From positions 1 to 64,000 of the IMG/VR virus record IMGVR_UViG_3300049448_000340: a stretch of DNA of 64,000 bases, one strand, 5' to 3'. Source of the stretch: a virus. This document shows positions 1 through 64,000 of this stretch, piece after piece (position 1 is the first letter of the stretch; every line of letters starts with the position of its first letter). The position numbers and the translations under genes are program-made. Under the pieces are notes generated by a model. The model was not told the DNA's origin. It made no database searches and saw only the letters and a program-made list of their open reading frames with translations.

Positions 1-43
1 CTCGTAGGGGTCCTCACCTGGGCCAACCGGAGGCGCTGGTAAA

Positions 44-235
44 ATGGCAGTCCTCACTGTACAGAACCGCATCGTCCTGGAGAAGGCTCTTCTAGCCCTC
101 CATGACAACACACAGGACGAGTTAACGGCTAAACGTGGCATCAAAGGAGAGGAGCAAGCGGTCGAAGACTGCTGCCACACTCTCCTGAACATCCACGAGA
201 TCGTAGGTGCGTTGAACCTCCAGCTGTTCAAGTAG
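44..235 (+). CDS. Small hypothetical protein, 63 aa
   Basis: Unrecognised 63-residue protein, probably largely helical, with two adjacent cysteines near residue 43. The ATG at 44 follows a GGAGG Shine-Dalgarno by about ten bases. It is the last gene before a structured intergenic region and promoter, so it probably ends a transcript that begins left of the window. Confidence 0.65.
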   Translation: MAVLTVQNRIVLEKALLALHDNTQDELTAKRGIKGEEQAVEDCCHTLLNIHEIVGALNLQLFK

Positions 236-243
236 CCGACATG

Positions 244-301
244 ACCCCGGACCTTGACAACGTCCGAACTACTATTCGGAGGACCCGCCATGGTCCGGGG
301 T
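244..301 (+). other. Two-stem structured element (long inverted repeat)
   Basis: A perfect 10-base inverted repeat (ACCCCGGACC at 244-253, GGTCCGGGGT at 292-301) encloses a second perfect hairpin (TCCGAA at 263-268, loop CTACTA, TTCGGA at 275-280). It lies just after the stop codon of the 63-aa gene and before the promoter at 375. There is no U-tract, so it is not a standard intrinsic terminator. It may be a transcript 3'-end stabiliser, a processing site or a small structured RNA. Confidence 0.6.
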
Positions 302-374
302 TGTGCCATTTCGCCATTCAAGCTACTAAGTTGCTTAAAGGTCAAATAACTTCTAAAGCCCACAAATTAACATA

Positions 375-404
375 TTGATTTCCATATATGAACTATGTTA
401 TAAT
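375..404 (+). promoter_or_regulatory. Phage promoter P1
   Basis: TTGATT at 375-380, an 18-base spacer and TATAAT at 399-404, in an AT-rich gap. The start of the spacer (TCCATATATGAAC) and the sequence after the -10 box (ATAAATAAAAC) match the promoter at 3394. It would drive the gene at 448 and those after it. Confidence 0.8.
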
Positions 405-447
405 ATAAATAAAACACCTGTACCGAAACCGAAAGGGCAAGTTCACC

Positions 448-723
448 ATGCAAACAGTGTTCATGATGGCTCTGGAGATGAAGGACACAGGCCACTTCAG
501 TAGTCCGGAGATCTTCAGCACTCTGGAGAAAGCGAAGGCGGAGGCTACGTACCTCTACGACAATGCATCGCTCCCTGCAGAGTCTCCGCTAGACGTGGTA
601 TGGGTCTCCCACGGATCAGATGATCCCAGCGTCGTTAGGGTGTTCAAGGCTAGTGTCTTCGAGGAGGACAGTAACCTTGTCATCCACGAGATCATCGTTG
701 ACCACGATCAACCAGGAAGGTAA
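448..723 (+). CDS. Hypothetical protein, 91 aa
   Basis: Unrecognised acidic protein, first gene after promoter P1. The predicted leader of about 36 bases contains AAAGGG upstream of the ATG. Being promoter-proximal, it is probably expressed early, but no motif indicates a role. Confidence 0.75.
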   Translation: MQTVFMMALEMKDTGHFSSPEIFSTLEKAKAEATYLYDNASLPAESPLDVVWVSHGSDDPSVVRVFKASVFEEDSNLVIHEIIVDHDQPGR

Positions 724-731
724 CATACATC

Positions 732-995
732 ATGCCAAGAGGTTGCAAGTTCACTGTCACAGGGAAGGGGAGCTTCCCAACCGACATGCTTCGTCGAGAC
801 GCATGTTGGCCAGCAGCCAGTGAGGATGCTAGCTGGCTCCTTCATCCGAAGTACCAGGACGACGTCGATCCCGACACCACCAATCCGATGGTTGAGGTCA
901 ACAGGGAGGTGACGCTGATGACCTCCAACCTTAGCCCTACAACCGATCGGTGGCGTTCATTCGGTTGGCGTGTCACCAAGACAGAGAAGCTGTAA
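732..995 (+). CDS. Hypothetical protein, 87 aa
   Basis: Unrecognised. It begins 8 bases after the previous gene, with GGAAGG overlapping the end of that gene as ribosome binding site. No domain, signal peptide or membrane helix is visible. Confidence 0.7.
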   Translation: MPRGCKFTVTGKGSFPTDMLRRDACWPAASEDASWLLHPKYQDDVDPDTTNPMVEVNREVTLMTSNLSPTTDRWRSFGWRVTKTEKL

Positions 996-997
996 AC

Positions 998-1219
998 ATG
1001 GCACAAGACCACGAAGAGCCGGAGGTGATCCTAGCGATCGCGCAAAAGAGCCACAAGGAGGTCCTGCAGAAGTTCCGACCGAACGAGATTACGGCAACCA
1101 TACAACTCTTGGAGGAGGGAAACACAAAGACAGACCTCGCACTGATGTACCTCAGCCTCCTTAGCAGGGAGGACTGGGAATACGCGTTCCGCGAATACCT
1201 CGACATCAAACCGGAGTAA
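998..1219 (+). CDS. Hypothetical protein, 73 aa
   Basis: Unrecognised acidic, probably helical protein. The ATG at 998 follows the stop of the preceding gene by two bases. A longer in-frame ORF starts upstream but would overlap that gene, so the shorter start is preferred. Confidence 0.7.
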   Translation: MAQDHEEPEVILAIAQKSHKEVLQKFRPNEITATIQLLEEGNTKTDLALMYLSLLSREDWEYAFREYLDIKPE

Positions 1220-1223
1220 CCAT

Positions 1224-1466
1224 ATGGCACTGTTCATTGGAGTAGCCGATAAGGCAGACCGTGCAAGAGCAACGGTCTACCTGAGCAATCTGAACCCCGA
1301 CGAGGTCGAGTGGGACGAATTCGAGATGAACAGGGTAGAGTTCAGGGATAAGAGCCACCGTACGACTTCCGACGGTAACACCCATATGCCTTCGGACATC
1401 GCGATAGGCCTTCTGACCAACATTCTGCAAGCCGCAGGCATTCCCTACACCCGCATCGATATTTGA
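1224..1466 (+). CDS. Hypothetical protein, 80 aa
   Basis: Unrecognised 80-residue protein starting 4 bases after the preceding stop. Nothing in the sequence indicates function. It is followed by a 98-base leader-like gap with two hairpins. Confidence 0.7.
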   Translation: MALFIGVADKADRARATVYLSNLNPDEVEWDEFEMNRVEFRDKSHRTTSDGNTHMPSDIAIGLLTNILQAAGIPYTRIDI

Positions 1467-1564
1467 ACGTCGAAAGGGGAAACAATAACAGCAAGCCCCT
1501 AAGAGCGTAGGCCACGTATCGACTCTCTGACGATGACAATCGTGGCGGTAGTGAGGAGTAACAG
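1467..1564 (+). promoter_or_regulatory. Structured leader before the 198-aa gene
   Basis: This 98-base gap has two potential hairpins: AGGGG (1475-1479) with CCCCT (1496-1500), and GCCACG (1511-1516) with CGTGGC (1541-1546). The second ends just before the GAGGAG ribosome binding site (1553-1558). No -10 box is seen. It may modulate translation of the gene at 1565. Confidence 0.35.
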
Positions 1565-2161
1565 ATGACGACAACAGAACATCAGGTACCAAGGCCGAGC
1601 CTCCGAGACCTCTTCGACGACATGGAGCTGACGGGCGTCCTCGAGGATCGCCGGGAATACAGCCCGGAGGACCTGAAGCGAATGTACGACCTCGACGATC
1701 AGGAGACGGCGGACCTCCACGGTATGATCAAGTCGTTCTTCGATCCGGAGCTATCGAAGGTCAGGGTCGACGACATACCAAGCCAAATCTTCTCGGACTA
1801 CGTGCAGGATACCCTCCACGAAGGCTACGATGGCTGGACCGAGCACGAAGGGATCGTCTTCGATCGCTTCCTCGACGACATCAAGCGGTACTACATTGCC
1901 GCCTTCGAGCTGAAGGAGATCCAAGACGCAGTTCAGCCACCAGAGGAGAAGAAGTGGCATCGGATCACACCCAAGATGGGCAAGCTCCCTTACATGGAAG
2001 CCTATGCCCTGGTTGTCTTCGCCCACAAGCTGTCGGGGGAGGAGCACAACAGCCTCCACGAGTTCCTCAACCACCTGCGTGAGATCATCAACGGCTTCAC
2101 TCCATACGAAGCCGACATCGACACCAACTACAGCGACCACATCACCCCGACCGAGCAGTAG
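1565..2161 (+). CDS. Hypothetical acidic protein, 198 aa
   Basis: Unrecognised, strongly acidic (many Asp-Asp and Glu pairs), soluble, probably helical. It has a strong GAGGAG ribosome binding site 6 bases before the ATG and a structured leader. The HNH nuclease gene follows after 4 bases. The acidity would fit a DNA-mimic or a partner of basic proteins, but nothing shows this. Confidence 0.8.
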   Translation: MTTTEHQVPRPSLRDLFDDMELTGVLEDRREYSPEDLKRMYDLDDQETADLHGMIKSFFDPELSKVRVDDIPSQIFSDYVQDTLHEGYDGWTEHEGIVFDRFLDDIKRYYIAAFELKEIQDAVQPPEEKKWHRITPKMGKLPYMEAYALVVFAHKLSGEEHNSLHEFLNHLREIINGFTPYEADIDTNYSDHITPTEQ

Positions 2162-2165
2162 CAAC

Positions 2166-2597
2166 ATGCAAGTAGACCTGCGGCAGGTTGACGATTACTT
2201 TACCTGCCCCATCTGTAAGAGGCGCAGACCTAGTGAGTTGTACAGTCGTGACCACATCCTCCCCAAGAGCTGGGGAGGAAGTGACTCGCCTGACAACCTT
2301 CGTCCCTGTTGCAGGCCTTGCAATATGAACCTCCAGGCTGCAGCTGAGTGCGTGGCCGTACTCGCATGCGCCAGATGGATAGCAATAGACGGGAACTATG
2401 AGACATATGTCTTCGAAGGCCGTCTGAACCGTAAGATCCGCAAGCTCCTCAGTGAGTGGCGCCCATGGCAATATGTCGCATTTGTGGCACCGAATACCCC
2501 GAAAGCCGTTGTACTGCCGGGTTCGACACATGCAAGGACTGCGGGGATAACCTGGCTAAAGCGGACATACAGCAGAAGCAGCAAAGGGTGGGTGTAG
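2166..2597 (+). CDS. HNH endonuclease
   Basis: Small HNH-family nuclease. A CPIC zinc knuckle near residue 14 is followed by RDHILPKSWGG (catalytic Asp-His), DNLRPCC and a final CRPCN, the usual Cys2-HNH-Cys2 layout within the first 60 residues. The residues after about 100 overlap the next ORF in another frame and look less conserved. The ATG at 2166 is chosen because an upstream in-frame ATG would run deep into the 198-aa gene. HNH proteins in phages act in packaging, as homing nucleases or in host DNA attack; the context does not decide. Confidence 0.85.
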   Translation: MQVDLRQVDDYFTCPICKRRRPSELYSRDHILPKSWGGSDSPDNLRPCCRPCNMNLQAAAECVAVLACARWIAIDGNYETYVFEGRLNRKIRKLLSEWRPWQYVAFVAPNTPKAVVLPGSTHARTAGITWLKRTYSRSSKGWV

Positions 2598-2890
2598 CAT
2601 GGAACAAAGGCCCGGAGATGTACCTCGGTTCGGAGAGTACTACAAGGCAAATACTGAAAACCGAAGGGGCCAGAAAACACCTGCCGGTAGACAGCGGAAG
2701 TGGTGGTTCATTGCCGAAGCCCTCAAGTGGTTCCTCCTCTTTGCCCTCCTCGCGGTCGCGTCTCTCTACTTCTTCCCCCACCCCCACCACTAAACCCAAA
2801 TACGTGTTCGACCATTGGGAATGGCCAACTGACGAATTAGGCCACAGATACAAACGCGCAGTCATGCGACTCCGCACACCAGAGGATTAA
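2456..2890 (+). CDS. Zinc-ribbon protein, up to 144 aa
   Basis: The N-terminus carries a CxxC-x12-CxxC zinc ribbon (CRIC then CKDC, within residues 7-30). A Ser/Pro-rich low-complexity middle and a charged C-terminus (PKYVFDHWEW) follow. The start may be the ATG at 2456 or at 2465. It overlaps the HNH gene by about 140 bases and fully contains the 64-aa membrane ORF at 2599. The zinc ribbon is convincing; the Ser-rich middle may be shaped by overprinting. Function unknown. Confidence 0.6.
   Translation: MAPMAICRICGTEYPESRCTAGFDTCKDCGDNLAKADIQQKQQRVGVAWNKGPEMYLGSESTTRQILKTEGARKHLPVDSGSGGSLPKPSSGSSSLPSSRSRLSTSSPTPTTKPKYVFDHWEWPTDELGHRYKRAVMRLRTPED
2599..2793 (+). CDS. Small membrane protein nested in another gene
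   Basis: A 64-residue ORF with a hydrophilic basic N-terminus and one strong transmembrane helix near residues 36-58 (WWFIAEALKWFLLFALLAV). The ATG lies one base after the HNH stop codon, with AAAGGGTGGG upstream. It is entirely inside the +1-shifted zinc-ribbon gene. Either this is a real overprinted pair or only one is expressed. Such a protein could act in lysis or membrane remodelling, but this is a guess. Confidence 0.45.
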   Translation: MEQRPGDVPRFGEYYKANTENRRGQKTPAGRQRKWWFIAEALKWFLLFALLAVASLYFFPHPHH

Positions 2891-2894
2891 CATC

Positions 2895-3260
2895 ATGCCA
2901 GACGGAACCGTAGACGTCATCCCGTCCCCGATCACTTCCGACTCATGGGCGGTGCCGGGCAAAAATAGGGGCAACATCCTGTTAGCGGCAGGAATCTCAG
3001 CGGCAGTAACCGCATGCCTCTTAGCAATTGTCTTCACGACACCAGACAATCAGGCTGCCCAAGACGAAGCAGCCATCAAGCAGGCGCTGGTCTGCATGCA
3101 GCAGTCCTTCCTAAAAGACACAGGGAAGTTCGTCACTATTGACCAGGTGTACGGTATAGGCTACAAACAGGTCCAGTTCAACCTGGAGACCCTCCAGAAG
3201 ATCGGTGACAGGAATGCGGCACGTAAGACCTTCTTGGCAATCCACTGTGGCAGGCTCTAA
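2895..3260 (+). CDS. Single-pass membrane protein, 121 aa
   Basis: One transmembrane helix at about residues 28-48 (ILLAAGISAAVTACLLAIVF) follows a short N-terminal tail. A soluble domain of about 70 residues with two cysteines follows, probably in the periplasm. The family is not recognised. It begins 4 bases after the zinc-ribbon gene and is last before a structured gap and promoter P2. Confidence 0.75.
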   Translation: MPDGTVDVIPSPITSDSWAVPGKNRGNILLAAGISAAVTACLLAIVFTTPDNQAAQDEAAIKQALVCMQQSFLKDTGKFVTIDQVYGIGYKQVQFNLETLQKIGDRNAARKTFLAIHCGRL

Positions 3261-3276
3261 AACCCTCGGGACACGA

Positions 3277-3329
3277 CCTCCGTTCCCCCTTCCCCCGCCC
3301 TGTGCCGGAGGCCCCGCTATAGCACGGGC
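3277..3329 (+). other. Structured repeat, copy 1, with alternative stems
   Basis: GCCC-T-GTGC (3297-3305) pairs with GCACGGGC (3322-3329) except for one bulged T. CCTCCG (3277-3282) can instead pair with CGGAGG (3306-3311), so two exclusive folds are possible. The part at 3301-3327 closely resembles 39366-39392: TGTGC, a G-rich stretch, CCCCG, then TATAGCA. It follows a gene end and precedes promoter P2. Confidence 0.5.
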
Positions 3330-3393
3330 TACCTCACTTCAAAAGAACTAGGGCAATTAACCTGTCCATCTTCAAAGCTCCAAAAAATAACTC

Positions 3394-3423
3394 TTGATGT
3401 CCAATATGGACTTATGTTATAAT
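3394..3423 (+). promoter_or_regulatory. Phage promoter P2
   Basis: TTGATG at 3394-3399, an 18-base spacer and TATAAT at 3418-3423, preceded by an A-rich tract (CAAAAAATAACTC) that resembles an UP element. The spacer holds the inverted repeat TCC-AATAT-GGA. This is one of the best matches to the phage's shared promoter. Confidence 0.85.
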
Positions 3424-3467
3424 TAAAATAAAACAATTTGCCCAAAACCCTTAGAGGAGTAACAACC

Positions 3468-3803
3468 GTGGCTGTAGAACTCAATTGGGTTGCAATCCAG
3501 CGCCAGCGATACCTGGTGGGGTTGGACGATAAAGGCGACGTCCGTGCGCTCGCTTACAACAAGGGCGATCTGCACGGGAAGAACGGCATCGACGATCCTA
3601 CCGGCCAACGCTGGTACGGATTCACACTGCTGAAGGCACGTGAGCTCAAGGTGGAAGGTGACTCCCTGGACGTGAAGGATCTCATGAACGTCCACACCAG
3701 CTACGGAGAGGTGCCCGACTTTACCAGCATCCGCACCCTCATCGAGGAAGACCGGAAGGACGACGAAGCCCTCCCGGTCGTCAACCCCTTCAAGCGAGGC
3801 TGA
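3468..3803 (+). CDS. Hypothetical protein, 111 aa
   Basis: Unrecognised protein, first after promoter P2. The GTG at 3468 is chosen over an upstream TTG because GAGGAG lies at the right distance before it and the TTG lies almost at the expected transcript start. It opens an operon of small proteins. Confidence 0.75.
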   Translation: MAVELNWVAIQRQRYLVGLDDKGDVRALAYNKGDLHGKNGIDDPTGQRWYGFTLLKARELKVEGDSLDVKDLMNVHTSYGEVPDFTSIRTLIEEDRKDDEALPVVNPFKRG

Positions 3804-3812
3804 GACACGACG

Positions 3813-4046
3813 ATGAGCCGTACCAAGTTCCTTATCGACGAGGCCTACCACAAGAGGTGGAACCTCGATCGGGAAGGACATTACTGGTACAACTCGGTCA
3901 TGTACGGCAATGACCTTCGGATGTCCGTGATACAGGTGTCCACAGGTCATACAGTCGAGTCCAGGTTGGTCAAGCTGGATGACCCTGATTGGGAACGCAA
4001 GAGCCAGATATTCCAGTCCGAGATGAAATCAGCCTACGGAGACTAA
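3813..4046 (+). CDS. Hypothetical protein, 77 aa
   Basis: Unrecognised; rich in aromatic residues and charge, consistent with a small globular protein. It lies between the 111-aa gene and the 141-aa gene with gaps of 9 and 3 bases, so it is cotranscribed from P2. Confidence 0.7.
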   Translation: MSRTKFLIDEAYHKRWNLDREGHYWYNSVMYGNDLRMSVIQVSTGHTVESRLVKLDDPDWERKSQIFQSEMKSAYGD

Positions 4047-4049
4047 TCA

Positions 4050-4475
4050 ATGCCTTGGAGCGAGATAAAGGGAGTGCAGACCATCCCAAAGGGGAAGGCA
4101 CTCCTGTTACCTGCCGAAGGGGATCCCAGGATGCTGGACAAGATTCCCAACTATGAGGAACGGCAGAAACTAATGTCCTGCGACTCGTTCGATCGTGTAC
4201 AGATCGGCAAGCTCCTCCCTCTGGACGATCCTGATCACAACCTGACGATGATCGTCGACGACTTAGGATGGGAGTTCGACACTATCGACGCTGAAGGCAA
4301 CATCGTCACGATGGAGGAGATGTTCGAACATCCCGAGCGTGGGCCTTTCCAGAACAAGCCAACCAAACCGAAGAAGCCAGTCAATAAACTGGCTACGGTA
4401 TTCTACCATGCGATCTGCATTCCGGAGACCACCCACCAGATCGTCGGCGACGTCATCATCTGTCACGAGAGTTGA
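4050..4475 (+). CDS. Hypothetical protein, 141 aa
   Basis: Unrecognised. Acidic in its middle part, with a Lys/Pro-rich stretch near residue 100 and two cysteines at the C-terminus. No known motif. Part of the P2 operon. Confidence 0.7.
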   Translation: MPWSEIKGVQTIPKGKALLLPAEGDPRMLDKIPNYEERQKLMSCDSFDRVQIGKLLPLDDPDHNLTMIVDDLGWEFDTIDAEGNIVTMEEMFEHPERGPFQNKPTKPKKPVNKLATVFYHAICIPETTHQIVGDVIICHES

Positions 4476-4511
4476 CCAAGCAACGAGAAACAAGCCTGAG
4501 GAGAACGAGCA

Positions 4512-4856
4512 GTGGCACAGGCGAGCAAACAAAACACTGAAGGTCCGGGGTCCGAGGTCGAGTCGGGCATGGACGTGGACGAGATCGATCAGATCACGAA
4601 GGAGCTATTCGACGCACCTACATGGTCAGCGAAGATCCGCCTGCTTCACAGGTATGAGTTCAAGAACTCCGCGATCGCCCACATCATATCGGAGTTAAGG
4701 GGCTACCCCATGAGCCCTCAACATGTAAACAATGTTCTGCAGCGTCCCCTAAAATCCGAGCAGGGGGCTCGCGGGGTTGGGAGGCCTCGCGCGCAGATCG
4801 ACGAACGCACCATCGCGCTCGTCCGTCGCCTCCCCAAACCAGTAGTCGAGGAGTAA
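4512..4856 (+). CDS. Putative helix-turn-helix DNA-binding protein, 114 aa
   Basis: GTG start at 4512 with a GAGGAG-like site upstream. Residues 40-75 (NSAIAHIISELRGYPMSPQH, then VNNVLQR) read like a helix-turn-helix in which the second helix could contact DNA. A basic GRPRAQ segment near residue 93 could add minor-groove contact. Inferred to be a small regulator; not matched to a named family. Confidence 0.6.
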   Translation: MAQASKQNTEGPGSEVESGMDVDEIDQITKELFDAPTWSAKIRLLHRYEFKNSAIAHIISELRGYPMSPQHVNNVLQRPLKSEQGARGVGRPRAQIDERTIALVRRLPKPVVEE

Positions 4857-4859
4857 GTC

Positions 4860-5054
4860 ATGTCAGAGTTCAACGTGAAATTGATCTTGGAGCGTACGAC
4901 TCCGGGAGCCCTATTCTATCGCGAGTCAGACGGCCGGGGAGGGACCTACCAGTCTCCGAACAGCCCAGGCTGCAAGATCGGCACACAATACATCAGGAAG
5001 ACCGCCTTTAACGGCGAGGCGCCGAAGGAGATCACGATCACGGTCTCCTACTAG
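4860..5054 (+). CDS. Hypothetical protein, 64 aa
   Basis: Unrecognised small protein with a Gly-rich centre and a beta-prone C-terminus. It starts 3 bases after the previous stop; the ribosome binding site (GAGGAG) lies inside the end of the upstream gene. Confidence 0.65.
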   Translation: MSEFNVKLILERTTPGALFYRESDGRGGTYQSPNSPGCKIGTQYIRKTAFNGEAPKEITITVSY

Positions 5055-5058
5055 CCCG

Positions 5059-5526
5059 ATGACGGAGGGCAAGGTAGACCCGGAGAAGATCTACTTCGGT
5101 GTCGTGCATAAACAGAGCCTGACTGTCATCCGTGTGTTCATCTCTGCAGAGCAAGCACGGAACTACATCAAGCCTCTGGCCATGACAGGCGAGTATCAGA
5201 TCGAACGGGTTTACCTTGACCCTTACGTCGAAAAGACCTACATGTACAAGTTAACATGGTTAGATCGTCCCTCGTGCCGCTCCATTCGAGAGGCGTGGGA
5301 ACAAAAGAAGATTGAACGTTTGCGCATTTGGAAGCCCATACATAGACGCCCTTCAGATCATGTGTTAAAGGATTATCGTCTCCACGGTGAAGCCAAGAGG
5401 CTGGTAGAATGCTCCAAAGCAATGATAACGCAGACCGGTTCAAACTCTCTGAGGCCAGTAAGATCAAGCATGTTACGTTTGAGGACCTCAAAGACTGGTC
5501 CGACACGGCAAACTACAGAACAGTAG
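5059..5526 (+). CDS. Hypothetical protein, 155 aa
   Basis: The first 115 residues look like a globular domain rich in aromatic residues. The last 40 overlap the next gene in another frame and are low-complexity (Ser/Thr/Arg). The true stop may have been lost, giving a tail that is read but not selected. Function unknown. Confidence 0.6.
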   Translation: MTEGKVDPEKIYFGVVHKQSLTVIRVFISAEQARNYIKPLAMTGEYQIERVYLDPYVEKTYMYKLTWLDRPSCRSIREAWEQKKIERLRIWKPIHRRPSDHVLKDYRLHGEAKRLVECSKAMITQTGSNSLRPVRSSMLRLRTSKTGPTRQTTEQ

Positions 5527-5690
5527 ACCAAGCAGTTGAACGCTTATACACCAAGCTGTCCCTCGTGATCTTACGCTCGAGGGACAAGGGATTCCCACTA
5601 ACGAACAGCGAGAAGGACCTGCTGTCCGACGTTGACCAAACCTTCAGAAGCATCTTCGACGCATTCCAGAACCGCAAGCGAGAAGGGTAA
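5409..5690 (+). CDS. Hypothetical protein, 93 aa
   Basis: Unrecognised, probably helical. It overlaps the previous gene by 118 bases. Its composition is normal for this phage, whereas the overlapping tail of the 155-aa protein is not, so this frame is the likelier coding frame in the overlap. AGAGG precedes the ATG. Confidence 0.65.
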   Translation: MLQSNDNADRFKLSEASKIKHVTFEDLKDWSDTANYRTVDQAVERLYTKLSLVILRSRDKGFPLTNSEKDLLSDVDQTFRSIFDAFQNRKREG

Positions 5691-5697
5691 CACCATC

Positions 5698-6099
5698 ATG
5701 ACGATAAAGATCTGCAGCGACTGTGTCGATCCCGAGCAGTGTGAAGACGTCGGCGAATGCCTCAACTACGGTACTGCCCCAGACGACGACAGTAAGGTCA
5801 AGAAGGGCGAGACCACGTACGAAGTCTGTCCCGTGTGCAATGGCCTAGGCCAGACAGTCAACCCGAACATCGACGCCCACGGGCTAACTGCCGAGGACTT
5901 CCGAGACGATCCTGACTTCAAGCAGGAGTACTTCAGTGGGATGTACAACATCGCCTGTGGAGCCTGCAAGGGCAAGCGGGTCATAACCAAGGAACGTCTT
6001 GAGGAACTCGAGCAGAACGCTGAAGACCGCAAGCTGGCAGCCCGTGAGAACGGAGACTGGGAGTCCTACCGAGTCGCAGGCGACTACCGCTACGGCTAA
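5698..6099 (+). CDS. Zinc-binding protein with DnaJ-like CxxC knuckles, 133 aa
   Basis: Four cysteines near the N-terminus (CSDC, then two more before residue 22) are followed by CPVCNGLG near residue 44 and CGACKGKR near residue 91. This CxxCxGxG-type pairing resembles DnaJ zinc knuckles. The ATG at 5698 follows an AGAAGGG site. It probably binds two zinc ions and acts in protein or nucleic-acid binding. Confidence 0.75.
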   Translation: MTIKICSDCVDPEQCEDVGECLNYGTAPDDDSKVKKGETTYEVCPVCNGLGQTVNPNIDAHGLTAEDFRDDPDFKQEYFSGMYNIACGACKGKRVITKERLEELEQNAEDRKLAARENGDWESYRVAGDYRYG

Positions 6100-6112
6100 A
6101 GGAGAGTTCAAC

Positions 6113-6313
6113 ATGGTATCGGATGAGGAGCAGCCTCTGCCTCCTGACTACAAGGAGCTCTTCAAGAAGTACCTTCAGGTTCGAGGCATTGTCAACATCG
6201 TCAACGACGTAGTTAACGAGTGTTCAGTGAGCGAAAGGTTCAGTGACCAAGAGTTCAGAACTCTCGTGCGTCTCGTCGAAGAGGTGAAGCATGAGTCTGG
6301 GTTTAGGCGTTGA
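6113..6313 (+). CDS. Hypothetical protein, 66 aa
   Basis: Small helical protein with GGAGAG just upstream of its ATG. It overlaps the ATPase gene at 6291 by 23 bases, so the two are probably translationally coupled. Not recognised. Confidence 0.7.
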   Translation: MVSDEEQPLPPDYKELFKKYLQVRGIVNIVNDVVNECSVSERFSDQEFRTLVRLVEEVKHESGFRR

Positions 6314-7136
6314 AGTTCTATACGGCAGTCTTGACGAGGTGGCTACTACTAGCCCGCGCTACTACGAAGGGAGGGTGATCACAGCCGCAGAGGCTGTGGG
6401 AACAGGACCACCAAAGAGGATACCGGCAGGTATCAAATGGCTAGACAACGTGCTGGGAGGAGGCTTCGCAGCTGGATCAGTCGTTATGGTCCATGGAGAG
6501 CCAGGCTCAGGCAAGTCAACCAGCCTCATGCAGGCAGCGTCTAACGTACCTGACTCTCTGTACATATCGTCGGAGGAGTCAGCACTGAGTCTTGGGCAGC
6601 GTGCTCTGAGGCTGAAGCTACGAGGCAACCTCCACCTCCTAGAGACCAACAACCTGGGAGAAGCGTTAAGGGCGGCCGACGGTAGAAGCCTCATCGTCGT
6701 CGACTCGATTCAGAGGATGAGAGGTAAAGCCACAGACACCATTACGGTGCTGGCTGACTTCGCAAAGAGGACTGGTACGTGCGTAGTAGTTACATGTCAC
6801 GAGACCAAGTCGGGAAGATACGCAGGACCGGGATCGATCGAGCACGACGTAGACGTCTCGGTTAAGATCAGTAGGCAGAACCGATCAGTCGTAGCTGAAA
6901 AGAATCGATTCGGACCTACAGGTATCAAGTTCCCAATAGTCATGACCAACGAAGGAGTCTTCGATCCACAGTCCCAACCGAGCTCCAGTTCTACGCTACC
7001 ACCTAAGAAGAAGGTATCACCAATCACGGTGTTCTTCGTCATCTACATAGTAGCGACCAGCCTGATACTGGCGATCGCTCTGAGCGGAGGACACGGGTCG
7101 CACGGGTCCTCATCATCAGTCAGCCGATTGAGATAG
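6291..7136 (+). CDS. RadA/KaiC-like ATPase with C-terminal membrane helix
   Basis: RecA-fold ATPase. It has the RadA-type entry IKWLDNVLGGGFAAGS, Walker A GEPGSGKS near residue 70, an ISSEES segment and Walker B LIVVDSI near residue 134. It lacks the N-terminal zinc finger and C-terminal Lon-like domain of RadA. The protein ends with a Ser-rich linker, a basic PPKKK patch and a clear transmembrane helix (VFFVIYIVATSLILAIAL, residues 247-264). Membrane anchoring is unusual for this family. It may tether DNA or a recombination complex to the membrane. Confidence 0.85.
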   Translation: MSLGLGVEVLYGSLDEVATTSPRYYEGRVITAAEAVGTGPPKRIPAGIKWLDNVLGGGFAAGSVVMVHGEPGSGKSTSLMQAASNVPDSLYISSEESALSLGQRALRLKLRGNLHLLETNNLGEALRAADGRSLIVVDSIQRMRGKATDTITVLADFAKRTGTCVVVTCHETKSGRYAGPGSIEHDVDVSVKISRQNRSVVAEKNRFGPTGIKFPIVMTNEGVFDPQSQPSSSSTLPPKKKVSPITVFFVIYIVATSLILAIALSGGHGSHGSSSSVSRLR

Positions 7137-7143
7137 GGGAGAC

Positions 7144-7365
7144 ATGAAGAACAGGCTCAGTAGCAACCTGATTACCATCGCTACTAAACGGGTGGTAGTC
7201 AGGGTACCTATCGACTTCACCGACGAACAGCGTTCGAGAGTGCTCTCAGCTGTAGAGCGCCATCTTATCGACACGTTGTCGACCCTGACACCACAAGGGG
7301 CTCGCTACCAGATTACTATCGAAAGCAACAACGAGGACGACGACGATGCAGACAAAACCTACTAG
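7144..7365 (+). CDS. Hypothetical protein, 73 aa
   Basis: Unrecognised small protein with a strongly acidic C-terminus (EDDDDADK). GGGGAG precedes the ATG. It overlaps the following phosphoribosyltransferase gene by 20 bases. Confidence 0.7.
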   Translation: MKNRLSSNLITIATKRVVVRVPIDFTDEQRSRVLSAVERHLIDTLSTLTPQGARYQITIESNNEDDDDADKTY

Positions 7366-7816
7366 GATCAGAGACCGCATCTCACAAGCTCTGAGGAGCA
7401 AGGACCATAACGTCATCCCTGTCGAGTGGGATGCCGTCGAAGCTTCTGCTGCTGTACTGACCTCCATGATCAAGTCCGATCCAATCATCATGGACCGCCT
7501 GAACGAGGGTGGGCTAGTCGCTATCAGCCGAGGAGGTCTCGTTCCGGCAACCCTCCTGTCTCACATGCTGGATGTCCAGATCGCCTACATGATCGATCCC
7601 AATCAGTCCGCCATTATGCCGAACAACCGTAAATACGTCGTAGTTGACGACATCTGCGACACCGGCAAGACCTTCGAGGCGGTTAGGGGGGCTATGCCTA
7701 ACGTGTCGAGGGTCGCTCTGTTCTGTAAGCACGCAGGGGAGGAGGAATGCGACGCCTACGCAATGATCGTGCCTAACCACGTGTGGATCCACTTTCCTTG
7801 GGAGACGTTCGCTTAG
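7346..7816 (+). CDS. Phosphoribosyltransferase (type I)
   Basis: A type I PRTase domain: the PRPP-binding motif VVVDDICDTGKT lies at residues 98-109, with an upstream ISRGGLVPA loop at about residue 55. The arrangement resembles xanthine-guanine phosphoribosyltransferase. The reaction would be base plus PRPP giving a nucleotide and pyrophosphate. The substrate cannot be told; guanine or xanthine salvage would fit a phage that diverts GTP to preQ0. Confidence 0.85.
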   Translation: MQTKPTRIRDRISQALRSKDHNVIPVEWDAVEASAAVLTSMIKSDPIIMDRLNEGGLVAISRGGLVPATLLSHMLDVQIAYMIDPNQSAIMPNNRKYVVVDDICDTGKTFEAVRGAMPNVSRVALFCKHAGEEECDAYAMIVPNHVWIHFPWETFA

Positions 7817-7849
7817 TCTCTCATCAACTAACCACAGGAGAACCAGCCA

Positions 7850-8185
7850 GTGGCCAGACCGAAGGTAGTTAACCTACATAACCGCCGGCCCAATAACCTC
7901 CAGCGAGCCTTATCCGGAGCTCAGGCTGAAGGCAAGTTCATCGATGTAGATCCCATCCTCGACGACATCCGGGGGATGATCACCGAGTCAGGTATGACTG
8001 CAGGGCAAGTCTGTAACTCAGTCTACCAAGCGAGCGACCATAAGGTAAACCCTCACTACCAGACGATCGAACGTTGGATGGACGGCAAGACGAAGCGTCC
8101 CTCCAACTTCCTGATCGACTGGGTCGCGTTCGCCCTCGGGTACCACCGGCCGTTCGTCAAAGTCCAAAAGCCCTCCCGGAGATAA
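7850..8185 (+). CDS. Putative HTH DNA-binding protein, 111 aa
   Basis: GTG start preceded by CAGGAG. The central part resembles an XRE-type helix-turn-helix: MTAGQVCNSVYQAS, then YQTIERWMDGKTKRP, where the second stretch would be the recognition helix. It may regulate phage transcription. The family assignment rests on pattern only. Confidence 0.6.
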   Translation: MARPKVVNLHNRRPNNLQRALSGAQAEGKFIDVDPILDDIRGMITESGMTAGQVCNSVYQASDHKVNPHYQTIERWMDGKTKRPSNFLIDWVAFALGYHRPFVKVQKPSRR

Positions 8186-8187
8186 GT

Positions 8188-8475
8188 ATGCCCTACCAAC
8201 ACTACTATGCGGTACGTCCGAAGTCTATGCCGGACCACTGCCGTATCGAGAAGGCTGACACTCCTGCTAAGGCCTATCAGATGGCTTTCGGCCGAGGTAA
8301 CTCGAACGGAGCCTTCGAGGTAAAGGACCTAGGCACCCGGGTGTCCGTCATCCAGAACGACAAGCAGCGGATGATCCTGCTGGACAGTCCCGACGGGTGG
8401 AAGACCCTCGGCAAGACCATCGAAGAGCAAATCGCCGAGCGTCGGGCCAAGGCTGAGGCTGCGTCCAAGGAGTAG
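8188..8475 (+). CDS. Hypothetical protein, 95 aa
   Basis: Unrecognised, with a charged helical C-terminus (EEQIAERRAKAEAASKE). The ATG at 8188 follows a CCGGAGATA site. A longer in-frame ORF begins inside the upstream gene and is rejected. Confidence 0.7.
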   Translation: MPYQHYYAVRPKSMPDHCRIEKADTPAKAYQMAFGRGNSNGAFEVKDLGTRVSVIQNDKQRMILLDSPDGWKTLGKTIEEQIAERRAKAEAASKE

Positions 8476-8490
8476 GAGTAGGAGTGTAAC

Positions 8491-8886
8491 ATGGTTGAGG
8501 ATCGGTGGTCTGTGATCCCTCGAGACAGCTATGAAGTCGAGGTGATCGGCTACGACCTGAAATCGTCCATAAGGTCTGGAAAGACCTACGCTCAGGTCAG
8601 ACTTCGGATCCTCAACCATGGCGAGTTCGAAGGGCGCTTGCTGTTCTTGAACATATTCAGCTATGCGTCCGCCTATCGTATGCTGAAGGCCTGCGGGATC
8701 CCAAAAGCCTCTCCCGACGACCTGACTGAGGACCTGATCAAGAAGTGTCTCAACCTCAAGATGGAGGTCAGCGTGGACCACCGTCGGTGGGAGGAACGCA
8801 TCTACTTAGACATCCGTGTACCTCAGCAGCCTGATGAGCCAGACAACGACGGTCGACTAGGACCAGCAGGTGTAGGATTCATCTAA
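8491..8886 (+). CDS. DUF669-like protein, 131 aa
   Basis: The opening (IPRDSYEVEVIGYDLKSS) followed by a beta-rich stretch and a linker on how the Cys-Gly position is reached resembles DUF669-type phage proteins, which occur with recombinases and are thought to bind single-stranded DNA. A second, longer protein with the same opening logic is encoded at 34274. Assignment is from pattern only. Confidence 0.5.
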   Translation: MVEDRWSVIPRDSYEVEVIGYDLKSSIRSGKTYAQVRLRILNHGEFEGRLLFLNIFSYASAYRMLKACGIPKASPDDLTEDLIKKCLNLKMEVSVDHRRWEERIYLDIRVPQQPDEPDNDGRLGPAGVGFI

Positions 8887-8887
8887 C

Positions 8888-9145
8888 ATGACCACAAACG
8901 TCCGATTGAGATTCGACAAGTTTAACGACGCAGTCGACAATGCAATGAATCTGGAGACTGGAGCATCCCTATATATATGGTACCACTCTGAGGACAAGAA
9001 GTGGATGCTCACAAACTGGAATAGGATGGACGAGAAGCAAGGCAACGGCATCTTCATGTGCATCAGGCCAGTCTGCGACTTGTCTCCGGAGTGGTTGCAC
9101 TCCGAATTCAAACCAACAGAGGAGAAGGCTAATGGACCAGAATGA
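8888..9145 (+). CDS. Hypothetical protein, 85 aa
   Basis: Unrecognised; starts one base after the preceding stop codon and overlaps the next gene by 14 bases. Trp-rich, soluble. Confidence 0.7.
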   Translation: MTTNVRLRFDKFNDAVDNAMNLETGASLYIWYHSEDKKWMLTNWNRMDEKQGNGIFMCIRPVCDLSPEWLHSEFKPTEEKANGPE

Positions 9146-9401
9146 ACTCGACTGCTTGGACATCTCGAAGCTGCCCACGGTTCAACCTTCACATGCCGTA
9201 CCACCGCGATACGACCCCTTCTCATTGATGAGGGTTCCCGGCTTCTGGGAGGGGGCTATTCACGCAAGGGGAGGGACAGGTCCGGAGAACGACAACCTGC
9301 ATCGGCTTCGCATCCTGGCGGAGCGCAATGGCTCGGACATCACCGAGTCGGCAGAGTTTAGGCGCTGGCTCGGCTACGACCGGAGCAAATGGAGAGAGTG
9401 A
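9132..9401 (+). CDS. Hypothetical protein, 89 aa
   Basis: Unrecognised. An AGAGGAG site inside the upstream gene precedes its ATG. Its stop codon overlaps the next start (TGATG), indicating coupled translation with the SWIM-finger protein. Confidence 0.7.
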   Translation: MDQNELDCLDISKLPTVQPSHAVPPRYDPFSLMRVPGFWEGAIHARGGTGPENDNLHRLRILAERNGSDITESAEFRRWLGYDRSKWRE

Positions 9402-9805
9402 TGGCTAAGACCAGACGAGGACAGAACTACCACTACACCTTCCGGGAGACCGAAGGTCCTTCAGCTAACCTCTCTACTCGGGGAGCATTCAACTGGGACT
9501 GCCATAAGCAGGAAGACGACGGAGACGGCATACCGGTCACCACCTACCACCTCTGGTGTACGAACCCGGACCTGTCGGACCTCCTGTGCGACTGTCCTGC
9601 GAGCTACCACCACGCTCATCGGGGTGCCTGCAAGCACACCGGATGGCTCAGGAGGTGGAAGGCAATCCAAGATGAACGTGCAGCGGAGCTCGAGAAGCCC
9701 TCCAACCGTCGTCGTCGAGACCTCTTAAGCCCCATCTACTATGATGCGGCTCAAGACAAGTTCTACAACTTCCCACTATCCATCTACGACGATGAGGACG
9801 AATAA
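9401..9805 (+). CDS. SWIM-type zinc-finger protein, 134 aa
   Basis: Contains C-D-C, about ten residues, then C-K-H (CDCPASYHHAHRGACKH, near residues 66-82), the CxCx(n)CxH signature of SWIM zinc fingers, which bind DNA or protein. The rest is unrecognised, with an acidic C-terminus (DDEDE). The ATG at 9401 overlaps the previous stop; GGAGAG lies 6-10 bases upstream. Confidence 0.7.
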   Translation: MAKTRRGQNYHYTFRETEGPSANLSTRGAFNWDCHKQEDDGDGIPVTTYHLWCTNPDLSDLLCDCPASYHHAHRGACKHTGWLRRWKAIQDERAAELEKPSNRRRRDLLSPIYYDAAQDKFYNFPLSIYDDEDE

Positions 9806-9806
9806 C

Positions 9807-10073
9807 ATGCTATCATTCAGACGTCTCGATGCGGTGGTCGTCCCTGATGGCCAGATCGGCATGATCGAAACCATCAAGGGCGAATACGCTACCATCCAGT
9901 TCGGGGCCGCAGGGCCTTTCAGGCGGTTCAAGCTCACCAGCCTCCGATGGGTTACATGCCAGGAGGTCAAGGACGCCGGCATGCACGGAACTGGCTTCAA
10001 CATCGTGTCTGACCGGCAGAAGAAAGCCCGAGCTGCCGAGCAACAGAGAAAAGAGACAGGAGGTGTCTACTAA
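9807..10073 (+). CDS. Hypothetical protein, 88 aa
   Basis: The first 50 residues are a beta-rich segment of the KOW/Tudor-like style (AVVVPDGQIGMIETIKGEYA), followed by a charged helical tail. This is a loose resemblance, not an identification. Starts one base after the previous gene. Confidence 0.65.
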   Translation: MLSFRRLDAVVVPDGQIGMIETIKGEYATIQFGAAGPFRRFKLTSLRWVTCQEVKDAGMHGTGFNIVSDRQKKARAAEQQRKETGGVY

Positions 10074-10074
10074 C

Positions 10075-10659
10075 ATGACGACTCAAAAGTGGGAGTGGAT
10101 CAAGAAGGAGGAGCGTACTCTCGTCTTCATCGATGGGAGCAACCTCTATAACACTACCCGCCTTATGTCCTTCGACATCGACTACGGCAAGCTCCGCTCG
10201 GTCTTCAGCGACAACTGTAACTTGACGCGGATGTACTACTTCACAGCCGTGGGCGAGAACCGAGAGTCAAGTCCGGTCCTCGGTCTAGTCGACTGGCTTG
10301 ACCGTAATGGCTACAATACCATTACCAAGCCAATACGTACCCAGTACAGTGGAGACACCAAAGGCAACATTGACATCGAGATTGCGGTCACAATGCTGAG
10401 AGCAGCACACAGAGGATACATGGACCGAGCCGTGCTATTCTCTGGTGACAGTGACTTCAGATGCCTGATCGAGGAAGTGCAGAACCTTGGGTCGAAGGTA
10501 ACTGTGGTCTCCACTCTAACAGTTAAACCCATACCTTGCGCAGATGAACTCATCCGGCAAGCAGATCACTTCTGTGATCTTGACTCTCTTCGTTCACTAA
10601 CATTTAGGGATCCCCATGCCACAGTTCGAGGTAACCGTCGTTCGAACCACGACCCGTGA
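10075..10659 (+). CDS. NYN/LabA-like PIN-fold ribonuclease
   Basis: NYN-domain protein: LVFIDGSNLYN (first catalytic Asp, near residue 17), GNIDIEIAVTML (central Asp) and AVLFSGDSDF (distal Asp pair) form the acidic metal site. These proteins are usually nucleases acting on RNA. The ATG at 10075 follows AGGAGG and the previous stop. The last 15 residues overlap the next gene. It may take part in RNA turnover during infection. Confidence 0.85.
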   Translation: MTTQKWEWIKKEERTLVFIDGSNLYNTTRLMSFDIDYGKLRSVFSDNCNLTRMYYFTAVGENRESSPVLGLVDWLDRNGYNTITKPIRTQYSGDTKGNIDIEIAVTMLRAAHRGYMDRAVLFSGDSDFRCLIEEVQNLGSKVTVVSTLTVKPIPCADELIRQADHFCDLDSLRSLTFRDPHATVRGNRRSNHDP

Positions 10660-10828
10660 AACCAAGATGGTGGTTGAGGCCCAAAATGCCACAGCTGCTC
10701 AAGGGGCTGCCATGCTTGAGATGCAGGCTATCTTGGACGGCGAGATCGAGGACAGGTCTGCTGACGACTTCGAGTGGGAGCTCATCGAAGAGTCGGCAGA
10801 CGTCGAAAACGAACCAGAGGCACTATAA
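10616..10828 (+). CDS. Hypothetical protein, 70 aa
   Basis: Unrecognised small acidic protein with an Ala-rich central helix. Overlaps the NYN gene by 44 bases. AGGGATCC precedes the ATG. Confidence 0.65.
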   Translation: MPQFEVTVVRTTTRETKMVVEAQNATAAQGAAMLEMQAILDGEIEDRSADDFEWELIEESADVENEPEAL

Positions 10829-11052
10829 TGGACGAGGACGAGAAGGTCGATCGACTGTAAGGGTTGTGGATTCCAGCTCTGGACCGACAGATCAACAGGG
10901 CTGAGGCGGAAGCCTTCCTAGCTATGTGGGAAGAGATGAAGGAGATCGACCGAGAAGAGGCCGAAGAAGAACGAGTTAAACACGAGACGGAGAGGTCCCA
11001 CGGTGAAAATTGGCGACGTGGGATGGCAAGGAGAGGCAAACCCGTAACTTGA
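10828..11052 (+). pseudogene. Short ORF interrupted by an in-frame TAA
   Basis: An ATG at 10828, overlapping the previous stop (TAATG), opens a frame of ten codons (MDEDEKVDRL) that ends in TAA at 10858-10860. The same frame then stays open to 11052. The downstream part encodes a charged helical protein of about 62 residues, readable from a TTG at 10864 or an ATG at 10921. It could be a gene broken by one nonsense change, a readthrough site, or a leader peptide with re-initiation. Confidence 0.4.
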
Positions 11053-11064
11053 TTGGAGAAAGTC

Positions 11065-11556
11065 GTGAAGAAGGCATTAAGTGCATTGGCCTTACTGGTG
11101 AACCTTGGCCTGGCCAGCCTAACCCCTGCCAAGGCTCAGACATACAACTACTTCCCGGCAGCGGGATCGCCGACGCAGTGGACTGTCTACCGGTCAGACG
11201 GCAACTACGCCGGCTACGACACCAACAACGGGTTCGTGCCAAATTGGAACACCTCGTACCTCTGGTACAGCGATCCGACAACGGCAACGAATCTAGCCTG
11301 GGCTCTGCAGAACAAGCAACGGACGGGCGCCAGTGCGACGGCCCTGCAAAGAGCTTGGCAACCGGTCGGCTCGGGCGGGTACTTCAAGATCTTCTACCAG
11401 GACGGCAACCCGCCGACCCACGTTGAGATACTATGTACCCTCAGCTCTAACGGGTCGCAGTTCTTTTCGGGTTCCGGCTGCGGCTGGGGAGGCAGTGGGT
11501 ACGAGACGCAGTTCAATGCGCCGGACAGCCTCTTCATCTCCCAACTGCCGAACTAA
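11065..11556 (+). CDS. Secreted protein, 163 aa
   Basis: A textbook signal peptide: MKKALSALALLVNLGLASL then TPAKA, with cleavage expected after AKA. The mature domain is rich in Tyr, Trp, Gly and Asn, with two cysteines. The GTG at 11065 is preferred to the TTG at 11053 because GGAGA lies 5-10 bases upstream and the signal peptide then starts with MKK. The gene ends at an intrinsic terminator. Export to the host envelope suggests a role in superinfection exclusion or lysis; the family is unknown. Confidence 0.85.
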   Translation: MKKALSALALLVNLGLASLTPAKAQTYNYFPAAGSPTQWTVYRSDGNYAGYDTNNGFVPNWNTSYLWYSDPTTATNLAWALQNKQRTGASATALQRAWQPVGSGGYFKIFYQDGNPPTHVEILCTLSSNGSQFFSGSGCGWGGSGYETQFNAPDSLFISQLPN

Positions 11557-11565
11557 CTAAGGGGA

Positions 11566-11591
11566 GAGGGTGGCTAGCACCACCCTCTTCT
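11566..11591 (+). terminator. Intrinsic terminator after the secreted-protein gene
   Basis: Perfect 8-bp hairpin: GAGGGTGG (11566-11573), loop CTAGCA, CCACCCTC (11580-11587), followed by TTCT. It lies 10 bases after the stop codon. The T-run is short, so termination may be partial. Confidence 0.7.
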
Positions 11592-11610
11592 AACCATACA
11601 GAGGTCCAAC

Positions 11611-11988
11611 ATGGATGCATACCAGGCGCAAGAGCTAACTAACAAGGCTCTGTCGGATAAAATGTCGAAGGAGCAGGCGGAGGCCCGCCAGAAGGAGCTT
11701 GACCGGCAGTCGGCCATAGCTGAGGCCAAACGAGGGGCTGCTGCTCATCTGGACTCCTTGGCAGACAGAATTGCCGAGGAGGCCAACAAGGGTTACCGGG
11801 AGATCCGGTTGTCCTACAACGAGGGGACGGACGCTCTGAAGTTCCAAGCTCTGGCTGAGGAAGCTCAGCATCGGGGTTTCCACACCAAGTTCCACGTGAG
11901 TGAAACTGACTACGGTGACTCCGCAGCTCCAGCTTGGAGCACCGACTACTACCTAATCATCTCATGGGGTCCAGTCAATGTCAGGTGA
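11611..11988 (+). CDS. Hypothetical coiled-coil protein, 125 aa
   Basis: The first 75 residues are highly charged and helical (Ala/Glu/Lys/Gln), consistent with a coiled coil, followed by a small mixed domain. GAGGT precedes the ATG. Not recognised. Confidence 0.7.
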   Translation: MDAYQAQELTNKALSDKMSKEQAEARQKELDRQSAIAEAKRGAAAHLDSLADRIAEEANKGYREIRLSYNEGTDALKFQALAEEAQHRGFHTKFHVSETDYGDSAAPAWSTDYYLIISWGPVNVR

Positions 11989-12211
11989 AGGTGAAGCAGC
12001 AGGCCGTCGAGTTGACGCCTATCTCCAAACGGTCAGCCGGCTCGAACCGGATATCAGCATGACCGACCCTGGGGCGTACGGGACGAGCATGGCCATCAGC
12101 CTCAAGCGGATCGCCGACCAGCTATCCTTTCTTGATCAGATCAACGATCACCTCAGGTCCATCCGTATCCTCCTTGAAGAGGAGGTAGCCTACAGAAGAG
12201 CGCGAGAATGA
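11978..12211 (+). CDS. Hypothetical protein, 77 aa
   Basis: Unrecognised helical protein overlapping its neighbours by 11 bases upstream and 4 bases (ATGA) downstream. Cotranslated small gene. Confidence 0.65.
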   Translation: MSGEGEAAGRRVDAYLQTVSRLEPDISMTDPGAYGTSMAISLKRIADQLSFLDQINDHLRSIRILLEEEVAYRRARE

Positions 12212-12474
12212 AGACTAGTATCTTCGACTCGGAGGGTCTGCAAGACATTGCCAGGCGTCGGGCCGAAATAAACATATTGGAGGCACGTGGCTGTCAGAGG
12301 TGCGGCAATACGATCGGTGTCGTTAGGTATCACCAGCGCACCATGTACAACTACGAAGGCACGCCAGGCGATAAGAACGACCCCAACATGGTGAGTCTAT
12401 GCCCTCCCTGTACCAAAGAGAACGACGAGTACTGGGAGGCCATGTGGGACGAGTACTACAGAGGGTGTCTCTGA
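12208..12474 (+). CDS. Zinc-ribbon protein, 88 aa
   Basis: CQRC near residue 30 and CPPC near residue 68 form a CxxC...CxxC zinc site with a 34-residue insert. Without a clear HNH His pair, it is called only a zinc-binding protein. It overlaps the upstream gene by ATGA and ends where the next begins (TGATG). Confidence 0.7.
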   Translation: MKTSIFDSEGLQDIARRRAEINILEARGCQRCGNTIGVVRYHQRTMYNYEGTPGDKNDPNMVSLCPPCTKENDEYWEAMWDEYYRGCL

Positions 12475-12869
12475 TGAAGTGGAACGAATCGCCAGTCGGA
12501 GAGTATTGGTATCGCTATGAGGACAGGAGGTACGCTCCGCCTGTCAACGAGTACGACGAGGTCGTCGGAGTGGGGTCATTAAAGGTCCACCTCCGAGAGT
12601 TCCCAGTGGTAAGACACACCCCCAAAGGGGTGATACTAGGAGGGGCCTCAGACTCGTATCACCGCAACTTCGAGAGGTTCGTCTGTCACGAGTGGACCAA
12701 GAAATTTGCCTGCAAGACGATCGAGGAGGCCCAAGCGTCCTTCCTTGCCCGGAAGGCCCGCCAAATCCACATCTACCAAGCTCGACTTCGAGATGCCGAA
12801 CTAGCCGTCAGCCTAATGAAGCGAATGCAGCTGACTGATGCCAAGGAGCTAGTAGATTTCAGATGGTGA
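12474..12869 (+). CDS. Hypothetical protein, 131 aa
   Basis: Unrecognised. Tyr/Trp-rich N-terminus, helical C-terminal half (residues 85-125). The ATG at 12474 overlaps the previous stop; the longer in-frame ORF is rejected because it would run through the upstream zinc-ribbon gene. Confidence 0.7.
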   Translation: MKWNESPVGEYWYRYEDRRYAPPVNEYDEVVGVGSLKVHLREFPVVRHTPKGVILGGASDSYHRNFERFVCHEWTKKFACKTIEEAQASFLARKARQIHIYQARLRDAELAVSLMKRMQLTDAKELVDFRW

Positions 12870-12872
12870 CTC

Positions 12873-13013
12873 ATGCTAACCCCTGAAGAACTACACGTCA
12901 GGTTCATGATCACATGGCTAAGCTTGACTGCTGGCGGCATGTTCTTATTCCTGTTTGTTATATTCCTCTCCGTGTACATGGGCTGGATAGAAGGACCAAG
13001 GAGCCTAGACTAA
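12873..13013 (+). CDS. Very small membrane protein, 46 aa
   Basis: Short ORF reading MLTPEELHVRFMITWLS and continuing with one transmembrane helix (GGMFLFLFVIFLSVYMGW, about residues 21-38), then a short hydrophilic tail. It fills the gap between two genes with gaps of 3 and 1 bases, which supports it. Its role is unknown; small phage membrane proteins can act in lysis timing or membrane interference. Confidence 0.6.
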   Translation: MLTPEELHVRFMITWLSLTAGGMFLFLFVIFLSVYMGWIEGPRSLD

Positions 13014-13014
13014 G

Positions 13015-13275
13015 ATGGTAATGAAGCCGGGAGCAGCTGAGGCTGCTAGGTTCACCTATGTAAGGCCGCTTGCTGAAGACTCATGTACTCACTTCCTATT
13101 TCCACACGTAGTATTCAATAGGTCAGGGTACAAAGCGTTACTCCGATGCCGCTGCATGAAGCATAAGATCCTTGGGGAAAGGGAGTACTCGAGGCCTGAG
13201 GAGGCTCTGAAGGCTGCCGAAGTGTTATGTGACAGGTGGCTAGCAGAGAGGTCGACCAGCTATAAGCCTCCATAA
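13015..13275 (+). CDS. Hypothetical protein, 86 aa
   Basis: Unrecognised; basic with a His/Cys-containing centre (RCRCMKHK). Starts one base after the membrane-protein stop and ends just before a promoter-bearing gap. Confidence 0.65.
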   Translation: MVMKPGAAEAARFTYVRPLAEDSCTHFLFPHVVFNRSGYKALLRCRCMKHKILGEREYSRPEEALKAAEVLCDRWLAERSTSYKPP

Positions 13276-13295
13276 GAATGACCATATTTTTGGCC

Positions 13296-13325
13296 GAGAT
13301 TACCTCGAGGCGAATATTTTATAAT
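13296..13325 (+). promoter_or_regulatory. Phage promoter P7-type
   Basis: GAGATT at 13296-13301, an 18-base spacer and TATAAT at 13320-13325. The upstream block TTGGCCGAGATT, then ACC..., AGGC, matches the promoter at 31763 (TTGACCTAGATT, TCC..., AGGC). The -35 box is weak in both, so this subclass may need an activator. It drives the 153-aa gene and the primase. Confidence 0.7.
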
Positions 13326-13357
13326 TGATAACAATTCAAACCTGTAGAGGCATACAG

Positions 13358-13819
13358 ATGGCGCGCACAACACAGAGGATGCCAGATCTCTCGAACGCTA
13401 CAGCTGGCGGCATCGTCGATATGTGTGCGCCGGACCAGGCTGAGTACAATCGGCTTGACAAGTTGACCAAATACTACAAAGCGGGACTGAAAGCCCGTCT
13501 CACTGAGGACATGAGGATCGACGTGTACACCCACATAGTCCGAGGTGAGAACTTCACAGCAGTCATCTCGGAGAAGACCCGTACCGGGTTCTCCGTAGCA
13601 AGGGCTGTAGAGCTGGGGTACCTGACACAGGAGCAGATTGAAGAATGCATGGTTACCGGCGAACCATATCAGGAGTGCCGCTTTGCTCCGAACGAGAAGA
13701 CGGACCAGCAGCTCAAGCAGGAGGTTGCCTATAATGCACCTTCAACCCGCCAGCAGAACTCTGACACCCTCACTGCAGCCCTGAAAGAATCATTGAAGTC
13801 CGAAGGAGTCACGGAATGA
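13358..13819 (+). CDS. Hypothetical protein, 153 aa
   Basis: Unrecognised protein with a helical N-terminal half (YNRLDKLTKYYKAGLKAR). The ATG at 13358 has TAGAGG upstream; a TTG ten codons earlier would lie inside the promoter and is rejected. First gene of the operon that leads into the primase. Confidence 0.75.
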   Translation: MARTTQRMPDLSNATAGGIVDMCAPDQAEYNRLDKLTKYYKAGLKARLTEDMRIDVYTHIVRGENFTAVISEKTRTGFSVARAVELGYLTQEQIEECMVTGEPYQECRFAPNEKTDQQLKQEVAYNAPSTRQQNSDTLTAALKESLKSEGVTE

Positions 13820-14199
13820 GCGACTATCTGGAAGAAGAGGTGGAAGAGGAGCTGTCTGCAGTTCCCATTCCCGGTCTGAGCAAGGAAGAACAGCTCAGGA
13901 TCCGCATCTTGGATACCTTGGAGATCTACCCGAGGTTGTCCCCCAGCATGCTCCAGGCGGGCATCGGGCCACATAACAGCCCTCGCATCTGGCGGCCCAT
14001 CATGGAGCAGCTGATCAACTCGGGGATCATCATCCGTGGGCAAGAGTCCCACCAGAGTGAGCTCGGCCGCTACCGGACTATCATTGTATTGTCCCTGTCG
14101 GACAAGTACCGGGAAGAGCGTATCCAACAGCTGAGGGAGCAGGCCACCTCTCTGGAAGCTAGCAGCGAAAACGGAGAGCTACTTTCCCGTACTGTCTAG
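13816..14199 (+). CDS. Putative winged-helix protein, 127 aa
   Basis: Acidic N-terminal tail, then a winged-helix-like pattern: a helix at residues 24-36, ending in the recognition-type segment RIWRPIMEQLINSG and a beta wing (IIIRGQES...RYRTIIVL). Overlaps the upstream gene by ATGA. It could be a DNA-binding partner of the primase encoded next. Confidence 0.6.
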   Translation: MSDYLEEEVEEELSAVPIPGLSKEEQLRIRILDTLEIYPRLSPSMLQAGIGPHNSPRIWRPIMEQLINSGIIIRGQESHQSELGRYRTIIVLSLSDKYREERIQQLREQATSLEASSENGELLSRTV

Positions 14200-14241
14200 C
14201 CGGCTGTCTGTTCCGTACGTTACGACAGGACAACATAACCT

Positions 14242-17109
14242 GTGGCACAAGAAGGTCGTGGGGGAGCGCCCTCTGGGTTTATAGGCAGGTCGACACAGTC
14301 GGACCTGCACCGCATGACGACTACCGAGAATGAGAGGCTTAATGGTGCTAACGGTAAGGTAGAAGGGCAAGGTCCGACGTCAGGCCACATCGAGCTTGAA
14401 GCCGAGTCGAGTCTAATAGTCGTAAGAGATCTAAAGAAGTCGGGGTTAGAACCTAGGGACATCCAGGCTAGGATACTGGGGTCGCCAGAAAGGGCTGCTT
14501 GTAGAGTTCCGATGAAGGCGGAAGGGTACGTCATACCTTACTTCGACATCTCGGGAGCTCCCCTGACATTCTACCGGTCTCGCATCTTGAACGCCGACTT
14601 CTCGACAAACGGCGTCAAATACAAGCAACCCGCGAAGACACCCAATCACATCTACTTCCCAAGGAACTTTCGGGCTACGTTGCAGCGCCATGTGCGATCT
14701 CCAGGTCCGAAAGTCTTGATCATCACAGAAGGTGAGAAGAAGTCCGCCTGTGCAGATAAGTTCGGCTATCCTACAGTAGCCCTCAGCGGTGTTGACTCTT
14801 GGCGATCACGTACTATTGTTCTACCTGAAGACACCGAGTTCTACAGTCAAACCGACGATGACAGTGGAGGCGGAGGCAGGCGTAAAGGTCCGGTGAGAGC
14901 AAGACTCCCCTCAACTGATACGTCAGTACCTGAACTGGTGACATTGGCCAGAGGGTTTGGAGACCTCGTCGATACTATTACCCAGCATAAGCTCCACCCG
15001 ATCATCGTGTACGATTCTGATCGTGTTGGGACCGTCAAGGCCGAGGTTCAACGGGCGGCAACCATGCTAGCCTATGAGCTGGTGTTCTTGGGCATCCATG
15101 CGACTATGATCAAGCAGGTTGTCCTCCCGTCATTGATCCAAGAGCCAATACCGGAGGGAGCGGACGAGGACTCGGAGGAGTTCAAGACTGGCCTCGACGA
15201 CTACATCATGGACAGAGGACCGGAACAACTCCAGCGATTGATCGAACGGGCACTGCAAGACCCAAAGGCGTTCCCTCGGCATCCCAACCCGAAAGGGTTC
15301 ATAAGTACCCAGCTCCAAGGGAAGATGAGCCGGAAGTCGATGCAGCAGGTTGCGTCGATGATCTTGACAGAGTTAGACGCCGGAGGTATGCGCCTCATCG
15401 ACACGATCACCAACATCCCATACTACTTCGATCGTGAGACAGCGATCCTCATACCTGCTAAACTCCAGGACAACAAGACCGTCCCGTTTCACGAGCAGAA
15501 GTTCGGGCAGCTACTGTATAAGAAGTATGGCATCTCTGCGAACGATGCCAGAGTACTAACGTGGTTGGCATCACAATTCACTGGTGAGGAACCCCTCTCA
15601 GAAGTGACACCCCGTAGGGTACTGTGCCTCATTACCGATAAGGAGGATGCCCTTAATCCCACCGGTATTGCCTATCAAGCATCGGACTCTCAGTACTTCG
15701 CAATCAGCCCCGACCCGAAGAACCCAATCGAAGTACTGACTAACGGGGCTAAGGGGATCCTATTTGAACAAGACCAAGTTGAACCTCTAGACATCGAACA
15801 AGTCCTCGAGCACTTCGACCACCAACTCTCGGAGAGCATTCATGCTGGGAAGCTAAGCGGATGGTGGATGGAGGTCATCAACCAGTCGACCATCGGCATG
15901 GGAGCACCCGAACAACCAGTCAATGACCAACCGAACTCTGATGGGTTGATCGACCTCTCAGAACCAGAACTCCCGCCTGATCAGAGAGCAGTCGTCACCG
16001 AGACAGGTAAGGAGATGCGAGCATATGCGGCTCTTCTCACGTACATTAGTCCTTTTCTTTTGCGCTGGCGCGGCCTCCAACTCCCTATTGAACTCACCGT
16101 TGGTCCGGCTGGTTCTGGCAAGTCAAGCTTGTACAGCCTCAGGCTTCAAGTTCTCACAGGAAGGCCTAAACTGCGCAACATCCCTACGGACATCAGGGAC
16201 TGGCAAGCTTCTCTGGCCCACTCAGGCGGTCTACATGTGGTGGACAACGTCCACTTCATGAACCGGGAGCTCAAGCAGCGCATCTCGGACGAGCTATGTC
16301 GAGTGACCACTGAGCCCAACCCGCACATCGAAATGCGAAAGTACTTCACGAACACTGACGAGCTGAGGTTTCCTGTAAGAGCGGCATTTGCGTTCACAGC
16401 CATCCAGCCTCCATTCCTCAATGAGGACTTGATCCAAAGGTCGGTCACTTTCAAGACAGCCTTTGTCGAGCGAGAGCCTGAAGGGGATTGGGTCACGGAC
16501 ACCCTGGAGGAAAGAGGCGGGAGGGAAGCTTGGGTCGCACACCACCTGGTGTTCCTGCATCTCTTCCTGAAACAAGTGTGGGAACCAGACTTCCGAACGC
16601 AACACCGGCTAGCCCATCTCGAACAAGCTCTGACAGTAGCATCCCGCGTGCTCGACTTAGACAACTTATCGCAAGAGGTCTTCGCGGACTACCACGAACA
16701 TATGTCGGTGATAGGCCAGGTCGATCCTACCAAGGACGTAACACCAGCGCCTATTGAGATCCAACAGTTAGTACCTCCATCGCCACCCCCGGGTCAAGTA
16801 TTCGGTCAGACGCTCCTGCGAAACCAAGCAACACAGATTGCAGCAACGGACTGGGTGCTCCAGGGGATCAGAGACTTCTTAGCCCACAGATTCCCCAATC
16901 TCCAGGGCGAGTCAGAACGGTTTGGTGCGGGAGACGTTTCTGATTGGTGCATGGGTCAGGATGAGTACCAGGACAATGAGATCCTCACTAACTCCCGCAA
17001 GCTTGGGAAGTACATGTCTGATAGGATCTCGACCTTGAGTATGGTCCTAAATATCAGGTCAGCTGGTTCGTTCCAGAACAAACAGACCTATCGCCAACAC
17101 AGCAGGTGA
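14242..17109 (+). CDS. Primase/helicase, 955 aa
   Basis: Large two-part replication protein. The N-terminal part has a TOPRIM-like core of the DUF3854 type: VLIITEGEKKSA near residue 158, with acidic motifs downstream (IIVYDSDRVG near 255). The C-terminal part is a P-loop ATPase: GPAGSGKSS near residue 620, Walker B-like LHVVDNVHF and a sensor stretch at about 715. This layout is typical of phage primase-helicases. GTG start with AGGA upstream. It ends four bases inside the next gene. Confidence 0.85.
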   Translation: MAQEGRGGAPSGFIGRSTQSDLHRMTTTENERLNGANGKVEGQGPTSGHIELEAESSLIVVRDLKKSGLEPRDIQARILGSPERAACRVPMKAEGYVIPYFDISGAPLTFYRSRILNADFSTNGVKYKQPAKTPNHIYFPRNFRATLQRHVRSPGPKVLIITEGEKKSACADKFGYPTVALSGVDSWRSRTIVLPEDTEFYSQTDDDSGGGGRRKGPVRARLPSTDTSVPELVTLARGFGDLVDTITQHKLHPIIVYDSDRVGTVKAEVQRAATMLAYELVFLGIHATMIKQVVLPSLIQEPIPEGADEDSEEFKTGLDDYIMDRGPEQLQRLIERALQDPKAFPRHPNPKGFISTQLQGKMSRKSMQQVASMILTELDAGGMRLIDTITNIPYYFDRETAILIPAKLQDNKTVPFHEQKFGQLLYKKYGISANDARVLTWLASQFTGEEPLSEVTPRRVLCLITDKEDALNPTGIAYQASDSQYFAISPDPKNPIEVLTNGAKGILFEQDQVEPLDIEQVLEHFDHQLSESIHAGKLSGWWMEVINQSTIGMGAPEQPVNDQPNSDGLIDLSEPELPPDQRAVVTETGKEMRAYAALLTYISPFLLRWRGLQLPIELTVGPAGSGKSSLYSLRLQVLTGRPKLRNIPTDIRDWQASLAHSGGLHVVDNVHFMNRELKQRISDELCRVTTEPNPHIEMRKYFTNTDELRFPVRAAFAFTAIQPPFLNEDLIQRSVTFKTAFVEREPEGDWVTDTLEERGGREAWVAHHLVFLHLFLKQVWEPDFRTQHRLAHLEQALTVASRVLDLDNLSQEVFADYHEHMSVIGQVDPTKDVTPAPIEIQQLVPPSPPPGQVFGQTLLRNQATQIAATDWVLQGIRDFLAHRFPNLQGESERFGAGDVSDWCMGQDEYQDNEILTNSRKLGKYMSDRISTLSMVLNIRSAGSFQNKQTYRQHSR

Positions 17110-17906
17110 TGAGAGATACTATGGGAGTAATGTCGGATCTGGAAACACTGGCTGCGATCGACGACGGTCGTGTCATCATCTGGCCCTTCGATCGGCAATC
17201 ACTCAATACCAGCTCGTACGACATTCGCCTTGGTGAATTCTACTACGAGGAACACCGTCCGTCCCTTGCCACGAGGGCCCGCGCTTTACTGACTCCGAAG
17301 CGCGCAATGGTTTTCAACCCGTACGACAAAGAGCATGTCGATCGAGTCTGGGGCAAGGACGAAGATTTCCTACGAGCAAAGCCAGCCAAGGAAGTCTTGA
17401 GGTCCTATATCTCGTCGGACTGGATGGGGATCGAACAGCGTGACCTCCTAACTACAGGGATTCATCCAGACGACCTCATCATCCTGGTGGGTCCGCGACG
17501 TACCATCCTAGCCCACTCCCAGGAGTTCATCGGGGGCGTACGCTACGCCACTTCCATGATGAAAGCAAGGTCGAGCTGGGGGCGAAGCTTCGTCGAGGTA
17601 TGCAAGTGTGCTGGCTGGGGTGACATCGGGTTCTTCAATCGCTGGACAATGGAGATCACGAACAACTCCTACTGGTACTCCATCCCCCTAGTAGTAGGCA
17701 GGCGGATCGCACAGATTGCCCTCCTGACCACTGGTGAGATCCAGGGAGACTCCTACTCGACGGAGCAATCCAAGTACCAGACGTCCGAGAAGCTCGATGA
17801 CGTCATCACTACTTGGCATCCCCGCCTACTCAAACCAGGCTTGTGGCGTGACAGAGACATCGTGCGGATGCCTGCAATGCCTGAGCAACTTCCTCTAGCG
17901 GCCTAA
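17106..17906 (+). CDS. dCTP deaminase-like protein
   Basis: Member of the dCTP deaminase/dUTPase fold: NTSSYDIRLG near residue 33 and the trimer-interface motif GRRIAQIAL near residue 197 are characteristic, with ARSSWGRSF near 154. At 266 residues it is longer than the usual 190-residue Dcd, with an insertion near residues 60-110. Dcd converts dCTP to dUTP, feeding thymidylate synthesis by the ThyX encoded at 40019. A catalytic Glu is not pinned down, so it could be a non-deaminating relative. Confidence 0.75.
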   Translation: MMRDTMGVMSDLETLAAIDDGRVIIWPFDRQSLNTSSYDIRLGEFYYEEHRPSLATRARALLTPKRAMVFNPYDKEHVDRVWGKDEDFLRAKPAKEVLRSYISSDWMGIEQRDLLTTGIHPDDLIILVGPRRTILAHSQEFIGGVRYATSMMKARSSWGRSFVEVCKCAGWGDIGFFNRWTMEITNNSYWYSIPLVVGRRIAQIALLTTGEIQGDSYSTEQSKYQTSEKLDDVITTWHPRLLKPGLWRDRDIVRMPAMPEQLPLAA

Positions 17907-17909
17907 TAC

Positions 17910-18374
17910 ATGCCCAACCACGGTAAGGGTCCTCCTAAGAAGCAGTTCTGCCCTAAAGGTCATGATACCTTTAAGGTAGGAAGGACCCGGAATGGCCGAT
18001 GTAGAGATTGTAACGACATTCGATATGCATCACGCACAGATCAAGAGCGCAGGGATGAACGACGTCGCCGAAGGTATAGGCAGCAGAGAGCCATAGTCGA
18101 GAAGTGTGCCCAAGTAGCCTCTAACTACCTATCATCGTTCCCTAACGACTTCATCGGTGCAGTAGAAGCGGCGTTCCAAGTTCTTCCTGATCATGCCCGT
18201 ACGATGCTTGTACCTTCTCCAGAGACAATAGCTGCCCTTAAGAGGCCCGACTATGAAGATTACTCTCTGCGGCTCCACCAAGTTCGAAGGTCTGTTCTTC
18301 GCTTGGGACAAAGCTCTAACGACAATGGGTCACATCGTCTACAGTCTGGGAGCCTTCCCAGCAGTAGAGAATAA
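17910..18374 (+). CDS. Zinc-finger protein, 154 aa
   Basis: CPKGH near residue 14 followed by CRDCN near residue 31 forms a compact zinc finger of the type common in phage HNH-associated proteins. A strongly basic helix (ERRDERRRRRYRQQR) follows. The last 40 residues overlap the next gene and are low-complexity. A DNA- or RNA-binding role is likely. Confidence 0.65.
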   Translation: MPNHGKGPPKKQFCPKGHDTFKVGRTRNGRCRDCNDIRYASRTDQERRDERRRRRYRQQRAIVEKCAQVASNYLSSFPNDFIGAVEAAFQVLPDHARTMLVPSPETIAALKRPDYEDYSLRLHQVRRSVLRLGQSSNDNGSHRLQSGSLPSSRE

Positions 18375-18693
18375 GGACCGAGAGAGCAAAGGCTATCTGA
18401 CGGATGAACAGAAGGAGATCTTCGATCTAGTCTACTATGCCAAGATTGAGGAGTCCGACGCCATCCTAGTCCTCAATCCGGGCAACTACATCGGTGAGAG
18501 CTGCCGGCGAGAAATAGCCTGGGCCCGTATCCGGAATAAGAAGGTCTACTGGCTGAAGGCTCCAGTATTAGGACCTGGAGAAGCCTGGATCGAGGGAGAA
18601 ACCAGCGTCGATAGTATACCAGGCTTCCAACGGTACACCTATAAATATGGGCTGCCTGAGCAGTTCAATGGTGATGGTAGTGATCCCCGATGA
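18253..18693 (+). CDS. Nucleoside 2-deoxyribosyltransferase-like protein
   Basis: The N-terminus ITLCGSTKFEGLFF matches the opening of the nucleoside 2-deoxyribosyltransferase/RCL fold. ESDAILVLNPGNYIGESCRREI, read as an acidic/phosphate site in two halves, is also characteristic. These enzymes exchange or cleave bases of deoxynucleosides or dNMPs. It could salvage or remove particular deoxynucleotides during modified-DNA synthesis. Overlaps the upstream gene by 122 bases. Confidence 0.8.
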   Translation: MKITLCGSTKFEGLFFAWDKALTTMGHIVYSLGAFPAVENKDRESKGYLTDEQKEIFDLVYYAKIEESDAILVLNPGNYIGESCRREIAWARIRNKKVYWLKAPVLGPGEAWIEGETSVDSIPGFQRYTYKYGLPEQFNGDGSDPR

Positions 18694-18956
18694 ACATCCA
18701 ACGTATCCAAGGGGCCACAAGAGTCCTAGGTAAGTCGCAGGGCTACCTAGGTTTGCCAGTCAGAGACCAGGTTATGGACTGCCCTCCAGCTGGGATAGTC
18801 CCAACCATGACGACAGCGTGGGAACCTACTCCGGACGAGCTGGAGGCTATAGCTAGAGGCGCTCCAGTCTACGTCAGAATCTTCGGTACAATGCATCCAC
18901 CCATCACCGTATACGTAGGCGAACCCCCAGGGGACGAGGACAATGTTGGAACTTGA
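18690..18956 (+). CDS. Conserved phage hypothetical protein, 88 aa
   Basis: Resembles a short protein found beside the next gene's family in other phages: an IQGATRVLG-type opening, then AWEPTPDELEAI and GTMHPPITVYVGEP. Function unknown. Overlaps both neighbours by 4 and 14 bases. Confidence 0.7.
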   Translation: MNIQRIQGATRVLGKSQGYLGLPVRDQVMDCPPAGIVPTMTTAWEPTPDELEAIARGAPVYVRIFGTMHPPITVYVGEPPGDEDNVGT

Positions 18957-19320
18957 TCCGGGCCACAGGTACCTCCTGGACATCCTAGACGGGCCTCCCG
19001 ATGAGAAGGTCGTCAAGGAATATGTCAAGCGTGAAGGGCCGAACTACCCAGGCAACGTAGGCCATCATTCAGGTCCGACGCTGCAGGAGAACTGGCGTGC
19101 CGATATCGCACGGCTCCAACACGTGAACTCCCAGATCCCGTGCAACGAAACCTTAGCTGCTATCAGCCTTCTGAGGCAAGCTATGTTCCTACTGGAAAGC
19201 AGAGCCAAGAGGACTCACGGGCAAGTTCTGCCTTGTGTTGACCTTGACACGATCGAGCATTATCCCACCTGCAAAACCTGCGGTCATATCCTCTGCACCA
19301 TCCACCAAGGGGCTTTATGA
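18943..19320 (+). CDS. Putative Acb2/Tad1-like hairpin protein, 125 aa
   Basis: The N-terminus (GHRYLLDILDG, VKREGPNYPGNVGHH) and the following helical hairpin (about residues 47-85) belong to a phage family known to me from memory. The hairpin has the spacing LQEN...I.R...NSQIPC.E, then a second helix ending in LLESR, as in Acb2/Tad1 hairpin proteins. Those bind and sequester cyclic-nucleotide or NAD-derived immune signals. The link here rests on that pattern only. A CxxC pair at the C-terminus (CKTC) is extra. Confidence 0.45.
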   Translation: MLELDPGHRYLLDILDGPPDEKVVKEYVKREGPNYPGNVGHHSGPTLQENWRADIARLQHVNSQIPCNETLAAISLLRQAMFLLESRAKRTHGQVLPCVDLDTIEHYPTCKTCGHILCTIHQGAL

Positions 19321-19850
19321 TGCCAGCCAAACCAGATCTGTGTGTCGACTTCGACGGTGTCATCCACTCCTACACCTCAGGATGGCATGGATCACACATC
19401 GTAGCTGACCCTCCTGTCCCAGGAGTCTTCCAATGGCTCTATAGGGCTCAACAGTACTGGAGGGTGAATATCTATTCCTCACGCTCAAAAGAAGCGGCAG
19501 GCATTCAAGCGATGAAGCTCTACTGTAAGGAACATGCGACCAAAGAGCTACAAACACCATCTGCGATCAAGGACTTCCTGCAGAACCTACAATGGCCGAC
19601 GCAGAAGCCTGCAGCCAACATGACGATCGATGATCGAGCATTCTGCTTCCAAGGCAACTGGGACGATCCGGCTCTCGACCCTCGAGTGCTTCTGCAGTTC
19701 AAACCGTGGAACAAGCGCGGCCCGGAGACTCGTACCCTTCCGTTTCACATTCAACACTTGATCGACGCCATCAACATTGACCAGAAGGACCTGGCTATCC
19801 ACTTGGAGGCCTCCATCCTCAAGGAATTGTACGGACCTGTGACAAGGTGA
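19317..19850 (+). CDS. HAD-superfamily phosphatase
   Basis: HAD motif I is DFDGVIH near residues 11-17, motif II is IYSSRS near residue 53 and the acidic motif is MTIDDRAF near residue 103. Small phage HAD proteins are usually nucleotide phosphatases. Overlaps the upstream gene by ATGA and is last before promoter P3. A nucleotidase role would fit the neighbouring dNTP enzymes. Confidence 0.8.
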   Translation: MMPAKPDLCVDFDGVIHSYTSGWHGSHIVADPPVPGVFQWLYRAQQYWRVNIYSSRSKEAAGIQAMKLYCKEHATKELQTPSAIKDFLQNLQWPTQKPAANMTIDDRAFCFQGNWDDPALDPRVLLQFKPWNKRGPETRTLPFHIQHLIDAINIDQKDLAIHLEASILKELYGPVTR

Positions 19851-19905
19851 CCCGACCAATTTCCACGGACCATAATTTTACCCTAGAGGAACCGCAAAAT
19901 AACTC

Positions 19906-19935
19906 TTGCGTGCCCCTTAGGATCTATTGTATAAT
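19906..19935 (+). promoter_or_regulatory. Phage promoter P3
   Basis: TTGCGT at 19906-19911, an 18-base spacer starting GCCCCTTAGGA, and TATAAT at 19930-19935. An upstream GCAAAATAACTC tract matches promoters P2 and P4. It drives the 181-aa gene and the structured region after it. Confidence 0.8.
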
Positions 19936-19995
19936 CTATTTGTAAGTTGGAGCTTACAAGCTTCAATGGGTACTAGATCAAGGAGAGGACAAGTT

Positions 19996-20541
19996 ATGGC
20001 ACAAGGACAACAGGATCGCCCGCAGGAAGCCATTCGCGAACCGGGTGCAGGGGCGTCGACCACGACCACATCGCCGGCGGCTTTGGCGACGGGATCGATG
20101 GCGAATACGGGAACGGTTGCCCCGACGACTGCGGCTCCGACCGACGGCAAGCCGGCGCCGACCGAAGAGCAGCTGCGTGCGGCTCGCGAGGTCGTTGCTC
20201 GGGCGAAGCAGGCGGGCGTCAAGCTGACGGCGTCGGGTGGGGGTCAGGCCCGCATCATGCTGCCGAACGGCGAATCGCGCGCTGCCTACATCAAGCGCCG
20301 GTGGGCCGAGAAGGCGGAACGCGCCACGATCGTGAAGGAGATCCAGAGCGCCGGCCCGCCGCACGACAAGTGCACCTACCAGATCGTCTTCGCCGCGACC
20401 AAGGGCCTCCCCGGCGGTCCCGACAAGGACAAGCCGACGGGCGATGACGGCAAGACCTATTCGCTGCAGCCGCCGAAGCCTGGCGCGTCGCCGGCAGCCT
20501 CGCAGACGAACCAGGGTGCATCGGCAGCCGCCGCGGAGTAA
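19996..20541 (+). CDS. Ala/Thr-rich hypothetical protein, 181 aa
   Basis: Long low-complexity ends (Ala, Thr, Pro, Gly) flank a compact centre (residues 55-135) with a basic YIKRRWAEKAERATIVKE helix. Codons are markedly richer in G and C than in neighbouring genes, which suggests strong expression. The ATG at 19996 has AGGAGAGG upstream; a longer ORF starts inside the promoter and is rejected. Role unknown; a basic core with disordered ends suits a nucleic-acid-binding protein. Confidence 0.75.
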   Translation: MAQGQQDRPQEAIREPGAGASTTTTSPAALATGSMANTGTVAPTTAAPTDGKPAPTEEQLRAAREVVARAKQAGVKLTASGGGQARIMLPNGESRAAYIKRRWAEKAERATIVKEIQSAGPPHDKCTYQIVFAATKGLPGGPDKDKPTGDDGKTYSLQPPKPGASPAASQTNQGASAAAAE

Positions 20542-21041
20542 CGAATCACTGGCCAGTGAGCTGAAGTACGGGCCGCTATGGGTTGGAGGCTAGCGCCTCC
20601 TTCCCTGCTCTCGTACGTTGGTCGGAAACAAACCATCGGCAAGGCCAGCGACCCGTACTCAGCGACGAGTCCAACGTTGTCAAGGTCCGACGTCATGAAC
20701 AGGATGCACGCCCCGGTACGCAGCCTGCAAGCATCGCCGAGGGCTCCTTTGATGGAGGTAGGCGAGGAAGCGGTAGGCTGTGGGCATAAGTCCTAGGCAA
20801 ACCCGGGGTATTGGAGGACGGCGGTTTGCGTGTGCTCCCTAGGTTGACCATGCTACGACCGTTCCCGAGGCTTTGGGGGTTGTGCCTGACGAACAGATGA
20901 CGCTGCGTGAAACAACCTCCACTGTTTTAGTAGGGACGGCTTCGGAGGGTGTGCCGTAAACACCTTCCACTCTGACGTGATGTGCCGCTATCGAGCTAGC
21001 GACATGTTACTCCTCAAAACTTGGCCCGGTAGCTGTAACTT
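20542..21041 (+). ncRNA. Candidate large structured RNA, about 450-500 nt
   Basis: A 500-base stretch without a convincing gene, dense in inverted repeats. Stems include GGAGGC/GCCTCC (20585-20600), ACGTTGG/CCAACGT (20615-20621 with 20671-20677), and nested CAGCCT, TCGCC and CTCC with GGAG, GGCGA and AGGCTG (20721-20780). Others are GCAAACC/GGTTTGC (20797-20829) inside CCTAGG/CCTAGG, GGGGGTTGT/ACAACCTCC (20875-20920), GGAGGGTGT/ACACCTTCC (20944-20968) and CGCTA/TAGCG (20986-21001). Two stems hold G-U pairs only if read on the plus strand. The loop of the 20944 hairpin can pair with ACGGC at 20936-20940, a possible pseudoknot. Read from P3. Confidence 0.55.
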
Positions 21042-21599
21042 ATGGACTCGCCCCAGGCGCTAACACTTGCTGAGTTAGTCGGCGAAGGAGCGGTTTCGCA
21101 GCTGCCGGGCTCTTCTTTTTTCGAGTTCTACCAAAAGGTAAAGGGGCGACCACCAGTCGAAACCCTACCGTACGAGATTATAGGCTTGGACCCTGGAGAG
21201 ACCACAGGCGTCAGTGTTTGGACCAGGACAGGCTCGGAATTCCAGGTGCAGTCATTCCAGATCAACACCTCCATCATCGAATGGGGCGTTGACAAGTTTA
21301 ACATCCTACTCCAACGTTCTCCAGGCAAGTGTGTAGTCATAGAGAACTACCGCGTGTATAGTTGGAAGGCCAAGATACATAGCTGGCAGGAGCTCCTCAC
21401 TCCCCGGTTGATCGGGGTGGCTGAGACCTTCTGCCGTCTGGGTTCGATCCCGATCGTCAAGCAGATGGCACAACAAGGGAAGTCGTTCGCAACTGACGAC
21501 AAGCTAGAACAATGGGGCCTCTACCTTAAGGGGAGACCTCATGCCATGGATGCTACACGTCACGTCTGTCAGCTACTACTCTTCGGAGAATGGAAGTAA
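21042..21599 (+). CDS. RuvC-like Holliday junction resolvase
   Basis: RNase H-fold resolvase. The first catalytic Asp is in IIGLDPGETTG near residue 48, the Glu in VVIENYRVY near residue 97, and the C-terminal acidic residue in HAMDATRH near residue 167. Such phage resolvases cut branched DNA before packaging. The first 40 residues precede the domain and may be partly non-native, since no strong ribosome binding site is seen at the ATG. Confidence 0.85.
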   Translation: MDSPQALTLAELVGEGAVSQLPGSSFFEFYQKVKGRPPVETLPYEIIGLDPGETTGVSVWTRTGSEFQVQSFQINTSIIEWGVDKFNILLQRSPGKCVVIENYRVYSWKAKIHSWQELLTPRLIGVAETFCRLGSIPIVKQMAQQGKSFATDDKLEQWGLYLKGRPHAMDATRHVCQLLLFGEWK

Positions 21600-22342
21600 T
21601 GATGCAAAGGAGCAAGTCAGCAATCGTAGCTTTGCTCCTAGCCACAACGGCTTGCGGAGGATCACCCTTGGCTCCGCTTCAGCCGGGAAAGGTCAGGATC
21701 TCCGACCCTATGCAGTACCTGGCTCAATCGCGAGCACCCGACGGTAACGTAGCAACTCCCCTACACGACTACGACCCGATAGCTTATCGCAGGTTCGACT
21801 TCGGGCACTCTCAAGCGTCAGACAGCTTCCTGACTGGCCCGACTTCGGCGATCACAACCTGGAGCTACTCTCCCTGGAATGAGTTCACCGACGCCAACGG
21901 TGATGGTGGGGAGACCTATGAGCTCCAGGGCGATAAGGTGTTGATCACCAGCACGAAGCATATGGGCATCCCTACGACAGCCATCTCATGGGTCGCCCTA
22001 CGTACCGACACCGTAGATTGCTCGCAGGGTTGGACGACCTACTCTCCACTCGAGCGAGGGTGTAGAGTAGCAGTCACATACCCGAACATCGGACCAGTAG
22101 ACACGATCGTCAGTGAGCATCTCAACCCAGTTGAACAGTTTGTTGAACGCATATTCCTGGGACGAGGCTGGGGCAGACTAGCATGGCAGACGTTCCGAGC
22201 CTCGGGACAGCCAGTCAAGGACCGTTGCCCCGACTTCGGATGGAGCACCTATGCGAGCTGGGCTCTAACCGATTGTCGGTATGCCCTCAATGTCGAGCAG
22301 GCATCAGGCAATCTAACAGGAAAGAATCTCTGGCACCCCTAG
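21599..22342 (+). CDS. Putative exported lipoprotein
   Basis: N-terminus MMQRSKSAIVALLLATTACGG: a short basic region, a hydrophobic stretch and a cysteine at about residue 19 in a lipobox-like position, although the -3 residue (Thr) is atypical. The mature part has many Trp, Tyr and Asp residues and three further cysteines. The start overlaps the RuvC stop (TAATG). Unrecognised; an envelope-located superinfection-exclusion factor is one possibility. Confidence 0.65.
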   Translation: MMQRSKSAIVALLLATTACGGSPLAPLQPGKVRISDPMQYLAQSRAPDGNVATPLHDYDPIAYRRFDFGHSQASDSFLTGPTSAITTWSYSPWNEFTDANGDGGETYELQGDKVLITSTKHMGIPTTAISWVALRTDTVDCSQGWTTYSPLERGCRVAVTYPNIGPVDTIVSEHLNPVEQFVERIFLGRGWGRLAWQTFRASGQPVKDRCPDFGWSTYASWALTDCRYALNVEQASGNLTGKNLWHP

Positions 22343-22365
22343 TAAGCGAGCGGGATAACCTAACC

Positions 22366-22935
22366 ATGCAGTCCGATAATGAGAGAGCTTGGGAACGGAG
22401 TAAGCGAGAGGGCGTCAACCCGAAAGACCTGATCGGGGTCACCAAAGTCCCCTTCCAAGTCGTTCCTTGGCCGGCTGTCGCTTACATGTCGTTCTGCATG
22501 TATGATGGAGGAGTCAAGTACGCTCCCGTCAACTGGCGTGACATCGCCGTCAAGCTAAGCATCTACGCCGAAGCTGGGCTAGGCCACTTCGCTTCGATCC
22601 TCGACGGCAAGGACTATGATCCCGTCACTGCATTACACCATGCGGGCTATGCTATGTCGTGCGGAGCGATCATCCTTGATGCCTTGATCACCGACAGCCT
22701 CATCGACGACCGCTTTGCAGTGCGTCGCCAACGTCCAGGGGCTCTGGCATCACGCGACATCGTCGGCTACCCAGAAGGCAGGCCAGGTGCCATCAAGGAG
22801 ATGATCGCCAAGCCTCTCCGTCTCGATCCTATCGGTTCTATACCGGTACCTCCGCCTCAACCGTCAGCAGATCCCGAACCGGTACCTGCACCTGAGAGTC
22901 TGGTCCCAGACGGAGGTCGGGAGGAGCCGTTCTAA
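22366..22935 (+). CDS. MazZ-like dATP/dGTP diphosphohydrolase domain protein
   Basis: Helical MazG/HD-like domain of the phage DUF5664/MazZ type: NPKDLIGVTKVPF, GGVKYAPVNWR, AEAGLGHFASILDGKDYDP and HHAGYAMSCGAIILD lie in the usual order (residues 20-110). A Pro-rich C-terminal tail (residues 145-189) is extra. In 2-aminoadenine phages MazZ turns dGTP into dGMP for PurZ. No PurZ is present here, so it may instead adjust the dATP or dGTP pool. Assignment is from family knowledge. Confidence 0.7.
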   Translation: MQSDNERAWERSKREGVNPKDLIGVTKVPFQVVPWPAVAYMSFCMYDGGVKYAPVNWRDIAVKLSIYAEAGLGHFASILDGKDYDPVTALHHAGYAMSCGAIILDALITDSLIDDRFAVRRQRPGALASRDIVGYPEGRPGAIKEMIAKPLRLDPIGSIPVPPPQPSADPEPVPAPESLVPDGGREEPF

Positions 22936-22976
22936 CCTGCTCAACTAGCCAAAAACCAACCTGAGGAGTAACCACT

Positions 22977-23297
22977 ATGAAGATCAGAGCCCTCAAATAT
23001 GGGACTCTAGAGGTAGTCGGAGCCGTCGAAATCCAGGACATGCAGATGTCCAGCGCCCATGCCTTCAAGCTTGAGGACAAGCCGGTCCCAGAGATGGTAG
23101 CTTGTGGCAAGACTCCCTACTGGATCGACGACGAGAACAATCCTATTGTCGAGTACGACGGAGGCACCTGGGATATGCGCTCCACTCGGATGGAGTTCTT
23201 CCTGGAGGTCCCGGAGGAGTTCATCGGCCGACTGCCTGGCTGGATCCGCATGCCTCCTAAACCGATCATGGTCCTCGGCGACTTTACAAACTGCTGA
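22977..23297 (+). CDS. Hypothetical protein, 106 aa
   Basis: Unrecognised, beta-rich, preceded by TGAGGAGTAA. Its ending (RLPGWIRMPPKPIMVLGDF) carries a Pro-Gly-Trp motif also seen at the C-terminus of ThyX and near the N-terminus of the RNR here; this is probably chance. Confidence 0.7.
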   Translation: MKIRALKYGTLEVVGAVEIQDMQMSSAHAFKLEDKPVPEMVACGKTPYWIDDENNPIVEYDGGTWDMRSTRMEFFLEVPEEFIGRLPGWIRMPPKPIMVLGDFTNC

Positions 23298-23308
23298 CGG
23301 CTAGTCCG

Positions 23309-23641
23309 ATGGCAAATCCTGAGGCGTACACGACCTATCTCGGGAATTCCTACTACGAATGGACTTCCTTCGAGAGAGGGTTTGATGTACCGACAGCCTT
23401 CATGGAGTCTGTTCGAGTTGGCTTCCACATGCCGAGGTGTGACATGTGCCAGGACTTCCCTGAGAAGCTCGAGATAGGTAGGCTCGTTAGGCCACTCATC
23501 CACGAGCCCTCAGGGCGAATTATCCACATGCAGCATCTCGATACCGAAGTTCGGATCGAATGCCACGGCCATCGCTGGAGCTTCCAAGGGTCCCAAGCTG
23601 CTGCCTACCTAAACGCCATGTTCGAGCCTGGACCCGGCTAG
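23309..23641 (+). CDS. Hypothetical protein, 110 aa
   Basis: Unrecognised; contains a single CDMC pair near residue 44 and a Cys-His at about 88, which could bind one zinc ion. Lies 11 bases after the previous gene and 3 before the next. Confidence 0.65.
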   Translation: MANPEAYTTYLGNSYYEWTSFERGFDVPTAFMESVRVGFHMPRCDMCQDFPEKLEIGRLVRPLIHEPSGRIIHMQHLDTEVRIECHGHRWSFQGSQAAAYLNAMFEPGPG

Positions 23642-23644
23642 CTA

Positions 23645-24157
23645 ATGGCAACCGGTAAGGCAGTAGACCGCTACAAGGACAAGCGTACGCTTGATTGGCG
23701 TAGGCGCACTACGTATACGATCTGGTACCACATTGTACGCAGGTGCTACGAGCCTATGCATGACTCGTACTGGGAGTATGGAGGAAGAGGGATATGTGTA
23801 CATGAAGAATGGCTCTATTCTCCATACTCTCAACAGCCGAGGACAAAGGCTGAGGCTTTCCGAAACTTCGTGCGAGACGCAGGTCTTCGCCCAGGACAAC
23901 ACGTCTCATTCGATCGCATTGAGGTCAACGGCCATTATGAGCCGGACAATACCCGTTGGGCAAACGGTCACGTTCAGGCCAGAAACAAGCGGAACAGTCT
24001 ATACATTGACGACCCAGATAATCCCGGCACCAAAATTCCGGTTGCCGACCTAGCCGACCGTATGAAAATCCCATATCAGAAGCTCAGGTACATGCTGAAG
24101 TCCCAAGGACGCTGGCCAGGAGATGTCAACGATGGAGAGGTGGATCAAGGTGAGTGA
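23645..24157 (+). CDS. HNH/AP2-type homing endonuclease-like protein
   Basis: Shows the pattern of phage HNH nucleases with an AP2-like module: TIWYHIVRRCYEP, YGGRGICVHEEW, VSFDRIEVNGHYEPDNTRW and QARNKRNS, in that order. The catalytic core is FDRIEVNGHYEP near residue 100. Such genes are often free-standing selfish elements that insert between phage genes. The C-terminal 35 residues overlap the next gene. Confidence 0.8.
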   Translation: MATGKAVDRYKDKRTLDWRRRTTYTIWYHIVRRCYEPMHDSYWEYGGRGICVHEEWLYSPYSQQPRTKAEAFRNFVRDAGLRPGQHVSFDRIEVNGHYEPDNTRWANGHVQARNKRNSLYIDDPDNPGTKIPVADLADRMKIPYQKLRYMLKSQGRWPGDVNDGEVDQGE

Positions 24158-24347
24158 CCTGCCTGACCTATACCAGGTCTGGTGTCAGGAGTTCACAGCA
24201 GGTCTAATAATCGACACATCGGACAACCGCTGTGTCAGTGCAGCACCAATACTAGCGACACGACACAAGTTCATCGGTAAGTCCCTCAAGTACATTCAAA
24301 ACGTCTGCCACAACAGACGCTGGACGCTGGAGAAGCTCAGCCAATAA
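24123..24347 (+). CDS. Hypothetical protein, 74 aa
   Basis: Unrecognised; overlaps the endonuclease gene by 35 bases. CCAGGAG precedes the ATG. It has a basic C-terminus. Confidence 0.6.
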   Translation: MSTMERWIKVSDLPDLYQVWCQEFTAGLIIDTSDNRCVSAAPILATRHKFIGKSLKYIQNVCHNRRWTLEKLSQ

Positions 24348-24359
24348 AGGAGGAGTGAC

Positions 24360-24683
24360 ATGGCACAGTCAGTTGACCTGAGTGAGAAGAGGTATTGGTA
24401 CAAAGAGACAGTCGTCAAGTTCGGCAAGTTCAAGGGTGAGGATTACACCTGTGGACAGATCATGGCACTGGAGCCCTCATACCTGATCTGGTGCGACGAG
24501 AACATCGAATGGTTTAACCTCGACGAGGACTTCCGGATGGAAGTCGAAGAAGCCGTCGAGCGTGAACGGGAACACAAAAGGTCAGAGCGTCGAGGCAGTC
24601 GAGGTCGTCGGGCTCCGACTATCGTCGACCTGACTACCGGTCGCGAGTCCAACGGCATAGACGACGACGAGATCCCCTTCTGA
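24360..24683 (+). CDS. DUF3820/ExoX C-terminal-like protein, 107 aa
   Basis: The first 65 residues match the small DUF3820-type domain that also ends ExoX-like exonucleases: VVKFGKFKGEDY, CGQIMALEPSYLIWCDEN. A charged linker and Arg-rich tail follow, then an acidic IDDDEIPF end. The tip resembles the acidic tails of SSB-type proteins, so it may bind partner proteins at replication forks. AAGGAGGAG precedes the start. Confidence 0.7.
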   Translation: MAQSVDLSEKRYWYKETVVKFGKFKGEDYTCGQIMALEPSYLIWCDENIEWFNLDEDFRMEVEEAVEREREHKRSERRGSRGRRAPTIVDLTTGRESNGIDDDEIPF

Positions 24684-24697
24684 GCAGCAGGACTAAC

Positions 24698-24796
24698 ATG
24701 ATGTGTTGGGCAATCGGTATACTGTTTATAATAGCTGTACTCGTCGCAGCATTTGCCTTCCCCGATAAAGGAGGAGACTACAGTTCTCGCAGATAG
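24698..24796 (+). CDS. Very small membrane protein, 32 aa
   Basis: MMCWAIGILFIIAVLVAAF then a short hydrophilic tail: one transmembrane helix. The ATG lies 14 bases after the previous stop. It sits upstream of an intrinsic terminator. Evidence is the helix and the placement only. Confidence 0.45.
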   Translation: MMCWAIGILFIIAVLVAAFAFPDKGGDYSSRR

Positions 24797-24818
24797 TCCA
24801 TAGTCCTCAAGGGAGAAG

Positions 24819-24845
24819 AGCCGGGTTCAGCCCGGCTATATTTTT
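24819..24845 (+). terminator. Rho-independent terminator
   Basis: Hairpin AGCCGGG (24819-24825), loop TTCAG, CCCGGCT (24831-24837), followed by ATATTTTT. This is a strong canonical terminator that separates the operon from P3 from the next promoter at 24880. Confidence 0.85.
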
Positions 24846-24879
24846 GCCCTATCTCCTAAAAGGCCCCAAAAAATACCTG

Positions 24880-24909
24880 TTGAGGTCCCATAGGAACTTA
24901 TTATATAAT
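24880..24909 (+). promoter_or_regulatory. Phage promoter P4
   Basis: TTGAGG at 24880-24885, an 18-base spacer (TCCCATAGGAACTTATTA) and TATAAT at 24904-24909, with an upstream CAAAAAATACC tract. The TCC...GGA arrangement in the spacer matches P2. Confidence 0.85.
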
Positions 24910-24965
24910 ATACTCAAGAATCTTAATTTACCACTACGACATCAACCAAGAGAGGAGCGAGTAGC

Positions 24966-25409
24966 ATGCGCGTATTTCGGCAGGGCGATGTCCTGATTCG
25001 GGAAGTCCCGAAGGATCATATCCCAATGATGCTAAGCGGGACGCAGACGGTCAAGCGCGACCAGCGCACTGGCAAGGTGACGTTGGCGTACGGGGAGGTC
25101 ACCGGCCACCACCACACCTTCTCGGATAAGTCGAAGGTCAACATGTTCGCGAAGGCCGGCGAGGCCGAGATGTTCGAAGGCCCCTCAGGCGGCAATAGCG
25201 GAGCTCGCGAGCTGGCTAAGCTCCGTCACGGGGTCGAAAGCGATCCCCTGATGGATCCGACCCTCCGCCGCTTCATCGACGTCCAGTCGGAAGTGGCCTT
25301 ACTGGAGCACCAGGAGCACACCACGATCGAGGTGCCCAGGGGTTTCTACGAGGTTGTGATCCAGCGGGAATACGCTGGTCGTCAGGAAATCAGGCGCGTG
25401 GCGGATTAG
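24966..25409 (+). CDS. Conserved phage hypothetical protein, 147 aa
   Basis: First gene after P4 and strongly biased to G/C-ending codons, suggesting high expression. It has a QGDVLIREVP opening, LAYGEVTGHHHTF near residue 48 and VALLEHQEHTTIEVPRGFYEV near 115, a pattern I know from unannotated phage proteins. The His-rich centre could bind a metal. The TAG stop lies in a hairpin. Confidence 0.75.
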   Translation: MRVFRQGDVLIREVPKDHIPMMLSGTQTVKRDQRTGKVTLAYGEVTGHHHTFSDKSKVNMFAKAGEAEMFEGPSGGNSGARELAKLRHGVESDPLMDPTLRRFIDVQSEVALLEHQEHTTIEVPRGFYEVVIQREYAGRQEIRRVAD

Positions 25410-25523
25410 CTGTCGCTCGCACGAACGAACGGCAGCTACGCCTGATTTGGCGGGAGGGGCCTTACCGATGTCACTGCGATCTGAGGGTTGCGCAGCTAGC
25501 GTGTCACGCTGGGACTTGTAGGC
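25407..25523 (+). other. Stop-codon hairpin and structured 114-base gap
   Basis: TAGCTG (25407-25412, including the stop codon) pairs with CAGCTA (25433-25438). A second small hairpin, AGCG-TGTCA-CGCT, lies near 25500. No promoter or gene is seen. The gap may stabilise the upstream mRNA or control the 477-aa gene, whose start has no obvious ribosome binding site. Confidence 0.4.
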
Positions 25524-26957
25524 ATGGACTCCTCCCGTCACCTCGAGGATTTTGTAGCATCTCTCAGTAAAGGAGAGATTGTCCTCTCATACCTGAACCT
25601 TGCTGGGATCGAACGAAAGGCGATCGCACACATGAACGAAGTTGTCGACTACTTCTTCAATACACAGCCTGCAGACCGTGCGACAGCGGAGAGGGCTATC
25701 CTCACTTTCCACCACCATGCTAACGTCCATGGAAACCAAAATGAGTGGCTGGACCAGAAACCACAGTTCATCTGGTGTCAGTCTCCCCAAGCGATGGTCG
25801 TCATCTCCAAGGTCCTCAGCGACATCCATGAAGGCACTCGGCCAGTAAAGCCCTCAGGGATGCGTCCAGGCCCGGGCGCCAAGATCCACGCACCTGCGCG
25901 ACTTCAGAACTCGGTCCGGGGAGACACTCCTGTCGAGTATCTAATCGGACAGGCCACAGATGTCTTTGACTCCCGAGGACTGGACATCAGCTTAAGGGCT
26001 ATGGGGACAGTCTCAGGACACTGGTCCTCGACCGTGGAGAACGAGACGCTAGACAGCCTGTTTCGCGGAACCAGAAGAGGAGGCTCGGTCCTACGAGGAA
26101 CTTGGCCATGGAGCCTGGAGAACATTGCAAGCCAAATCAGGTTCTCGATTAAGACCAACCCGGATACTACCTTGTACTCTGAGCAGGGGGGTAACGGGAA
26201 AGACGGGGAGTTAGTTGAACGCAGCCTAGCAGCTACCGAACCACATCTGTCACAGATCAAGCTTGACCCCAAGTTCTACGGGCGGAGGCTCAAGCTGAGG
26301 CATGCATGGTTAGGACAACATGCAGTAGACGATCACTCCTATACAGATCTTGCATGGGCGCTACGTAGGTCATGTAACTGGGTCATGGACTATGGCTCAT
26401 TCGTGTTCTGCTGCGAGCGTCCTGCAGAGATTCACTACCAAGACCTCGGCACAGGAACTACAAGGTATCGGCTCCACAATGAGAATGGGCCTGCAGTTAG
26501 GTTCCACGACGGCTGGCAGATGCATGTGCTTAGTGGAGTCGGTGTACCAGACTTCGTTGTCGAGAAACCCCACTTGATCACTACATTCAAGATCAACCGA
26601 GAAGGGAACCAGGAAGTCCGGCGGATCATGATCGACCGCTTCAAGTTCGGCGAGCAGCCCTCAGGGATCGCCGCTTACGTGATCGCCTGTGGAGCAAAGC
26701 GCATCAGCCATGACGAACGCTGGGGAACCCTCTGGAGGTTCAGGAACGCACAGCTTGCGAGATCGATGGGCGAGATCGAGGACGAGACATACGTCATGCT
26801 CGAGGTCGTTAATCGCTCTCCAGAACCCGATGGGTCGTTCAAACGCTACTACTTGCGGGTTCCGCCTAACATGCGCACGGCACATCAAGCGGCAGCCTGG
26901 ACATTCGGGTTCACCGGTGCAGAGCTCGACCTCTACTACCCCTTACAGGAGTCGTAA
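25524..26957 (+). CDS. DUF6745-like protein, 477 aa
   Basis: The C-terminal 170 residues follow the pattern of DUF6745: HNENGPAVRFHDGWQMHVLSG, then INREGNQEVRRIMIDRF, HDERWGTLWRF and a closing YYLRVPPNMRTAHQAAAWTFG. The N-terminal half is helical and unrecognised. The family is mostly bacterial and of unknown function; a phage copy is unusual. Its size and position among accessory genes would fit a host-interaction protein. The ATG at 25524 lacks a good Shine-Dalgarno. Confidence 0.65.
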   Translation: MDSSRHLEDFVASLSKGEIVLSYLNLAGIERKAIAHMNEVVDYFFNTQPADRATAERAILTFHHHANVHGNQNEWLDQKPQFIWCQSPQAMVVISKVLSDIHEGTRPVKPSGMRPGPGAKIHAPARLQNSVRGDTPVEYLIGQATDVFDSRGLDISLRAMGTVSGHWSSTVENETLDSLFRGTRRGGSVLRGTWPWSLENIASQIRFSIKTNPDTTLYSEQGGNGKDGELVERSLAATEPHLSQIKLDPKFYGRRLKLRHAWLGQHAVDDHSYTDLAWALRRSCNWVMDYGSFVFCCERPAEIHYQDLGTGTTRYRLHNENGPAVRFHDGWQMHVLSGVGVPDFVVEKPHLITTFKINREGNQEVRRIMIDRFKFGEQPSGIAAYVIACGAKRISHDERWGTLWRFRNAQLARSMGEIEDETYVMLEVVNRSPEPDGSFKRYYLRVPPNMRTAHQAAAWTFGFTGAELDLYYPLQES

Positions 26958-26960
26958 CAG

Positions 26961-27875
26961 ATGTCCTTCAGGCAACCAATGCTTGCAGTAGATACGTCTC
27001 TAATGTATCTGGAGAGCCTCTTCGTAACCACCAACGATGCCTTCTACATGTCAACTAAGTTTGACGGAATTAGGGGGTCCGTAGTTGACGGAGTTCTAGT
27101 CTCCAGAACCCTGAAGTTTATCCCTAACTACTACATCCGGTCGATCCTAAGTCGGCCAGAATTCGAAGGCTTAGATGGCGAGTTGGTGGTAGGGGCACCT
27201 TGTGGCGAAGGAGTTATGTCCCGATCGAGCTCGGGAGTGATGTCAAGAGAAGGCAGACCCGACTTCAAGTTTTACGTATTTGACAAGCATGATCTTGACG
27301 GAGTCTTCATGGACCGTCACGAGTACCTACAGACCAGACCTTGGATGGGACATCCCGGGGCGGAGTTCATCGAGTTAGTAGATCAGCATCTGGTGACCTC
27401 AATCGATCAGGTGGCGGAACTGGAAGAACGGTTTGTAACCGAGGGGTATGAAGGGGCGATTCTCAAGTGGGTAGCATCTCCTTACAAGCAGGGAAGGTCG
27501 ACCCTGAGAGAACGTTACATGATGAAGCTAAAGCGCTTCAAGGACTCTGAGGGTACAGTTACCGGCTTTGAGGAGTTGATGCACAATGACAACGAGGCGA
27601 CAATCGACGATAGAGGCTACACTAAGAGGAGTAGCCATAAGGACAATAAGCGACCTGGCAACACTCTTGGAAAGCTCGTCATACAAGATCTCCACAGACC
27701 CGAGTGGACTCCTAAAGTTGGAACTGGCTTTGATGCCGAAACCAGGAAGGAGATCTGGGACAACCAGGAACAGTACCTCGGCAAAATCGCCAAGTATAAA
27801 TACCTCCCAGTCGGAACCCTCGAGCAACCCAGACACCCAGTCTTCCTCGGCTTCCGTGACTCCTCCGACCTCTGA
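26961..27875 (+). CDS. ATP-dependent DNA ligase
   Basis: Nucleotidyltransferase motif I is KFDGIRG, with the adenylated Lys near residue 33. GLDGELVV (motif III) lies near 71 and EGYEGAILKW (motif IV) near 160. The MMKLKRF segment near 190 is motif V. At 304 residues it is a minimal phage ligase. It seals nicks in replication and recombination. Starts 3 bases after the previous gene. Confidence 0.9.
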   Translation: MSFRQPMLAVDTSLMYLESLFVTTNDAFYMSTKFDGIRGSVVDGVLVSRTLKFIPNYYIRSILSRPEFEGLDGELVVGAPCGEGVMSRSSSGVMSREGRPDFKFYVFDKHDLDGVFMDRHEYLQTRPWMGHPGAEFIELVDQHLVTSIDQVAELEERFVTEGYEGAILKWVASPYKQGRSTLRERYMMKLKRFKDSEGTVTGFEELMHNDNEATIDDRGYTKRSSHKDNKRPGNTLGKLVIQDLHRPEWTPKVGTGFDAETRKEIWDNQEQYLGKIAKYKYLPVGTLEQPRHPVFLGFRDSSDL

Positions 27876-28029
27876 GGAGTGTCCTGGAGTCCGAGGTAAA
27901 TGTTGGGATCTAGGGCCGTCGTTTCCTACATGCCCGGCAAAGGACTGTCCAAAGATAGGAGCGGGCCGATCAGGTTACCGAGCACCGCTGGGACCTAGCT
28001 TCATCACCAGAAATGTGAGCCGTCAATGA
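27856..28029 (+). CDS. Small cysteine-rich protein, 57 aa
   Basis: A GTG-started frame overlapping the ligase end by 20 bases. Four cysteines (C at about residues 9, 15, 25 and 30) could form a zinc site. Its TGA overlaps the next ATG (ATGA), which supports a real gene. No clear ribosome binding site; GTG is inferred. Confidence 0.45.
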   Translation: MTPPTSEECPGVRGKCWDLGPSFPTCPAKDCPKIGAGRSGYRAPLGPSFITRNVSRQ

Positions 28030-28472
28030 AGACCTCCAACCGTGGTGTACAGAAGAAAGCAAAGACGTGGAGACTGACCCCAAAGGGTGAGGAGGCCGTA
28101 GATCGTCTCGTACCTCAAGAGTGCAAGTACATAAGGGTACCTGCCTTTGGGGTAGCAGCTGCTCGGATGCGCGAGATCCGATTGTGGCTTGGCCAGTTCG
28201 ATGATCGAAAGCTCGAGCAGATCCTCAGGGCCAATGTCGCCGGGATTATGGGACCCAACAATAGGGTGGCAGCAAGACTTGAGGGGGAGAAGGCAGGTGA
28301 CTACGAGTTCTCCGGGAGGGAAGATGCCATCGAACAACTCGTCTCGCTCGGGTTCTCCCACTCCTACTCCCCAGGGCAGCTTGAGGCGAGGGCGTCGGAA
28401 GAGCTCCGACTCCAACGACTATACACTGGAGGAACTGAAGGAGATCAAGGACCTAGTGCTGGGTCAAGTTGA
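28026..28472 (+). CDS. Hypothetical protein, 148 aa
   Basis: Basic N-terminus, helical centre (residues 45-75) and a C-terminal part that overlaps the next gene. ATGA overlap with the cysteine-rich gene. Not recognised. Confidence 0.65.
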   Translation: MKTSNRGVQKKAKTWRLTPKGEEAVDRLVPQECKYIRVPAFGVAAARMREIRLWLGQFDDRKLEQILRANVAGIMGPNNRVAARLEGEKAGDYEFSGREDAIEQLVSLGFSHSYSPGQLEARASEELRLQRLYTGGTEGDQGPSAGSS

Positions 28473-28620
28473 GTTCCTTGATTCGGAGCTTGACAATCCC
28501 CAGAACACTACAGACCTAGAGTTCGAGCGGACGAAACATCTAAGGCAGTACGAGATATGCAGTCGAATTCTAACCAAGACAGTCGAGAAGATCAAGCAGC
28601 TCGTTTCATCAGGGGAATGA
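28324..28620 (+). CDS. Helical hypothetical protein, up to 98 aa
   Basis: The second half (from about 28421: YTLEELKEIKDLVLGQVEF) is a typical charged helix with a second helix ending KTVEKIKQL. The start is uncertain: ATG 28324 would overlap the previous gene by about 150 bases. Its TGA overlaps the Fic start (ATGATG), indicating translational coupling; it may be a Fic partner. Confidence 0.5.
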   Translation: MPSNNSSRSGSPTPTPQGSLRRGRRKSSDSNDYTLEELKEIKDLVLGQVEFLDSELDNPQNTTDLEFERTKHLRQYEICSRILTKTVEKIKQLVSSGE

Positions 28621-29117
28621 TGCAGTCGGAGGCCCTTGAGGACTTCATCCGTGAAAGTAATATCATAGAGGGCATTATCAAGCCGAAGGACATCCAAGAG
28701 ACGGCCGCTTACATGTCTCTCTTAGGGCTGAAGAGAATGACGTTGCACATTCTCAACAGGTTCCAAGAGATAATCGCTCCAGACAAGCCTCTCAGACGTC
28801 TAAAGGGCATGGACGTCTATGTCGGCAACCATATTCCTCCGCCAGGAGGATCAAACATCGTCGAGATGTACGAAGAGATCATCCTGATGGCCAACCAGGA
28901 TGAAGATCCTTGGAAGGTCCATCTCCTCTTCGAGGATCTACATCCGTACATGGACGGCAACGGTCGTACTGGTCGAGCCTTGTGGATGTGGCAGATGCAC
29001 AAGCAGGGCCGCGATCCGTTCCAGCGGTCATTCCTCCACCAGTTCTACTACGACACCCTCTCACGCACCAGGGCAGGAATAGCCTATGCAAAGCCAGCTG
29101 ACCCCGGCCAAGGTTAA
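28620..29117 (+). CDS. Fic-domain protein with N-terminal inhibitory motif
   Basis: Complete Fic motif HPYMDGNGRTGR near residues 108-119 (catalytic His, anion-binding GNGR, second Arg). SNIIEG near residue 13 matches the [ST]xxxE[GN] inhibitory helix whose Glu blocks ATP in class II Fic proteins. Fic enzymes transfer AMP or other groups to proteins; here the activity would be self-restrained. The ATG at 28620 overlaps the upstream stop, with AGGGGA just before. It could modify a host target, such as a translation or defence protein. Confidence 0.85.
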   Translation: MQSEALEDFIRESNIIEGIIKPKDIQETAAYMSLLGLKRMTLHILNRFQEIIAPDKPLRRLKGMDVYVGNHIPPPGGSNIVEMYEEIILMANQDEDPWKVHLLFEDLHPYMDGNGRTGRALWMWQMHKQGRDPFQRSFLHQFYYDTLSRTRAGIAYAKPADPGQG

Positions 29118-29751
29118 CACGGACGAAGGGTGCGGAGATTGCGCCCTATGTTGCAAGCTGCTGCACATCGACCCGGAGCCTGCTGTTGCCCAGATGACCC
29201 AGGGGCAGGTAGACTTCCCCGAGAAGCCCTGGAACACCTGGTGCAAGCACTGCAAACCGGGACACGGAGGAGGCTGCCGGATCTACCCTGTGAGACCTCA
29301 GGCTTGCGTGACCTTCCAATGCATCTACCTACAGTCCTTAACTCGGGATGACGTACCCAAACTGGAGTACAACCTTAAGCCGAAAGTTTCTCACGTAGTA
29401 CTGATGGGTTCGGTACAGGACAATATGGTTCTGTTCGCCCACTGTGACCCGGCCTACCCGAGAGCCTGGCGTAACGAGCCAATGCGCTCGCACCTGATCA
29501 ATGTCTCCAACCTAGGATGCACTGTTATCATCGTAGTAGGGCGAGACCACTACGTGATGACGAAAGGCCGACCGACGGTGAAGATGACGGAGGAGCAGGC
29601 CCTTGAACTATCTAAGAATAAGTTCATCAAGCAGGGGTCGGACGGACAGCTCCATATCGGGCTTCTGGATTCCACAGTTGCATCTACTGATAGTCGGCTT
29701 GTCCCGCGCCCTGTACCTCGGGCCGACTACGACTACGACAACAAGAGATAG
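29086..29751 (+). CDS. YkgJ-type cysteine-cluster protein
   Basis: CGDCALCCKL near residue 16, then WCKHCKPG, CRIYPVRPQAC and C in FQC: this is the YkgJ/CxxCxxCC zinc or iron cluster pattern. The family is widespread and of unknown function; some members are linked to Fe-S or oxidation chemistry. The start overlaps the Fic gene by 32 bases; AGGA precedes it. Confidence 0.75.
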   Translation: MQSQLTPAKVNTDEGCGDCALCCKLLHIDPEPAVAQMTQGQVDFPEKPWNTWCKHCKPGHGGGCRIYPVRPQACVTFQCIYLQSLTRDDVPKLEYNLKPKVSHVVLMGSVQDNMVLFAHCDPAYPRAWRNEPMRSHLINVSNLGCTVIIVVGRDHYVMTKGRPTVKMTEEQALELSKNKFIKQGSDGQLHIGLLDSTVASTDSRLVPRPVPRADYDYDNKR

Positions 29752-29753
29752 CT

Positions 29754-31148
29754 ATGAAGCCTTTACTGGTCACACCCCGAGACTATCAGATCGAGGGGGC
29801 CCAGAAGCTTGTCAAGAATAAGAAGGTTATTCTTGGCGACGAGATGGGCGTCGGCAAGACAGGTACAGCAGCTCTGGCTTGGCGCGAGATCGGGATGAAG
29901 GGGCCTGCTCTGCTGATCGGGCGTCCTGCAGCTCAAGCTGTATGGATCCAGCAGGCCGATCAATGGGGCATCCAGCCTCCGATGACCATTACAGGTACTC
30001 CCAAGCAGCGACAGGCTATCTGGGAGGACATGGACTATACCTGGTTTGGGTCCTGCACCATCCAGGTCCTACGCAACGACCTCAACAGCGGGATTGCACC
30101 TAAGGGTCTGCCTGTACTCATCTACGACGAAGTTCATCGAGCCAATAACCGCAAATCAGAAAACTGGGCTACCCTGAAGAAGGTAGCGTGCGAGTACTTC
30201 TGGGGCCTAACAGGGTCGCCAATGCGTAAAGGGTTCTGGGATCTCTGGGCGCTGTTAAACCTCTGCGATCCTAAGGCCTTCTCGTCCTACTGGAACTACG
30301 TCCAGACCTTCGGCTTAACGCAAAGGGACGAGATGGATCATTGGGAGGTCTTATGCCTCAATCCTGCAGCAGCAACAGCCTTTGGCAGGAAGATCTATCC
30401 CCACTTCATCCGCAGGGAGAAAAAGGACGTCCTTCCTGAGCTACCTCCGAAGCAGCGCATTCTAGACCGTCGCATCCCAGAGATGCAACCACGGCAGCTA
30501 AAGCTTTATAAACAGCTGGAGTCCGAGCTCATCGGGGAGCTTAGTGACGGCGAAATCATCATCGCCCAGAACCAGCTTGTCAAGCTCCTCAGGCTAAGGC
30601 AGATCCTGTGTACGCCGAAGATCCTCGATCCTTCATTCCCAGAGTGGGGCGCAAGCCTGGAGTACCTGGGGGATATGATCGAGGAGACACAAGACCACCA
30701 TTTCGTAGTATACACTCCATTTGCAGAAGCCATCCAGTACATTTCTGCATTCCTCTCAACGAGACTGCCCGACACGCCTGTATTCTCATTCAGAGGGGGT
30801 GTGATGAACCCCCAGCAGATCGTCGACCATGCAAAGAGCTTCAAGGAGACCAGAGGCATCGCGGTCTGCTCAATCGCCTTCGCTGAGTCGTTCGAGCTGA
30901 CTCCCGCTGAGTGGGCCTACTTCAATGGGTTCAGTTGGAGTTTAATCGAGAACCTCCAAGCGGAAGATCGTCAGCATAGGATGACGACTACGGCCAGTAT
31001 CTCGTATTACTACCCGATGCATGTTGGGGGTGTAGACCTTGAGCTGATGGCTCCTGTCCTCGACGAGAAAGCCGGCCACACCCTCGACGTCTATCGTACG
31101 CACAAACGTCTCAGAGACGTCCTAATCCGAGCTCGCGACAACAGGTGA
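29754..31148 (+). CDS. SNF2-type (superfamily 2) DNA helicase
   Basis: Begins LVTPRDYQIEGAQKL, the Q-motif style of SNF2 proteins. Motif I is GDEMGVGKT near residue 28, motif II DEVH near 124, motif III LTGSP near 155 and motif VI QAEDRQHRM near 402. At 464 residues it is a compact phage helicase/translocase. It may remodel DNA-protein complexes or move replication forks. Confidence 0.9.
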   Translation: MKPLLVTPRDYQIEGAQKLVKNKKVILGDEMGVGKTGTAALAWREIGMKGPALLIGRPAAQAVWIQQADQWGIQPPMTITGTPKQRQAIWEDMDYTWFGSCTIQVLRNDLNSGIAPKGLPVLIYDEVHRANNRKSENWATLKKVACEYFWGLTGSPMRKGFWDLWALLNLCDPKAFSSYWNYVQTFGLTQRDEMDHWEVLCLNPAAATAFGRKIYPHFIRREKKDVLPELPPKQRILDRRIPEMQPRQLKLYKQLESELIGELSDGEIIIAQNQLVKLLRLRQILCTPKILDPSFPEWGASLEYLGDMIEETQDHHFVVYTPFAEAIQYISAFLSTRLPDTPVFSFRGGVMNPQQIVDHAKSFKETRGIAVCSIAFAESFELTPAEWAYFNGFSWSLIENLQAEDRQHRMTTTASISYYYPMHVGGVDLELMAPVLDEKAGHTLDVYRTHKRLRDVLIRARDNR

Positions 31149-31152
31149 CCGA

Positions 31153-31350
31153 ATGGCGGATGTAACGACAAGAGCTATCAGTCTCAGCGAGGAAGATCGG
31201 CAGCTGACCTTACTAGCTCTGGCTTTATGTTCTTTACTGAGACCGGGGTTCGATACAGCTCTGAGGCTAATTGCTGACCAGCTTCAGGGCGGATACATGT
31301 TCGAAGAGTTCAAAAGGTTTAATAGCGACGTAGTAAAGCCGAAGCCGTAG
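31153..31350 (+). CDS. Hypothetical protein, 65 aa
   Basis: Unrecognised helical protein 4 bases after the helicase gene. No motif seen. Confidence 0.6.
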   Translation: MADVTTRAISLSEEDRQLTLLALALCSLLRPGFDTALRLIADQLQGGYMFEEFKRFNSDVVKPKP

Positions 31351-31369
31351 TTCATCATGAAAGTCCGTC

Positions 31370-31726
31370 ATGGCATTGATCTACCGCAGGCTCGCTTTGA
31401 TAGCGGGGGCCCGAGCTGAGATCCAGCCCTTGGCGAGAGCCTGGGGAGTACTCATCTGGGGTCACATTGGGAGGTACAACCTGAGAGCACTGGAGTGCTA
31501 CCCCCAGCTCAAAGAGGCCCGAGCGAGACGGAGAGAGGTAAACGGTGACGGTGTTGCGTTGGTAGAGTCCGTAGAGAACATTCTTTATCCCCTTTCAGCC
31601 TATACAGCAATGTACGATACTGAAGTACACAAGCCTCCGCCCCTACCTCCGACGGAGAAGGACCTCCAGCCCTTTAGCCGCGTGGAAGATGTCTACGACC
31701 TGCCTAGGTTACGGAAACGCGGTTGA
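31370..31726 (+). CDS. Hypothetical protein, 118 aa
   Basis: Unrecognised; Arg-rich helical first half, Pro-rich stretch near residue 90 (KPPPLPPTEKD). Last gene before promoter P5. Confidence 0.6.
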   Translation: MALIYRRLALIAGARAEIQPLARAWGVLIWGHIGRYNLRALECYPQLKEARARRREVNGDGVALVESVENILYPLSAYTAMYDTEVHKPPPLPPTEKDLQPFSRVEDVYDLPRLRKRG

Positions 31727-31762
31727 CACAGTTTTCGACAAAGGTAGACCATAAAATTGACC

Positions 31763-31792
31763 TAGATTTCCCTAAGGCATTCGTTATATAAT
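31763..31792 (+). promoter_or_regulatory. Phage promoter P5
   Basis: TAGATT at 31763-31768, an 18-base spacer (TCCCTAAGGCATTCGTTA) and TATAAT at 31787-31792. The -35 box is poor; upstream TTGACC aligns with TTGGCC at the 13296 promoter. It drives the nuclease, Sak4 and ssDNA-binding genes. Confidence 0.75.
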
Positions 31793-31832
31793 ATAGATCA
31801 TGTGAACTTGGTGTTAAACCTGTAGGGTGGGC

Positions 31833-33065
31833 ATGAACAACGAAGAGTTCGAATTCGACACTACAGCCCGAGAGGAACTAGACCCCATCGATATCTTCGG
31901 TGAGGCAAGGAACTCTATCGGCCTGTATATCGAATCCACGTTCTCCTCAGCCACCAAGAAACGGACCGCCTACATCAGAACCTCCGATCGGATCACCTAC
32001 CGTAGGTGCCGGAGGAAGTGGAACTGGGCCGACTCCAAGCGTCGCAATCTCCAATCAAACCAGGCTGCTAGCCCTCTGTGGCTAGGCTCGGGGTTACACT
32101 ACTGCTTCGAAGATTTCCACGGCCCACGTAACCACGAGCATCCTCGTGACGCTTTGCAGGCATACTACGATGCCACTCTGAACTCCGGTCTCCAGATTCC
32201 CTCCGACGCCGAAGACCTATTGGTACTAGGCAAAGGGATGATGGACTACTACGAGGGGTGGCTCGAACACCGCGATCCTCTTACCACATTCGTTGTCGAT
32301 GGAGAACCTCAGGTCGAGGTACAAATCTTCATTGAGATCCCCAAAGAGCATCTTATCCCGTATTGCCCAGATCCGAGTATCTTAGACGAATACGACCAAA
32401 TCCTCTACAGTTTAACAATCGACCGTGTCATTATCGACGAATTGGGGAGGTTATGGGTCGTCGAGTACAAGTCCGCCAAGAACTTCCAGTGGATGCATCT
32501 CGAGACCGACCAACAGGTGACATCATATACGTGGGGTACAGGTATTAAATACCCGGGCTACCAAATTGCAGGGACGATCTACCAGCAACACAAGAAACAG
32601 ATCCTTCAGCCGCCTGCGTTCCTAGCCTCCACTAAGCTGTTCTCGACCTCAAAGAGACAAAAGACCTCCCGAGCGATGTATATCAATGCGCTCAGGAACC
32701 TGTACGGCAATGACGAAAGAGTCTGGCCGGCAGAAAATAGGCTCTTCCTCCAGTTCCTCGATACACAAGAATCACATACGGCAGACCATCTCATCCGACG
32801 TGACTACGTCGAACGGAATGAGAATCAGGTAGCTTCTGAGTACCAGAAGATCTTGATGGAGATTCCAGAGATGCTTAACCCCAACACACCCATCTACCCC
32901 AATCCAACTCGTGACTGCTCGTGGGACTGCCCCTTCCAGACGCCGTGCATCGGCATCGATTCTGGCGAGGACTACGAGCATGAGCTCGAAGTGACTACTA
33001 TGCGTCGTGATGCTCCGGAAACCTTCTGGCGCAATCATCTTCTCCTGCCCCAGCTCGTCAGCTAA
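31833..33065 (+). CDS. Cas4/RecB-type PD-(D/E)XK nuclease with Fe-S staple
   Basis: Nuclease motifs: LGSGLHYCFED near residue 86, the catalytic Asp in the DRVIID segment near 196, and ExK in VVEYKSAKN near 210. A cysteine in YRRCRRKW near residue 56 and three at CSWDCPFQTPC near 361 match the split 4Fe-4S cluster of Cas4/AddB-type nucleases. It would process DNA ends for recombination with the Sak4-like ATPase encoded next. The ATG at 31833 (not the GTG at 31827) is favoured. Confidence 0.85.
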   Translation: MNNEEFEFDTTAREELDPIDIFGEARNSIGLYIESTFSSATKKRTAYIRTSDRITYRRCRRKWNWADSKRRNLQSNQAASPLWLGSGLHYCFEDFHGPRNHEHPRDALQAYYDATLNSGLQIPSDAEDLLVLGKGMMDYYEGWLEHRDPLTTFVVDGEPQVEVQIFIEIPKEHLIPYCPDPSILDEYDQILYSLTIDRVIIDELGRLWVVEYKSAKNFQWMHLETDQQVTSYTWGTGIKYPGYQIAGTIYQQHKKQILQPPAFLASTKLFSTSKRQKTSRAMYINALRNLYGNDERVWPAENRLFLQFLDTQESHTADHLIRRDYVERNENQVASEYQKILMEIPEMLNPNTPIYPNPTRDCSWDCPFQTPCIGIDSGEDYEHELEVTTMRRDAPETFWRNHLLLPQLVS

Positions 33066-33079
33066 CTCCAGGTATCTAA

Positions 33080-34186
33080 ATGCCAGATGCTCTCGATCCT
33101 GCAGCTTCTTTGCCGGAAGATGGCCCGGAGACAAAAGCCACAGAGGCAAAGGTTGAGGTTATGCCTCCTACCAATGGGGCAGCAGCTCCTGCAACGGTTG
33201 CACCGCAGGTTGTGGCTCCACCACAGGACACCCAGGTTAAGCCATCCAACCTGCCGCCGTTCATCATTCAGTCGAACCAAAATGCTGTTCGTTGGCTCAA
33301 GGCGTTGATCTACGGCGAGTACGGATCAGGCAAGACCTTCTTGGTCGGTACAGCATCCGAGATCGATGTCTTCCGAGATGTTCTGTTTATCTCGACGGAC
33401 GTAGGCGAGCTAACCCTCTTCGATCCGGACTCCCAGTACCACTTCGACATGATCGACATCGTGTCGGTCTTCGACTATAAGACGCTCGGCCAAGTCCATG
33501 AATTCCTAAAAGCCCACTGTGCTTTACGCGATCGGGCATCGAACGGCGACAAAGACGCCATCGACCAGCTGATGCGTCTGCAGAAGTTTGTCATGCCCAC
33601 CATCCCGGACCCCGATCGGCTACGGCTATACAAGACGGCGATTGTTGACAGCCTCGCCGAGGCCGAGAACCAGTGCATGATGCAGTTGCTCGGTGTCGGC
33701 GCCAAGACGATGATCGACGAGGAGGTTCAAGCTGAGGGTTGGGACCAGTACCGCATGCAGAGGAACATGATTCATCGGCTCATCCGAAACTTCCGGAATC
33801 TCCCGATGAACATCCTCTTCACCTGCCCGAGACAGTACAAAGAGAACGAGCAGAAGAGGCGCATCTATGGGCCGATGATGACGGGCAAGCTGGCCTCAGA
33901 GGTCCAAGGATTCGTTGACCTAGTAGGTCACCTAGTCGTTGGTGACCTGCAGAGCCAAGAAGCGGAAGAAGGAGAAGTCCCGGACGTGTTAGCTCCGAGG
34001 CGCCTATACATCCAGCCAGGGACACGTCACGCAGCCAAAAGTCGATTCACAAGGTACAAGAAGCCTTACTTCGACAATCCTACAATCAAGTTCATCGGTG
34101 AATCAGTCGGCCTCTTAGAGGGAGGAATGCACTCGATGGCTCCCATCGCAGTGTCCAACCCCAGGAGAGCGACAACGAAATCCTAG
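33080..34186 (+). CDS. Sak4-like RecA-fold ATPase
   Basis: A 65-residue Ala/Pro-rich N-terminal tail precedes a P-loop ATPase: GEYGSGKT near residue 78, FISTDVGEL near 105 and Walker B TAIVDSL near 187. Order and neighbours (nuclease upstream, DUF669-like ssDNA-binding protein downstream) match Sak4-type phage single-strand annealing/recombination modules. A hairpin spans its stop codon. Confidence 0.8.
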   Translation: MPDALDPAASLPEDGPETKATEAKVEVMPPTNGAAAPATVAPQVVAPPQDTQVKPSNLPPFIIQSNQNAVRWLKALIYGEYGSGKTFLVGTASEIDVFRDVLFISTDVGELTLFDPDSQYHFDMIDIVSVFDYKTLGQVHEFLKAHCALRDRASNGDKDAIDQLMRLQKFVMPTIPDPDRLRLYKTAIVDSLAEAENQCMMQLLGVGAKTMIDEEVQAEGWDQYRMQRNMIHRLIRNFRNLPMNILFTCPRQYKENEQKRRIYGPMMTGKLASEVQGFVDLVGHLVVGDLQSQEAEEGEVPDVLAPRRLYIQPGTRHAAKSRFTRYKKPYFDNPTIKFIGESVGLLEGGMHSMAPIAVSNPRRATTKS

Positions 34187-34202
34187 GCATCCAGCCTAGG
34201 AT
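34180..34202 (+). other. Stop-codon hairpin after the Sak4-like gene
   Basis: Perfect inverted repeat ATCCTAGG (34180-34187), loop CATCCAG, CCTAGGAT (34195-34202); the TAG stop is in the left arm. It is followed by the palindrome GCCCCGGGGC (34205-34214). No U-tract. Possibly an mRNA 3'-end stabiliser or a cleavage site between this gene and the highly expressed ssDNA-binding gene. Confidence 0.55.
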
Positions 34203-34273
34203 GAGCCCCGGGGCCTCTCCTCAGGAAGGCATTTCGGGTGTCTCCTTTAGCAGCCTTGAACGAGGATACGTAA

Positions 34274-34855
34274 ATGGCAAAAGGTGCGTTTAGCGAATTC
34301 GAACCCGGCGGCGGTGCTGGTGGGAGCGAAGGCGAAGACGGCGACAACAGCGCCGAGATGGACTACGAAGACGGCGGCGGGATGATGGTGGATCTCTCGG
34401 GCACTTCCGAGAACATCCAGTACAAGCTCGTCCCACGCGGCATCTACGACGCCGAGCTGATCGAGATGGAATACGGCCAGTCCCAGCGGTCCCAGAACAA
34501 TATGTGGACCACCATCTGGGAGCTCGACAGCGAGGAATTCGCCGACGAGAAGGGCAATCGCAGCCGGCAATGGATGCACTTGACCTTCACCGATGGAGGC
34601 CTGCCGCGCATCAAGCGCTTCCTGACTCGAGTCGGCGGTGACGACGAGCTCGTCTCCTACGCTCGGTCGTTGCTGACGACCAAGTTCGATCCGCAGGCCG
34701 TCGCCGACGAAGGCAAGCTGATCGGTGCCCGCGCACGTCTCCGGATTGATATCCGGCGCTACGAGGGCCAGAACCGCAACAACGTGCGGGAGATCCTACC
34801 GCCGGGTGCCGACCAGTCGGGTGCCGCGGCGAAGGGAGCCTTCGCGAACGTCTAG
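34274..34855 (+). CDS. DUF669-like single-stranded DNA-binding protein
   Basis: Gly/Asp-rich N-terminus, then a beta-rich domain (residues 50-165): YKLVPRGIYDAELIEMEYG, the stretch WTTIWELDSEEF and LIGARARLRIDIRRYEG. This follows DUF669-type proteins that accompany Sak4 and act like SSB. G/C-ending codons predominate, suggesting strong expression. GAGGA precedes the ATG. The stop lies in a strong inverted repeat. Confidence 0.7.
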   Translation: MAKGAFSEFEPGGGAGGSEGEDGDNSAEMDYEDGGGMMVDLSGTSENIQYKLVPRGIYDAELIEMEYGQSQRSQNNMWTTIWELDSEEFADEKGNRSRQWMHLTFTDGGLPRIKRFLTRVGGDDELVSYARSLLTTKFDPQAVADEGKLIGARARLRIDIRRYEGQNRNNVREILPPGADQSGAAAKGAFANV

Positions 34856-35094
34856 CCCTATCGGGGAGCTAGACGTCGTCGCGTGGGTGTGAACGGGGTC
34901 CGTTAATCATGCATCGAGAGTTCGCCAGGCGAGATTCAGGTACGTGTGTAGGGATCTGGTGCCCCCGGATCGCGAAGCGTAGCCTGATGAGCTGAGTGAG
35001 GATGCGCGTGTTGAGCGTACACCGGAGCGGGAGTACCAGTCCTAAACCGCCTCGCCCCGTTCGCTCCGAAACCAGATTGTTAGGATGGAACGAA
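34848..35094 (+). promoter_or_regulatory. Structured intergenic region, candidate leader of the queC operon
   Basis: A 239-base gap. ACGTCTAG (34848-34855, includes the stop) pairs with CTAGACGT (34869-34876). ATCTGGT (34954-34960) is perfectly complementary to ACCAGAT (35071-35077), enclosing CGGAGCG/CGCTCCG (35023-35029 with 35062-35068). The 3' strand of the long-range stem ends 4 bases before the AGGA ribosome binding site of the gene at 35095. No TATAAT box is visible. It could be a riboswitch-like or attenuating leader for the 7-deazaguanine genes. Confidence 0.45.
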
Positions 35095-35355
35095 ATGCCT
35101 CCACTCAACGATTTATCTGAGGTCCTGAAGGTCCTCCCACCAAAACCGGCTGAGCCGAGGAAGGGATCGGTCTGGACGAACAACAGCAACAAACACCAGT
35201 ACATTGTTGTCGGATACATCTTCGACGGCACCAACAGCGTCGATGCCTGGAAGGTCCTCTATATCAAGGTTGAGGATCACTGGCCTGACCCCCAAGTCCC
35301 CTTCTGCCGGGATGTCCCGGAGTTCCTCGAGAAGTTCACCCGGATGGGAGGGTAA
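35095..35355 (+). CDS. DUF1653-like protein, 86 aa
   Basis: Small beta-rich protein with PRKGSVWTNNSNKHQYIVVG, a turn, then VPFCRDVPEFLEKFTRMG; this is the length and pattern of DUF1653-type proteins. Function unknown. The ATG at 35095 with AGGATGG upstream is preferred over an in-frame ATG at 34996 that lies in the structured region. Confidence 0.6.
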   Translation: MPPLNDLSEVLKVLPPKPAEPRKGSVWTNNSNKHQYIVVGYIFDGTNSVDAWKVLYIKVEDHWPDPQVPFCRDVPEFLEKFTRMGG

Positions 35356-35361
35356 CCAGCA

Positions 35362-36114
35362 ATGAAGACCTTGGCGTATGTCCTCCTCTCAGGGGGCATT
35401 GACTCGACCACCTGCGTCGCGGAGGCTGTTGCAGCCGTAGGGCGGCGCAATGTCCGATGTGTGTCGATCGACTACGGCCAGCGACACATTCGCGAGCTGG
35501 AGTCGGCACGAGCGGTGGCAGGGTACTATGCCCGGCCTCACACCATCCTACCAGTCTCGTTCCCGCGCTCTATGCTGACGGACCCGTCCATCGAGGTTCC
35601 GAACATCTCATACGCGGAGATCCAGGGGGTGTCCCCTACCTACGTTCCGTTTCGGAACGGGCTATTCCTGGCGACGTTGGCATCACATATCGCAGGTATC
35701 CACTTCGACCCAACGAAGATGACTCTCCCGATGGAGAGTACGATCCCAGGCGACAACGTACCCAACCCCGAATACAACGCCGACGTTACGTTGTACTTCG
35801 GCGCGCACGCGGAGGACGCGCAGAACTGGGCGTACCCAGACTGCACACCCGAGTTCGTCGGAGCGATGGCCAACGCGCTGTACGTCGGCACATACCACAA
35901 GCTCCGGTTGGTGACCCCCTTCGTACACTCGACGAAGTCCCAAATCATCCAGCGGGGTAAACAGCTCGGCGCACCGTATTACCTGACCTGGTCCTGCTAC
36001 AAGGGCGGTGAGGTACACTGCGGTACCTGTGCAACCTGTCTCGCACGAAGGGACGCCTTTATCGAGGCAGGCGTCGAAGACCCGACCATCTACATGGCCG
36101 AAGCTGCCGAGTAA
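35362..36114 (+). CDS. queC: 7-cyano-7-deazaguanine synthase
   Basis: PP-loop SGGIDSTT at residues 10-17 and a C-terminal zinc site (C-x8-C-x2-C-x2-C near residues 212-226, reading CGTCATC). QueC turns 7-carboxy-7-deazaguanine, ammonia and ATP into preQ0. Length (250) is near normal and there is no fused amidotransferase domain, so the product is expected to be preQ0 rather than the archaeosine-type base. First recognisable gene of the preQ0 cluster. Confidence 0.95.
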   Translation: MKTLAYVLLSGGIDSTTCVAEAVAAVGRRNVRCVSIDYGQRHIRELESARAVAGYYARPHTILPVSFPRSMLTDPSIEVPNISYAEIQGVSPTYVPFRNGLFLATLASHIAGIHFDPTKMTLPMESTIPGDNVPNPEYNADVTLYFGAHAEDAQNWAYPDCTPEFVGAMANALYVGTYHKLRLVTPFVHSTKSQIIQRGKQLGAPYYLTWSCYKGGEVHCGTCATCLARRDAFIEAGVEDPTIYMAEAAE

Positions 36115-36163
36115 CTACACTACACTACGTATCCAACACCCGAGGGGAGGTTCAGGGCCGTAT

Positions 36164-36748
36164 ATGACGTTCAAGATCGACCGTTGCATCGAGATCGACG
36201 CAGGACACCGTGTGCCGACCCACGGGTCGAAGTGCGCAAATCCTCACGGGCATCGGTATAAGATCTTCGCCGAGTGTCAGTCGGCCAGCCTCACCCGAGA
36301 GCATCAGGGTGGAGCATACATCCATCTTCCTGGAGGCGATAAGGACGAGCAGCGGGATATGGTCATGGACTTCGGCTTCCTGAAGGAAGTCATGATGCAC
36401 CATATAGACCGGATGTGTGATCATGGCATGATCCTCTGGTGCGACGACCCTTGGGCGGCTATGATGCTGGACCCTTACCAGAACAACCCTATCGGAGTCC
36501 TACAAAGTTTGACCCACGTGAGGGATGAGACCCTACCATTCCTCTTCGACGTCGTCGAGAAAGGCCACGATCCTCTTGCTCCACGCAAGCTGTTGATTGT
36601 GCCGTTCATTCCGACGGCAGAGCGCCTCGCAGAATTCTGGTACAACCTCATGAAGGAGGATGTCCATGTTCGGTCGAATGGGGTCGCCTATCTCAATCGC
36701 GTTAGCGTCTGGGAAACGCCGAACTGCTGCGCGTCCTACCCAGCATAA
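36164..36748 (+). CDS. queD: 6-carboxytetrahydropterin synthase
   Basis: DAGHRVPTHGSKCANPHGHRY near residues 11-31 gives the catalytic Cys and the HxH zinc ligands, with a third His upstream. The C-terminal SVWETPNCCA is typical. QueD makes 6-carboxytetrahydropterin from dihydroneopterin triphosphate, the FolE product. The ATG at 36164 is preferred over a longer in-frame ORF that overlaps queC. Confidence 0.9.
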   Translation: MTFKIDRCIEIDAGHRVPTHGSKCANPHGHRYKIFAECQSASLTREHQGGAYIHLPGGDKDEQRDMVMDFGFLKEVMMHHIDRMCDHGMILWCDDPWAAMMLDPYQNNPIGVLQSLTHVRDETLPFLFDVVEKGHDPLAPRKLLIVPFIPTAERLAEFWYNLMKEDVHVRSNGVAYLNRVSVWETPNCCASYPA

Positions 36749-36768
36749 GGAATACGTGGAGCCGGTCA

Positions 36769-37104
36769 ATGGTTGCGAAGTTCTCTGTCGGGGAGAGGGT
36801 GATTGGCCTACAGCACTCCCGAAGTCTGGCCCTGTTCGACATCCAGGAGATCTACCTGAATGCTGAGGGGAGTGCCGTCTACAAAGCCGTAAGGTGCTCG
36901 AACAACTCTCCTGAGTTCGTCGAGGAGGTTAACCTCAGCAAGTGCAACGGCAAGTACGTTGAATACGGAGGAAGTGTCTGGGACATTGAGTCAGTCCACC
37001 GGCCTGTCTTAACGGCTCCTCCGGGTGAAGTCTCTGACGACACGAAGCTCGCCCTTAGCGACCTGGTCGAGTACCTGAATCGCAAGCACATAAGCAGAGG
37101 GTAA
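36769..37104 (+). CDS. Hypothetical protein, 111 aa
   Basis: Unrecognised, between queD and queE. N-terminal half beta-rich (FSVGERVIGLQHSRSLALFD), C-terminal helix. GGAG before the ATG. Position in the preQ0 cluster may be coincidental. Confidence 0.7.
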   Translation: MVAKFSVGERVIGLQHSRSLALFDIQEIYLNAEGSAVYKAVRCSNNSPEFVEEVNLSKCNGKYVEYGGSVWDIESVHRPVLTAPPGEVSDDTKLALSDLVEYLNRKHISRG

Positions 37105-37108
37105 CACT

Positions 37109-37864
37109 GTGGCTAACACCGCAAAGAACATCCCGGTCATGGAGATCTTTGGACCCACCATCCAGGGTGAGGGAGCTCTAACAGGTCAGGTCTCCTACTT
37201 CATCAGGACCGGTGGCTGTGCCTATCGGTGCACCTGGTGCGACCAGATGGAAGCGGTTCTGCCGAAGGAAATCAAGAAGAACGCCACCTACCTGTCTGAG
37301 TCGCAGATCGTCGAGAAGGTCATGACTCTGCTACCTCCAGACGGTGTGCCAAACGGGTCGGACGTCTGGATGACGCTGAGCGGAGGCGACCCGCTCATGT
37401 GGAACCTCGAGTACGTTGTCGGCTCCCTCCAGATAGCAGGAATGAAGGTAGCTGTTGAGACTCAGGGGACTCTGAACCCTATGTGGCTCCAGTACGTAGA
37501 CCTCATCACCTGCTCACCAAAGCCTCCGTCCTCTGGGATGAGCCACAAGATCAACCATAACACTATCGAAAGCTACCACCGCTTGTTCGGCAAAGACAGG
37601 GTTGTCCTGAAGGTCGTCGTCTTCGATGAGAAGGACCTCGACTTCGCCCAGGCAATCCACGAGAAGTGGCCTACGACACCTTTCTACCTGAGCGTAGGCA
37701 CTCCGACAGAGCAAGAGTGCCCAGACGACGACAAGATGAAACAAGCAATCCTCAAGAGGTACAGATGGCTCGCGGACGAGTTTCTCAAAAGACCAGCACT
37801 GTGGGGAGCAACAATGGGTCCGCAGATGCACACCTTTCTGTACGCCCGCGAGAAGGGAAGGTAG
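37109..37864 (+). CDS. queE: 7-carboxy-7-deazaguanine synthase (radical SAM)
   Basis: Radical SAM cluster motif C37-x3-C41-x2-C44 (GCAYRCTWCD), with EIFGPTIQGEG before it, as in all QueE proteins, and LSGGDPLMW (SAM-binding GGEP equivalent, here GGDP) near residue 92. It converts 6-carboxytetrahydropterin to 7-carboxy-7-deazaguanine. GTG start with AGAGGG upstream. Confidence 0.95.
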   Translation: MANTAKNIPVMEIFGPTIQGEGALTGQVSYFIRTGGCAYRCTWCDQMEAVLPKEIKKNATYLSESQIVEKVMTLLPPDGVPNGSDVWMTLSGGDPLMWNLEYVVGSLQIAGMKVAVETQGTLNPMWLQYVDLITCSPKPPSSGMSHKINHNTIESYHRLFGKDRVVLKVVVFDEKDLDFAQAIHEKWPTTPFYLSVGTPTEQECPDDDKMKQAILKRYRWLADEFLKRPALWGATMGPQMHTFLYAREKGR

Positions 37865-37869
37865 CGGCC

Positions 37870-38541
37870 GTGAATGAAGCTACATCTCCCGGATACGAGT
37901 ACCGTCGCCCTTCTCAGTCTCCCATCAGGGAGATGATCGAGAAGAAGCTCCCTCCCGAAGGACAACGGGATAGGGATGCAGCACACTCGATACGTGCCGC
38001 TCTCGAGCAGCTCGGGATGGACTGTGACCCAGGAAATCCGTCTATCGCCAATACGCCGGAACGATTCATCAAGTACCTCAAGGAATTCTTCCAGCCGTTC
38101 GATGCAATCGAGCTCCTCGGAGAAGGCTTCGATGCGGTACACGACAACACGTCGATCAGCAGCATCGTCGCCCAGGCGCATATTCCGTTCACGGCGGTAT
38201 GTGAGCATCACCTCCTCCCGTTTCAGGGAGAGGCTTTCGTTGGTTACATACCTAACCAGCGCGTCATCGGATTGTCCAAGATGGCACGTCTTGTTCATGC
38301 TGTCGGACACGAGCGTCCGGGTCTCCAGGAAGCGATGGGCGAGAAGATCGCCGACCTCCTTTATCAGGGGATCGACGCCAAGGGAGTAATGGTCGTTCTC
38401 CAGGCTAAACACGGCTGCATGTCATGTAGAGGGGTTCACACGCCTGAGGTCGTCACTGTCACCTCCTGCGTTCGAGGGCTCTTCCGCGACGTCGTAGCTG
38501 CTCGTGAAGAATTCCTCTTCCTCACAGGTTTCCGTCGTTGA
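37870..38541 (+). CDS. folE: GTP cyclohydrolase I
   Basis: Zinc and catalytic residues in CEHHLLPF near residue 111 and CMSCRGV near 183; also GLSKMARLV and FMVVLQAKH-type strands. It makes dihydroneopterin triphosphate from GTP, the first step to preQ0. A GTG at 37870 with GGAAGG upstream is used; a longer frame overlaps queE. Five bases after queE, so cotranscribed. Confidence 0.95.
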   Translation: MNEATSPGYEYRRPSQSPIREMIEKKLPPEGQRDRDAAHSIRAALEQLGMDCDPGNPSIANTPERFIKYLKEFFQPFDAIELLGEGFDAVHDNTSISSIVAQAHIPFTAVCEHHLLPFQGEAFVGYIPNQRVIGLSKMARLVHAVGHERPGLQEAMGEKIADLLYQGIDAKGVMVVLQAKHGCMSCRGVHTPEVVTVTSCVRGLFRDVVAAREEFLFLTGFRR

Positions 38542-38774
38542 CTCTGTCTACCCCTCTGAAAGAGCGCCTGGCTTTCTGGTGGAAGTTCCCCAGTAAGGGG
38601 ATCTTCCACTACGATCCAGACAAGGGTGAGGGGTCCTTCGCTGAGTCCTATGACCCCTTCAAAGACGAGATGCGCATGAGATACTCTCAGTTCGGATACG
38701 TCACGGGGCACGGCAATATCACTCTCGCAGGTTACCGAATCTATGTCGAGCCAATCCCGAAGTACAAAGACTAA
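38538..38774 (+). CDS. Hypothetical protein, 78 aa
   Basis: TTG start overlapping the folE stop (TTGA). Trp/Tyr/Phe-rich small protein; not recognised. Ends by overlapping the next start (TAATG). Confidence 0.65.
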   Translation: MTLSTPLKERLAFWWKFPSKGIFHYDPDKGEGSFAESYDPFKDEMRMRYSQFGYVTGHGNITLAGYRIYVEPIPKYKD

Positions 38775-39061
38775 TGCCGACACCTAAGGTTAAGGCTGCA
38801 GATGTTCTCCCGTGGTGTGCTGTCTGCGACAAGCGAGTAGACAGCATAGAGGAGATCCGTCAGCCTCATGTCAGGAAGACTCTATACATCGTACGATGTC
38901 ACGGCCAGGAAGAGCGTACCGTCCTGGGCGACGAGACGATCCTCGATGCCTATTCGATCGAGGTTGGTACGGCGTTTGCAACCAGAAGGTTAGGAGCCCA
39001 CGATGTCGACACCAAGGGACGAACAAGGGATCGAAGACGAGATCCAGGCCAAGGGACTTGA
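38774..39061 (+). CDS. Zinc-binding phage protein, 95 aa
   Basis: CAVCDKRVD near residue 15 and VRCHGQEE near 41 give a CxxC...CH site, a pattern common in phage proteins of unknown function. The C-terminus overlaps the next gene by 59 bases and is Arg-rich there. Confidence 0.7.
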   Translation: MPTPKVKAADVLPWCAVCDKRVDSIEEIRQPHVRKTLYIVRCHGQEERTVLGDETILDAYSIEVGTAFATRRLGAHDVDTKGRTRDRRRDPGQGT

Positions 39062-39335
39062 CGCCCCGCGTCTGTCGCCGGAGAAGATCGATGCGACAAT
39101 CGCCGAGACCCAATACTACGTCTTCCCCAACACCGTAACGACCGTGTGCTGTCTGACGCTGCAGAACGGTTACACAGTGATCGGGAAATCGGCGCCGGCA
39201 TCCGAGGACAACTTCGACAAGGAGCTCGGCGAGAAGATTGCCTTTGCGAATGCCCGCGAACAGATCTGGGCGCTCGAAGGCTACCTGCTCAAGCAGGAGC
39301 TCCACGAGGAGGCTGAGGGCGAAGCGGAAGCATAG
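39003..39335 (+). CDS. Gp49-like phage protein, 110 aa
   Basis: Matches the small family named after N4 gp49/Sf6 gene 66: VTTVCCLTLQNGYTVIGKS, ASEDNFDKELGEKIAFANA and LEGYLLKQEL in order. Function is not settled. G/C-rich codon use suggests strong expression; a structured repeat follows the gene. Confidence 0.8.
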   Translation: MSTPRDEQGIEDEIQAKGLDAPRLSPEKIDATIAETQYYVFPNTVTTVCCLTLQNGYTVIGKSAPASEDNFDKELGEKIAFANAREQIWALEGYLLKQELHEEAEGEAEA

Positions 39336-39351
39336 CCAAATCCCGCGGAAC

Positions 39352-39392
39352 CCTCCGAAACTACTGTGCTAGGGGACCCCGTTATAGCATGG
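39352..39392 (+). other. Structured repeat, copy 2
   Basis: TGCTA (39367-39371) pairs with TAGCA (39385-39389), enclosing GGGG-A-CCCC; CCTCCG (39352-39357) precedes it. The stretch 39366-39392 closely resembles 3301-3327. Both copies follow a gene end, here the Gp49-like gene. Confidence 0.5.
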
Positions 39393-39402
39393 TCGATCGC
39401 GC

Positions 39403-39732
39403 ATGAAAATGAGGCAATGGTCAGAGGATGGGTACCGCAAGTGCTCGTTCTGCGACAATCAGATCGGGCAGTGCATGGGCATGGTCATGGCGGGGGATTT
39501 TGTCCTGGTCATGCGTGGACAAATCCACCCACAGCAGATGCGCGAGCGCTGTGGTTCATGCGCTGCCCGACATACCACGGCCAGAGAGGGGGATAGGGGC
39601 CCCTTCCCCTTCTTCTGGGCGTTCCTATACGACGAGTTCTTCAGGAAAGTAAGCTGGCACCTACAGTTACGGCTCAGGAGAGTCAAGCACCCAGTGATGT
39701 TTCCCACCGAGGATAGCTCGGTGTCTTTTTGA
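39403..39732 (+). CDS. Zinc-finger protein, 109 aa
   Basis: CSFC near residue 14 and CGSC near 51 form a zinc ribbon. The second half has aromatic and basic residues. The last codons form an intrinsic terminator, so the gene and terminator overlap. No clear ribosome binding site. Confidence 0.6.
   Translation: MKMRQWSEDGYRKCSFCDNQIGQCMGMVMAGDFVLVMRGQIHPQQMRERCGSCAARHTTAREGDRGPFPFFWAFLYDEFFRKVSWHLQLRLRRVKHPVMFPTEDSSVSF
39705..39730 (+). terminator. Rho-independent terminator overlapping a gene end
   Basis: CACCGAG (39705-39711), loop GATAG, CTCGGTG (39717-39723), then TCTTTTT. A strong terminator whose T-run carries the final Ser-Phe codons before the TGA at 39730-39732. It separates the preQ0 cluster from the ThyX/RNR genes. 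Confidence 0.85.
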
Positions 39733-39795
39733 CCGGGGACCGCGCACCTGGCGGGGCCTCTTACTAGGCGATGACCCAAACGGAGACCAAAGAAC

Positions 39796-40014
39796 ATGGC
39801 CCAGTGTGAATACCACCCAGACAAGGAATGCAGGTTCCTACACTTGTGTCAGGGAGTGGGTTGCTCTCACGAAGGCTTCGAAGTGAGGAAGTATCCTACT
39901 CGCAGGTCTCCCTGGCAATCGGGCTACAAGCCTGAACCGCCTCCGATGCAAAGTTCCGACGGAGGTCGTGCCCTCGGCGGCAAAGAGACTCCGAGCAAAC
40001 CCAGAAGGGAGTAA
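39796..40014 (+). CDS. Hypothetical protein, 72 aa
   Basis: N-terminal cluster of three cysteines and three histidines (CEYHPDKECRFLHLCQGVGC) could bind zinc. A Pro/Arg-rich tail follows. Not recognised. Ends just before thyX. Confidence 0.6.
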   Translation: MAQCEYHPDKECRFLHLCQGVGCSHEGFEVRKYPTRRSPWQSGYKPEPPPMQSSDGGRALGGKETPSKPRRE

Positions 40015-40018
40015 GAAC

Positions 40019-40990
40019 ATGGCATACCAGCTGCCAGTAGCCGAGATCGTGTTAGACTCAGCCCATCCTATGGGCGACGAGTACCGCACGACGACTGTCC
40101 GAGGCAACATCCACAAGTTCGTCCTAGCCGAGCGCAACCGTCACAGGATGTTCTCGCTCTCCGACCGGTCGAGTCGAGCAATCCCGACCAAGCGTCTCAT
40201 CGACGAGATCCTAGGTGGAACAGGTTTGGCGATGCCTGTTGAGTTCCGTCGCAACATTCCAGGCATGGCTGGCGGCGAACCCTTTACCGGTGAAGAGCTT
40301 CTACTAGCCCAGCAGAGATTTGAGGACGACGCTAGGGCTGCATGTGTAGGGGCCCGAACTGCAATGGAGGCGAACGAGGCGAAGGAGACAGTTAACCGCC
40401 GCCTCGATCCGTACTCTTGGACCTATACGGTGATGACCGCCACTCGAGACTGTTGGCTGAACTTCGCTGGTCTCCGGCTCGACAAGTTTGCCCAGCCCGA
40501 GATCCGCGTGTTCGCCGAGTCCTTCTGGCGCGCCTGGAACGAATCGACCCCCAAGCTTCTCAAACCCGGCCAATGGCATACCCCGTTCGTCGACGGCGAA
40601 GACTGGATAAGCATCGAAGAGATGGCCTCCAGACCTGGAGAGGGCTACATGCCCGAACACGATACTTTGAATAAGGCGATCAAGCTGTCGGTGGGCCGGT
40701 GTGCACATACCTCCTATGTCGATTTTGAGACTGGGAACAGGATGACAGTTGAGAAGGCAATCGGCCTGTATGACAAGCTGATCACCTTTCGCCCGCTCCA
40801 TGCCTCGCCCTCTGAACACCAATGCACTCCGGACGAGCTGGCAAATCCGATCATCACCTACCGAGCAGAGCCTATGTGGATGCACCCCAAGCTCCATGGG
40901 AACCTGCCGGGATGGATTCAGCACCGGAAGCAGCTGCCTGGTGAACGTGTTGCTCCACTACCCGAGGGCTACGTCTATCGTGCGCATTAG
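40019..40990 (+). CDS. thyX: Flavin-dependent thymidylate synthase
   Basis: The ThyX signature RHRx7S is present as RHRMFSLSDRS near residue 39, with a second conserved segment SVGRCAHTSY near 230. The enzyme makes dTMP from dUMP with FAD and methylenetetrahydrofolate. At 323 residues it is longer than most bacterial ThyX. The upstream dCTP-deaminase-like protein could supply its dUMP. Confidence 0.9.
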   Translation: MAYQLPVAEIVLDSAHPMGDEYRTTTVRGNIHKFVLAERNRHRMFSLSDRSSRAIPTKRLIDEILGGTGLAMPVEFRRNIPGMAGGEPFTGEELLLAQQRFEDDARAACVGARTAMEANEAKETVNRRLDPYSWTYTVMTATRDCWLNFAGLRLDKFAQPEIRVFAESFWRAWNESTPKLLKPGQWHTPFVDGEDWISIEEMASRPGEGYMPEHDTLNKAIKLSVGRCAHTSYVDFETGNRMTVEKAIGLYDKLITFRPLHASPSEHQCTPDELANPIITYRAEPMWMHPKLHGNLPGWIQHRKQLPGERVAPLPEGYVYRAH

Positions 40991-40995
40991 ATTAG

Positions 40996-41364
40996 ATGCC
41001 TAGGAAGCGTATCACCACAGTAGGTCAGGATTATACGATCCTGGCTAAGCAGATACCAGACAAGGCGATAGCGAAGGCCTACGGCCTGACTGAACGCCAG
41101 ATCTGGTCGAGGCGCTATACTCTTACCTCTCGCAGCAGGGTCGAGCCGAAGAAACCGTCTCCCCTGAAAGGTCGTGAAGAAGAGATCAGGTACCTGCTAA
41201 ACGTTGAACGACTGTATCTATCACAGGCAGCAGACCGACTAGGGGTTTCTCTTGGGACCCTTTCCGGGTATGTTCGAAGGCATAGGCTCCGGCAACAGGC
41301 CGTTGTGAGGCGCTTTGACCATCCTAGGGTTATGGTTACTAGACAACAAGACCAACACAGCTGA
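40996..41364 (+). CDS. Putative HTH protein, 122 aa
   Basis: Two helix-turn-helix-like segments: AKAYGLTERQIWSRRY near residue 27 and LSQAADRLGVSLGTLSGYVR near 76. Basic throughout. It probably binds DNA, possibly as a regulator of the RNR operon. Its end is only 7 bases before the RNR start. Confidence 0.65.
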   Translation: MPRKRITTVGQDYTILAKQIPDKAIAKAYGLTERQIWSRRYTLTSRSRVEPKKPSPLKGREEEIRYLLNVERLYLSQAADRLGVSLGTLSGYVRRHRLRQQAVVRRFDHPRVMVTRQQDQHS

Positions 41365-41371
41365 GGATAAC

Positions 41372-44300
41372 ATGAAGATCGTTCGCCGATTCACTACTGC
41401 AGGGACACCTGTCGAAGAACAGATTGTCTGGAAGCGGATGGCCTCCCACATCGAAGACATGAGAACTGGGAAGGTCATACACCATCAAGACGACGTTGAA
41501 GTCCCGGAGCAGTGGTCGCAGACGGCGACGAACATGCTATCCCAGAAGTACTTTCGGAAGCGCGGCGTCCCAACAAGGACTATCCGCTTCAACTCTCCTG
41601 AAGAATCGGATATGCCCGGCTGGATACAGCGTTCAATCCCGGCTATGGATGCCGAGTACATCGGCGAGACCTCTGGGAAGCAGGCCTTTCACCGGTTGGC
41701 TGGCTGCTGGACGTACTGGGCCTGGAAGATGGGACTCATCAAGGATGGGGTATCAGCCCGGAATTACTATGACGAGATGTACTGGATGCTTGCCATGCAG
41801 TACGCTGCACCCAATTCGCCTCAGTGGTTCAATACCGGACTGCATTGGGCCTATGGCATCGAGGGACCGGATTCCGGTCAGTGGACGGTACTCTGGGACG
41901 GGAACATCGCAGATGGAGTTACATATCCTTACGTTGACCGAGTATATGATTCATACTCCAGGCCTCAGCCGCACGCATGTTTTATCCAGCCAGTCCAGGA
42001 TGATCTTGTCAATGAAGGCGGCATTATGGACCTATGGGTTCGGGAGGCGCGTCTTTTCAAGCACGGCTCTGGCACCGGTACAAACTTTTCTAGTCTCCGT
42101 GGTGAAGGGGAAGGACTCTCGGGTGGAGGTCGTTCCTCCGGTCTCATGTCCTTTCTACAGATCGGTGATCGAGCGGCTGGTTCAATTAAGTCTGGCGGTA
42201 CCACTCGAAGAGCTGCCAAGATGGTCTGTATCGATGTGGACCATCCAGACATCGGAGAGTTCATCGAGTGGAAGTCCGGAGAAGAAAACAAGGCCTCAGA
42301 CATCGCCGTGGGGTCGAAAGTCACAGCACGACATCTGAGAGGCATCCACGAGGCAGTTCTGAGATGGGGAACCAGTTCGGTTCTCTATAAGGAGCGTGTA
42401 AATGCTGCACGTGATGATGGCGTCCCTGACTCGATTATCAACCGGGTGCGCTACGCTGCAGAGCGAGACGAGCCGTTCAAATGGGAAGTCTACGAGGCTA
42501 ACTCTTGGGAGGGAGTCCCGATCGAGACGGTCTCAGGGCAGAACGCAAACAACTCGATCAGGATCACCTCGAAGTTTCTACAAGCCGTCGACGAAGATAA
42601 GCCTTGGGACTTGATCGCCAGGACTACTGGCAAGCCGATGAAGACCGTATCGGCCAAGGGTCTCTGGGACAAGATCGTTCGAGCTGCCTGGACTACCGCT
42701 GACCCAGGTATGCAGTTCCATGACGTGATCAACGACTGGCACACCTGCAAAGCGGATGGAGACATCAATGCCTCTAATCCATGCTCCGAATACATGTTCC
42801 TCGACGATACTGCTTGCAATCTTGCTTCGCTCAACCTGGTTAAGTTCCGTGGGTCTAATGGTGGTGTGGATGTTAACGCATACATCCACGCCTTGAGGCT
42901 GTGGACAGTCACTCTGGATATCTCAATCCAGATGGCTTCGTTCCCGTCCCGGAACATTGCACACAACACTATGCAGTATCGGACGCTGGGGTTAGGCTAC
43001 GCCAATCTCGGCGGCCTCTTGATGCGTTCAGGCATCCCATACGACTCTGAGGTGGGGCGCAACTTCGCAGCAGCTTTGACCTCTCTAATGACAGCTGTAG
43101 CGTACAGCACCTCCGCAGAGATGGCTGGCGAGATCGGCCCGTTCCCAGCATGGGAGCGCAACAAACACTACATGGCCGTTGTGATGGGCATGCATGCTGC
43201 TGCCCTGGACGGCCTTCAGACGGACGAGTGGTCTGGGCAGTTGCTAGTTGCAGCTCAGCGCTACTGGAGTTTGGTCGTAAATGATGCAGGGACTGTTGGC
43301 TTCCGCAATGCACAGGGGACGTTGCTAGCCCCAACAGGCACTATCGGACTCCTGATGGACGTCGACACAACAGGCTGCGAACCCGAGACCTCCCTAGTGC
43401 GCTACAAGAACTACGCCGGAGGCGGCTCGGATAAGTTCGTGTGTCAAGCAGTCGAAGAAGGCCTCATTAAGCTCGGCTACAACGGCGACCATCTGAAGGC
43501 CGTTCTCAAGTTCGTCGAGGAGAACGGGCACCTAGCAGTTGCGACTGAGAATCACGTCGCAGGTATCTGGTCGGAGCACCTCCCAGTCTTCGACTGCGCT
43601 CTAGACCGTAAGGAGACCACCAGATATATTCGGCCGATGGCCCACATCGAGATGCTGGCGGCCATCCAGCCGTTCCTGTCTGGAGCGGCGAGCAAAACGT
43701 GCAATCTGCCTGAGACAGCAACCTACGAAGACGTCGACATGCTTTACCGGGCTGCTGAGCGGTTGAAGTGCAAGGCTGTCGCCCTATACCGAAACAACTG
43801 CAAGCTCACCCAACCAGTCCAAACCGAGCAGCAGCCGGCCGTCGAGCGCCCAGACGACCAGCCCTTCATCCCTGAGACCGATCTAGTACGTCACACATCC
43901 ATAGAGGAGCTCCGAGCAGAGAGGACGCACAGCAACGGCCATGACAAGACGAACGGATCGATGCAGAGGGGCGAGAGGAAGTACCCTCCCAACAGGCGAT
44001 ATGGACCGGCACAGAAGGTTCGCATCAACGACCAAGTGATCCATATCCGAACCTCCGAGTACCCTGACGACCACTCGTTCGCTGAAGTGTTCGTCGATAT
44101 GGGCAAGGACGGGTCGATGCTGCAGGCGGTCCTAGGTCAGTGGGCTAAGGCTGTCTCACTTGCAAGGCAGTACGGAGCGCCGACTGAGAAGCTCGTTGAG
44201 TCGTTCCTGCATACCCGATTCGAGCCTGCTGGGTTCGTTCAGGAGCACGACCACATTAAGTCATGCACCTCCGTCATCGATCTGGTTGCTCGCGAGATCG

Positions 44301-44560
44301 GCTTTACCTACCTCAAGCGTATGGACTTAGTCCAGGTACCCCCTGACACAGACCACGCGATGCACTTCAATCCGGTTGCATTCCAACCACAGCATCAGAC
44401 AGAACATTCTTCCCTGATGGGGACTGCTGGAGTTGTAGCGTCGCCAGTTCGGATGGTTGCGTCCGGTAACGCTTGCAGTGTCTGTGGCAACGAGATGGAG
44501 TGGGACGGTACCTGCCTCAGATGTCGCCGTTGCGGCAACAATACCGGTTGCGGGAGTTAG
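41372..44560 (+). CDS. nrdJ: Class II (B12-dependent) ribonucleotide reductase
   Basis: Class II RNR large chain: PNSPQWFNTGLHW near residue 148, HGSGTGTNFSSLRG near 231, the loop NPCSEYMFLDDTACNLASLN near 469 and LAPTGTIGLLMD near 650. The C-terminal Cys pair is within CSVCGNEMEWDGTC...C.RCG (residues 1032-1061). It needs adenosylcobalamin and no separate radical subunit. No intein is seen. A linker (about residues 815-875) is followed by an extra domain. The ATG at 41372 is preferred to the longer frame. Confidence 0.95.
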   Translation: MKIVRRFTTAGTPVEEQIVWKRMASHIEDMRTGKVIHHQDDVEVPEQWSQTATNMLSQKYFRKRGVPTRTIRFNSPEESDMPGWIQRSIPAMDAEYIGETSGKQAFHRLAGCWTYWAWKMGLIKDGVSARNYYDEMYWMLAMQYAAPNSPQWFNTGLHWAYGIEGPDSGQWTVLWDGNIADGVTYPYVDRVYDSYSRPQPHACFIQPVQDDLVNEGGIMDLWVREARLFKHGSGTGTNFSSLRGEGEGLSGGGRSSGLMSFLQIGDRAAGSIKSGGTTRRAAKMVCIDVDHPDIGEFIEWKSGEENKASDIAVGSKVTARHLRGIHEAVLRWGTSSVLYKERVNAARDDGVPDSIINRVRYAAERDEPFKWEVYEANSWEGVPIETVSGQNANNSIRITSKFLQAVDEDKPWDLIARTTGKPMKTVSAKGLWDKIVRAAWTTADPGMQFHDVINDWHTCKADGDINASNPCSEYMFLDDTACNLASLNLVKFRGSNGGVDVNAYIHALRLWTVTLDISIQMASFPSRNIAHNTMQYRTLGLGYANLGGLLMRSGIPYDSEVGRNFAAALTSLMTAVAYSTSAEMAGEIGPFPAWERNKHYMAVVMGMHAAALDGLQTDEWSGQLLVAAQRYWSLVVNDAGTVGFRNAQGTLLAPTGTIGLLMDVDTTGCEPETSLVRYKNYAGGGSDKFVCQAVEEGLIKLGYNGDHLKAVLKFVEENGHLAVATENHVAGIWSEHLPVFDCALDRKETTRYIRPMAHIEMLAAIQPFLSGAASKTCNLPETATYEDVDMLYRAAERLKCKAVALYRNNCKLTQPVQTEQQPAVERPDDQPFIPETDLVRHTSIEELRAERTHSNGHDKTNGSMQRGERKYPPNRRYGPAQKVRINDQVIHIRTSEYPDDHSFAEVFVDMGKDGSMLQAVLGQWAKAVSLARQYGAPTEKLVESFLHTRFEPAGFVQEHDHIKSCTSVIDLVAREIGFTYLKRMDLVQVPPDTDHAMHFNPVAFQPQHQTEHSSLMGTAGVVASPVRMVASGNACSVCGNEMEWDGTCLRCRRCGNNTGCGS

Positions 44561-44578
44561 GGTAGGCCCTCCCATTAT
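44552..44578 (+). terminator. Weak stop-codon hairpin, possible terminator after nrdJ
   Basis: GGGAG (44552-44556) pairs with CTCCC (44569-44573), and AGGG with CCCT inside it, spanning the TAG stop. ATTATTTA follows. The T-run is broken, so it is a weak terminator at best. Confidence 0.45.
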
Positions 44579-44586
44579 TTACCCTC

Positions 44587-44616
44587 TTGCAATGACCAAG
44601 GCACATATGGTATAAT
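44587..44616 (+). promoter_or_regulatory. Phage promoter P6 (leaderless start)
   Basis: TTGCAA at 44587-44592, an 18-base spacer and TATAAT at 44611-44616. The ATG of the next gene is at 44623, only 6 bases after the -10 box, so transcription would begin at or just before the start codon. The mRNA would have no Shine-Dalgarno. Confidence 0.75.
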
Positions 44617-44622
44617 AAGATA

Positions 44623-44922
44623 ATGGCTGATCCAATAGACCTCTGGGCAGTAGACCTCGACAAACCTGTGGAGGTTCTAGCCCGATACTGGAACGAATTT
44701 AACTGCTGGAGCTGGCCTGAAGAGCTGCTCAGCCTCAAGCCTGAAGGGTATGATGATATGCCCCTCAGTGAGAGGCACATCATCATTAGGCCCGCAATGC
44801 ATGCGATCAGCGATAAGGTACCTGAGAAAGAATTGCTCCGGTACCACCATCTGCACAATCTATCGAGAACCGAGACCGAGTTTGAAGCTTGGTGGGCTAA
44901 GTCTGAGGCAGGAGACATCTAA
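44623..44922 (+). CDS. Hypothetical protein, 99 aa (leaderless)
   Basis: Unrecognised acidic protein with several Trp, directly upstream of the DpdA-like gene, with which it overlaps by one base (TAATG). Probably translated from a leaderless mRNA. It may regulate or assist the transglycosylase. Confidence 0.7.
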   Translation: MADPIDLWAVDLDKPVEVLARYWNEFNCWSWPEELLSLKPEGYDDMPLSERHIIIRPAMHAISDKVPEKELLRYHHLHNLSRTETEFEAWWAKSEAGDI

Positions 44923-45770
44923 TGGCTTTGTTTGCACCTATTGGTCCTGCTCGCCTCCTGAGGAAGATTCGTGAGCTACATGGCGACAGGATGTTAGGGA
45001 AGTACCACTTGGTGCTTGCCCATGATATCGTCGCCAACCCGGATGAGTGGAGAAACTGCCGCACACTCCCTCCAGACTCGACTGTCATCATCGACAATTC
45101 GATCATCGAGCTCGGAGCTCCCGTCGATGTGGATACGATGGTAGAAGCCTATGGGATTCTTGGCCCTGACTACCAGTGTATCATCGTACTGCCGGATAAG
45201 TTCGACGATCCGGTTGTTACCCTAGAGCAGTCGGCTGACTACCTCGAGAAGTTGAAGTCCAGGCCGGAGCTCGGCGGTGTCGAGTACATGTACGTCGTCC
45301 AGGGCGATAGGTTGTCGGACTTCTCAGAGTCGTTTCTCTGGTCCAGCCTGGATCACATCGTTGATCGGGGAGCTCGATGGATCTCAGTACCTCGGCGAGT
45401 ATGTGACAAGTTCGGCACAAGGATGGTAGGGCTCTATCCTCTGTTGAACTACAGGCTCAGAAGGCCGATAATCGACATTCATCTGTTGGGGTTCAGCGAG
45501 AACGTCCTCGACGATGCCTGGTGTACAGCCTGTCCAGGAGTTACGGGGATTGATTCGGCAGTACCTGTTCGACTCGGCCAAGCAGGTCGCTCGATCGACT
45601 TACTACACAAAGGAGATCAAGCAGGGCCAAGAGGGACCTTCTGGGAGGACCCCCATGGCCACCTGAACCTCATGGTCGGCGAGAACCTCCTAGCTGTCAG
45701 AGTCTGGTTCGAAGCTGCACATAAGAACCTTCCCAGATATATCCCCGAAATCAAGGAGGAGTGGCTGTAA
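44922..45770 (+). CDS. dpdA: DpdA-like DNA guanine transglycosylase
   Basis: TGT-fold protein resembling phage DpdA: the catalytic-type segment IIDNSIIELGAP near residue 51, YVVQGDRLSDF near 124, WISVPRRVCDKFGTR near 152 and IHLLGFSENVLDDAW near 187. DpdA exchanges guanine in DNA for a 7-deazaguanine such as preQ0. With FolE, QueD, QueE and QueC encoded nearby, the substrate is available. The subtype and the exact catalytic Asp are not settled. Confidence 0.75.
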   Translation: MALFAPIGPARLLRKIRELHGDRMLGKYHLVLAHDIVANPDEWRNCRTLPPDSTVIIDNSIIELGAPVDVDTMVEAYGILGPDYQCIIVLPDKFDDPVVTLEQSADYLEKLKSRPELGGVEYMYVVQGDRLSDFSESFLWSSLDHIVDRGARWISVPRRVCDKFGTRMVGLYPLLNYRLRRPIIDIHLLGFSENVLDDAWCTACPGVTGIDSAVPVRLGQAGRSIDLLHKGDQAGPRGTFWEDPHGHLNLMVGENLLAVRVWFEAAHKNLPRYIPEIKEEWL

Positions 45771-48518
45771 ATGCCCAAACTCCTAGCAGGTCCAGCGTGG
45801 GACTTCGCTGACACGGATATGCCGAAGTGTCTTGGATGCCCTTACGGGGGAGCCAAGTGTGGTTCGCGCGGGAGGATGGATGCACCGATAGTCTTTGTGG
45901 GCGAGGCACCCGGCCAAGAAGAGATCAGACCAGGCCAACGGCTGCCTCTAATAGGTCCTTCAGGAGAGGTATTCTGGGGTACATTCCCTCCCTTACAGAC
46001 GCTCAGGGATGAGGGCATGGACCCGAATGGGTTCCTCATCCTCAATGCAGCTCAGTGCAGACCTCCGAGGACCAAGAACCAGCAGAAGAATATCGCCAAC
46101 GTCAAGAGGGCAATGGTCACATGTCGTGACCGTCTGCTAGAGCAGGTAGCCAGGCATCCCCGTAAGCTCGTAGTAGCAATGGGGAACTTTGCCCTCTGGT
46201 CCTTGACAGGGAATATGAACTATAAGATCACCCAGGTTCGAGGTCAACCTATTCCTAGTCCCTTGGCTGAACATGGGATCCTGCCGGTAGTTCATCCCGC
46301 AGGCATCATGCGTGGTACTGGCAACTATCGTCAGTACAAGATGGACATGAACTACGCCCTTGACATCCTCCGGGGACATCCTCTCAAAAGCCCCGTCAAG
46401 ACATTCTACCTGGTATGCGATACACCCGACAGGGTCCGTCGAGCAATCAAGAAGTTAGTCAAGGCACCAGTTATCGACTGTGACATTGAGACGACGGGGT
46501 TCAACCCCAGAGTCGATGACATACTGGCTCTAGGGATGTCGAAGGACCCCCGGCTGGTGTACATCTTCCCAGGAGCGATTCGATCGATTGACCGGATGAT
46601 CGAGTTGCAGGCCCACGAGACGTGGATGGACGGTCAGCCATCCATGATTCCATACCTGAGAGGCTTCTTCCGGAAGTACCGCGGGCATATGAAGTTCTCC
46701 GCCGCCGGCAAGCCGATAGGCAAGGGTAAGCTCTGCTGGCATAACGGCAAGTTCGACATCTCATTTATGAGGGCTCCCGGCTCGGGTCTGGAAGACGAGG
46801 ACCTCTCTATTGGCCAAGAGGCAGAGGTTGCGGTCGACGAAGATACGATGTTGATGTCCTATGTGCTCGACGAGAACAGAGGCATCCACGATCTAGAGCA
46901 GGTTGCTTCGGACCTACTGGGAGCACCAGACTACAAGTTCATTATCAAGCAGTGGGTTCCTAGGAAGAAAGATTCGTATTGTAGGATCCCCCGTACGATC
47001 CTGTACAACTATTTGGCATTGGACGTCGGCTCGACAGGCGGCATTCGAGACATCATGCGTCGCCGAGTACGGGAGGATCCGGTACAAGAGAAACTGTACC
47101 AGCATCTCCTCCGATTCTCGGAAACGGCGTATTGGATCGAACGCCGTGGCATGCCCGGGAACAGGTTCGCTCTGGAGAGGCAGCAGAGACGCCTCCAGAA
47201 GGTCCTCGACGAGTCCATAGCAGTGGTTCAGGAGGAGGCTGAGAAGCTCGGTGTTGATAAGTACATCAATCCAGGCTCCCCACAACAGATGGCCTGGATC
47301 TTCTTCGACGTCCTGAAGTATGACATCCCCGAAGGGCATGAGCGTTCTACCCAGAAGGAGGTAGTAGCGAAGCTACCTCAGTCGCCGATTGTCAAAGCGT
47401 ACAGGGCTTTCAAGGTAGCCCAGAAGGCTAAGGGGACGTATGCAGATGCCCTCCTCAGAGCGATCGATCCCGTTACTGGACGAATTCATCCGGGACTACT
47501 TATCCATGGAACGCGCACTGGCAGACTTTCGCACAAGGTCGTCGCTAACATCCCTCGAGACAAACGCCTTAGGGGCATGTTCGCATTCGAGGTCCCTCAG
47601 CAGTCCCGAATTCTCGAACTACCCAAGCCTTACCTCATTACTAAAGGCTTCTCGGGTGAGCCGGCTGTCATCGGAGGCATGGCTCGAGGGGGCCGGCTAT
47701 TCCTCAAAGCCGACCTTGATCAGGCGGAGCTTCGAGTACTTGCTGCCATGTCAGGAGACCCCGAGCTCTGTGCCATCTACCTCTCCAACACACGCAAGCT
47801 CCACAGAGAAGTCGCATGCGAGATCTGGGGATCGCCAGGGACGACAGAAGGCAAGAAGAGCGGTGAGTTCAAGTGGGGCAACGAAGAGTACATGAGGGCA
47901 AAGGCTCTCAACTTCGGGATCATCTACGGTCGAGAAGAGTTTTCCATCGCAATGGAGTTCGGCATCCCTGTCGGTGAGGCTAAAGGCTACATCGACATGT
48001 GGAAGAACAAGTTCCCGGTTGCGTGGAAGTTCATCGAGGATTGTCGAAAGAAGCCCCTCGAGATGAAGACCATGGTGACTCCTTTCGGAAGGAAGAAGAG
48101 GCACTGGATCGTCACGAGAGAGAACGTTCATGGCCTCCAGAACGAGGCTGCGAACTTCCCAGAGCAGTCGATCGCCAATGACATTGTCCTCGAAGCGTCG
48201 AATCAATTAGCTGTGCCTTTCCGCAAACTTGATGTACACACTGTCTTTTTGGTGCACGACGAAATCTTACTGGATGTTCCTGACGACATCGGTGTCGTAA
48301 GGGAAGCTCGCCATATGGTTGCGGAAGCTTTAGAACAAGCGCCGAAGACCTGGGGCATTACCAGAGTGCCATTCAAGGCAGACACCTCAGTCGGTCGCCG
48401 TTGGGGTGTTTATCGAGGCACCGACCGCAAGGGGGCTTGGAACGAGTATCTCCAGTCTAAGATTCACCTCGTCACCGACGCAGAATACACCGAGCTGGGC
48501 AGAGGAGCCGCCGACTAA
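45771..48518 (+). CDS. polA: DNA polymerase I with N-terminal uracil-DNA-glycosylase domain
   Basis: Residues 15-205: family-4-type UDG fold with CLGC...C cysteines, VFVGEAPGQEE and, at the C-side, VVHPAGI. Residues 230-430: 3'-5' exonuclease with DCDIETTGF, HNGKFD and YNYLALD. Residues 455-890: polymerase with motif A KADLDQAELR near 645, motif B RAKALNFGIIYG near 710 and motif C VHDE near 827. The fused glycosylase is unusual and would scan templates for uracil. The second UDG motif differs from canonical enzymes, so it may only bind. Confidence 0.95.
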   Translation: MPKLLAGPAWDFADTDMPKCLGCPYGGAKCGSRGRMDAPIVFVGEAPGQEEIRPGQRLPLIGPSGEVFWGTFPPLQTLRDEGMDPNGFLILNAAQCRPPRTKNQQKNIANVKRAMVTCRDRLLEQVARHPRKLVVAMGNFALWSLTGNMNYKITQVRGQPIPSPLAEHGILPVVHPAGIMRGTGNYRQYKMDMNYALDILRGHPLKSPVKTFYLVCDTPDRVRRAIKKLVKAPVIDCDIETTGFNPRVDDILALGMSKDPRLVYIFPGAIRSIDRMIELQAHETWMDGQPSMIPYLRGFFRKYRGHMKFSAAGKPIGKGKLCWHNGKFDISFMRAPGSGLEDEDLSIGQEAEVAVDEDTMLMSYVLDENRGIHDLEQVASDLLGAPDYKFIIKQWVPRKKDSYCRIPRTILYNYLALDVGSTGGIRDIMRRRVREDPVQEKLYQHLLRFSETAYWIERRGMPGNRFALERQQRRLQKVLDESIAVVQEEAEKLGVDKYINPGSPQQMAWIFFDVLKYDIPEGHERSTQKEVVAKLPQSPIVKAYRAFKVAQKAKGTYADALLRAIDPVTGRIHPGLLIHGTRTGRLSHKVVANIPRDKRLRGMFAFEVPQQSRILELPKPYLITKGFSGEPAVIGGMARGGRLFLKADLDQAELRVLAAMSGDPELCAIYLSNTRKLHREVACEIWGSPGTTEGKKSGEFKWGNEEYMRAKALNFGIIYGREEFSIAMEFGIPVGEAKGYIDMWKNKFPVAWKFIEDCRKKPLEMKTMVTPFGRKKRHWIVTRENVHGLQNEAANFPEQSIANDIVLEASNQLAVPFRKLDVHTVFLVHDEILLDVPDDIGVVREARHMVAEALEQAPKTWGITRVPFKADTSVGRRWGVYRGTDRKGAWNEYLQSKIHLVTDAEYTELGRGAAD

Positions 48519-48751
48519 TGGAATCAGGAATAGAGTTCCGCCGTACCTGGAAGCGAGGAGCTAACGGCGAGTGGCAAGAGGTCGAGTTTGAACGGCTCCG
48601 GGTCGGAGACGTGTTCAAGCTGGAGGACACCTCCAAAGGCGTAACCTACCTTACGGGTAAGGTCGGTACTACGCCACAACCCTGTGAGCCCCCAGGAAAC
48701 TGGACCTTCGAATCGGACGGCCTCGAGTGGCACGATAAGGACCCCGACTAA
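48518..48751 (+). CDS. Hypothetical protein, 77 aa
   Basis: Small acidic beta-rich protein; resembles the compact domain that sets a GDVFKLED-type loop. Overlaps polA by one base and the next gene by one (TAATG). Not recognised. Confidence 0.65.
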   Translation: MESGIEFRRTWKRGANGEWQEVEFERLRVGDVFKLEDTSKGVTYLTGKVGTTPQPCEPPGNWTFESDGLEWHDKDPD

Positions 48752-49185
48752 TGCGTGCCCCCGCCCCCGCTCGGGCGAGACCAACCCTGCACCCGGACAA
48801 TGGAGTTCGAGAGGCTCGAGAGATCGTATTCCGCAACGGGGGTCGAGGATCAGGTAGGACGTTCTATATGATCACGTCCATCGACCCCGATGTCCCAACA
48901 GTGATCGTCACTCACGATCCGGGAGTCGGTCGCTATATCGGCGACCTCATCAAGGTGCACCGCCCAGAGATAAACTACACCGACTACGGCTCAGGGAAGA
49001 CTAAGATCATCACGGTGAAACGCGACGAGGACCTCCGGTTACTACGAGGATGGTCAGGAGCAGTCAAAGTTGATCACGCAGTACTCGACAACATAGACAG
49101 ACGGGTGCTTGGACTATTGGAAGCCGTCTGTGAGAAGGTCGCTGTTGAGAAGGCAGACAGGGATCGAGCTAGACAGGGTAGATAG
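48751..49185 (+). CDS. P-loop-like protein, 144 aa
   Basis: GGRGSGRT near residue 30 resembles a Walker A loop with Arg in place of the catalytic Lys. TVIVTHD and a helical C-terminus follow. The Lys to Arg change makes ATP hydrolysis doubtful. Possibly a decayed or signalling ATPase. Confidence 0.55.
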   Translation: MRAPAPARARPTLHPDNGVREAREIVFRNGGRGSGRTFYMITSIDPDVPTVIVTHDPGVGRYIGDLIKVHRPEINYTDYGSGKTKIITVKRDEDLRLLRGWSGAVKVDHAVLDNIDRRVLGLLEAVCEKVAVEKADRDRARQGR

Positions 49186-49188
49186 AGG

Positions 49189-49425
49189 ATGGACGACGAT
49201 CTGGCTTCAGAGTTCTTTAAGGTATCGGCTGCTTGGCATGGTCGTAGTGACGAGCGTATGACCACGAACCAAGCTATCACGCGCCTGAACCATGTTGCCT
49301 CGCAGGCGGAAAACCCAGGACTTGCTGGGAGGGCCCGCTTATTACTGGACCAGATCGTTTACGGAAGAAATCATCGACCAGCAAGGATTATGACCAATGG
49401 CCGCACCGATCCACGTCGTTACTAG
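49189..49425 (+). CDS. Hypothetical protein, 78 aa
   Basis: Unrecognised helical protein. The start is 3 bases after the previous stop, with GATAGAGG upstream. Overlaps the next gene by 29 bases. Confidence 0.65.
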   Translation: MDDDLASEFFKVSAAWHGRSDERMTTNQAITRLNHVASQAENPGLAGRARLLLDQIVYGRNHRPARIMTNGRTDPRRY

Positions 49426-49645
49426 CGAAGTTTGTGGGCGCTGCAAGTTCTCAAGAGCCAATCCGGCGCCTTCTCCCGGACTTGAACTGATCTGCAAACG
49501 GATGCCTCCACACGCCTCGGCTACCCTGATGGGTCGTCAGCCTGATGGTCAGCCTCTCTTCATGTACACTTCATACTACGCCTGTGTAGGCGAGCACGAG
49601 GAAGGCTGTGGTGAATGGAAGCCGAAGATCACCATCACCAACTGA
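49397..49645 (+). CDS. Zinc-binding protein, 82 aa
   Basis: CGRC near residue 13, ICKRMPPHASAT near 32, and C...C at the end (CVGEHEEGCGEW) suggest a Cys4 zinc site; CKRMPP-type segments are common in phage proteins. Last plus-strand gene: the tail module ends 12 bases further on, convergent. Confidence 0.7.
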   Translation: MAAPIHVVTSEVCGRCKFSRANPAPSPGLELICKRMPPHASATLMGRQPDGQPLFMYTSYYACVGEHEEGCGEWKPKITITN

Positions 49646-49657
49646 CCGTCGCCGATA

Positions 49658-50620
49658 TCAGGGGTGGGTGAAGGGCTGGAAGAATACGCTGGCTGGGCCC
49701 GAAGCGGGTAGGGCTGTCACAACGGCGTAGCCGTTCATCTTAGACACTCCCGAAGCTCCTTGGACAATGGCGTAGGAGTTTATCTTAGACACTCCCTCGC
49801 CTGTAGCTTCAACGATGCCATAAGAGTTGAGCTTGCTCACCCGGTCGTCAGCGTTCTCGACGATCCCGAAAGAATTGATCTTAGGGACGGCTGCAGGGGC
49901 TGCCTCAGCGTTGTCAGTTAAGATCGAGAACGTTGCGATCCCGGGCCAGTATGTCGCTCCCGACTTGAAGTAGCCCTGCGACTTACTGCCTGTTCCGACG
50001 TTGCCTCCGGAGTCACCAGCTATCAACGAGTCGTTAGTGGTTATCCTTGTGAAAGTAGGAGCCGTAGTGCTATTGGTGCTTGGTCCGGTAGCAGGGCTGA
50101 CCCGAGACCAGGCAAAGCTAAGTAGAGATGCCTGTGATGACACGACAGTAGTCGACAGATTCTCGTTGTCGGTAGCGGTGGTGATTTGGCTGATAGCATG
50201 ACTGTCGATAGTACCGGTCTGAGTGATCGCGTTGTGCGACGTTGCTACACCCATCGTGAAGCTAGTTGTTCCGGAGAGGGTGACCGCAATGGTATTCGAT
50301 CCTGACGCAGGATTGACCAGGTACCAGACCTCGAAGTCCTGGTTATTGCTCTCCTGCGCCGCTGTGATTCCATCCAGCTTAGTCAGGGCAACACCGTTGT
50401 AGGTGATGCCTGTGACCGTCCGAGAGGCCGAGTTGAACGTCGAAACAGCAACGGCGAGGAAGCGGTTCGACCCGGAGGTCGTGTGCGACCAGCTGAAGCT
50501 AGAGACGTTCGTCGACCAGCTTCCTCCGTTGCTCTTCGAGGCAGCATCGAAGGCTGCCTTAGCAGATAGAGGCCATAATAAGGCTACAAGTAGGACAGCG
50601 AGTAGTAGACGCTTGATCAT
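49658..50620 (-). CDS. Secreted beta-rich protein with four tandem repeats
   Basis: Signal peptide MIKRLLLAVLLVALLWPL then SAKA, with cleavage after AKA. Residues 22-240 are Ser/Thr/Asn-rich and probably a beta-sandwich. Residues 245-301 are four 15-16-residue repeats: PKINSFGIV, SKLNSYGIV, SKINSYAIV and SKMNGYAVV, each followed by an acidic turn. A signal peptide in a tail-module gene is unusual; it may act in the host envelope or cell surface. Starts overlapping the next gene by ATGA. Confidence 0.75.
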   Translation of the reverse strand: MIKRLLLAVLLVALLWPLSAKAAFDAASKSNGGSWSTNVSSFSWSHTTSGSNRFLAVAVSTFNSASRTVTGITYNGVALTKLDGITAAQESNNQDFEVWYLVNPASGSNTIAVTLSGTTSFTMGVATSHNAITQTGTIDSHAISQITTATDNENLSTTVVSSQASLLSFAWSRVSPATGPSTNSTTAPTFTRITTNDSLIAGDSGGNVGTGSKSQGYFKSGATYWPGIATFSILTDNAEAAPAAVPKINSFGIVENADDRVSKLNSYGIVEATGEGVSKINSYAIVQGASGVSKMNGYAVVTALPASGPASVFFQPFTHP

Positions 50621-51720
50621 GGGGTGCTCTTCACGCCGATGTTAAAGCCAGCTGCAGTAAGGTCCGAGACTGCCCAGGCGCCTCCACCGTTTGGATTGGT
50701 CGCCCAGACGTTGTAGTAGTTGGCAAAGCTGGTTGTGACTGTGACATCCGACGAGTTCGAGTCGACACTTCCGGTACGGAGGTTGTGCTCAATGTGTTGT
50801 GGTCCGCTAGCCCCTCGCTGCCCACGGAACGATGTTACGACTGCATTGACGGAGAAGCTGCCTGAGGGGAAGGTTGTATTTGCATTCCCGAACTTGACAC
50901 CGCACTGGTTCAACTGGTTGTTGGTCGCGCTGCTGATGAAGGTGCCGTCGTTAAAGGTGGTCGAGTTGACGATCGCGGTACAGGGGTTGGTCCCGGTCCA
51001 CGCTGTCGCATTACCTGCTGAAGCAGGCTCCATCGTGACCAGAGCCATTGCTCGAGTATCAGCATCCGCTGCGATCGTCTCTGAATAGGTGTCGGTGGTA
51101 TTCGTCATCGCGCCGTAGGCGATCTGGTTTAGCTGGGTGCGACTGTCAGTGGTGACGTCGCCACTGAAGGTACAGATCGAGGCACTGTTGACGTAGAGCG
51201 TCGCCTGTCCGGAGACCGCATAGTTGATGAATAGGTCTACCTGAGTGACACCGATCGTTGGTAGCGCACCGGAGGTGCAGGTAGCAAGGTCAGTAAACGT
51301 GCCACCAGTCGACCGCTTCGAGAGCTTGACCTGCCCTGCGGTACCGGTCCCACGTACCAAGATTGCAGGGTTCCCGTCTGAGGCATAGACGACTACCATC
51401 TGGCCGCCGGACACTGTAGCAGTACCGTCCACGTTCCCATACTGGAAGTGCAGCCAGAGAGTGCCAGTGTTGGTGAAAGTCGGAGAGATCCAGCGGTACG
51501 GATTTGGATCGGTGGAGCTCTGGCTGTTCAGAACGATCGGCGCACGGGAGTAAGCAGCTCTGAACCGGGTCGTAGTTGTGGTAACATTGCAATTAGTTGC
51601 GCAGGTACCTGCTCTCGTGAAGTCGGCGTCCTCATTGCCGGCGAACAGGATCGTGGCTTCAACTGGACTGTTGACGGCTAGCAGCAGTACCAGAAGCAGG
51701 AAGGATAAGAGGCGCCTCAT
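50617..51720 (-). CDS. Secreted beta-rich protein, 367 aa
   Basis: MRRLLSFLLLVLLLAVNSPVEA is a clear signal peptide. The mature chain is Thr/Ser/Asn-rich with several Cys, and resembles a concanavalin/lectin-like or carbohydrate-binding beta-sandwich. A longer frame begins upstream at 51843 but overlaps the neighbouring gene; the signal peptide fixes 51720. Function unknown. Confidence 0.75.
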   Translation of the reverse strand: MRRLLSFLLLVLLLAVNSPVEATILFAGNEDADFTRAGTCATNCNVTTTTTRFRAAYSRAPIVLNSQSSTDPNPYRWISPTFTNTGTLWLHFQYGNVDGTATVSGGQMVVVYASDGNPAILVRGTGTAGQVKLSKRSTGGTFTDLATCTSGALPTIGVTQVDLFINYAVSGQATLYVNSASICTFSGDVTTDSRTQLNQIAYGAMTNTTDTYSETIAADADTRAMALVTMEPASAGNATAWTGTNPCTAIVNSTTFNDGTFISSATNNQLNQCGVKFGNANTTFPSGSFSVNAVVTSFRGQRGASGPQHIEHNLRTGSVDSNSSDVTVTTSFANYYNVWATNPNGGGAWAVSDLTAAGFNIGVKSTP

Positions 51721-51721
51721 G

Positions 51722-52273
51722 TTATGCTCCATCACCAGTAACGGTAAATGTTGAAGTAGAGAAGACAGACACACCCAAGTATGAATTCTGTCCGAAGGTC
51801 TTGGTAAACGAATGTGGGTTTGCAGCAAACGTTGCGCCACCACCTGCAGACACTGTTACTTGACCTCCTGCGGTAGTTTGCAACAGGGCGATGTTGCATC
51901 CTACAACAAGGGACGAAGGAACGGTCACTGCGACTGGCGACGAATTGGTGAACTTAACTGTTGTGCCACAGTCTGCAGCAGCCAGGGTATAAGTAGTACC
52001 CGACTGGGTCGTGACTGTCCCTATGACAGTCCCGAAAGTATTCGTGCCGGACCAGGTATTGTTGCCCGACGAAGAGGGAGCTGCCGTACAGGTGAAGATC
52101 CCAGTGCCTGCCAGTGCTGAGGCAAAGCTCCCAGCGGAACAAGTGAATACCAGTACCGGACTTACCTTCTGGACTGTCTGGGCTAACAGAGCCCCGACAA
52201 GGCCTACCGACAGCAGGCCGGCAATTACGATGGCACGAAGCCGAAGCTTGGGCTTTCCCGTTCCCGTTCTCAT
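51722..52273 (-). CDS. Membrane-anchored or exported beta-rich protein, 183 aa
   Basis: Basic N-terminus (MRTGTGKPKLRLR) then a hydrophobic helix (AIVIAGLLSVGLVGALLAQ), a signal-anchor or signal peptide. The rest is Thr/Gly/Ser-rich; the segment KFTNSSPVAVTVPSS resembles part of the protein at 52270. The ATG at 52273 overlaps the upstream stop (ATGA). Confidence 0.7.
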   Translation of the reverse strand: MRTGTGKPKLRLRAIVIAGLLSVGLVGALLAQTVQKVSPVLVFTCSAGSFASALAGTGIFTCTAAPSSSGNNTWSGTNTFGTVIGTVTTQSGTTYTLAAADCGTTVKFTNSSPVAVTVPSSLVVGCNIALLQTTAGGQVTVSAGGGATFAANPHSFTKTFGQNSYLGVSVFSTSTFTVTGDGA

Positions 52274-53061
52274 GTCAGAGTCCATCCGCCTTGGGATTGC
52301 GTTACGACCCACGTGCCGGCTGCGTGGCATTCAAGCATTATGAACCACCCCTTGGTGTTCCCCTCGATAGTACCTCCTGGAGCACTATCCGAACCAGACC
52401 AGGTTATTACGTCTGTGCCGTTGGCGGCGAAGCGTAGAATCTGGTTCACGATGACAGAGAGGCCGTAGTTGAGTCCGATCACTGCAGCAGGAAGCGATCC
52501 GATGACTGTCCCTCCGGCTCCTACGTTTGTGTAGCGGGTTCCGCTCTCTCCGGCCGAAACAGAGAAGTTAGCTGTCTTAGCGACTACCGGGACAGTAGTG
52601 GCTGTGCTTCCCGCAGCTCCTCTGATAGCGAAGTAGTTGACACCATCCGAGTGGATGGTCGCCCCTTGGTTCTGTTGTAGAATTAGGGTGGCTGCCCCAT
52701 TGATAGTCGAGGGGCCTGCTGCCGTAATTGTGGCTGCTCCCACTCCGATGTTGATCACCCACAGCTTCGAATCCGGCGGCATGAAGATACCGCTGGAAGA
52801 GTTAGCTGCAGCCAGAGCTACTGCGACCGGGGACGCATTGTTGAAGACAACGATCTTGCCAGCGTCCGTGTACAGGACGGTGTAGGAGGTGCCTGCCGTC
52901 GTGATGACAGGGGTGCCATCAACCTGATGGCCTCCAAGCAGAGTTCCATCACCGACGAACAAGCGGTCGAGGTCTTGATCAACGAGGAGCTCGCCGTCAT
53001 TGGGCACGAGGGCCAGACGAGCAGCAGAACCTCCACGCCTAAAGTCAATTTTGCCTGGCAT
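52270..53061 (-). CDS. Tail fibre-type protein with Mtd-like N-terminus
   Basis: The opening FRRGGSAARLALVP-NDGELLVDQ-LFVGDGTLLGGH follows the N-terminal repeat found in major tropism determinants and other phage fibres. A repetitive Ala/Gly/Thr beta region follows. It probably forms a trimer at the tail tip and helps to recognise the host. Its start overlaps the tail-tip gene's stop by one base. Confidence 0.7.
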   Translation of the reverse strand: MPGKIDFRRGGSAARLALVPNDGELLVDQDLDRLFVGDGTLLGGHQVDGTPVITTAGTSYTVLYTDAGKIVVFNNASPVAVALAAANSSSGIFMPPDSKLWVINIGVGAATITAAGPSTINGAATLILQQNQGATIHSDGVNYFAIRGAAGSTATTVPVVAKTANFSVSAGESGTRYTNVGAGGTVIGSLPAAVIGLNYGLSVIVNQILRFAANGTDVITWSGSDSAPGGTIEGNTKGWFIMLECHAAGTWVVTQSQGGWTLT

Positions 53062-55310
53062 CAGAAGGTCCCCAAATCAATCTCGACGTCGGTAGGTGAG
53101 CAGTCGCCGAAGCCTCCCAGATTCAGATCCCACTCAGCATCTGCTGCGTTGAGATCTACCTCCTGACCAGCTTGCAAAGCCAGAACGATAGGATTGCTGC
53201 TCTGTGTTGATCCGATCCCCAGAGGAGTATACGGATAGACTGTGACCGACGATAGATCCTCGAGCCCTTGTCCGTACAGATTGAATGACTGGTACTTCGA
53301 GTACAGAAGAGACCCGATGAAGTCTGGCGGGAGGGAGTCTTCGAAGACTGCGTCGTCGATGCGGAGGAACTGACTGTCTGTGGGATGAGCACAAGGAGTA
53401 GTACCGAACATCCCTCTATATAAACCTGTGAGATCGTAGGCGTTCTGACCTGTTAAGGTAGCAGTGGTATAACCGATGAACTCAACGTCGCCGTCTGGGT
53501 CTTTGACAGCGCACACACTTAGACCTGAAGCAGCCTGTGCATCCGTCACAGACTCCAGATTGCCGTTGCTCATTATTAACGATACCGACAGGGTGTTTGT
53601 ATTGTCGGGGTTAGAGCCAGTATAGTCCGGGAGAGAGGCAGTAGTCACCCCCTGACGAGATGGACCTCCCTTGGTGCCGAACTGGATGTAGGTCGCATCA
53701 TCGTCTGAGACGTAGACGTTCGCTCCTCCCCAATTGGGATCCGAAACACCTGCTGTACCTCCTGAGATGCCGACCATGATGGTCGGTAAGGACTTGCCTC
53801 GGAAGGTGAGAAGCTCCGGAGTTGGCTCCAAGATGATCGGCGGATTGACGGGACCGGGGGCCACTCCTGTATCGAATAGTGTCGGAGGCACGCTTTGCTG
53901 CTGTGGGTACAGGATCGTGGAGGTGGCTCCTATCGGGAACTCCTCGCAGACAAAGGTCAGTACCCCCTTCTCATCCTCTTCGATGGTCTGGACGCGCACA
54001 GGGAACTTGTTCAGTCCCAGAGTCGCATCCGTGAGCGAGACTGCATCCATGGGCTCTAAGACGCAGTACTGCCATCCGAGCTTGAAGGTGAATGTCCTAC
54101 GGATGGCAATGTTACGCTTGAGCTGGATGTGCGCGCTGACAGAGGCATAGTTGATATGGGTGAATTCATCAGCGAGGCCCATACGATCGACACGAGGACC
54201 GTATGTCTCAACCTGATTCTCGTCTTTCGCCTCAGCAACCGAATCGTTATAGAGGAGGTACCGGTCTCGGAAGTCGATCCTGATGACATTCTTGACATCT
54301 ACAGGGTCAACTCGGCTTACGGTAACCGGGTCTTCTCCTTCGTCGGCCTGGATGAAGTCCAAGTCGGTAAGGTCGAAGAGTATGGGATTCTTAGGACTGT
54401 AGTACTTCAGGGCCCTATCAGCATGAGCTGCGTCATAGCCAGGATTGGTCCCGTCGTACTTGTCCCAGTACGGGATGAACTTAAGTATCGTCCCTGTCCA
54501 CACAGGAGCAATCAACATGTTCTTGCACCAGCGGTCCAAGATGCTGGAGGCAGGTTCTACGTTGTTCAGGACGACAGACATCCCGAAGCCAACAGCCTGA
54601 CAGTAGGTGGAGACTGCATTGTCTCCGATAGCAGGGTTGGTAGCATCTGCAGACGAGAACAGACTTGTGGAATCCACGAAGGATGTTGGTACGGGAACGC
54701 CATACCGAGTATTGGTCAACAGATCATAGATGCACTCTGCTGGATCGGCATCCATCAACACTTGAGTGCTATCTGGCGCAGTGTACAGGTTAAGTGGGCA
54801 GGTACCAGCAAAGATACCTTTCGGAACGAAATTGAGTTGGGGGATTGTAGCTGAGGAATCCAACGGCCAATGATAGAAACCTATAAAGGCTGTGAAGGTG
54901 TAGTTGTAGACGTCGTCCGGATGATCCAGTAGAGGAGGCCATACTGCCTGGTCTTGCGTCCCGAAGAACAGCTCGAAGACCTTGCCGTCAGGGGCAGTGC
55001 TAGGGGTGTAGGTGGCTTGGTCGTCGAAGACGATATACAGGTCCGAGATGTCTCCTTCACCTAGGGCCCCCATGAATGAGGCAAAGTACTTGAACCCAGT
55101 TGTCTCGTTCTTGCCTCCCGACAGGAGTCCTTTGCCTCCACCTGACTTAATAGCCTGCGACTGAAAATCGTTCGCATAGATGACATTCATGGTCACTCGG
55201 GGAGTGCCATAAATGATCGGGATGGGTAGGATGTTGACAGCCGTCTGGATCTGGAGACCCGTGAACTCCGGGATCGCCTTCTTCTTGGACGGCGCGAACA
55301 AGAACCCCAT
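53061..55310 (-). CDS. Tail tip protein (Phage-tail_3 type), 749 aa
   Basis: Begins MGFLFAPSKKK and continues with PIPIIYGTPRV, as in J-like tail tip proteins. The centre (residues 190-420: PAECIYDLLTNTRYG, ILDRWCKNMLIAPVW, IRIDFRDRYLLYN) is the Phage-tail_3/gp15-type region. It would close the tail tube and bind the hub and fibres. The start overlaps the peptidase stop by one base. Confidence 0.85.
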   Translation of the reverse strand: MGFLFAPSKKKAIPEFTGLQIQTAVNILPIPIIYGTPRVTMNVIYANDFQSQAIKSGGGKGLLSGGKNETTGFKYFASFMGALGEGDISDLYIVFDDQATYTPSTAPDGKVFELFFGTQDQAVWPPLLDHPDDVYNYTFTAFIGFYHWPLDSSATIPQLNFVPKGIFAGTCPLNLYTAPDSTQVLMDADPAECIYDLLTNTRYGVPVPTSFVDSTSLFSSADATNPAIGDNAVSTYCQAVGFGMSVVLNNVEPASSILDRWCKNMLIAPVWTGTILKFIPYWDKYDGTNPGYDAAHADRALKYYSPKNPILFDLTDLDFIQADEGEDPVTVSRVDPVDVKNVIRIDFRDRYLLYNDSVAEAKDENQVETYGPRVDRMGLADEFTHINYASVSAHIQLKRNIAIRRTFTFKLGWQYCVLEPMDAVSLTDATLGLNKFPVRVQTIEEDEKGVLTFVCEEFPIGATSTILYPQQQSVPPTLFDTGVAPGPVNPPIILEPTPELLTFRGKSLPTIMVGISGGTAGVSDPNWGGANVYVSDDDATYIQFGTKGGPSRQGVTTASLPDYTGSNPDNTNTLSVSLIMSNGNLESVTDAQAASGLSVCAVKDPDGDVEFIGYTTATLTGQNAYDLTGLYRGMFGTTPCAHPTDSQFLRIDDAVFEDSLPPDFIGSLLYSKYQSFNLYGQGLEDLSSVTVYPYTPLGIGSTQSSNPIVLALQAGQEVDLNAADAEWDLNLGGFGDCSPTDVEIDLGTF

Positions 55311-55852
55311 TAGACTGGTTCCTCCGCATCTGTCTGGAACTCTGGCAGGACGTAGCCCTTGCCTTCAGGACACCAGTACGAGAAGAACCTCGGACGACGT
55401 TTTGCAAGGTTGTAGTTGGACACGAAGCTGTCTGAGCGGCATTTCCCAGGAGGGTTCGCATGGATGAGGTTAGGCCATTCGGTAACTATGCCTCCGTGTG
55501 CCCAGCAGTGACCGAACTTGAACAGGACGACATCTCCAGGCTTGGGAGGCCCTTCAACTTCTCCTGCCCAAGTGAGAACAGCTTCAAGATAGAGCTCAGT
55601 ACGTTGGTGGATCGCCCACTGAGCAGGATAGGGTCTAGGATCGAACCAGGGAATCAGCCCTACCCGGCTGAAGATCTCGATGAGGATCATGGCACAATCG
55701 ACGCCTACATCCTTGATCGATCCGTTCGAGACATAGGGAGTCCCGACCCAAGTGAAGGCCTCAGCCACGAGGAGTTTCCTCGCCTCTTCCTCGGTTGGTG
55801 TCGGAGTCGGGGTTAGCCCGGGAGGATTTGTGTCGACTGTCTGATCGGACAT
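55310..55852 (-). CDS. NlpC/P60-type cell-wall peptidase
   Basis: Catalytic Cys53 in VGVDCAMILIEIF, His near residue 117 in CWAHGGIVTEW and a third His in LIHANPPG. Preceded by WVGTPYVSNG, typical of the tail-associated NlpC/P60 proteins between DUF2163 and tail tip genes. It would cut peptidoglycan peptides on DNA entry. The Pro/Thr-rich N-terminal 20 residues are extra. Confidence 0.85.
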   Translation of the reverse strand: MSDQTVDTNPPGLTPTPTPTEEEARKLLVAEAFTWVGTPYVSNGSIKDVGVDCAMILIEIFSRVGLIPWFDPRPYPAQWAIHQRTELYLEAVLTWAGEVEGPPKPGDVVLFKFGHCWAHGGIVTEWPNLIHANPPGKCRSDSFVSNYNLAKRRPRFFSYWCPEGKGYVLPEFQTDAEEPV

Positions 55853-56067
55853 TCAGCTAACATGCACTGATGTTTGGGGGTACCATTGACGAGGGGAGCG
55901 GAACAGCGGCTGCATCTATCCGTAAATGATTTCACTACCTCTTCGTGGAGGGAATCGATCGTACCAGGAGGCAGTCTCTTCAGGAACGCCTTGAAGAGTG
56001 CCAAAGCTCTTTCGCCCCTCTCCAGAGGAGGCAAGTCTGGCGACAAGAACTTATCTAGATCGACCAT
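55813..56067 (-). CDS. Small zinc-binding tail-module protein, 84 aa
   Basis: Helical N-terminus then CSRCSAPL and CMLAECP near residues 52-74, a Cys4 zinc site. Overlaps the peptidase gene by 40 bases. Unrecognised; placed between DUF2163 and NlpC/P60 genes. Confidence 0.65.
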   Translation of the reverse strand: MVDLDKFLSPDLPPLERGERALALFKAFLKRLPPGTIDSLHEEVVKSFTDRCSRCSAPLVNGTPKHQCMLAECPIRQSTQILPG

Positions 56068-56074
56068 CGGGGTG

Positions 56075-56980
56075 CTATGCAGCCACGACCACGGGAGGTA
56101 CCTTCGGGAATCCTCGGAAGCTGACTAACCTGTTGAACTTGAGCTCGCATGCTCCCCCACGACCCATCTTGGTGCAGCCCGCACTGGCCTCAAAAGTATC
56201 TCCAGGGTTCGGCAGTTGAGCTAGAGGGTAGGCCAGACCGAATGTAGTTCCGTCGTTACTTTCGATGGCTACCTGTACATTGATGAGTGGCCCAGATGTG
56301 AACTTCAAACGGCCTAGCGCGTAGTAGGGGACCCCATCGGCTCCAGTGACGGGAGAGATAGCCGTCGTTGGATTGATGTCTTGGGGAGAGGCCACGCCTA
56401 CGGTGTAGGTCGAGGTGAAGTCTGCCCTGACCGCTCCGCATCCCGGCTCGTACAGAGTCCAGAGACAGCCCTGCTGGTAAGTGTTGCGAGGCATGTCTAT
56501 GTCGAGCAGAGACATGGGCGACTTGACCTTCATCTCGCAGAAGGTCCGACCCATACGGTCGATAGTTGAGACGAAGCCCAAGAACAGAGGTATGATTGCT
56601 ACAGGCTGCTCGAGGTAGTCTCGATAGGCTACTTGCTGGCCCGCTGCCCAGAAGACTCGATCCCGTTGGATGGTTGCACCGTCCAGGAGGCCTGATTGAA
56701 CTGCAGTGAAGAACTCTGCACCGGCTAGCTGCTCTCCAGGGAAGGCTGAGATCTTCACGGTCAGTTCATCGACCTTGAAGCCTACTCCGAGATTGTACTG
56801 GAGGCCTTCGATACGTAGGGCATTAGCCTTGTAGGTGTGGCTATTGAGGTTGAGATCCAGATCGATGCTCGTGAAGTAGTCTGCCGCTCCATCGTTGAGG
56901 GTGAACGTGTAGAGTTCAGCTATCGCGAACCTGTGCTGGGTCAGGATCAGCTGGATCATCTCGGGAGGAACGTCTTTCAC
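56075..56980 (-). CDS. DUF2163 tail hub protein
   Basis: Matches the DUF2163 / gp13-type protein of gene transfer agents and related tails: IAELYTFTL and YFTSIDLDL strands, ALRIEGLQYNLG, and a zinc or disulfide-type CLWTLYEPGCGAV motif near residue 185. It forms part of the distal tail hub. Confidence 0.8.
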   Translation of the reverse strand: MKDVPPEMIQLILTQHRFAIAELYTFTLNDGAADYFTSIDLDLNLNSHTYKANALRIEGLQYNLGVGFKVDELTVKISAFPGEQLAGAEFFTAVQSGLLDGATIQRDRVFWAAGQQVAYRDYLEQPVAIIPLFLGFVSTIDRMGRTFCEMKVKSPMSLLDIDMPRNTYQQGCLWTLYEPGCGAVRADFTSTYTVGVASPQDINPTTAISPVTGADGVPYYALGRLKFTSGPLINVQVAIESNDGTTFGLAYPLAQLPNPGDTFEASAGCTKMGRGGACELKFNRLVSFRGFPKVPPVVVAA

Positions 56981-56994
56981 CCTTCCTGCTCCCC

Positions 56995-57654
56995 TTACCG
57001 TTTGTCGCTACGGAATTTGCAGGACTGCAGAGTCCACATGTGGTGCATGAACTGTTCGAAGTCTTGAATGTCCTCGATGAACCTGCAGTAGTAATAGTAC
57101 GAGTAGTCCATGGTGATGACTACGCCATCAGACACCGGAGTTGTGAATACTACGTTGATCAAGTCGGAGTCGATGTCCCAGTTTGCAGGGTCGTCCAATA
57201 CGCCATCGAGGTACACGTTCATAGGCTGTAGGAGGTTAGCTCCTCCGACAGGCTCAATGAACCAGGTGCTCCAAGTCCTCATCAAACGGAACGTTGTACG
57301 AGTGCCATCGCCTGTCGCGATGTGCTGATTCAGTCGGCGGTTGTCTTTCGGGTTGTTGTAGAAGAACCTTCCATACTGGCCTCGGCAGGCTACGAACAAG
57401 CCCGAGATCTCTTGGAGCTCCTTCATGCCTGCGACAAAGTGACCGGTATCCTTATCGACGTTCTGTGTCTCGTCCGCCAAGAGCTCGAACGTAATCTCGA
57501 ACTCCCAAAGCGGATAGGCTTGCCTAGCAGAAATCTGCTCGACGCCTTTAACTGTAGTCTGTACTATCGAGGCATAGGTTGGCTTAACGTGAACAGAGAA
57601 GCCTGGCCTCAAGGTAGGAAAAACCGGAGTCGGTGTGGGATAAGTGAACGCCAT
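56995..57654 (-). CDS. DUF2460 distal tail protein (second copy)
   Basis: 219 residues with the DUF2460 pattern: YPLWEFEITFELL, CRGQYGRFFYNNP, the segment SDGVVITMDYSYYYYCRFIED. Similar throughout to the N-terminal half of the next gene. The start codon ATG at 57654 overlaps the previous stop (TAATG); a GTG three codons earlier is less likely. Confidence 0.85.
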   Translation of the reverse strand: MAFTYPTPTPVFPTLRPGFSVHVKPTYASIVQTTVKGVEQISARQAYPLWEFEITFELLADETQNVDKDTGHFVAGMKELQEISGLFVACRGQYGRFFYNNPKDNRRLNQHIATGDGTRTTFRLMRTWSTWFIEPVGGANLLQPMNVYLDGVLDDPANWDIDSDLINVVFTTPVSDGVVITMDYSYYYYCRFIEDIQDFEQFMHHMWTLQSCKFRSDKR

Positions 57655-58925
57655 TACGGCCACCAGTCAACGATGAGATTTGCATCACCGGGCCTAAAGG
57701 GATTACCTCCGTATGCGTCGTTTGCTGCAGGGAAGATGTTACCTCCTCCAAGTCCCGTCGTACCGTCGCACCTGATCTCCATATGCATGGTCAACGGGCT
57801 GAGAGGGTTTATCTTGGCTGAAGGAATGTCAGTCCTACCTCTTGTGACCTCCAAGAACTGAGTTGTGTCGGTGATATCCATATCGATGTGGATTTCTATC
57901 GGAGGATCGATACAGTTGGTGAACACAACCCTCATATAGCAGGCTGTAATGTTGTAAGTGGTCACGATAAACTTTGTGAAGTAAGTCCTACAGGTGACTC
58001 GGAAGGACCCTGTATCGGGTACCTGTATATTACCTGAGACAACCGTGAATAGGTTGCTCGGGAACCCTGTATCAACATCAGGCCTCTGGAACTGCCAGCC
58101 GTTGGCTACATATGGAGCTCCGATGGCCGTGCCAAGATCTGGTGCGTATAGCCATACCTCTTGAGTTGGAGGAGGATCAGTTTGGGGCGTCGTGATAATC
58201 GGATCTTCATCCGGGATATGCTTTGGAAGGAAGATTGTACTCCCAGGTGGAGGAGGTGGGTCAGGCAAAGTACTCCTGAACTTCAAGGAAGGAACACGCC
58301 ACCAACCGTAGGCGAACTCCTCTAAGTCGAGCATATCCTCGATGAAGCGACAGTAGTAGAAGAACGAGAAGTCGGCTGTAATCTCGACTCCCGGTGCAGG
58401 AGGATTTACGAACTTAAGAGTACGGAGGTCTGTATCGATCCACCAGTTGTTTGGCTGTAAGACGATAACCCCGTTGAAGTACACGTTGAAGGTTTTGCCT
58501 ACCCGGACATCTGCAATGCCGATAGGCTCGACGATGGCGTAAGGAGCAAACCCCCAAGTCCTGCTTAGCACAAAATCCTTAACAACTCCGTCACCTGAGC
58601 CTATGAGCTGCCCGACGCGAGAGTTGTCGTCTGGGTCCTGGTAGATGAAGGTTCCGTATTGCCCGTTCAACAGAAGCCAGAACTCAGACAGAGTCTGCAT
58701 CTCTGTGTATCCCAGCACGTCTGAGAACGGAGAAGGATTTTTGCCCTCGTCCCTCAGGACCTCATACGTTAGTTCGAACTCCCACAGTGGATAGGGCATC
58801 TGATAGTTGGTCACCTCTCGCCCTGAAGGAGGTGAGCTCACTATCGAAGCGAACGTGGGCTTCTTGTGCACAGAGAAGCCTACATGGATCAGAGGCTCGG
58901 CCGGGAAGAGAGGGATATCGGTCAT
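57654..58925 (-). CDS. DUF2460 distal tail protein with C-terminal domain
   Basis: Residues 1-215 are a DUF2460 domain: PFSVHKK-type opening HVGFSVHKKPTFASI, YPLWEFELTYEVL, LNGQYGTFIYQDPDDN, ADFSFFYYCRFIED. A Pro-rich linker (PDPPPPPG, about 217-225) joins an extra beta-rich domain of about 200 residues with no recognised family. Two DUF2460 genes in tandem point to duplication and specialisation. Confidence 0.85.
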   Translation of the reverse strand: MTDIPLFPAEPLIHVGFSVHKKPTFASIVSSPPSGREVTNYQMPYPLWEFELTYEVLRDEGKNPSPFSDVLGYTEMQTLSEFWLLLNGQYGTFIYQDPDDNSRVGQLIGSGDGVVKDFVLSRTWGFAPYAIVEPIGIADVRVGKTFNVYFNGVIVLQPNNWWIDTDLRTLKFVNPPAPGVEITADFSFFYYCRFIEDMLDLEEFAYGWWRVPSLKFRSTLPDPPPPPGSTIFLPKHIPDEDPIITTPQTDPPPTQEVWLYAPDLGTAIGAPYVANGWQFQRPDVDTGFPSNLFTVVSGNIQVPDTGSFRVTCRTYFTKFIVTTYNITACYMRVVFTNCIDPPIEIHIDMDITDTTQFLEVTRGRTDIPSAKINPLSPLTMHMEIRCDGTTGLGGGNIFPAANDAYGGNPFRPGDANLIVDWWP

Positions 58926-58937
58926 GACTTCGGTCAG

Positions 58938-61900
58938 CTAGAAGCCTGCAGGCCTCCAGCCGTTCCGAGCGGCGTTTTCAGCCCAGCGCATCATGGAGTT
59001 GCTGTTCCTCCTCATCAATCCTTCAAAGGACGAGCGTGTCGCAAATGGATGGTACCCCGAGACATTGGCGTTGTAGTTCAAAGTGGTCGTGTTGCTACCT
59101 CCACCTCCACTTCTGTTACCTCCTGAGGCGGTGTTGTGGATCATGTTCTGTACGCCGTCAGAGAGATCTGCTGGTAGGACCATCTCCCTGGGATGGATGA
59201 CAGCTAGGGTACCTCCACGGCCGTCATCAACCTTCATGCCTCCGGCGGCTGAAGGGACGACCATACCTGCATAACCGAAGAGGCCTCCGATGAACGGGAT
59301 CGCCTTAAAGAGTGAACCGATACCCCCGAGAGCAGAACCGACTCCCGATGTAGCAGCCCCAGCAGCGTGGGCTTGTAGAGCTGCCTCGTCTGTTACAACA
59401 GCAGCAGTGTGACCAGTTTCAGCGGCCTGCCCTAGAACCTTCGCACCAGTCAGGGCCGTCTCAGTAGTAGCTGCGGTACCCTTGACTGCAACGCCAGTTG
59501 CCGTAACTGCTGTGTCCGTATTCTTGGTCGCCGTACCGAGTGTTGTTGCAGCCTGTTCGATGACCTTAGCACTCGCGAGTTTAGTGCTTCCCCCGAACAG
59601 CAGATCAAATCCGCTTGACAGGTTCTTGATAGCACTTGGTAGACCTGTAACCAGCGAGAGGGCTCCACCAAGTACTCGCATCCTGGGGCTCACCAGCGCC
59701 AAACCGCCTGCTAAGGCTGACAGCCCTGAGCCCACTCGGGTTAGAGCATCCCAGGTACTACCTGTGCTTGTGCTTGTTGAACTCGACGATGAGGTACCAC
59801 CGGAGCCTGTGGTACTGGGCGTCCCGGTGTCCTTGTTACCCCCGCCCGTCCCAGTGCCTGTACCTTTGGACTCGATGGTAGTCGTCAGCTTTGTCAGAGC
59901 TTGGGTGTTCTTGCTGATTTCTGAAGCCGACGATTGGGTCGAGCGGCTGTCTTCGGTTGTTGCAGTCGTACCCTTCTGGGCTTCTGCTGTATTGCTTCTG
60001 GTTACGTTAGCATCGTCCGACATAGCCGTTTTGGCTTGAGTCGTCTCTGTCGAGAGACCCTTAACGGCTGTGCTGTTCTCGTTGACTGCTTGCTTGAGGG
60101 CCGCTGCATCAGGGTCGCTGCCTCCTCCACTGCCCCTTCCTGACCATCTGCCTCCTCGGGCTTCAACAGGCTCGATATGCCAGGGCTCTTTCTTCTCGCT
60201 CCAGTTCTCAAGCGGAGCCCACAAGCCTTGCTTGGCTAAGAAAGGCCGCATCCTCTCGAGTTCTGCCTGCGACAGCTGCTCTCCGCCAGCACCTCTCAGG
60301 TCGTTGGCTAGGCCAAGCTGCTCAACCTGGTCTCCGTACCCATGTAGTGAACCGCCGGGCTTGGCGTGTCCGATGCCTGCAACCTGTTGAGATACAGGTC
60401 GGAAGAGACTCCCCTTTGAGACATCCATGCCGGACGACCGAGCATCAGCCAAGGCTGCATCAAGCCGAGTATGGAAGTCCTGAGCCAGCTCTGGGCTGTC
60501 TCTGCCGACAGTTGGAGATGGTACATTAACTGAAGACGGTCCCGTGATATTGAAGGTACTGGTACCACGGAGTGTAGGTGAGGTTAGATCGCGCTCGCCT
60601 GAGGCACCACCACGGAGCTCAGCGGGAGTCGGGCCAGCTCCTCCAGGACCTCCCCTCGAGATCTGGGCACCAGCTCCGATACTCTTAGCCTGATCGATCT
60701 TGGTGGTCAGGTCTTTGATCGCTTGGGTGTTCAGCTCAACGTAGTTGCCGGACTTCTTGGTGACCTCAGTCAGGTTCTGTTGTGCCGTCTTGAGGCTCTC
60801 GTCAGTCTTGCCCGGGCCTAGGCCGATAGCCTTGGTAACCCAGCTTGAAATAACCGAGCCGAGAGTGGTGTCTTTACCCGCTTCGGTCTCTACACCTAAC
60901 GACTTGGCAAGCTGCTGTCCCGCAAGCTGGCTCGCTATGGAGCCTCCGAGACCAACGACCCCTCTTATCAGGGCCTGTCTCAGCTGCTGGGCCGCTTGCA
61001 CCCGAGTCATTGTCCTGTCTAGGGCGCCCGTAATGACCTGCTCGATAGCTGACCCGACTTGATCGAACGATCGCTTGAACGCCTCCGCCATCTGCTTCGA
61101 CGATTTATCGGCAGCAGCGGCGATCTTGTCCTGCTCGGATGCTACTGCCCGAGCGTAATCAGCCTCCAGCTGTAATCGTTTAAGTTGGAACTCCTCCCTG
61201 ACGTCCTGCTTGAGGTTTTCGTTCGCGAGGATCGCGTCGTACTGGGCTGCTAGTTGGGTGTATAACTGAGCGGTATACTCAATCTGGTAACCTGCTGCCT
61301 GGGTCGCAGTGATTTTATGCTCACGAACCTGAGCTTCCATATTTCTACGGAATGTCTCAAGATACGCATTGTCGATACGGCTCTTCATCTCCGTTTGACG
61401 CATGGTCTCACGGATCTGATCGTCGACAGCTCGCTGAGCAGCGCGAGCCATCTCAGTTTGGACTTCAGCCCACTGGTTACCGGTCTTACCGAACAGACGT
61501 GCCGCCTCGGAAGCCCACTCCTGGTAGATCTGCCGAATCTGTGTCCAGTTCTTACTGGCTTCCTGGAGCTTCTGACGCTCTGCAGCAGCGAAGCGTTGGT
61601 AGTTCTGTTCGGCTATCTGATTGGCAAGGGCTGACTGCTTCGACTGCTCTGCACTGTACCTTTCAGGCTGACTTGCATCCTCTCCTCTGGCACGCATTCC
61701 GGAGAGGATCTCTCTCTGAAGGCGCATCTGAGTATTGAGGTCGCTGGCAGCTTCGATCTGCTTGCGATGCTGAAGCTCGACGAAAAGGTTGAACTGCTGA
61801 TCAGCTGCTGCTCTAGCTGCGTCCGTCTCCCGATTGAAGCCCTCAAGGGCTTGGGTGGTGTGCTCTCCCCAATATTCGGCATTATAGGCAGCCTGCCTAC

Positions 61901-63296
61901 GGCGGATCTCAGCAATCTTTGTCTGATTGTTCTCAGCCGCCCGAACTTCTTCTTCGAAGCCTAACTGGGCCCGCTTAAAGGTATCCTGTTCGTCTTTGCC
62001 CTTGATAGTTGAGCTCTCGACTGTCAGGTTCCTGATAGTCCTGGTGATATCTGCCAGGTTCTTGGAGATCTCGAGTCGCTTACCTTCTGAGGCGGTGGTC
62101 CCCTCTGTGAGGCCCTGCATCTCCTTCTCGAGCTCAGCCCGACGCTCGGATAGGACCGTTATGGCTCGAAGGATATCGGCTTGCTTGGATAGCTCAGGAG
62201 AACCCTGGACAACAGCAGCCCCCGCAGCCCTCTGCAGAGGTGACTCTGCCGGAGCCATATCGTTCGGGTTAGGCTTAAGCTTCGAAACATCCAGTCCGCC
62301 TAGTACATCTAAGCCTGGAGGGGGAGCCATCCCCTGCATACCGCTTACCAGGTTTAGGTACGCCTGCAACTGGACTGTAGTGTCGCGTACGCTCTCTCCT
62401 GCTTTGCCAAACCGGTCATCAAGAGCTTGGAGGATGACTGCTAGCCCTGCAGACTCTTCGCCACTTTTGTTTAGCCGCGAAGCCAGGTTTGCAAGCTCGG
62501 GGCTTATGGCTTTGATGTCTTCGGCGCCCTTCAAGAACGATGAAGATGTTGTCCCGAACATCTTCTCGAACTTTTCAGTGCCGGCAGACAGACTCATATT
62601 GTTGATCGACGCGAAGGCCTGAACCAAGTTCATGATCTTCGGTCGTTGGGCATTCGCTGCATCGCCGATCTTGTCGACGTATTGCATCACCTCGCGAGCA
62701 GAACCAGATGACTGGTTGAATCGGCTTGTGAAAGTATCGCGCCATCCTTCAACATCGGACTTGGATACATTCAGTCCTTGTCCGAGAAGGAGTAGATTGT
62801 TGTAGGTGTCTCTGACTGCAGCGGAGCCCTGATAGGCTTCGTAGGCGAAGTAAGCAGTCGCTGCAGCAGCGGCTAGTGCTGCACCTCCGGCAACAGCAAA
62901 GCCTCCGGACATCATTCCGGTAAGGGCGTTGACTGCGGTACCTAGACCTCCCATCCTCTCCGTCATGACCACGAGAGAGCCTGGGATGCGGCTGAAGTTG
63001 CCGGTCATCATCTCATGACCGAGCACGATTATTTCACGTATCGCCCCCGAAGTGGCGAACGTGAACTGGTTCATAGGACCAGCTGGTGGTACTATATTGA
63101 GGGTTGCGTTACCTGCAGCAGCGGCTGCATTACCCATCTGGGTGAACGCATTGGCAGCCGCGTTGGCTGCATTGGCGGCTTGGTTGGTAGCGTTGGTGAA
63201 CTGCTGGGTATAGGCAGCGCCTTGCTGCATCCCCTGGTTGAATTGACCAAGAGTCGCAGTGACGTTTACATTAATCCCGCCGCCACCACCAAGCAT
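58938..63296 (-). CDS. Tape measure protein with embedded peptidase-like domain
   Basis: 1,452 residues, Ala/Gln-rich coiled-coil regions (360-690), hydrophobic patches near residues 130-160 and 1240-1300, and a Gly/Ser/Thr linker (1060-1180). At about 955-1045 lies a segment like M15 peptidases: SLFRPVSQQ, GGSLHGYGDQVE and EPWHIE. The usual metal-binding Asp of SxHxxGxAxD is Glu here and Ala is Gln, so activity is uncertain. The protein sets tail length. Directly downstream of the tail chaperone genes, as in other siphoviruses. Confidence 0.9.
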   Translation of the reverse strand: MLGGGGGINVNVTATLGQFNQGMQQGAAYTQQFTNATNQAANAANAAANAFTQMGNAAAAAGNATLNIVPPAGPMNQFTFATSGAIREIIVLGHEMMTGNFSRIPGSLVVMTERMGGLGTAVNALTGMMSGGFAVAGGAALAAAAATAYFAYEAYQGSAAVRDTYNNLLLLGQGLNVSKSDVEGWRDTFTSRFNQSSGSAREVMQYVDKIGDAANAQRPKIMNLVQAFASINNMSLSAGTEKFEKMFGTTSSSFLKGAEDIKAISPELANLASRLNKSGEESAGLAVILQALDDRFGKAGESVRDTTVQLQAYLNLVSGMQGMAPPPGLDVLGGLDVSKLKPNPNDMAPAESPLQRAAGAAVVQGSPELSKQADILRAITVLSERRAELEKEMQGLTEGTTASEGKRLEISKNLADITRTIRNLTVESSTIKGKDEQDTFKRAQLGFEEEVRAAENNQTKIAEIRRRQAAYNAEYWGEHTTQALEGFNRETDAARAAADQQFNLFVELQHRKQIEAASDLNTQMRLQREILSGMRARGEDASQPERYSAEQSKQSALANQIAEQNYQRFAAAERQKLQEASKNWTQIRQIYQEWASEAARLFGKTGNQWAEVQTEMARAAQRAVDDQIRETMRQTEMKSRIDNAYLETFRRNMEAQVREHKITATQAAGYQIEYTAQLYTQLAAQYDAILANENLKQDVREEFQLKRLQLEADYARAVASEQDKIAAAADKSSKQMAEAFKRSFDQVGSAIEQVITGALDRTMTRVQAAQQLRQALIRGVVGLGGSIASQLAGQQLAKSLGVETEAGKDTTLGSVISSWVTKAIGLGPGKTDESLKTAQQNLTEVTKKSGNYVELNTQAIKDLTTKIDQAKSIGAGAQISRGGPGGAGPTPAELRGGASGERDLTSPTLRGTSTFNITGPSSVNVPSPTVGRDSPELAQDFHTRLDAALADARSSGMDVSKGSLFRPVSQQVAGIGHAKPGGSLHGYGDQVEQLGLANDLRGAGGEQLSQAELERMRPFLAKQGLWAPLENWSEKKEPWHIEPVEARGGRWSGRGSGGGSDPDAAALKQAVNENSTAVKGLSTETTQAKTAMSDDANVTRSNTAEAQKGTTATTEDSRSTQSSASEISKNTQALTKLTTTIESKGTGTGTGGGNKDTGTPSTTGSGGTSSSSSTSTSTGSTWDALTRVGSGLSALAGGLALVSPRMRVLGGALSLVTGLPSAIKNLSSGFDLLFGGSTKLASAKVIEQAATTLGTATKNTDTAVTATGVAVKGTAATTETALTGAKVLGQAAETGHTAAVVTDEAALQAHAAGAATSGVGSALGGIGSLFKAIPFIGGLFGYAGMVVPSAAGGMKVDDGRGGTLAVIHPREMVLPADLSDGVQNMIHNTASGGNRSGGGGSNTTTLNYNANVSGYHPFATRSSFEGLMRRNSNSMMRWAENAARNGWRPAGF

Positions 63297-63314
63297 CTCA
63301 CTACCTCGTCGATC

Positions 63315-63710
63315 TTAGCCTACGTACTCGCCGTTAGGTTGGTTCTTGAGCCATTCGCCTATACGAATGACATTCGTGTAAGGATCGTCTGCTTCAGTTA
63401 GCGCAGGAGAACCTCCCTGCATGTTCTGCTTAAGCTTGGCTTGAAGGTTTGTAGCTGCCTCCTGTTTATCCGGGTCCCAACTGAAGTACCCAACAGCCCA
63501 CTGGCGAAGTGAAGGTCGCCTCTTCCACTCCGCCAGCAAAGCCTTATATCTTCTGTAGGACCATCTCCTGTTGATGCGATCCCAGGATCCTCCCTCGACG
63601 CCTTCAGAGACGAGTCGGGCGATTATTGCATCAAAGTCGGGGAGTCCGTCTCCATCAGGAACTCCTCCAGGGTCAGGTGCCCGTTGGACGGAGTCTGTGA
63701 TGCTTTTCCC
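63315..63710 (-). CDS. Tail assembly chaperone, frameshift-added domain
   Basis: Read in the -1 frame relative to the ORF at 63623. Frameshifting at 63704-63710 would fuse the upstream chaperone to about 130 extra residues starting SITDSVQRAP. The added part contains YRRYKALLAEWKRRPSLRQW and ends near the tape measure gene. This is the T domain of a G/GT-type chaperone pair. A separate start within this frame is not evident. Confidence 0.75.
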   Translation of the reverse strand, partial: GKSITDSVQRAPDPGGVPDGDGLPDFDAIIARLVSEGVEGGSWDRINRRWSYRRYKALLAEWKRRPSLRQWAVGYFSWDPDKQEAATNLQAKLKQNMQGGSPALTEADDPYTNVIRIGEWLKNQPNGEYVG

Positions 63711-64000
63711 TCGCCGCTGAAGGAGGGATTCGACCCAGCCGATTCCGCCTCCCCGTTTGAACCCGAGGAGGCCTCGGCTTCCCCCGGCGAGGGCTCCGAC
63801 TCCGGCAGCTTGGGTGCCCATTCCTCCTCCGTCAGGAGGGAGGACTTGATCATTAGGGCACCATAGGAGGCCGTCAGCATTCGCCATTGACTCGTCTTTA
63901 AGTCCTTGCACAGCTCGGCATGCTTACGGTCCATCGCATCAGCCTGGGTACCCTCGGAGGCGAGGGCTCTCTCGGCTACCTCCTCGTCGGACGTGAGGAT
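63623..64000 (-). CDS. Tail assembly chaperone (G-like), partial
   Basis: The frame is open to the right end of the window, so the N-terminus is missing. The visible part has a helix LCKDLKTSQWRMLTASYGAL, a Ser/Glu/Gly-rich stretch and ends LTLEEFLMETDSPTLMQ. Its position before the tape measure gene and the overlapping -1 frame fit the G protein, which binds the tape measure protein during tail assembly. Confidence 0.75.
   Translation of the reverse strand: MLTSDEEVAERALASEGTQADAMDRKHAELCKDLKTSQWRMLTASYGALMIKSSLLTEEEWAPKLPESEPSPGEAEASSGSNGEAESAGSNPSFSGEGKASQTPSNGHLTLEEFLMETDSPTLMQ
63704..63710 (-). promoter_or_regulatory. Slippery site for -1 frameshifting (GGGAAAA)
   Basis: On the minus strand the codons GAG GGA AAA form G GGA AAA, the X XXY YYZ slippery heptamer in the correct frame. 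A slip to GGG AAA enters the 63315 frame. The upstream frame would otherwise end 27 codons later. Confidence 0.8.

Follow-up and report, generated by a model that had tools for sequence, protein, structure and literature searches.

A candidate structured RNA between a small HTH-like gene and a ruvC-like gene in a virus genome

The window analysed here comprises bases 1-64000 of a virus record of 80,218 bases (IMGVR_UViG_3300049448_000340). According to a simple gene caller, the genes are all on the plus strand up to about 49.6 kb. At the locus studied, a promoter and the 181-aa gene are followed by a noncoding stretch, an intrinsic terminator and a RuvC-like ORF, Table 1. The 181-aa protein has a predicted three-helix core (pLDDT about 84), and in its family HTH Pfam matches are found in one member only. 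The conserved domain of the family also occurs in a bacterial protein with an apparent N-terminal membrane anchor, in three gammaproteobacterial MAGs (loci L188, L189, L190). Elsewhere in the window, at 25524-26957, this phage encodes a DUF6745 protein of 477 aa (Pfam E 5e-38).

Table 1. Features of the locus in window coordinates, with the evidence on which each assignment rests.
Feature	Position	Strand	Evidence
Promoter of the 181-aa gene: TTGCGT, about 18 nt, TATAAT	19905-19935	+	Sequence; relatives
181-aa gene, encoding a small HTH-like protein whose tails are of low complexity; conserved next to ruvC	19996-20541	+	Homologues, prediction
Stretch without coding signal, probably transcribed; candidate for a structured RNA or a long 3' UTR	20542-21119	+	Codon usage, position, fold z
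14-base perfect palindrome TCACTGGCCAGTGA, hairpin with GGCC loop	20546-20559	+	Sequence; fold
Three-way-junction domain with hairpins 20580-20605 and 20607-20645	20560-20663	+	Fold; local z
Nested hairpin, 9 + 5 + 4 bp	20720-20781	+	Fold
9-bp hairpin, candidate H-type pseudoknot ACGGC:GCCGT	20936-20968	+	Sequence; hairpin probability 0.99
13-bp hairpin, one mismatch, three G-U pairs	20977-21010	+	Fold
Intrinsic terminator: 14-bp stem 21023-21036/21098-21111, structured loop, then TTCTTTTTT	21023-21119	+	Fold, shuffles
RuvC/RNase H-like ORF	21042-21599	+	phrog_1981 3e-15; phrog_1770 Holliday junction resolvase

The stretch between the stop codon of the 181-aa gene and the terminator has no coding signal. 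From about 20530 to 21040 the six-frame codon-usage scores, with stop codons tolerated, are at the shuffled level: the score of the best frame is -0.02 to 0.15 bits/codon, against a median of 0.06 for shuffled sequence and 0.31 for genes. A protein gene or a recent pseudogene was rejected on the basis of this codon usage. The initial annotation described a gene-free region of 500 bases that ends at 21041. The region is indeed gene-free, but its boundary is not at 21041: a 14-bp stem followed by TTCTTTTTT is found past this position, and the stretch, which is probably transcribed, therefore extends through the terminator to about 21119, where the next ORF is already predicted to have begun. The other long gaps of the gene caller that were checked (354, 405, 482 and 324 nt) hold plausible ORFs, for instance 31370-31726 and 40996-41364, which leaves 20542-21119 as the longest true gap of the window.

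The start of the RuvC-like ORF is uncertain. In an alignment of twelve RuvC-like proteins most relatives have nothing that matches its first 24 residues, and it is these residues that overlap the terminator. Two start candidates were considered, ATG at 21042, which has no Shine-Dalgarno sequence, and CTG at 21102, which is near the expected start and lies behind AAGGAG.

The strong promoter of the 181-aa gene has a weak -35 box, and for that reason it is absent from the list of the consensus promoter scan; the same scan found no promoter of the noncoding stretch's own. Most relatives examined have a promoter-like sequence with TATAAT in the corresponding position ahead of their homologue of this gene. 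A plus-strand transcript read from this promoter had been proposed before, and the sequence signals support it, with a strong intrinsic terminator, not mentioned earlier, closing the unit. A stem as long at the terminator site was obtained in 4 of 5000 shuffles, and the order gene, terminator, ruvC is the one expected of a 181-aa transcription unit and is shared by about 40 related phage loci. It is the terminator that sets the strand, since the stability of the minus strand is raised as well (z -2.0) and energy alone is insufficient. The terminator after the 181-aa-family gene mostly lies 30-116 nt past the stop codon in relatives and about 570 nt past it here, and among the loci examined only the window has a long noncoding stretch ahead of it. 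Because about 570 nt precede this gene's terminator only here, 20542-21119 is probably transcribed together with the 181-aa gene.

In the predicted fold, fourteen helices are robust to changed flanks and to a limit on the pairing span. The three-way-junction domain is closed by 15-16 bp (20560-20577/20647-20663). Several elements of the initial annotation are recovered: the three-level nested hairpin is present (20720-20728/20773-20781, 20734-20738/20761-20765 and 20744-20747/20754-20757), and so is the 9-bp stem (20944-20952/20960-20968), whose loop GCCGT (20953-20957) is complementary to ACGGC (20936-20940). G-U pairs had been noted at two stems; they are found in four helices and make up 8 of the 86 pairs. 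The stems that had been named do exist, but not in excess of chance, as the stem count in 20542-21041 is not significant against dinucleotide shuffles (p about 0.08-0.38). In the candidate pseudoknot, loops of 3, 0 and 2 nt surround stems of 5 and 9 bp. In H-type pseudoknots a 2-nt loop is sterically tight against a 5-bp stem, and we therefore rate the pseudoknot at 20936-20968, as drawn, as possible but not likely.

The fold energy of the 500 nt originally delimited has a z-score of -1.76. For 20543-21119 it is -3.03, with none of 200 shuffles as low, and of 35 control segments taken from this genome 2 are equally or more stable. Locally, the signal stands out most at 20550-20699, with z-scores of -3.1 on the plus and -4.7 on the minus strand. 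The evidence for structure in 20543-21119 beyond chance is moderate, not overwhelming. Two control segments, 501-1077 (z -3.7) and 1801-2377 (z -4.3), even exceed the candidate in stability.

Homologues were sought at several levels of sensitivity. Three other IMG/VR contigs contain the region at 100% identity, and being identical they represent one population with no variation to use. No Rfam match was obtained with cmscan, for the window at the gathering score or for 19800-21300 at E-values up to 10; the 4227 models, group I intron included, gave only chance-level scores. This Rfam/Infernal search agrees with the earlier failure to match the stretch to a known large phage RNA. Sensitive BLAST against cultured phages and plasmids gave chance-level matches only, and neither BLAST nor nhmmer found a homologue of the stretch in any of the fetched relatives. 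Three single-sequence covariance models run on 746 kb of relatives, and one run on 27 whole records, found the window itself only; as models built from one sequence are weak, absence in these searches is not proof. A degenerate pattern of the pseudoknot hairpin, searched in all viral contigs, matched the identical contigs and sequences without flanking similarity. In bacterial genomes, searched for prophage relatives, there were only distant 181-aa homologues in gammaproteobacterial MAGs, with the RNA absent. A shared 15-mer, CGTTGTCAAGGTCCG, was considered as a conserved element and rejected: its 37 matches in viral contigs are about the chance number, and only those in the identical contigs have similar flanks. 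None of these searches found a divergent homologue from which covariation could be read.

Three starting points, namely the neighbouring 955-aa gene, the RuvC family and the family of the 181-aa protein, led to the same locus in related phages. Among cultured relatives, the 955-aa gene was found only in MaInes and StAshley, two Brevundimonas phages whose protein is about 34% identical. A 181-aa-family gene precedes ruvC in about 40 phage loci, and what lies between the two differs. HNH endonucleases and sigma-like proteins, recognised by eye from translations, are encoded between the terminator and ruvC in five loci (L134, L141, L142, L145, L148). HNH-type ORFs are present in all six of L134, L141, L142, L144, L145 and L148, and sigma-factor-like ORFs in most of them. 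This content suggests that the slot is a homing hot spot. Other loci have a 535-aa protein (L049) or small ORFs (L050 and L061) in the slot.

RNA genes are found there too. In L095 (IMGVR_UViG_3300045413_000166), positions 1261-1634 between the 181-aa-family gene and ruvC encode a permuted two-piece tmRNA with the tag ANDSVYAVAA, matched by RF04321 at 113 bits and also called by ARAGORN, so that RNA cargo in the slot has a precedent. A tRNA lies directly upstream of ruvC in two loci (L165:3711-3782 and L176:3761-3844). Judged from these gene orders, what occupies the slot varies, and RNA genes can be among its contents. Strongly folding noncoding stretches also follow the 181-aa-family gene at L122:2679-2996 and L094:4280-4530, the former with a weak, sub-threshold tRNA-like match.

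Our best explanation, to which we give about an even chance, is that 20542-21119 is a lineage-specific structured RNA, either an extended 3' UTR or a noncoding RNA processed out of one. The promoter of the 181-aa gene would drive joint transcription of the gene and the stretch, the terminator at about 21119 would release the transcript, and the RNA would fill the variable cargo slot ahead of ruvC as the tmRNA gene does in L095. Most simply, the folded 3' end would protect or regulate the 181-aa mRNA; alternatively, a separate processed RNA may act in trans, and the data fit both. Transcription and a stable processed RNA are what we infer from this arrangement, and a function of the folded RNA is put forward more weakly than its folding and stability. 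Against a structured RNA stand its occurrence in only one viral population, the failure of the scan to find a promoter of its own, the two control segments that fold as well and a stem number not above that of shuffles, and because no homologue was found the reading is unproven. Taken from the sequence, a candidate structured RNA outside the known large phage RNA families is partly supported. A reading as a previously undescribed class of large structured RNA in phages, about 570 nt long and functional in its own right, is clearly unlikely; such an RNA would be made in quantity from the unit of the HTH-like protein, in a slot where relatives carry RNA genes.

A serious rival is that the stretch is non-functional filler left by traffic through the slot, i.e. 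a decayed insert, for instance a former mobile or cargo gene, with stems as in any GC-rich sequence and the terminator alone selected. The apparent hot spot, with HNH endonuclease genes, sigma-like genes and small ORFs in relatives, fits this, as do a stem number within chance and the conservation that the homologue searches failed to find. However, no frame has a residual coding signal, so that gene decay, if any, would have to be old, the far end still has its complete terminator, and the three-way-junction domain reaches local significance. To our knowledge, useless DNA of 570 nt is also rarely kept in phage genomes, and we regard filler as somewhat unlikely.

The stretch could also be a regulatory leader of ruvC, in which ruvC is kept in check by an attenuator made up of the folded RNA and the terminator. 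Such an attenuator is conceivable because the candidate starts of the ruvC frame lie in the terminator, and the unmatched N-terminus of the RuvC-like protein in most relatives is in line with it. As the terminator hairpin contains both ATG 21042 and the Shine-Dalgarno-like AAGGAG, ruvC would need read-through or a translating ribosome. In relatives, however, a terminator is also present between the two genes although no large RNA accompanies it. Such a leader is thus not required to account for the terminator, and we consider an attenuator quite improbable. Even less credit, as highly improbable, goes to a trans-acting antisense RNA in which 20674-20697 pairs with the transcript at 240-263. 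In a search of the phage's own genome 22 of the 24 bases are complementary (E = 7.7e-4) and the segment 20674-20697 is weakly structured, but shuffles (5 of 100) and control segments (4 of 40) reach this score as well, and the target is locked in a hairpin of -36 kcal/mol. The pairing is not significant against these controls and was rejected. The segment 20674-20697 is a 24-base inverted copy of 240-263 (22 identical), the latter in the strong hairpin after a 63-aa gene.

Only a few large structured RNAs are known from phages, mostly of unknown function. If the structured RNA is real, the locus offers a defined promoter, a terminator and a conserved address, from the 181-aa gene to ruvC, at which further phage RNAs can be sought; this address has already given the permuted tmRNA in one relative. 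If the stretch is filler, it is an example of convincing stems that arise unselected in GC-rich phage sequence.

ROOL and GOLLD are large ornate RNAs of phages and prophages (PMC12286853). Like them, the candidate is phage-encoded and noncoding, with a comparable size range and extensive predicted stems (PMC12286853), whereas it matches neither Rfam model even at E-values up to 10. ROOL and GOLLD are often near tRNA islands, and the window (1-64000) has no tRNA. Homo-oligomeric assembly is a trait of ROOL and GOLLD. The GGCC loop of the candidate, a palindrome, is reminiscent of the symmetric kissing-loop tetranucleotide of OLE (PMC12286853), as an analogy only. Permuted two-piece tmRNAs of phages are described by RF04321 and include that of the Melnitz phage (PMC9004378). 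The RF04321 RNA of L095 occupies the slot equivalent to that of the candidate. In the whole 80-kb record RF04321 has no match at E-values up to 10, ARAGORN calls no tRNA or tmRNA in the window, and no T-arm-like sequence was found on the plus strand; the candidate was therefore rejected as a tRNA or tmRNA. Structured 3' UTRs and 3'-UTR-derived RNAs occur in bacteria and phages. At about 570 nt the candidate is unusually long for a structured 3' UTR, but like these it sits after a promoter-bearing gene and ends at the terminator of that unit.
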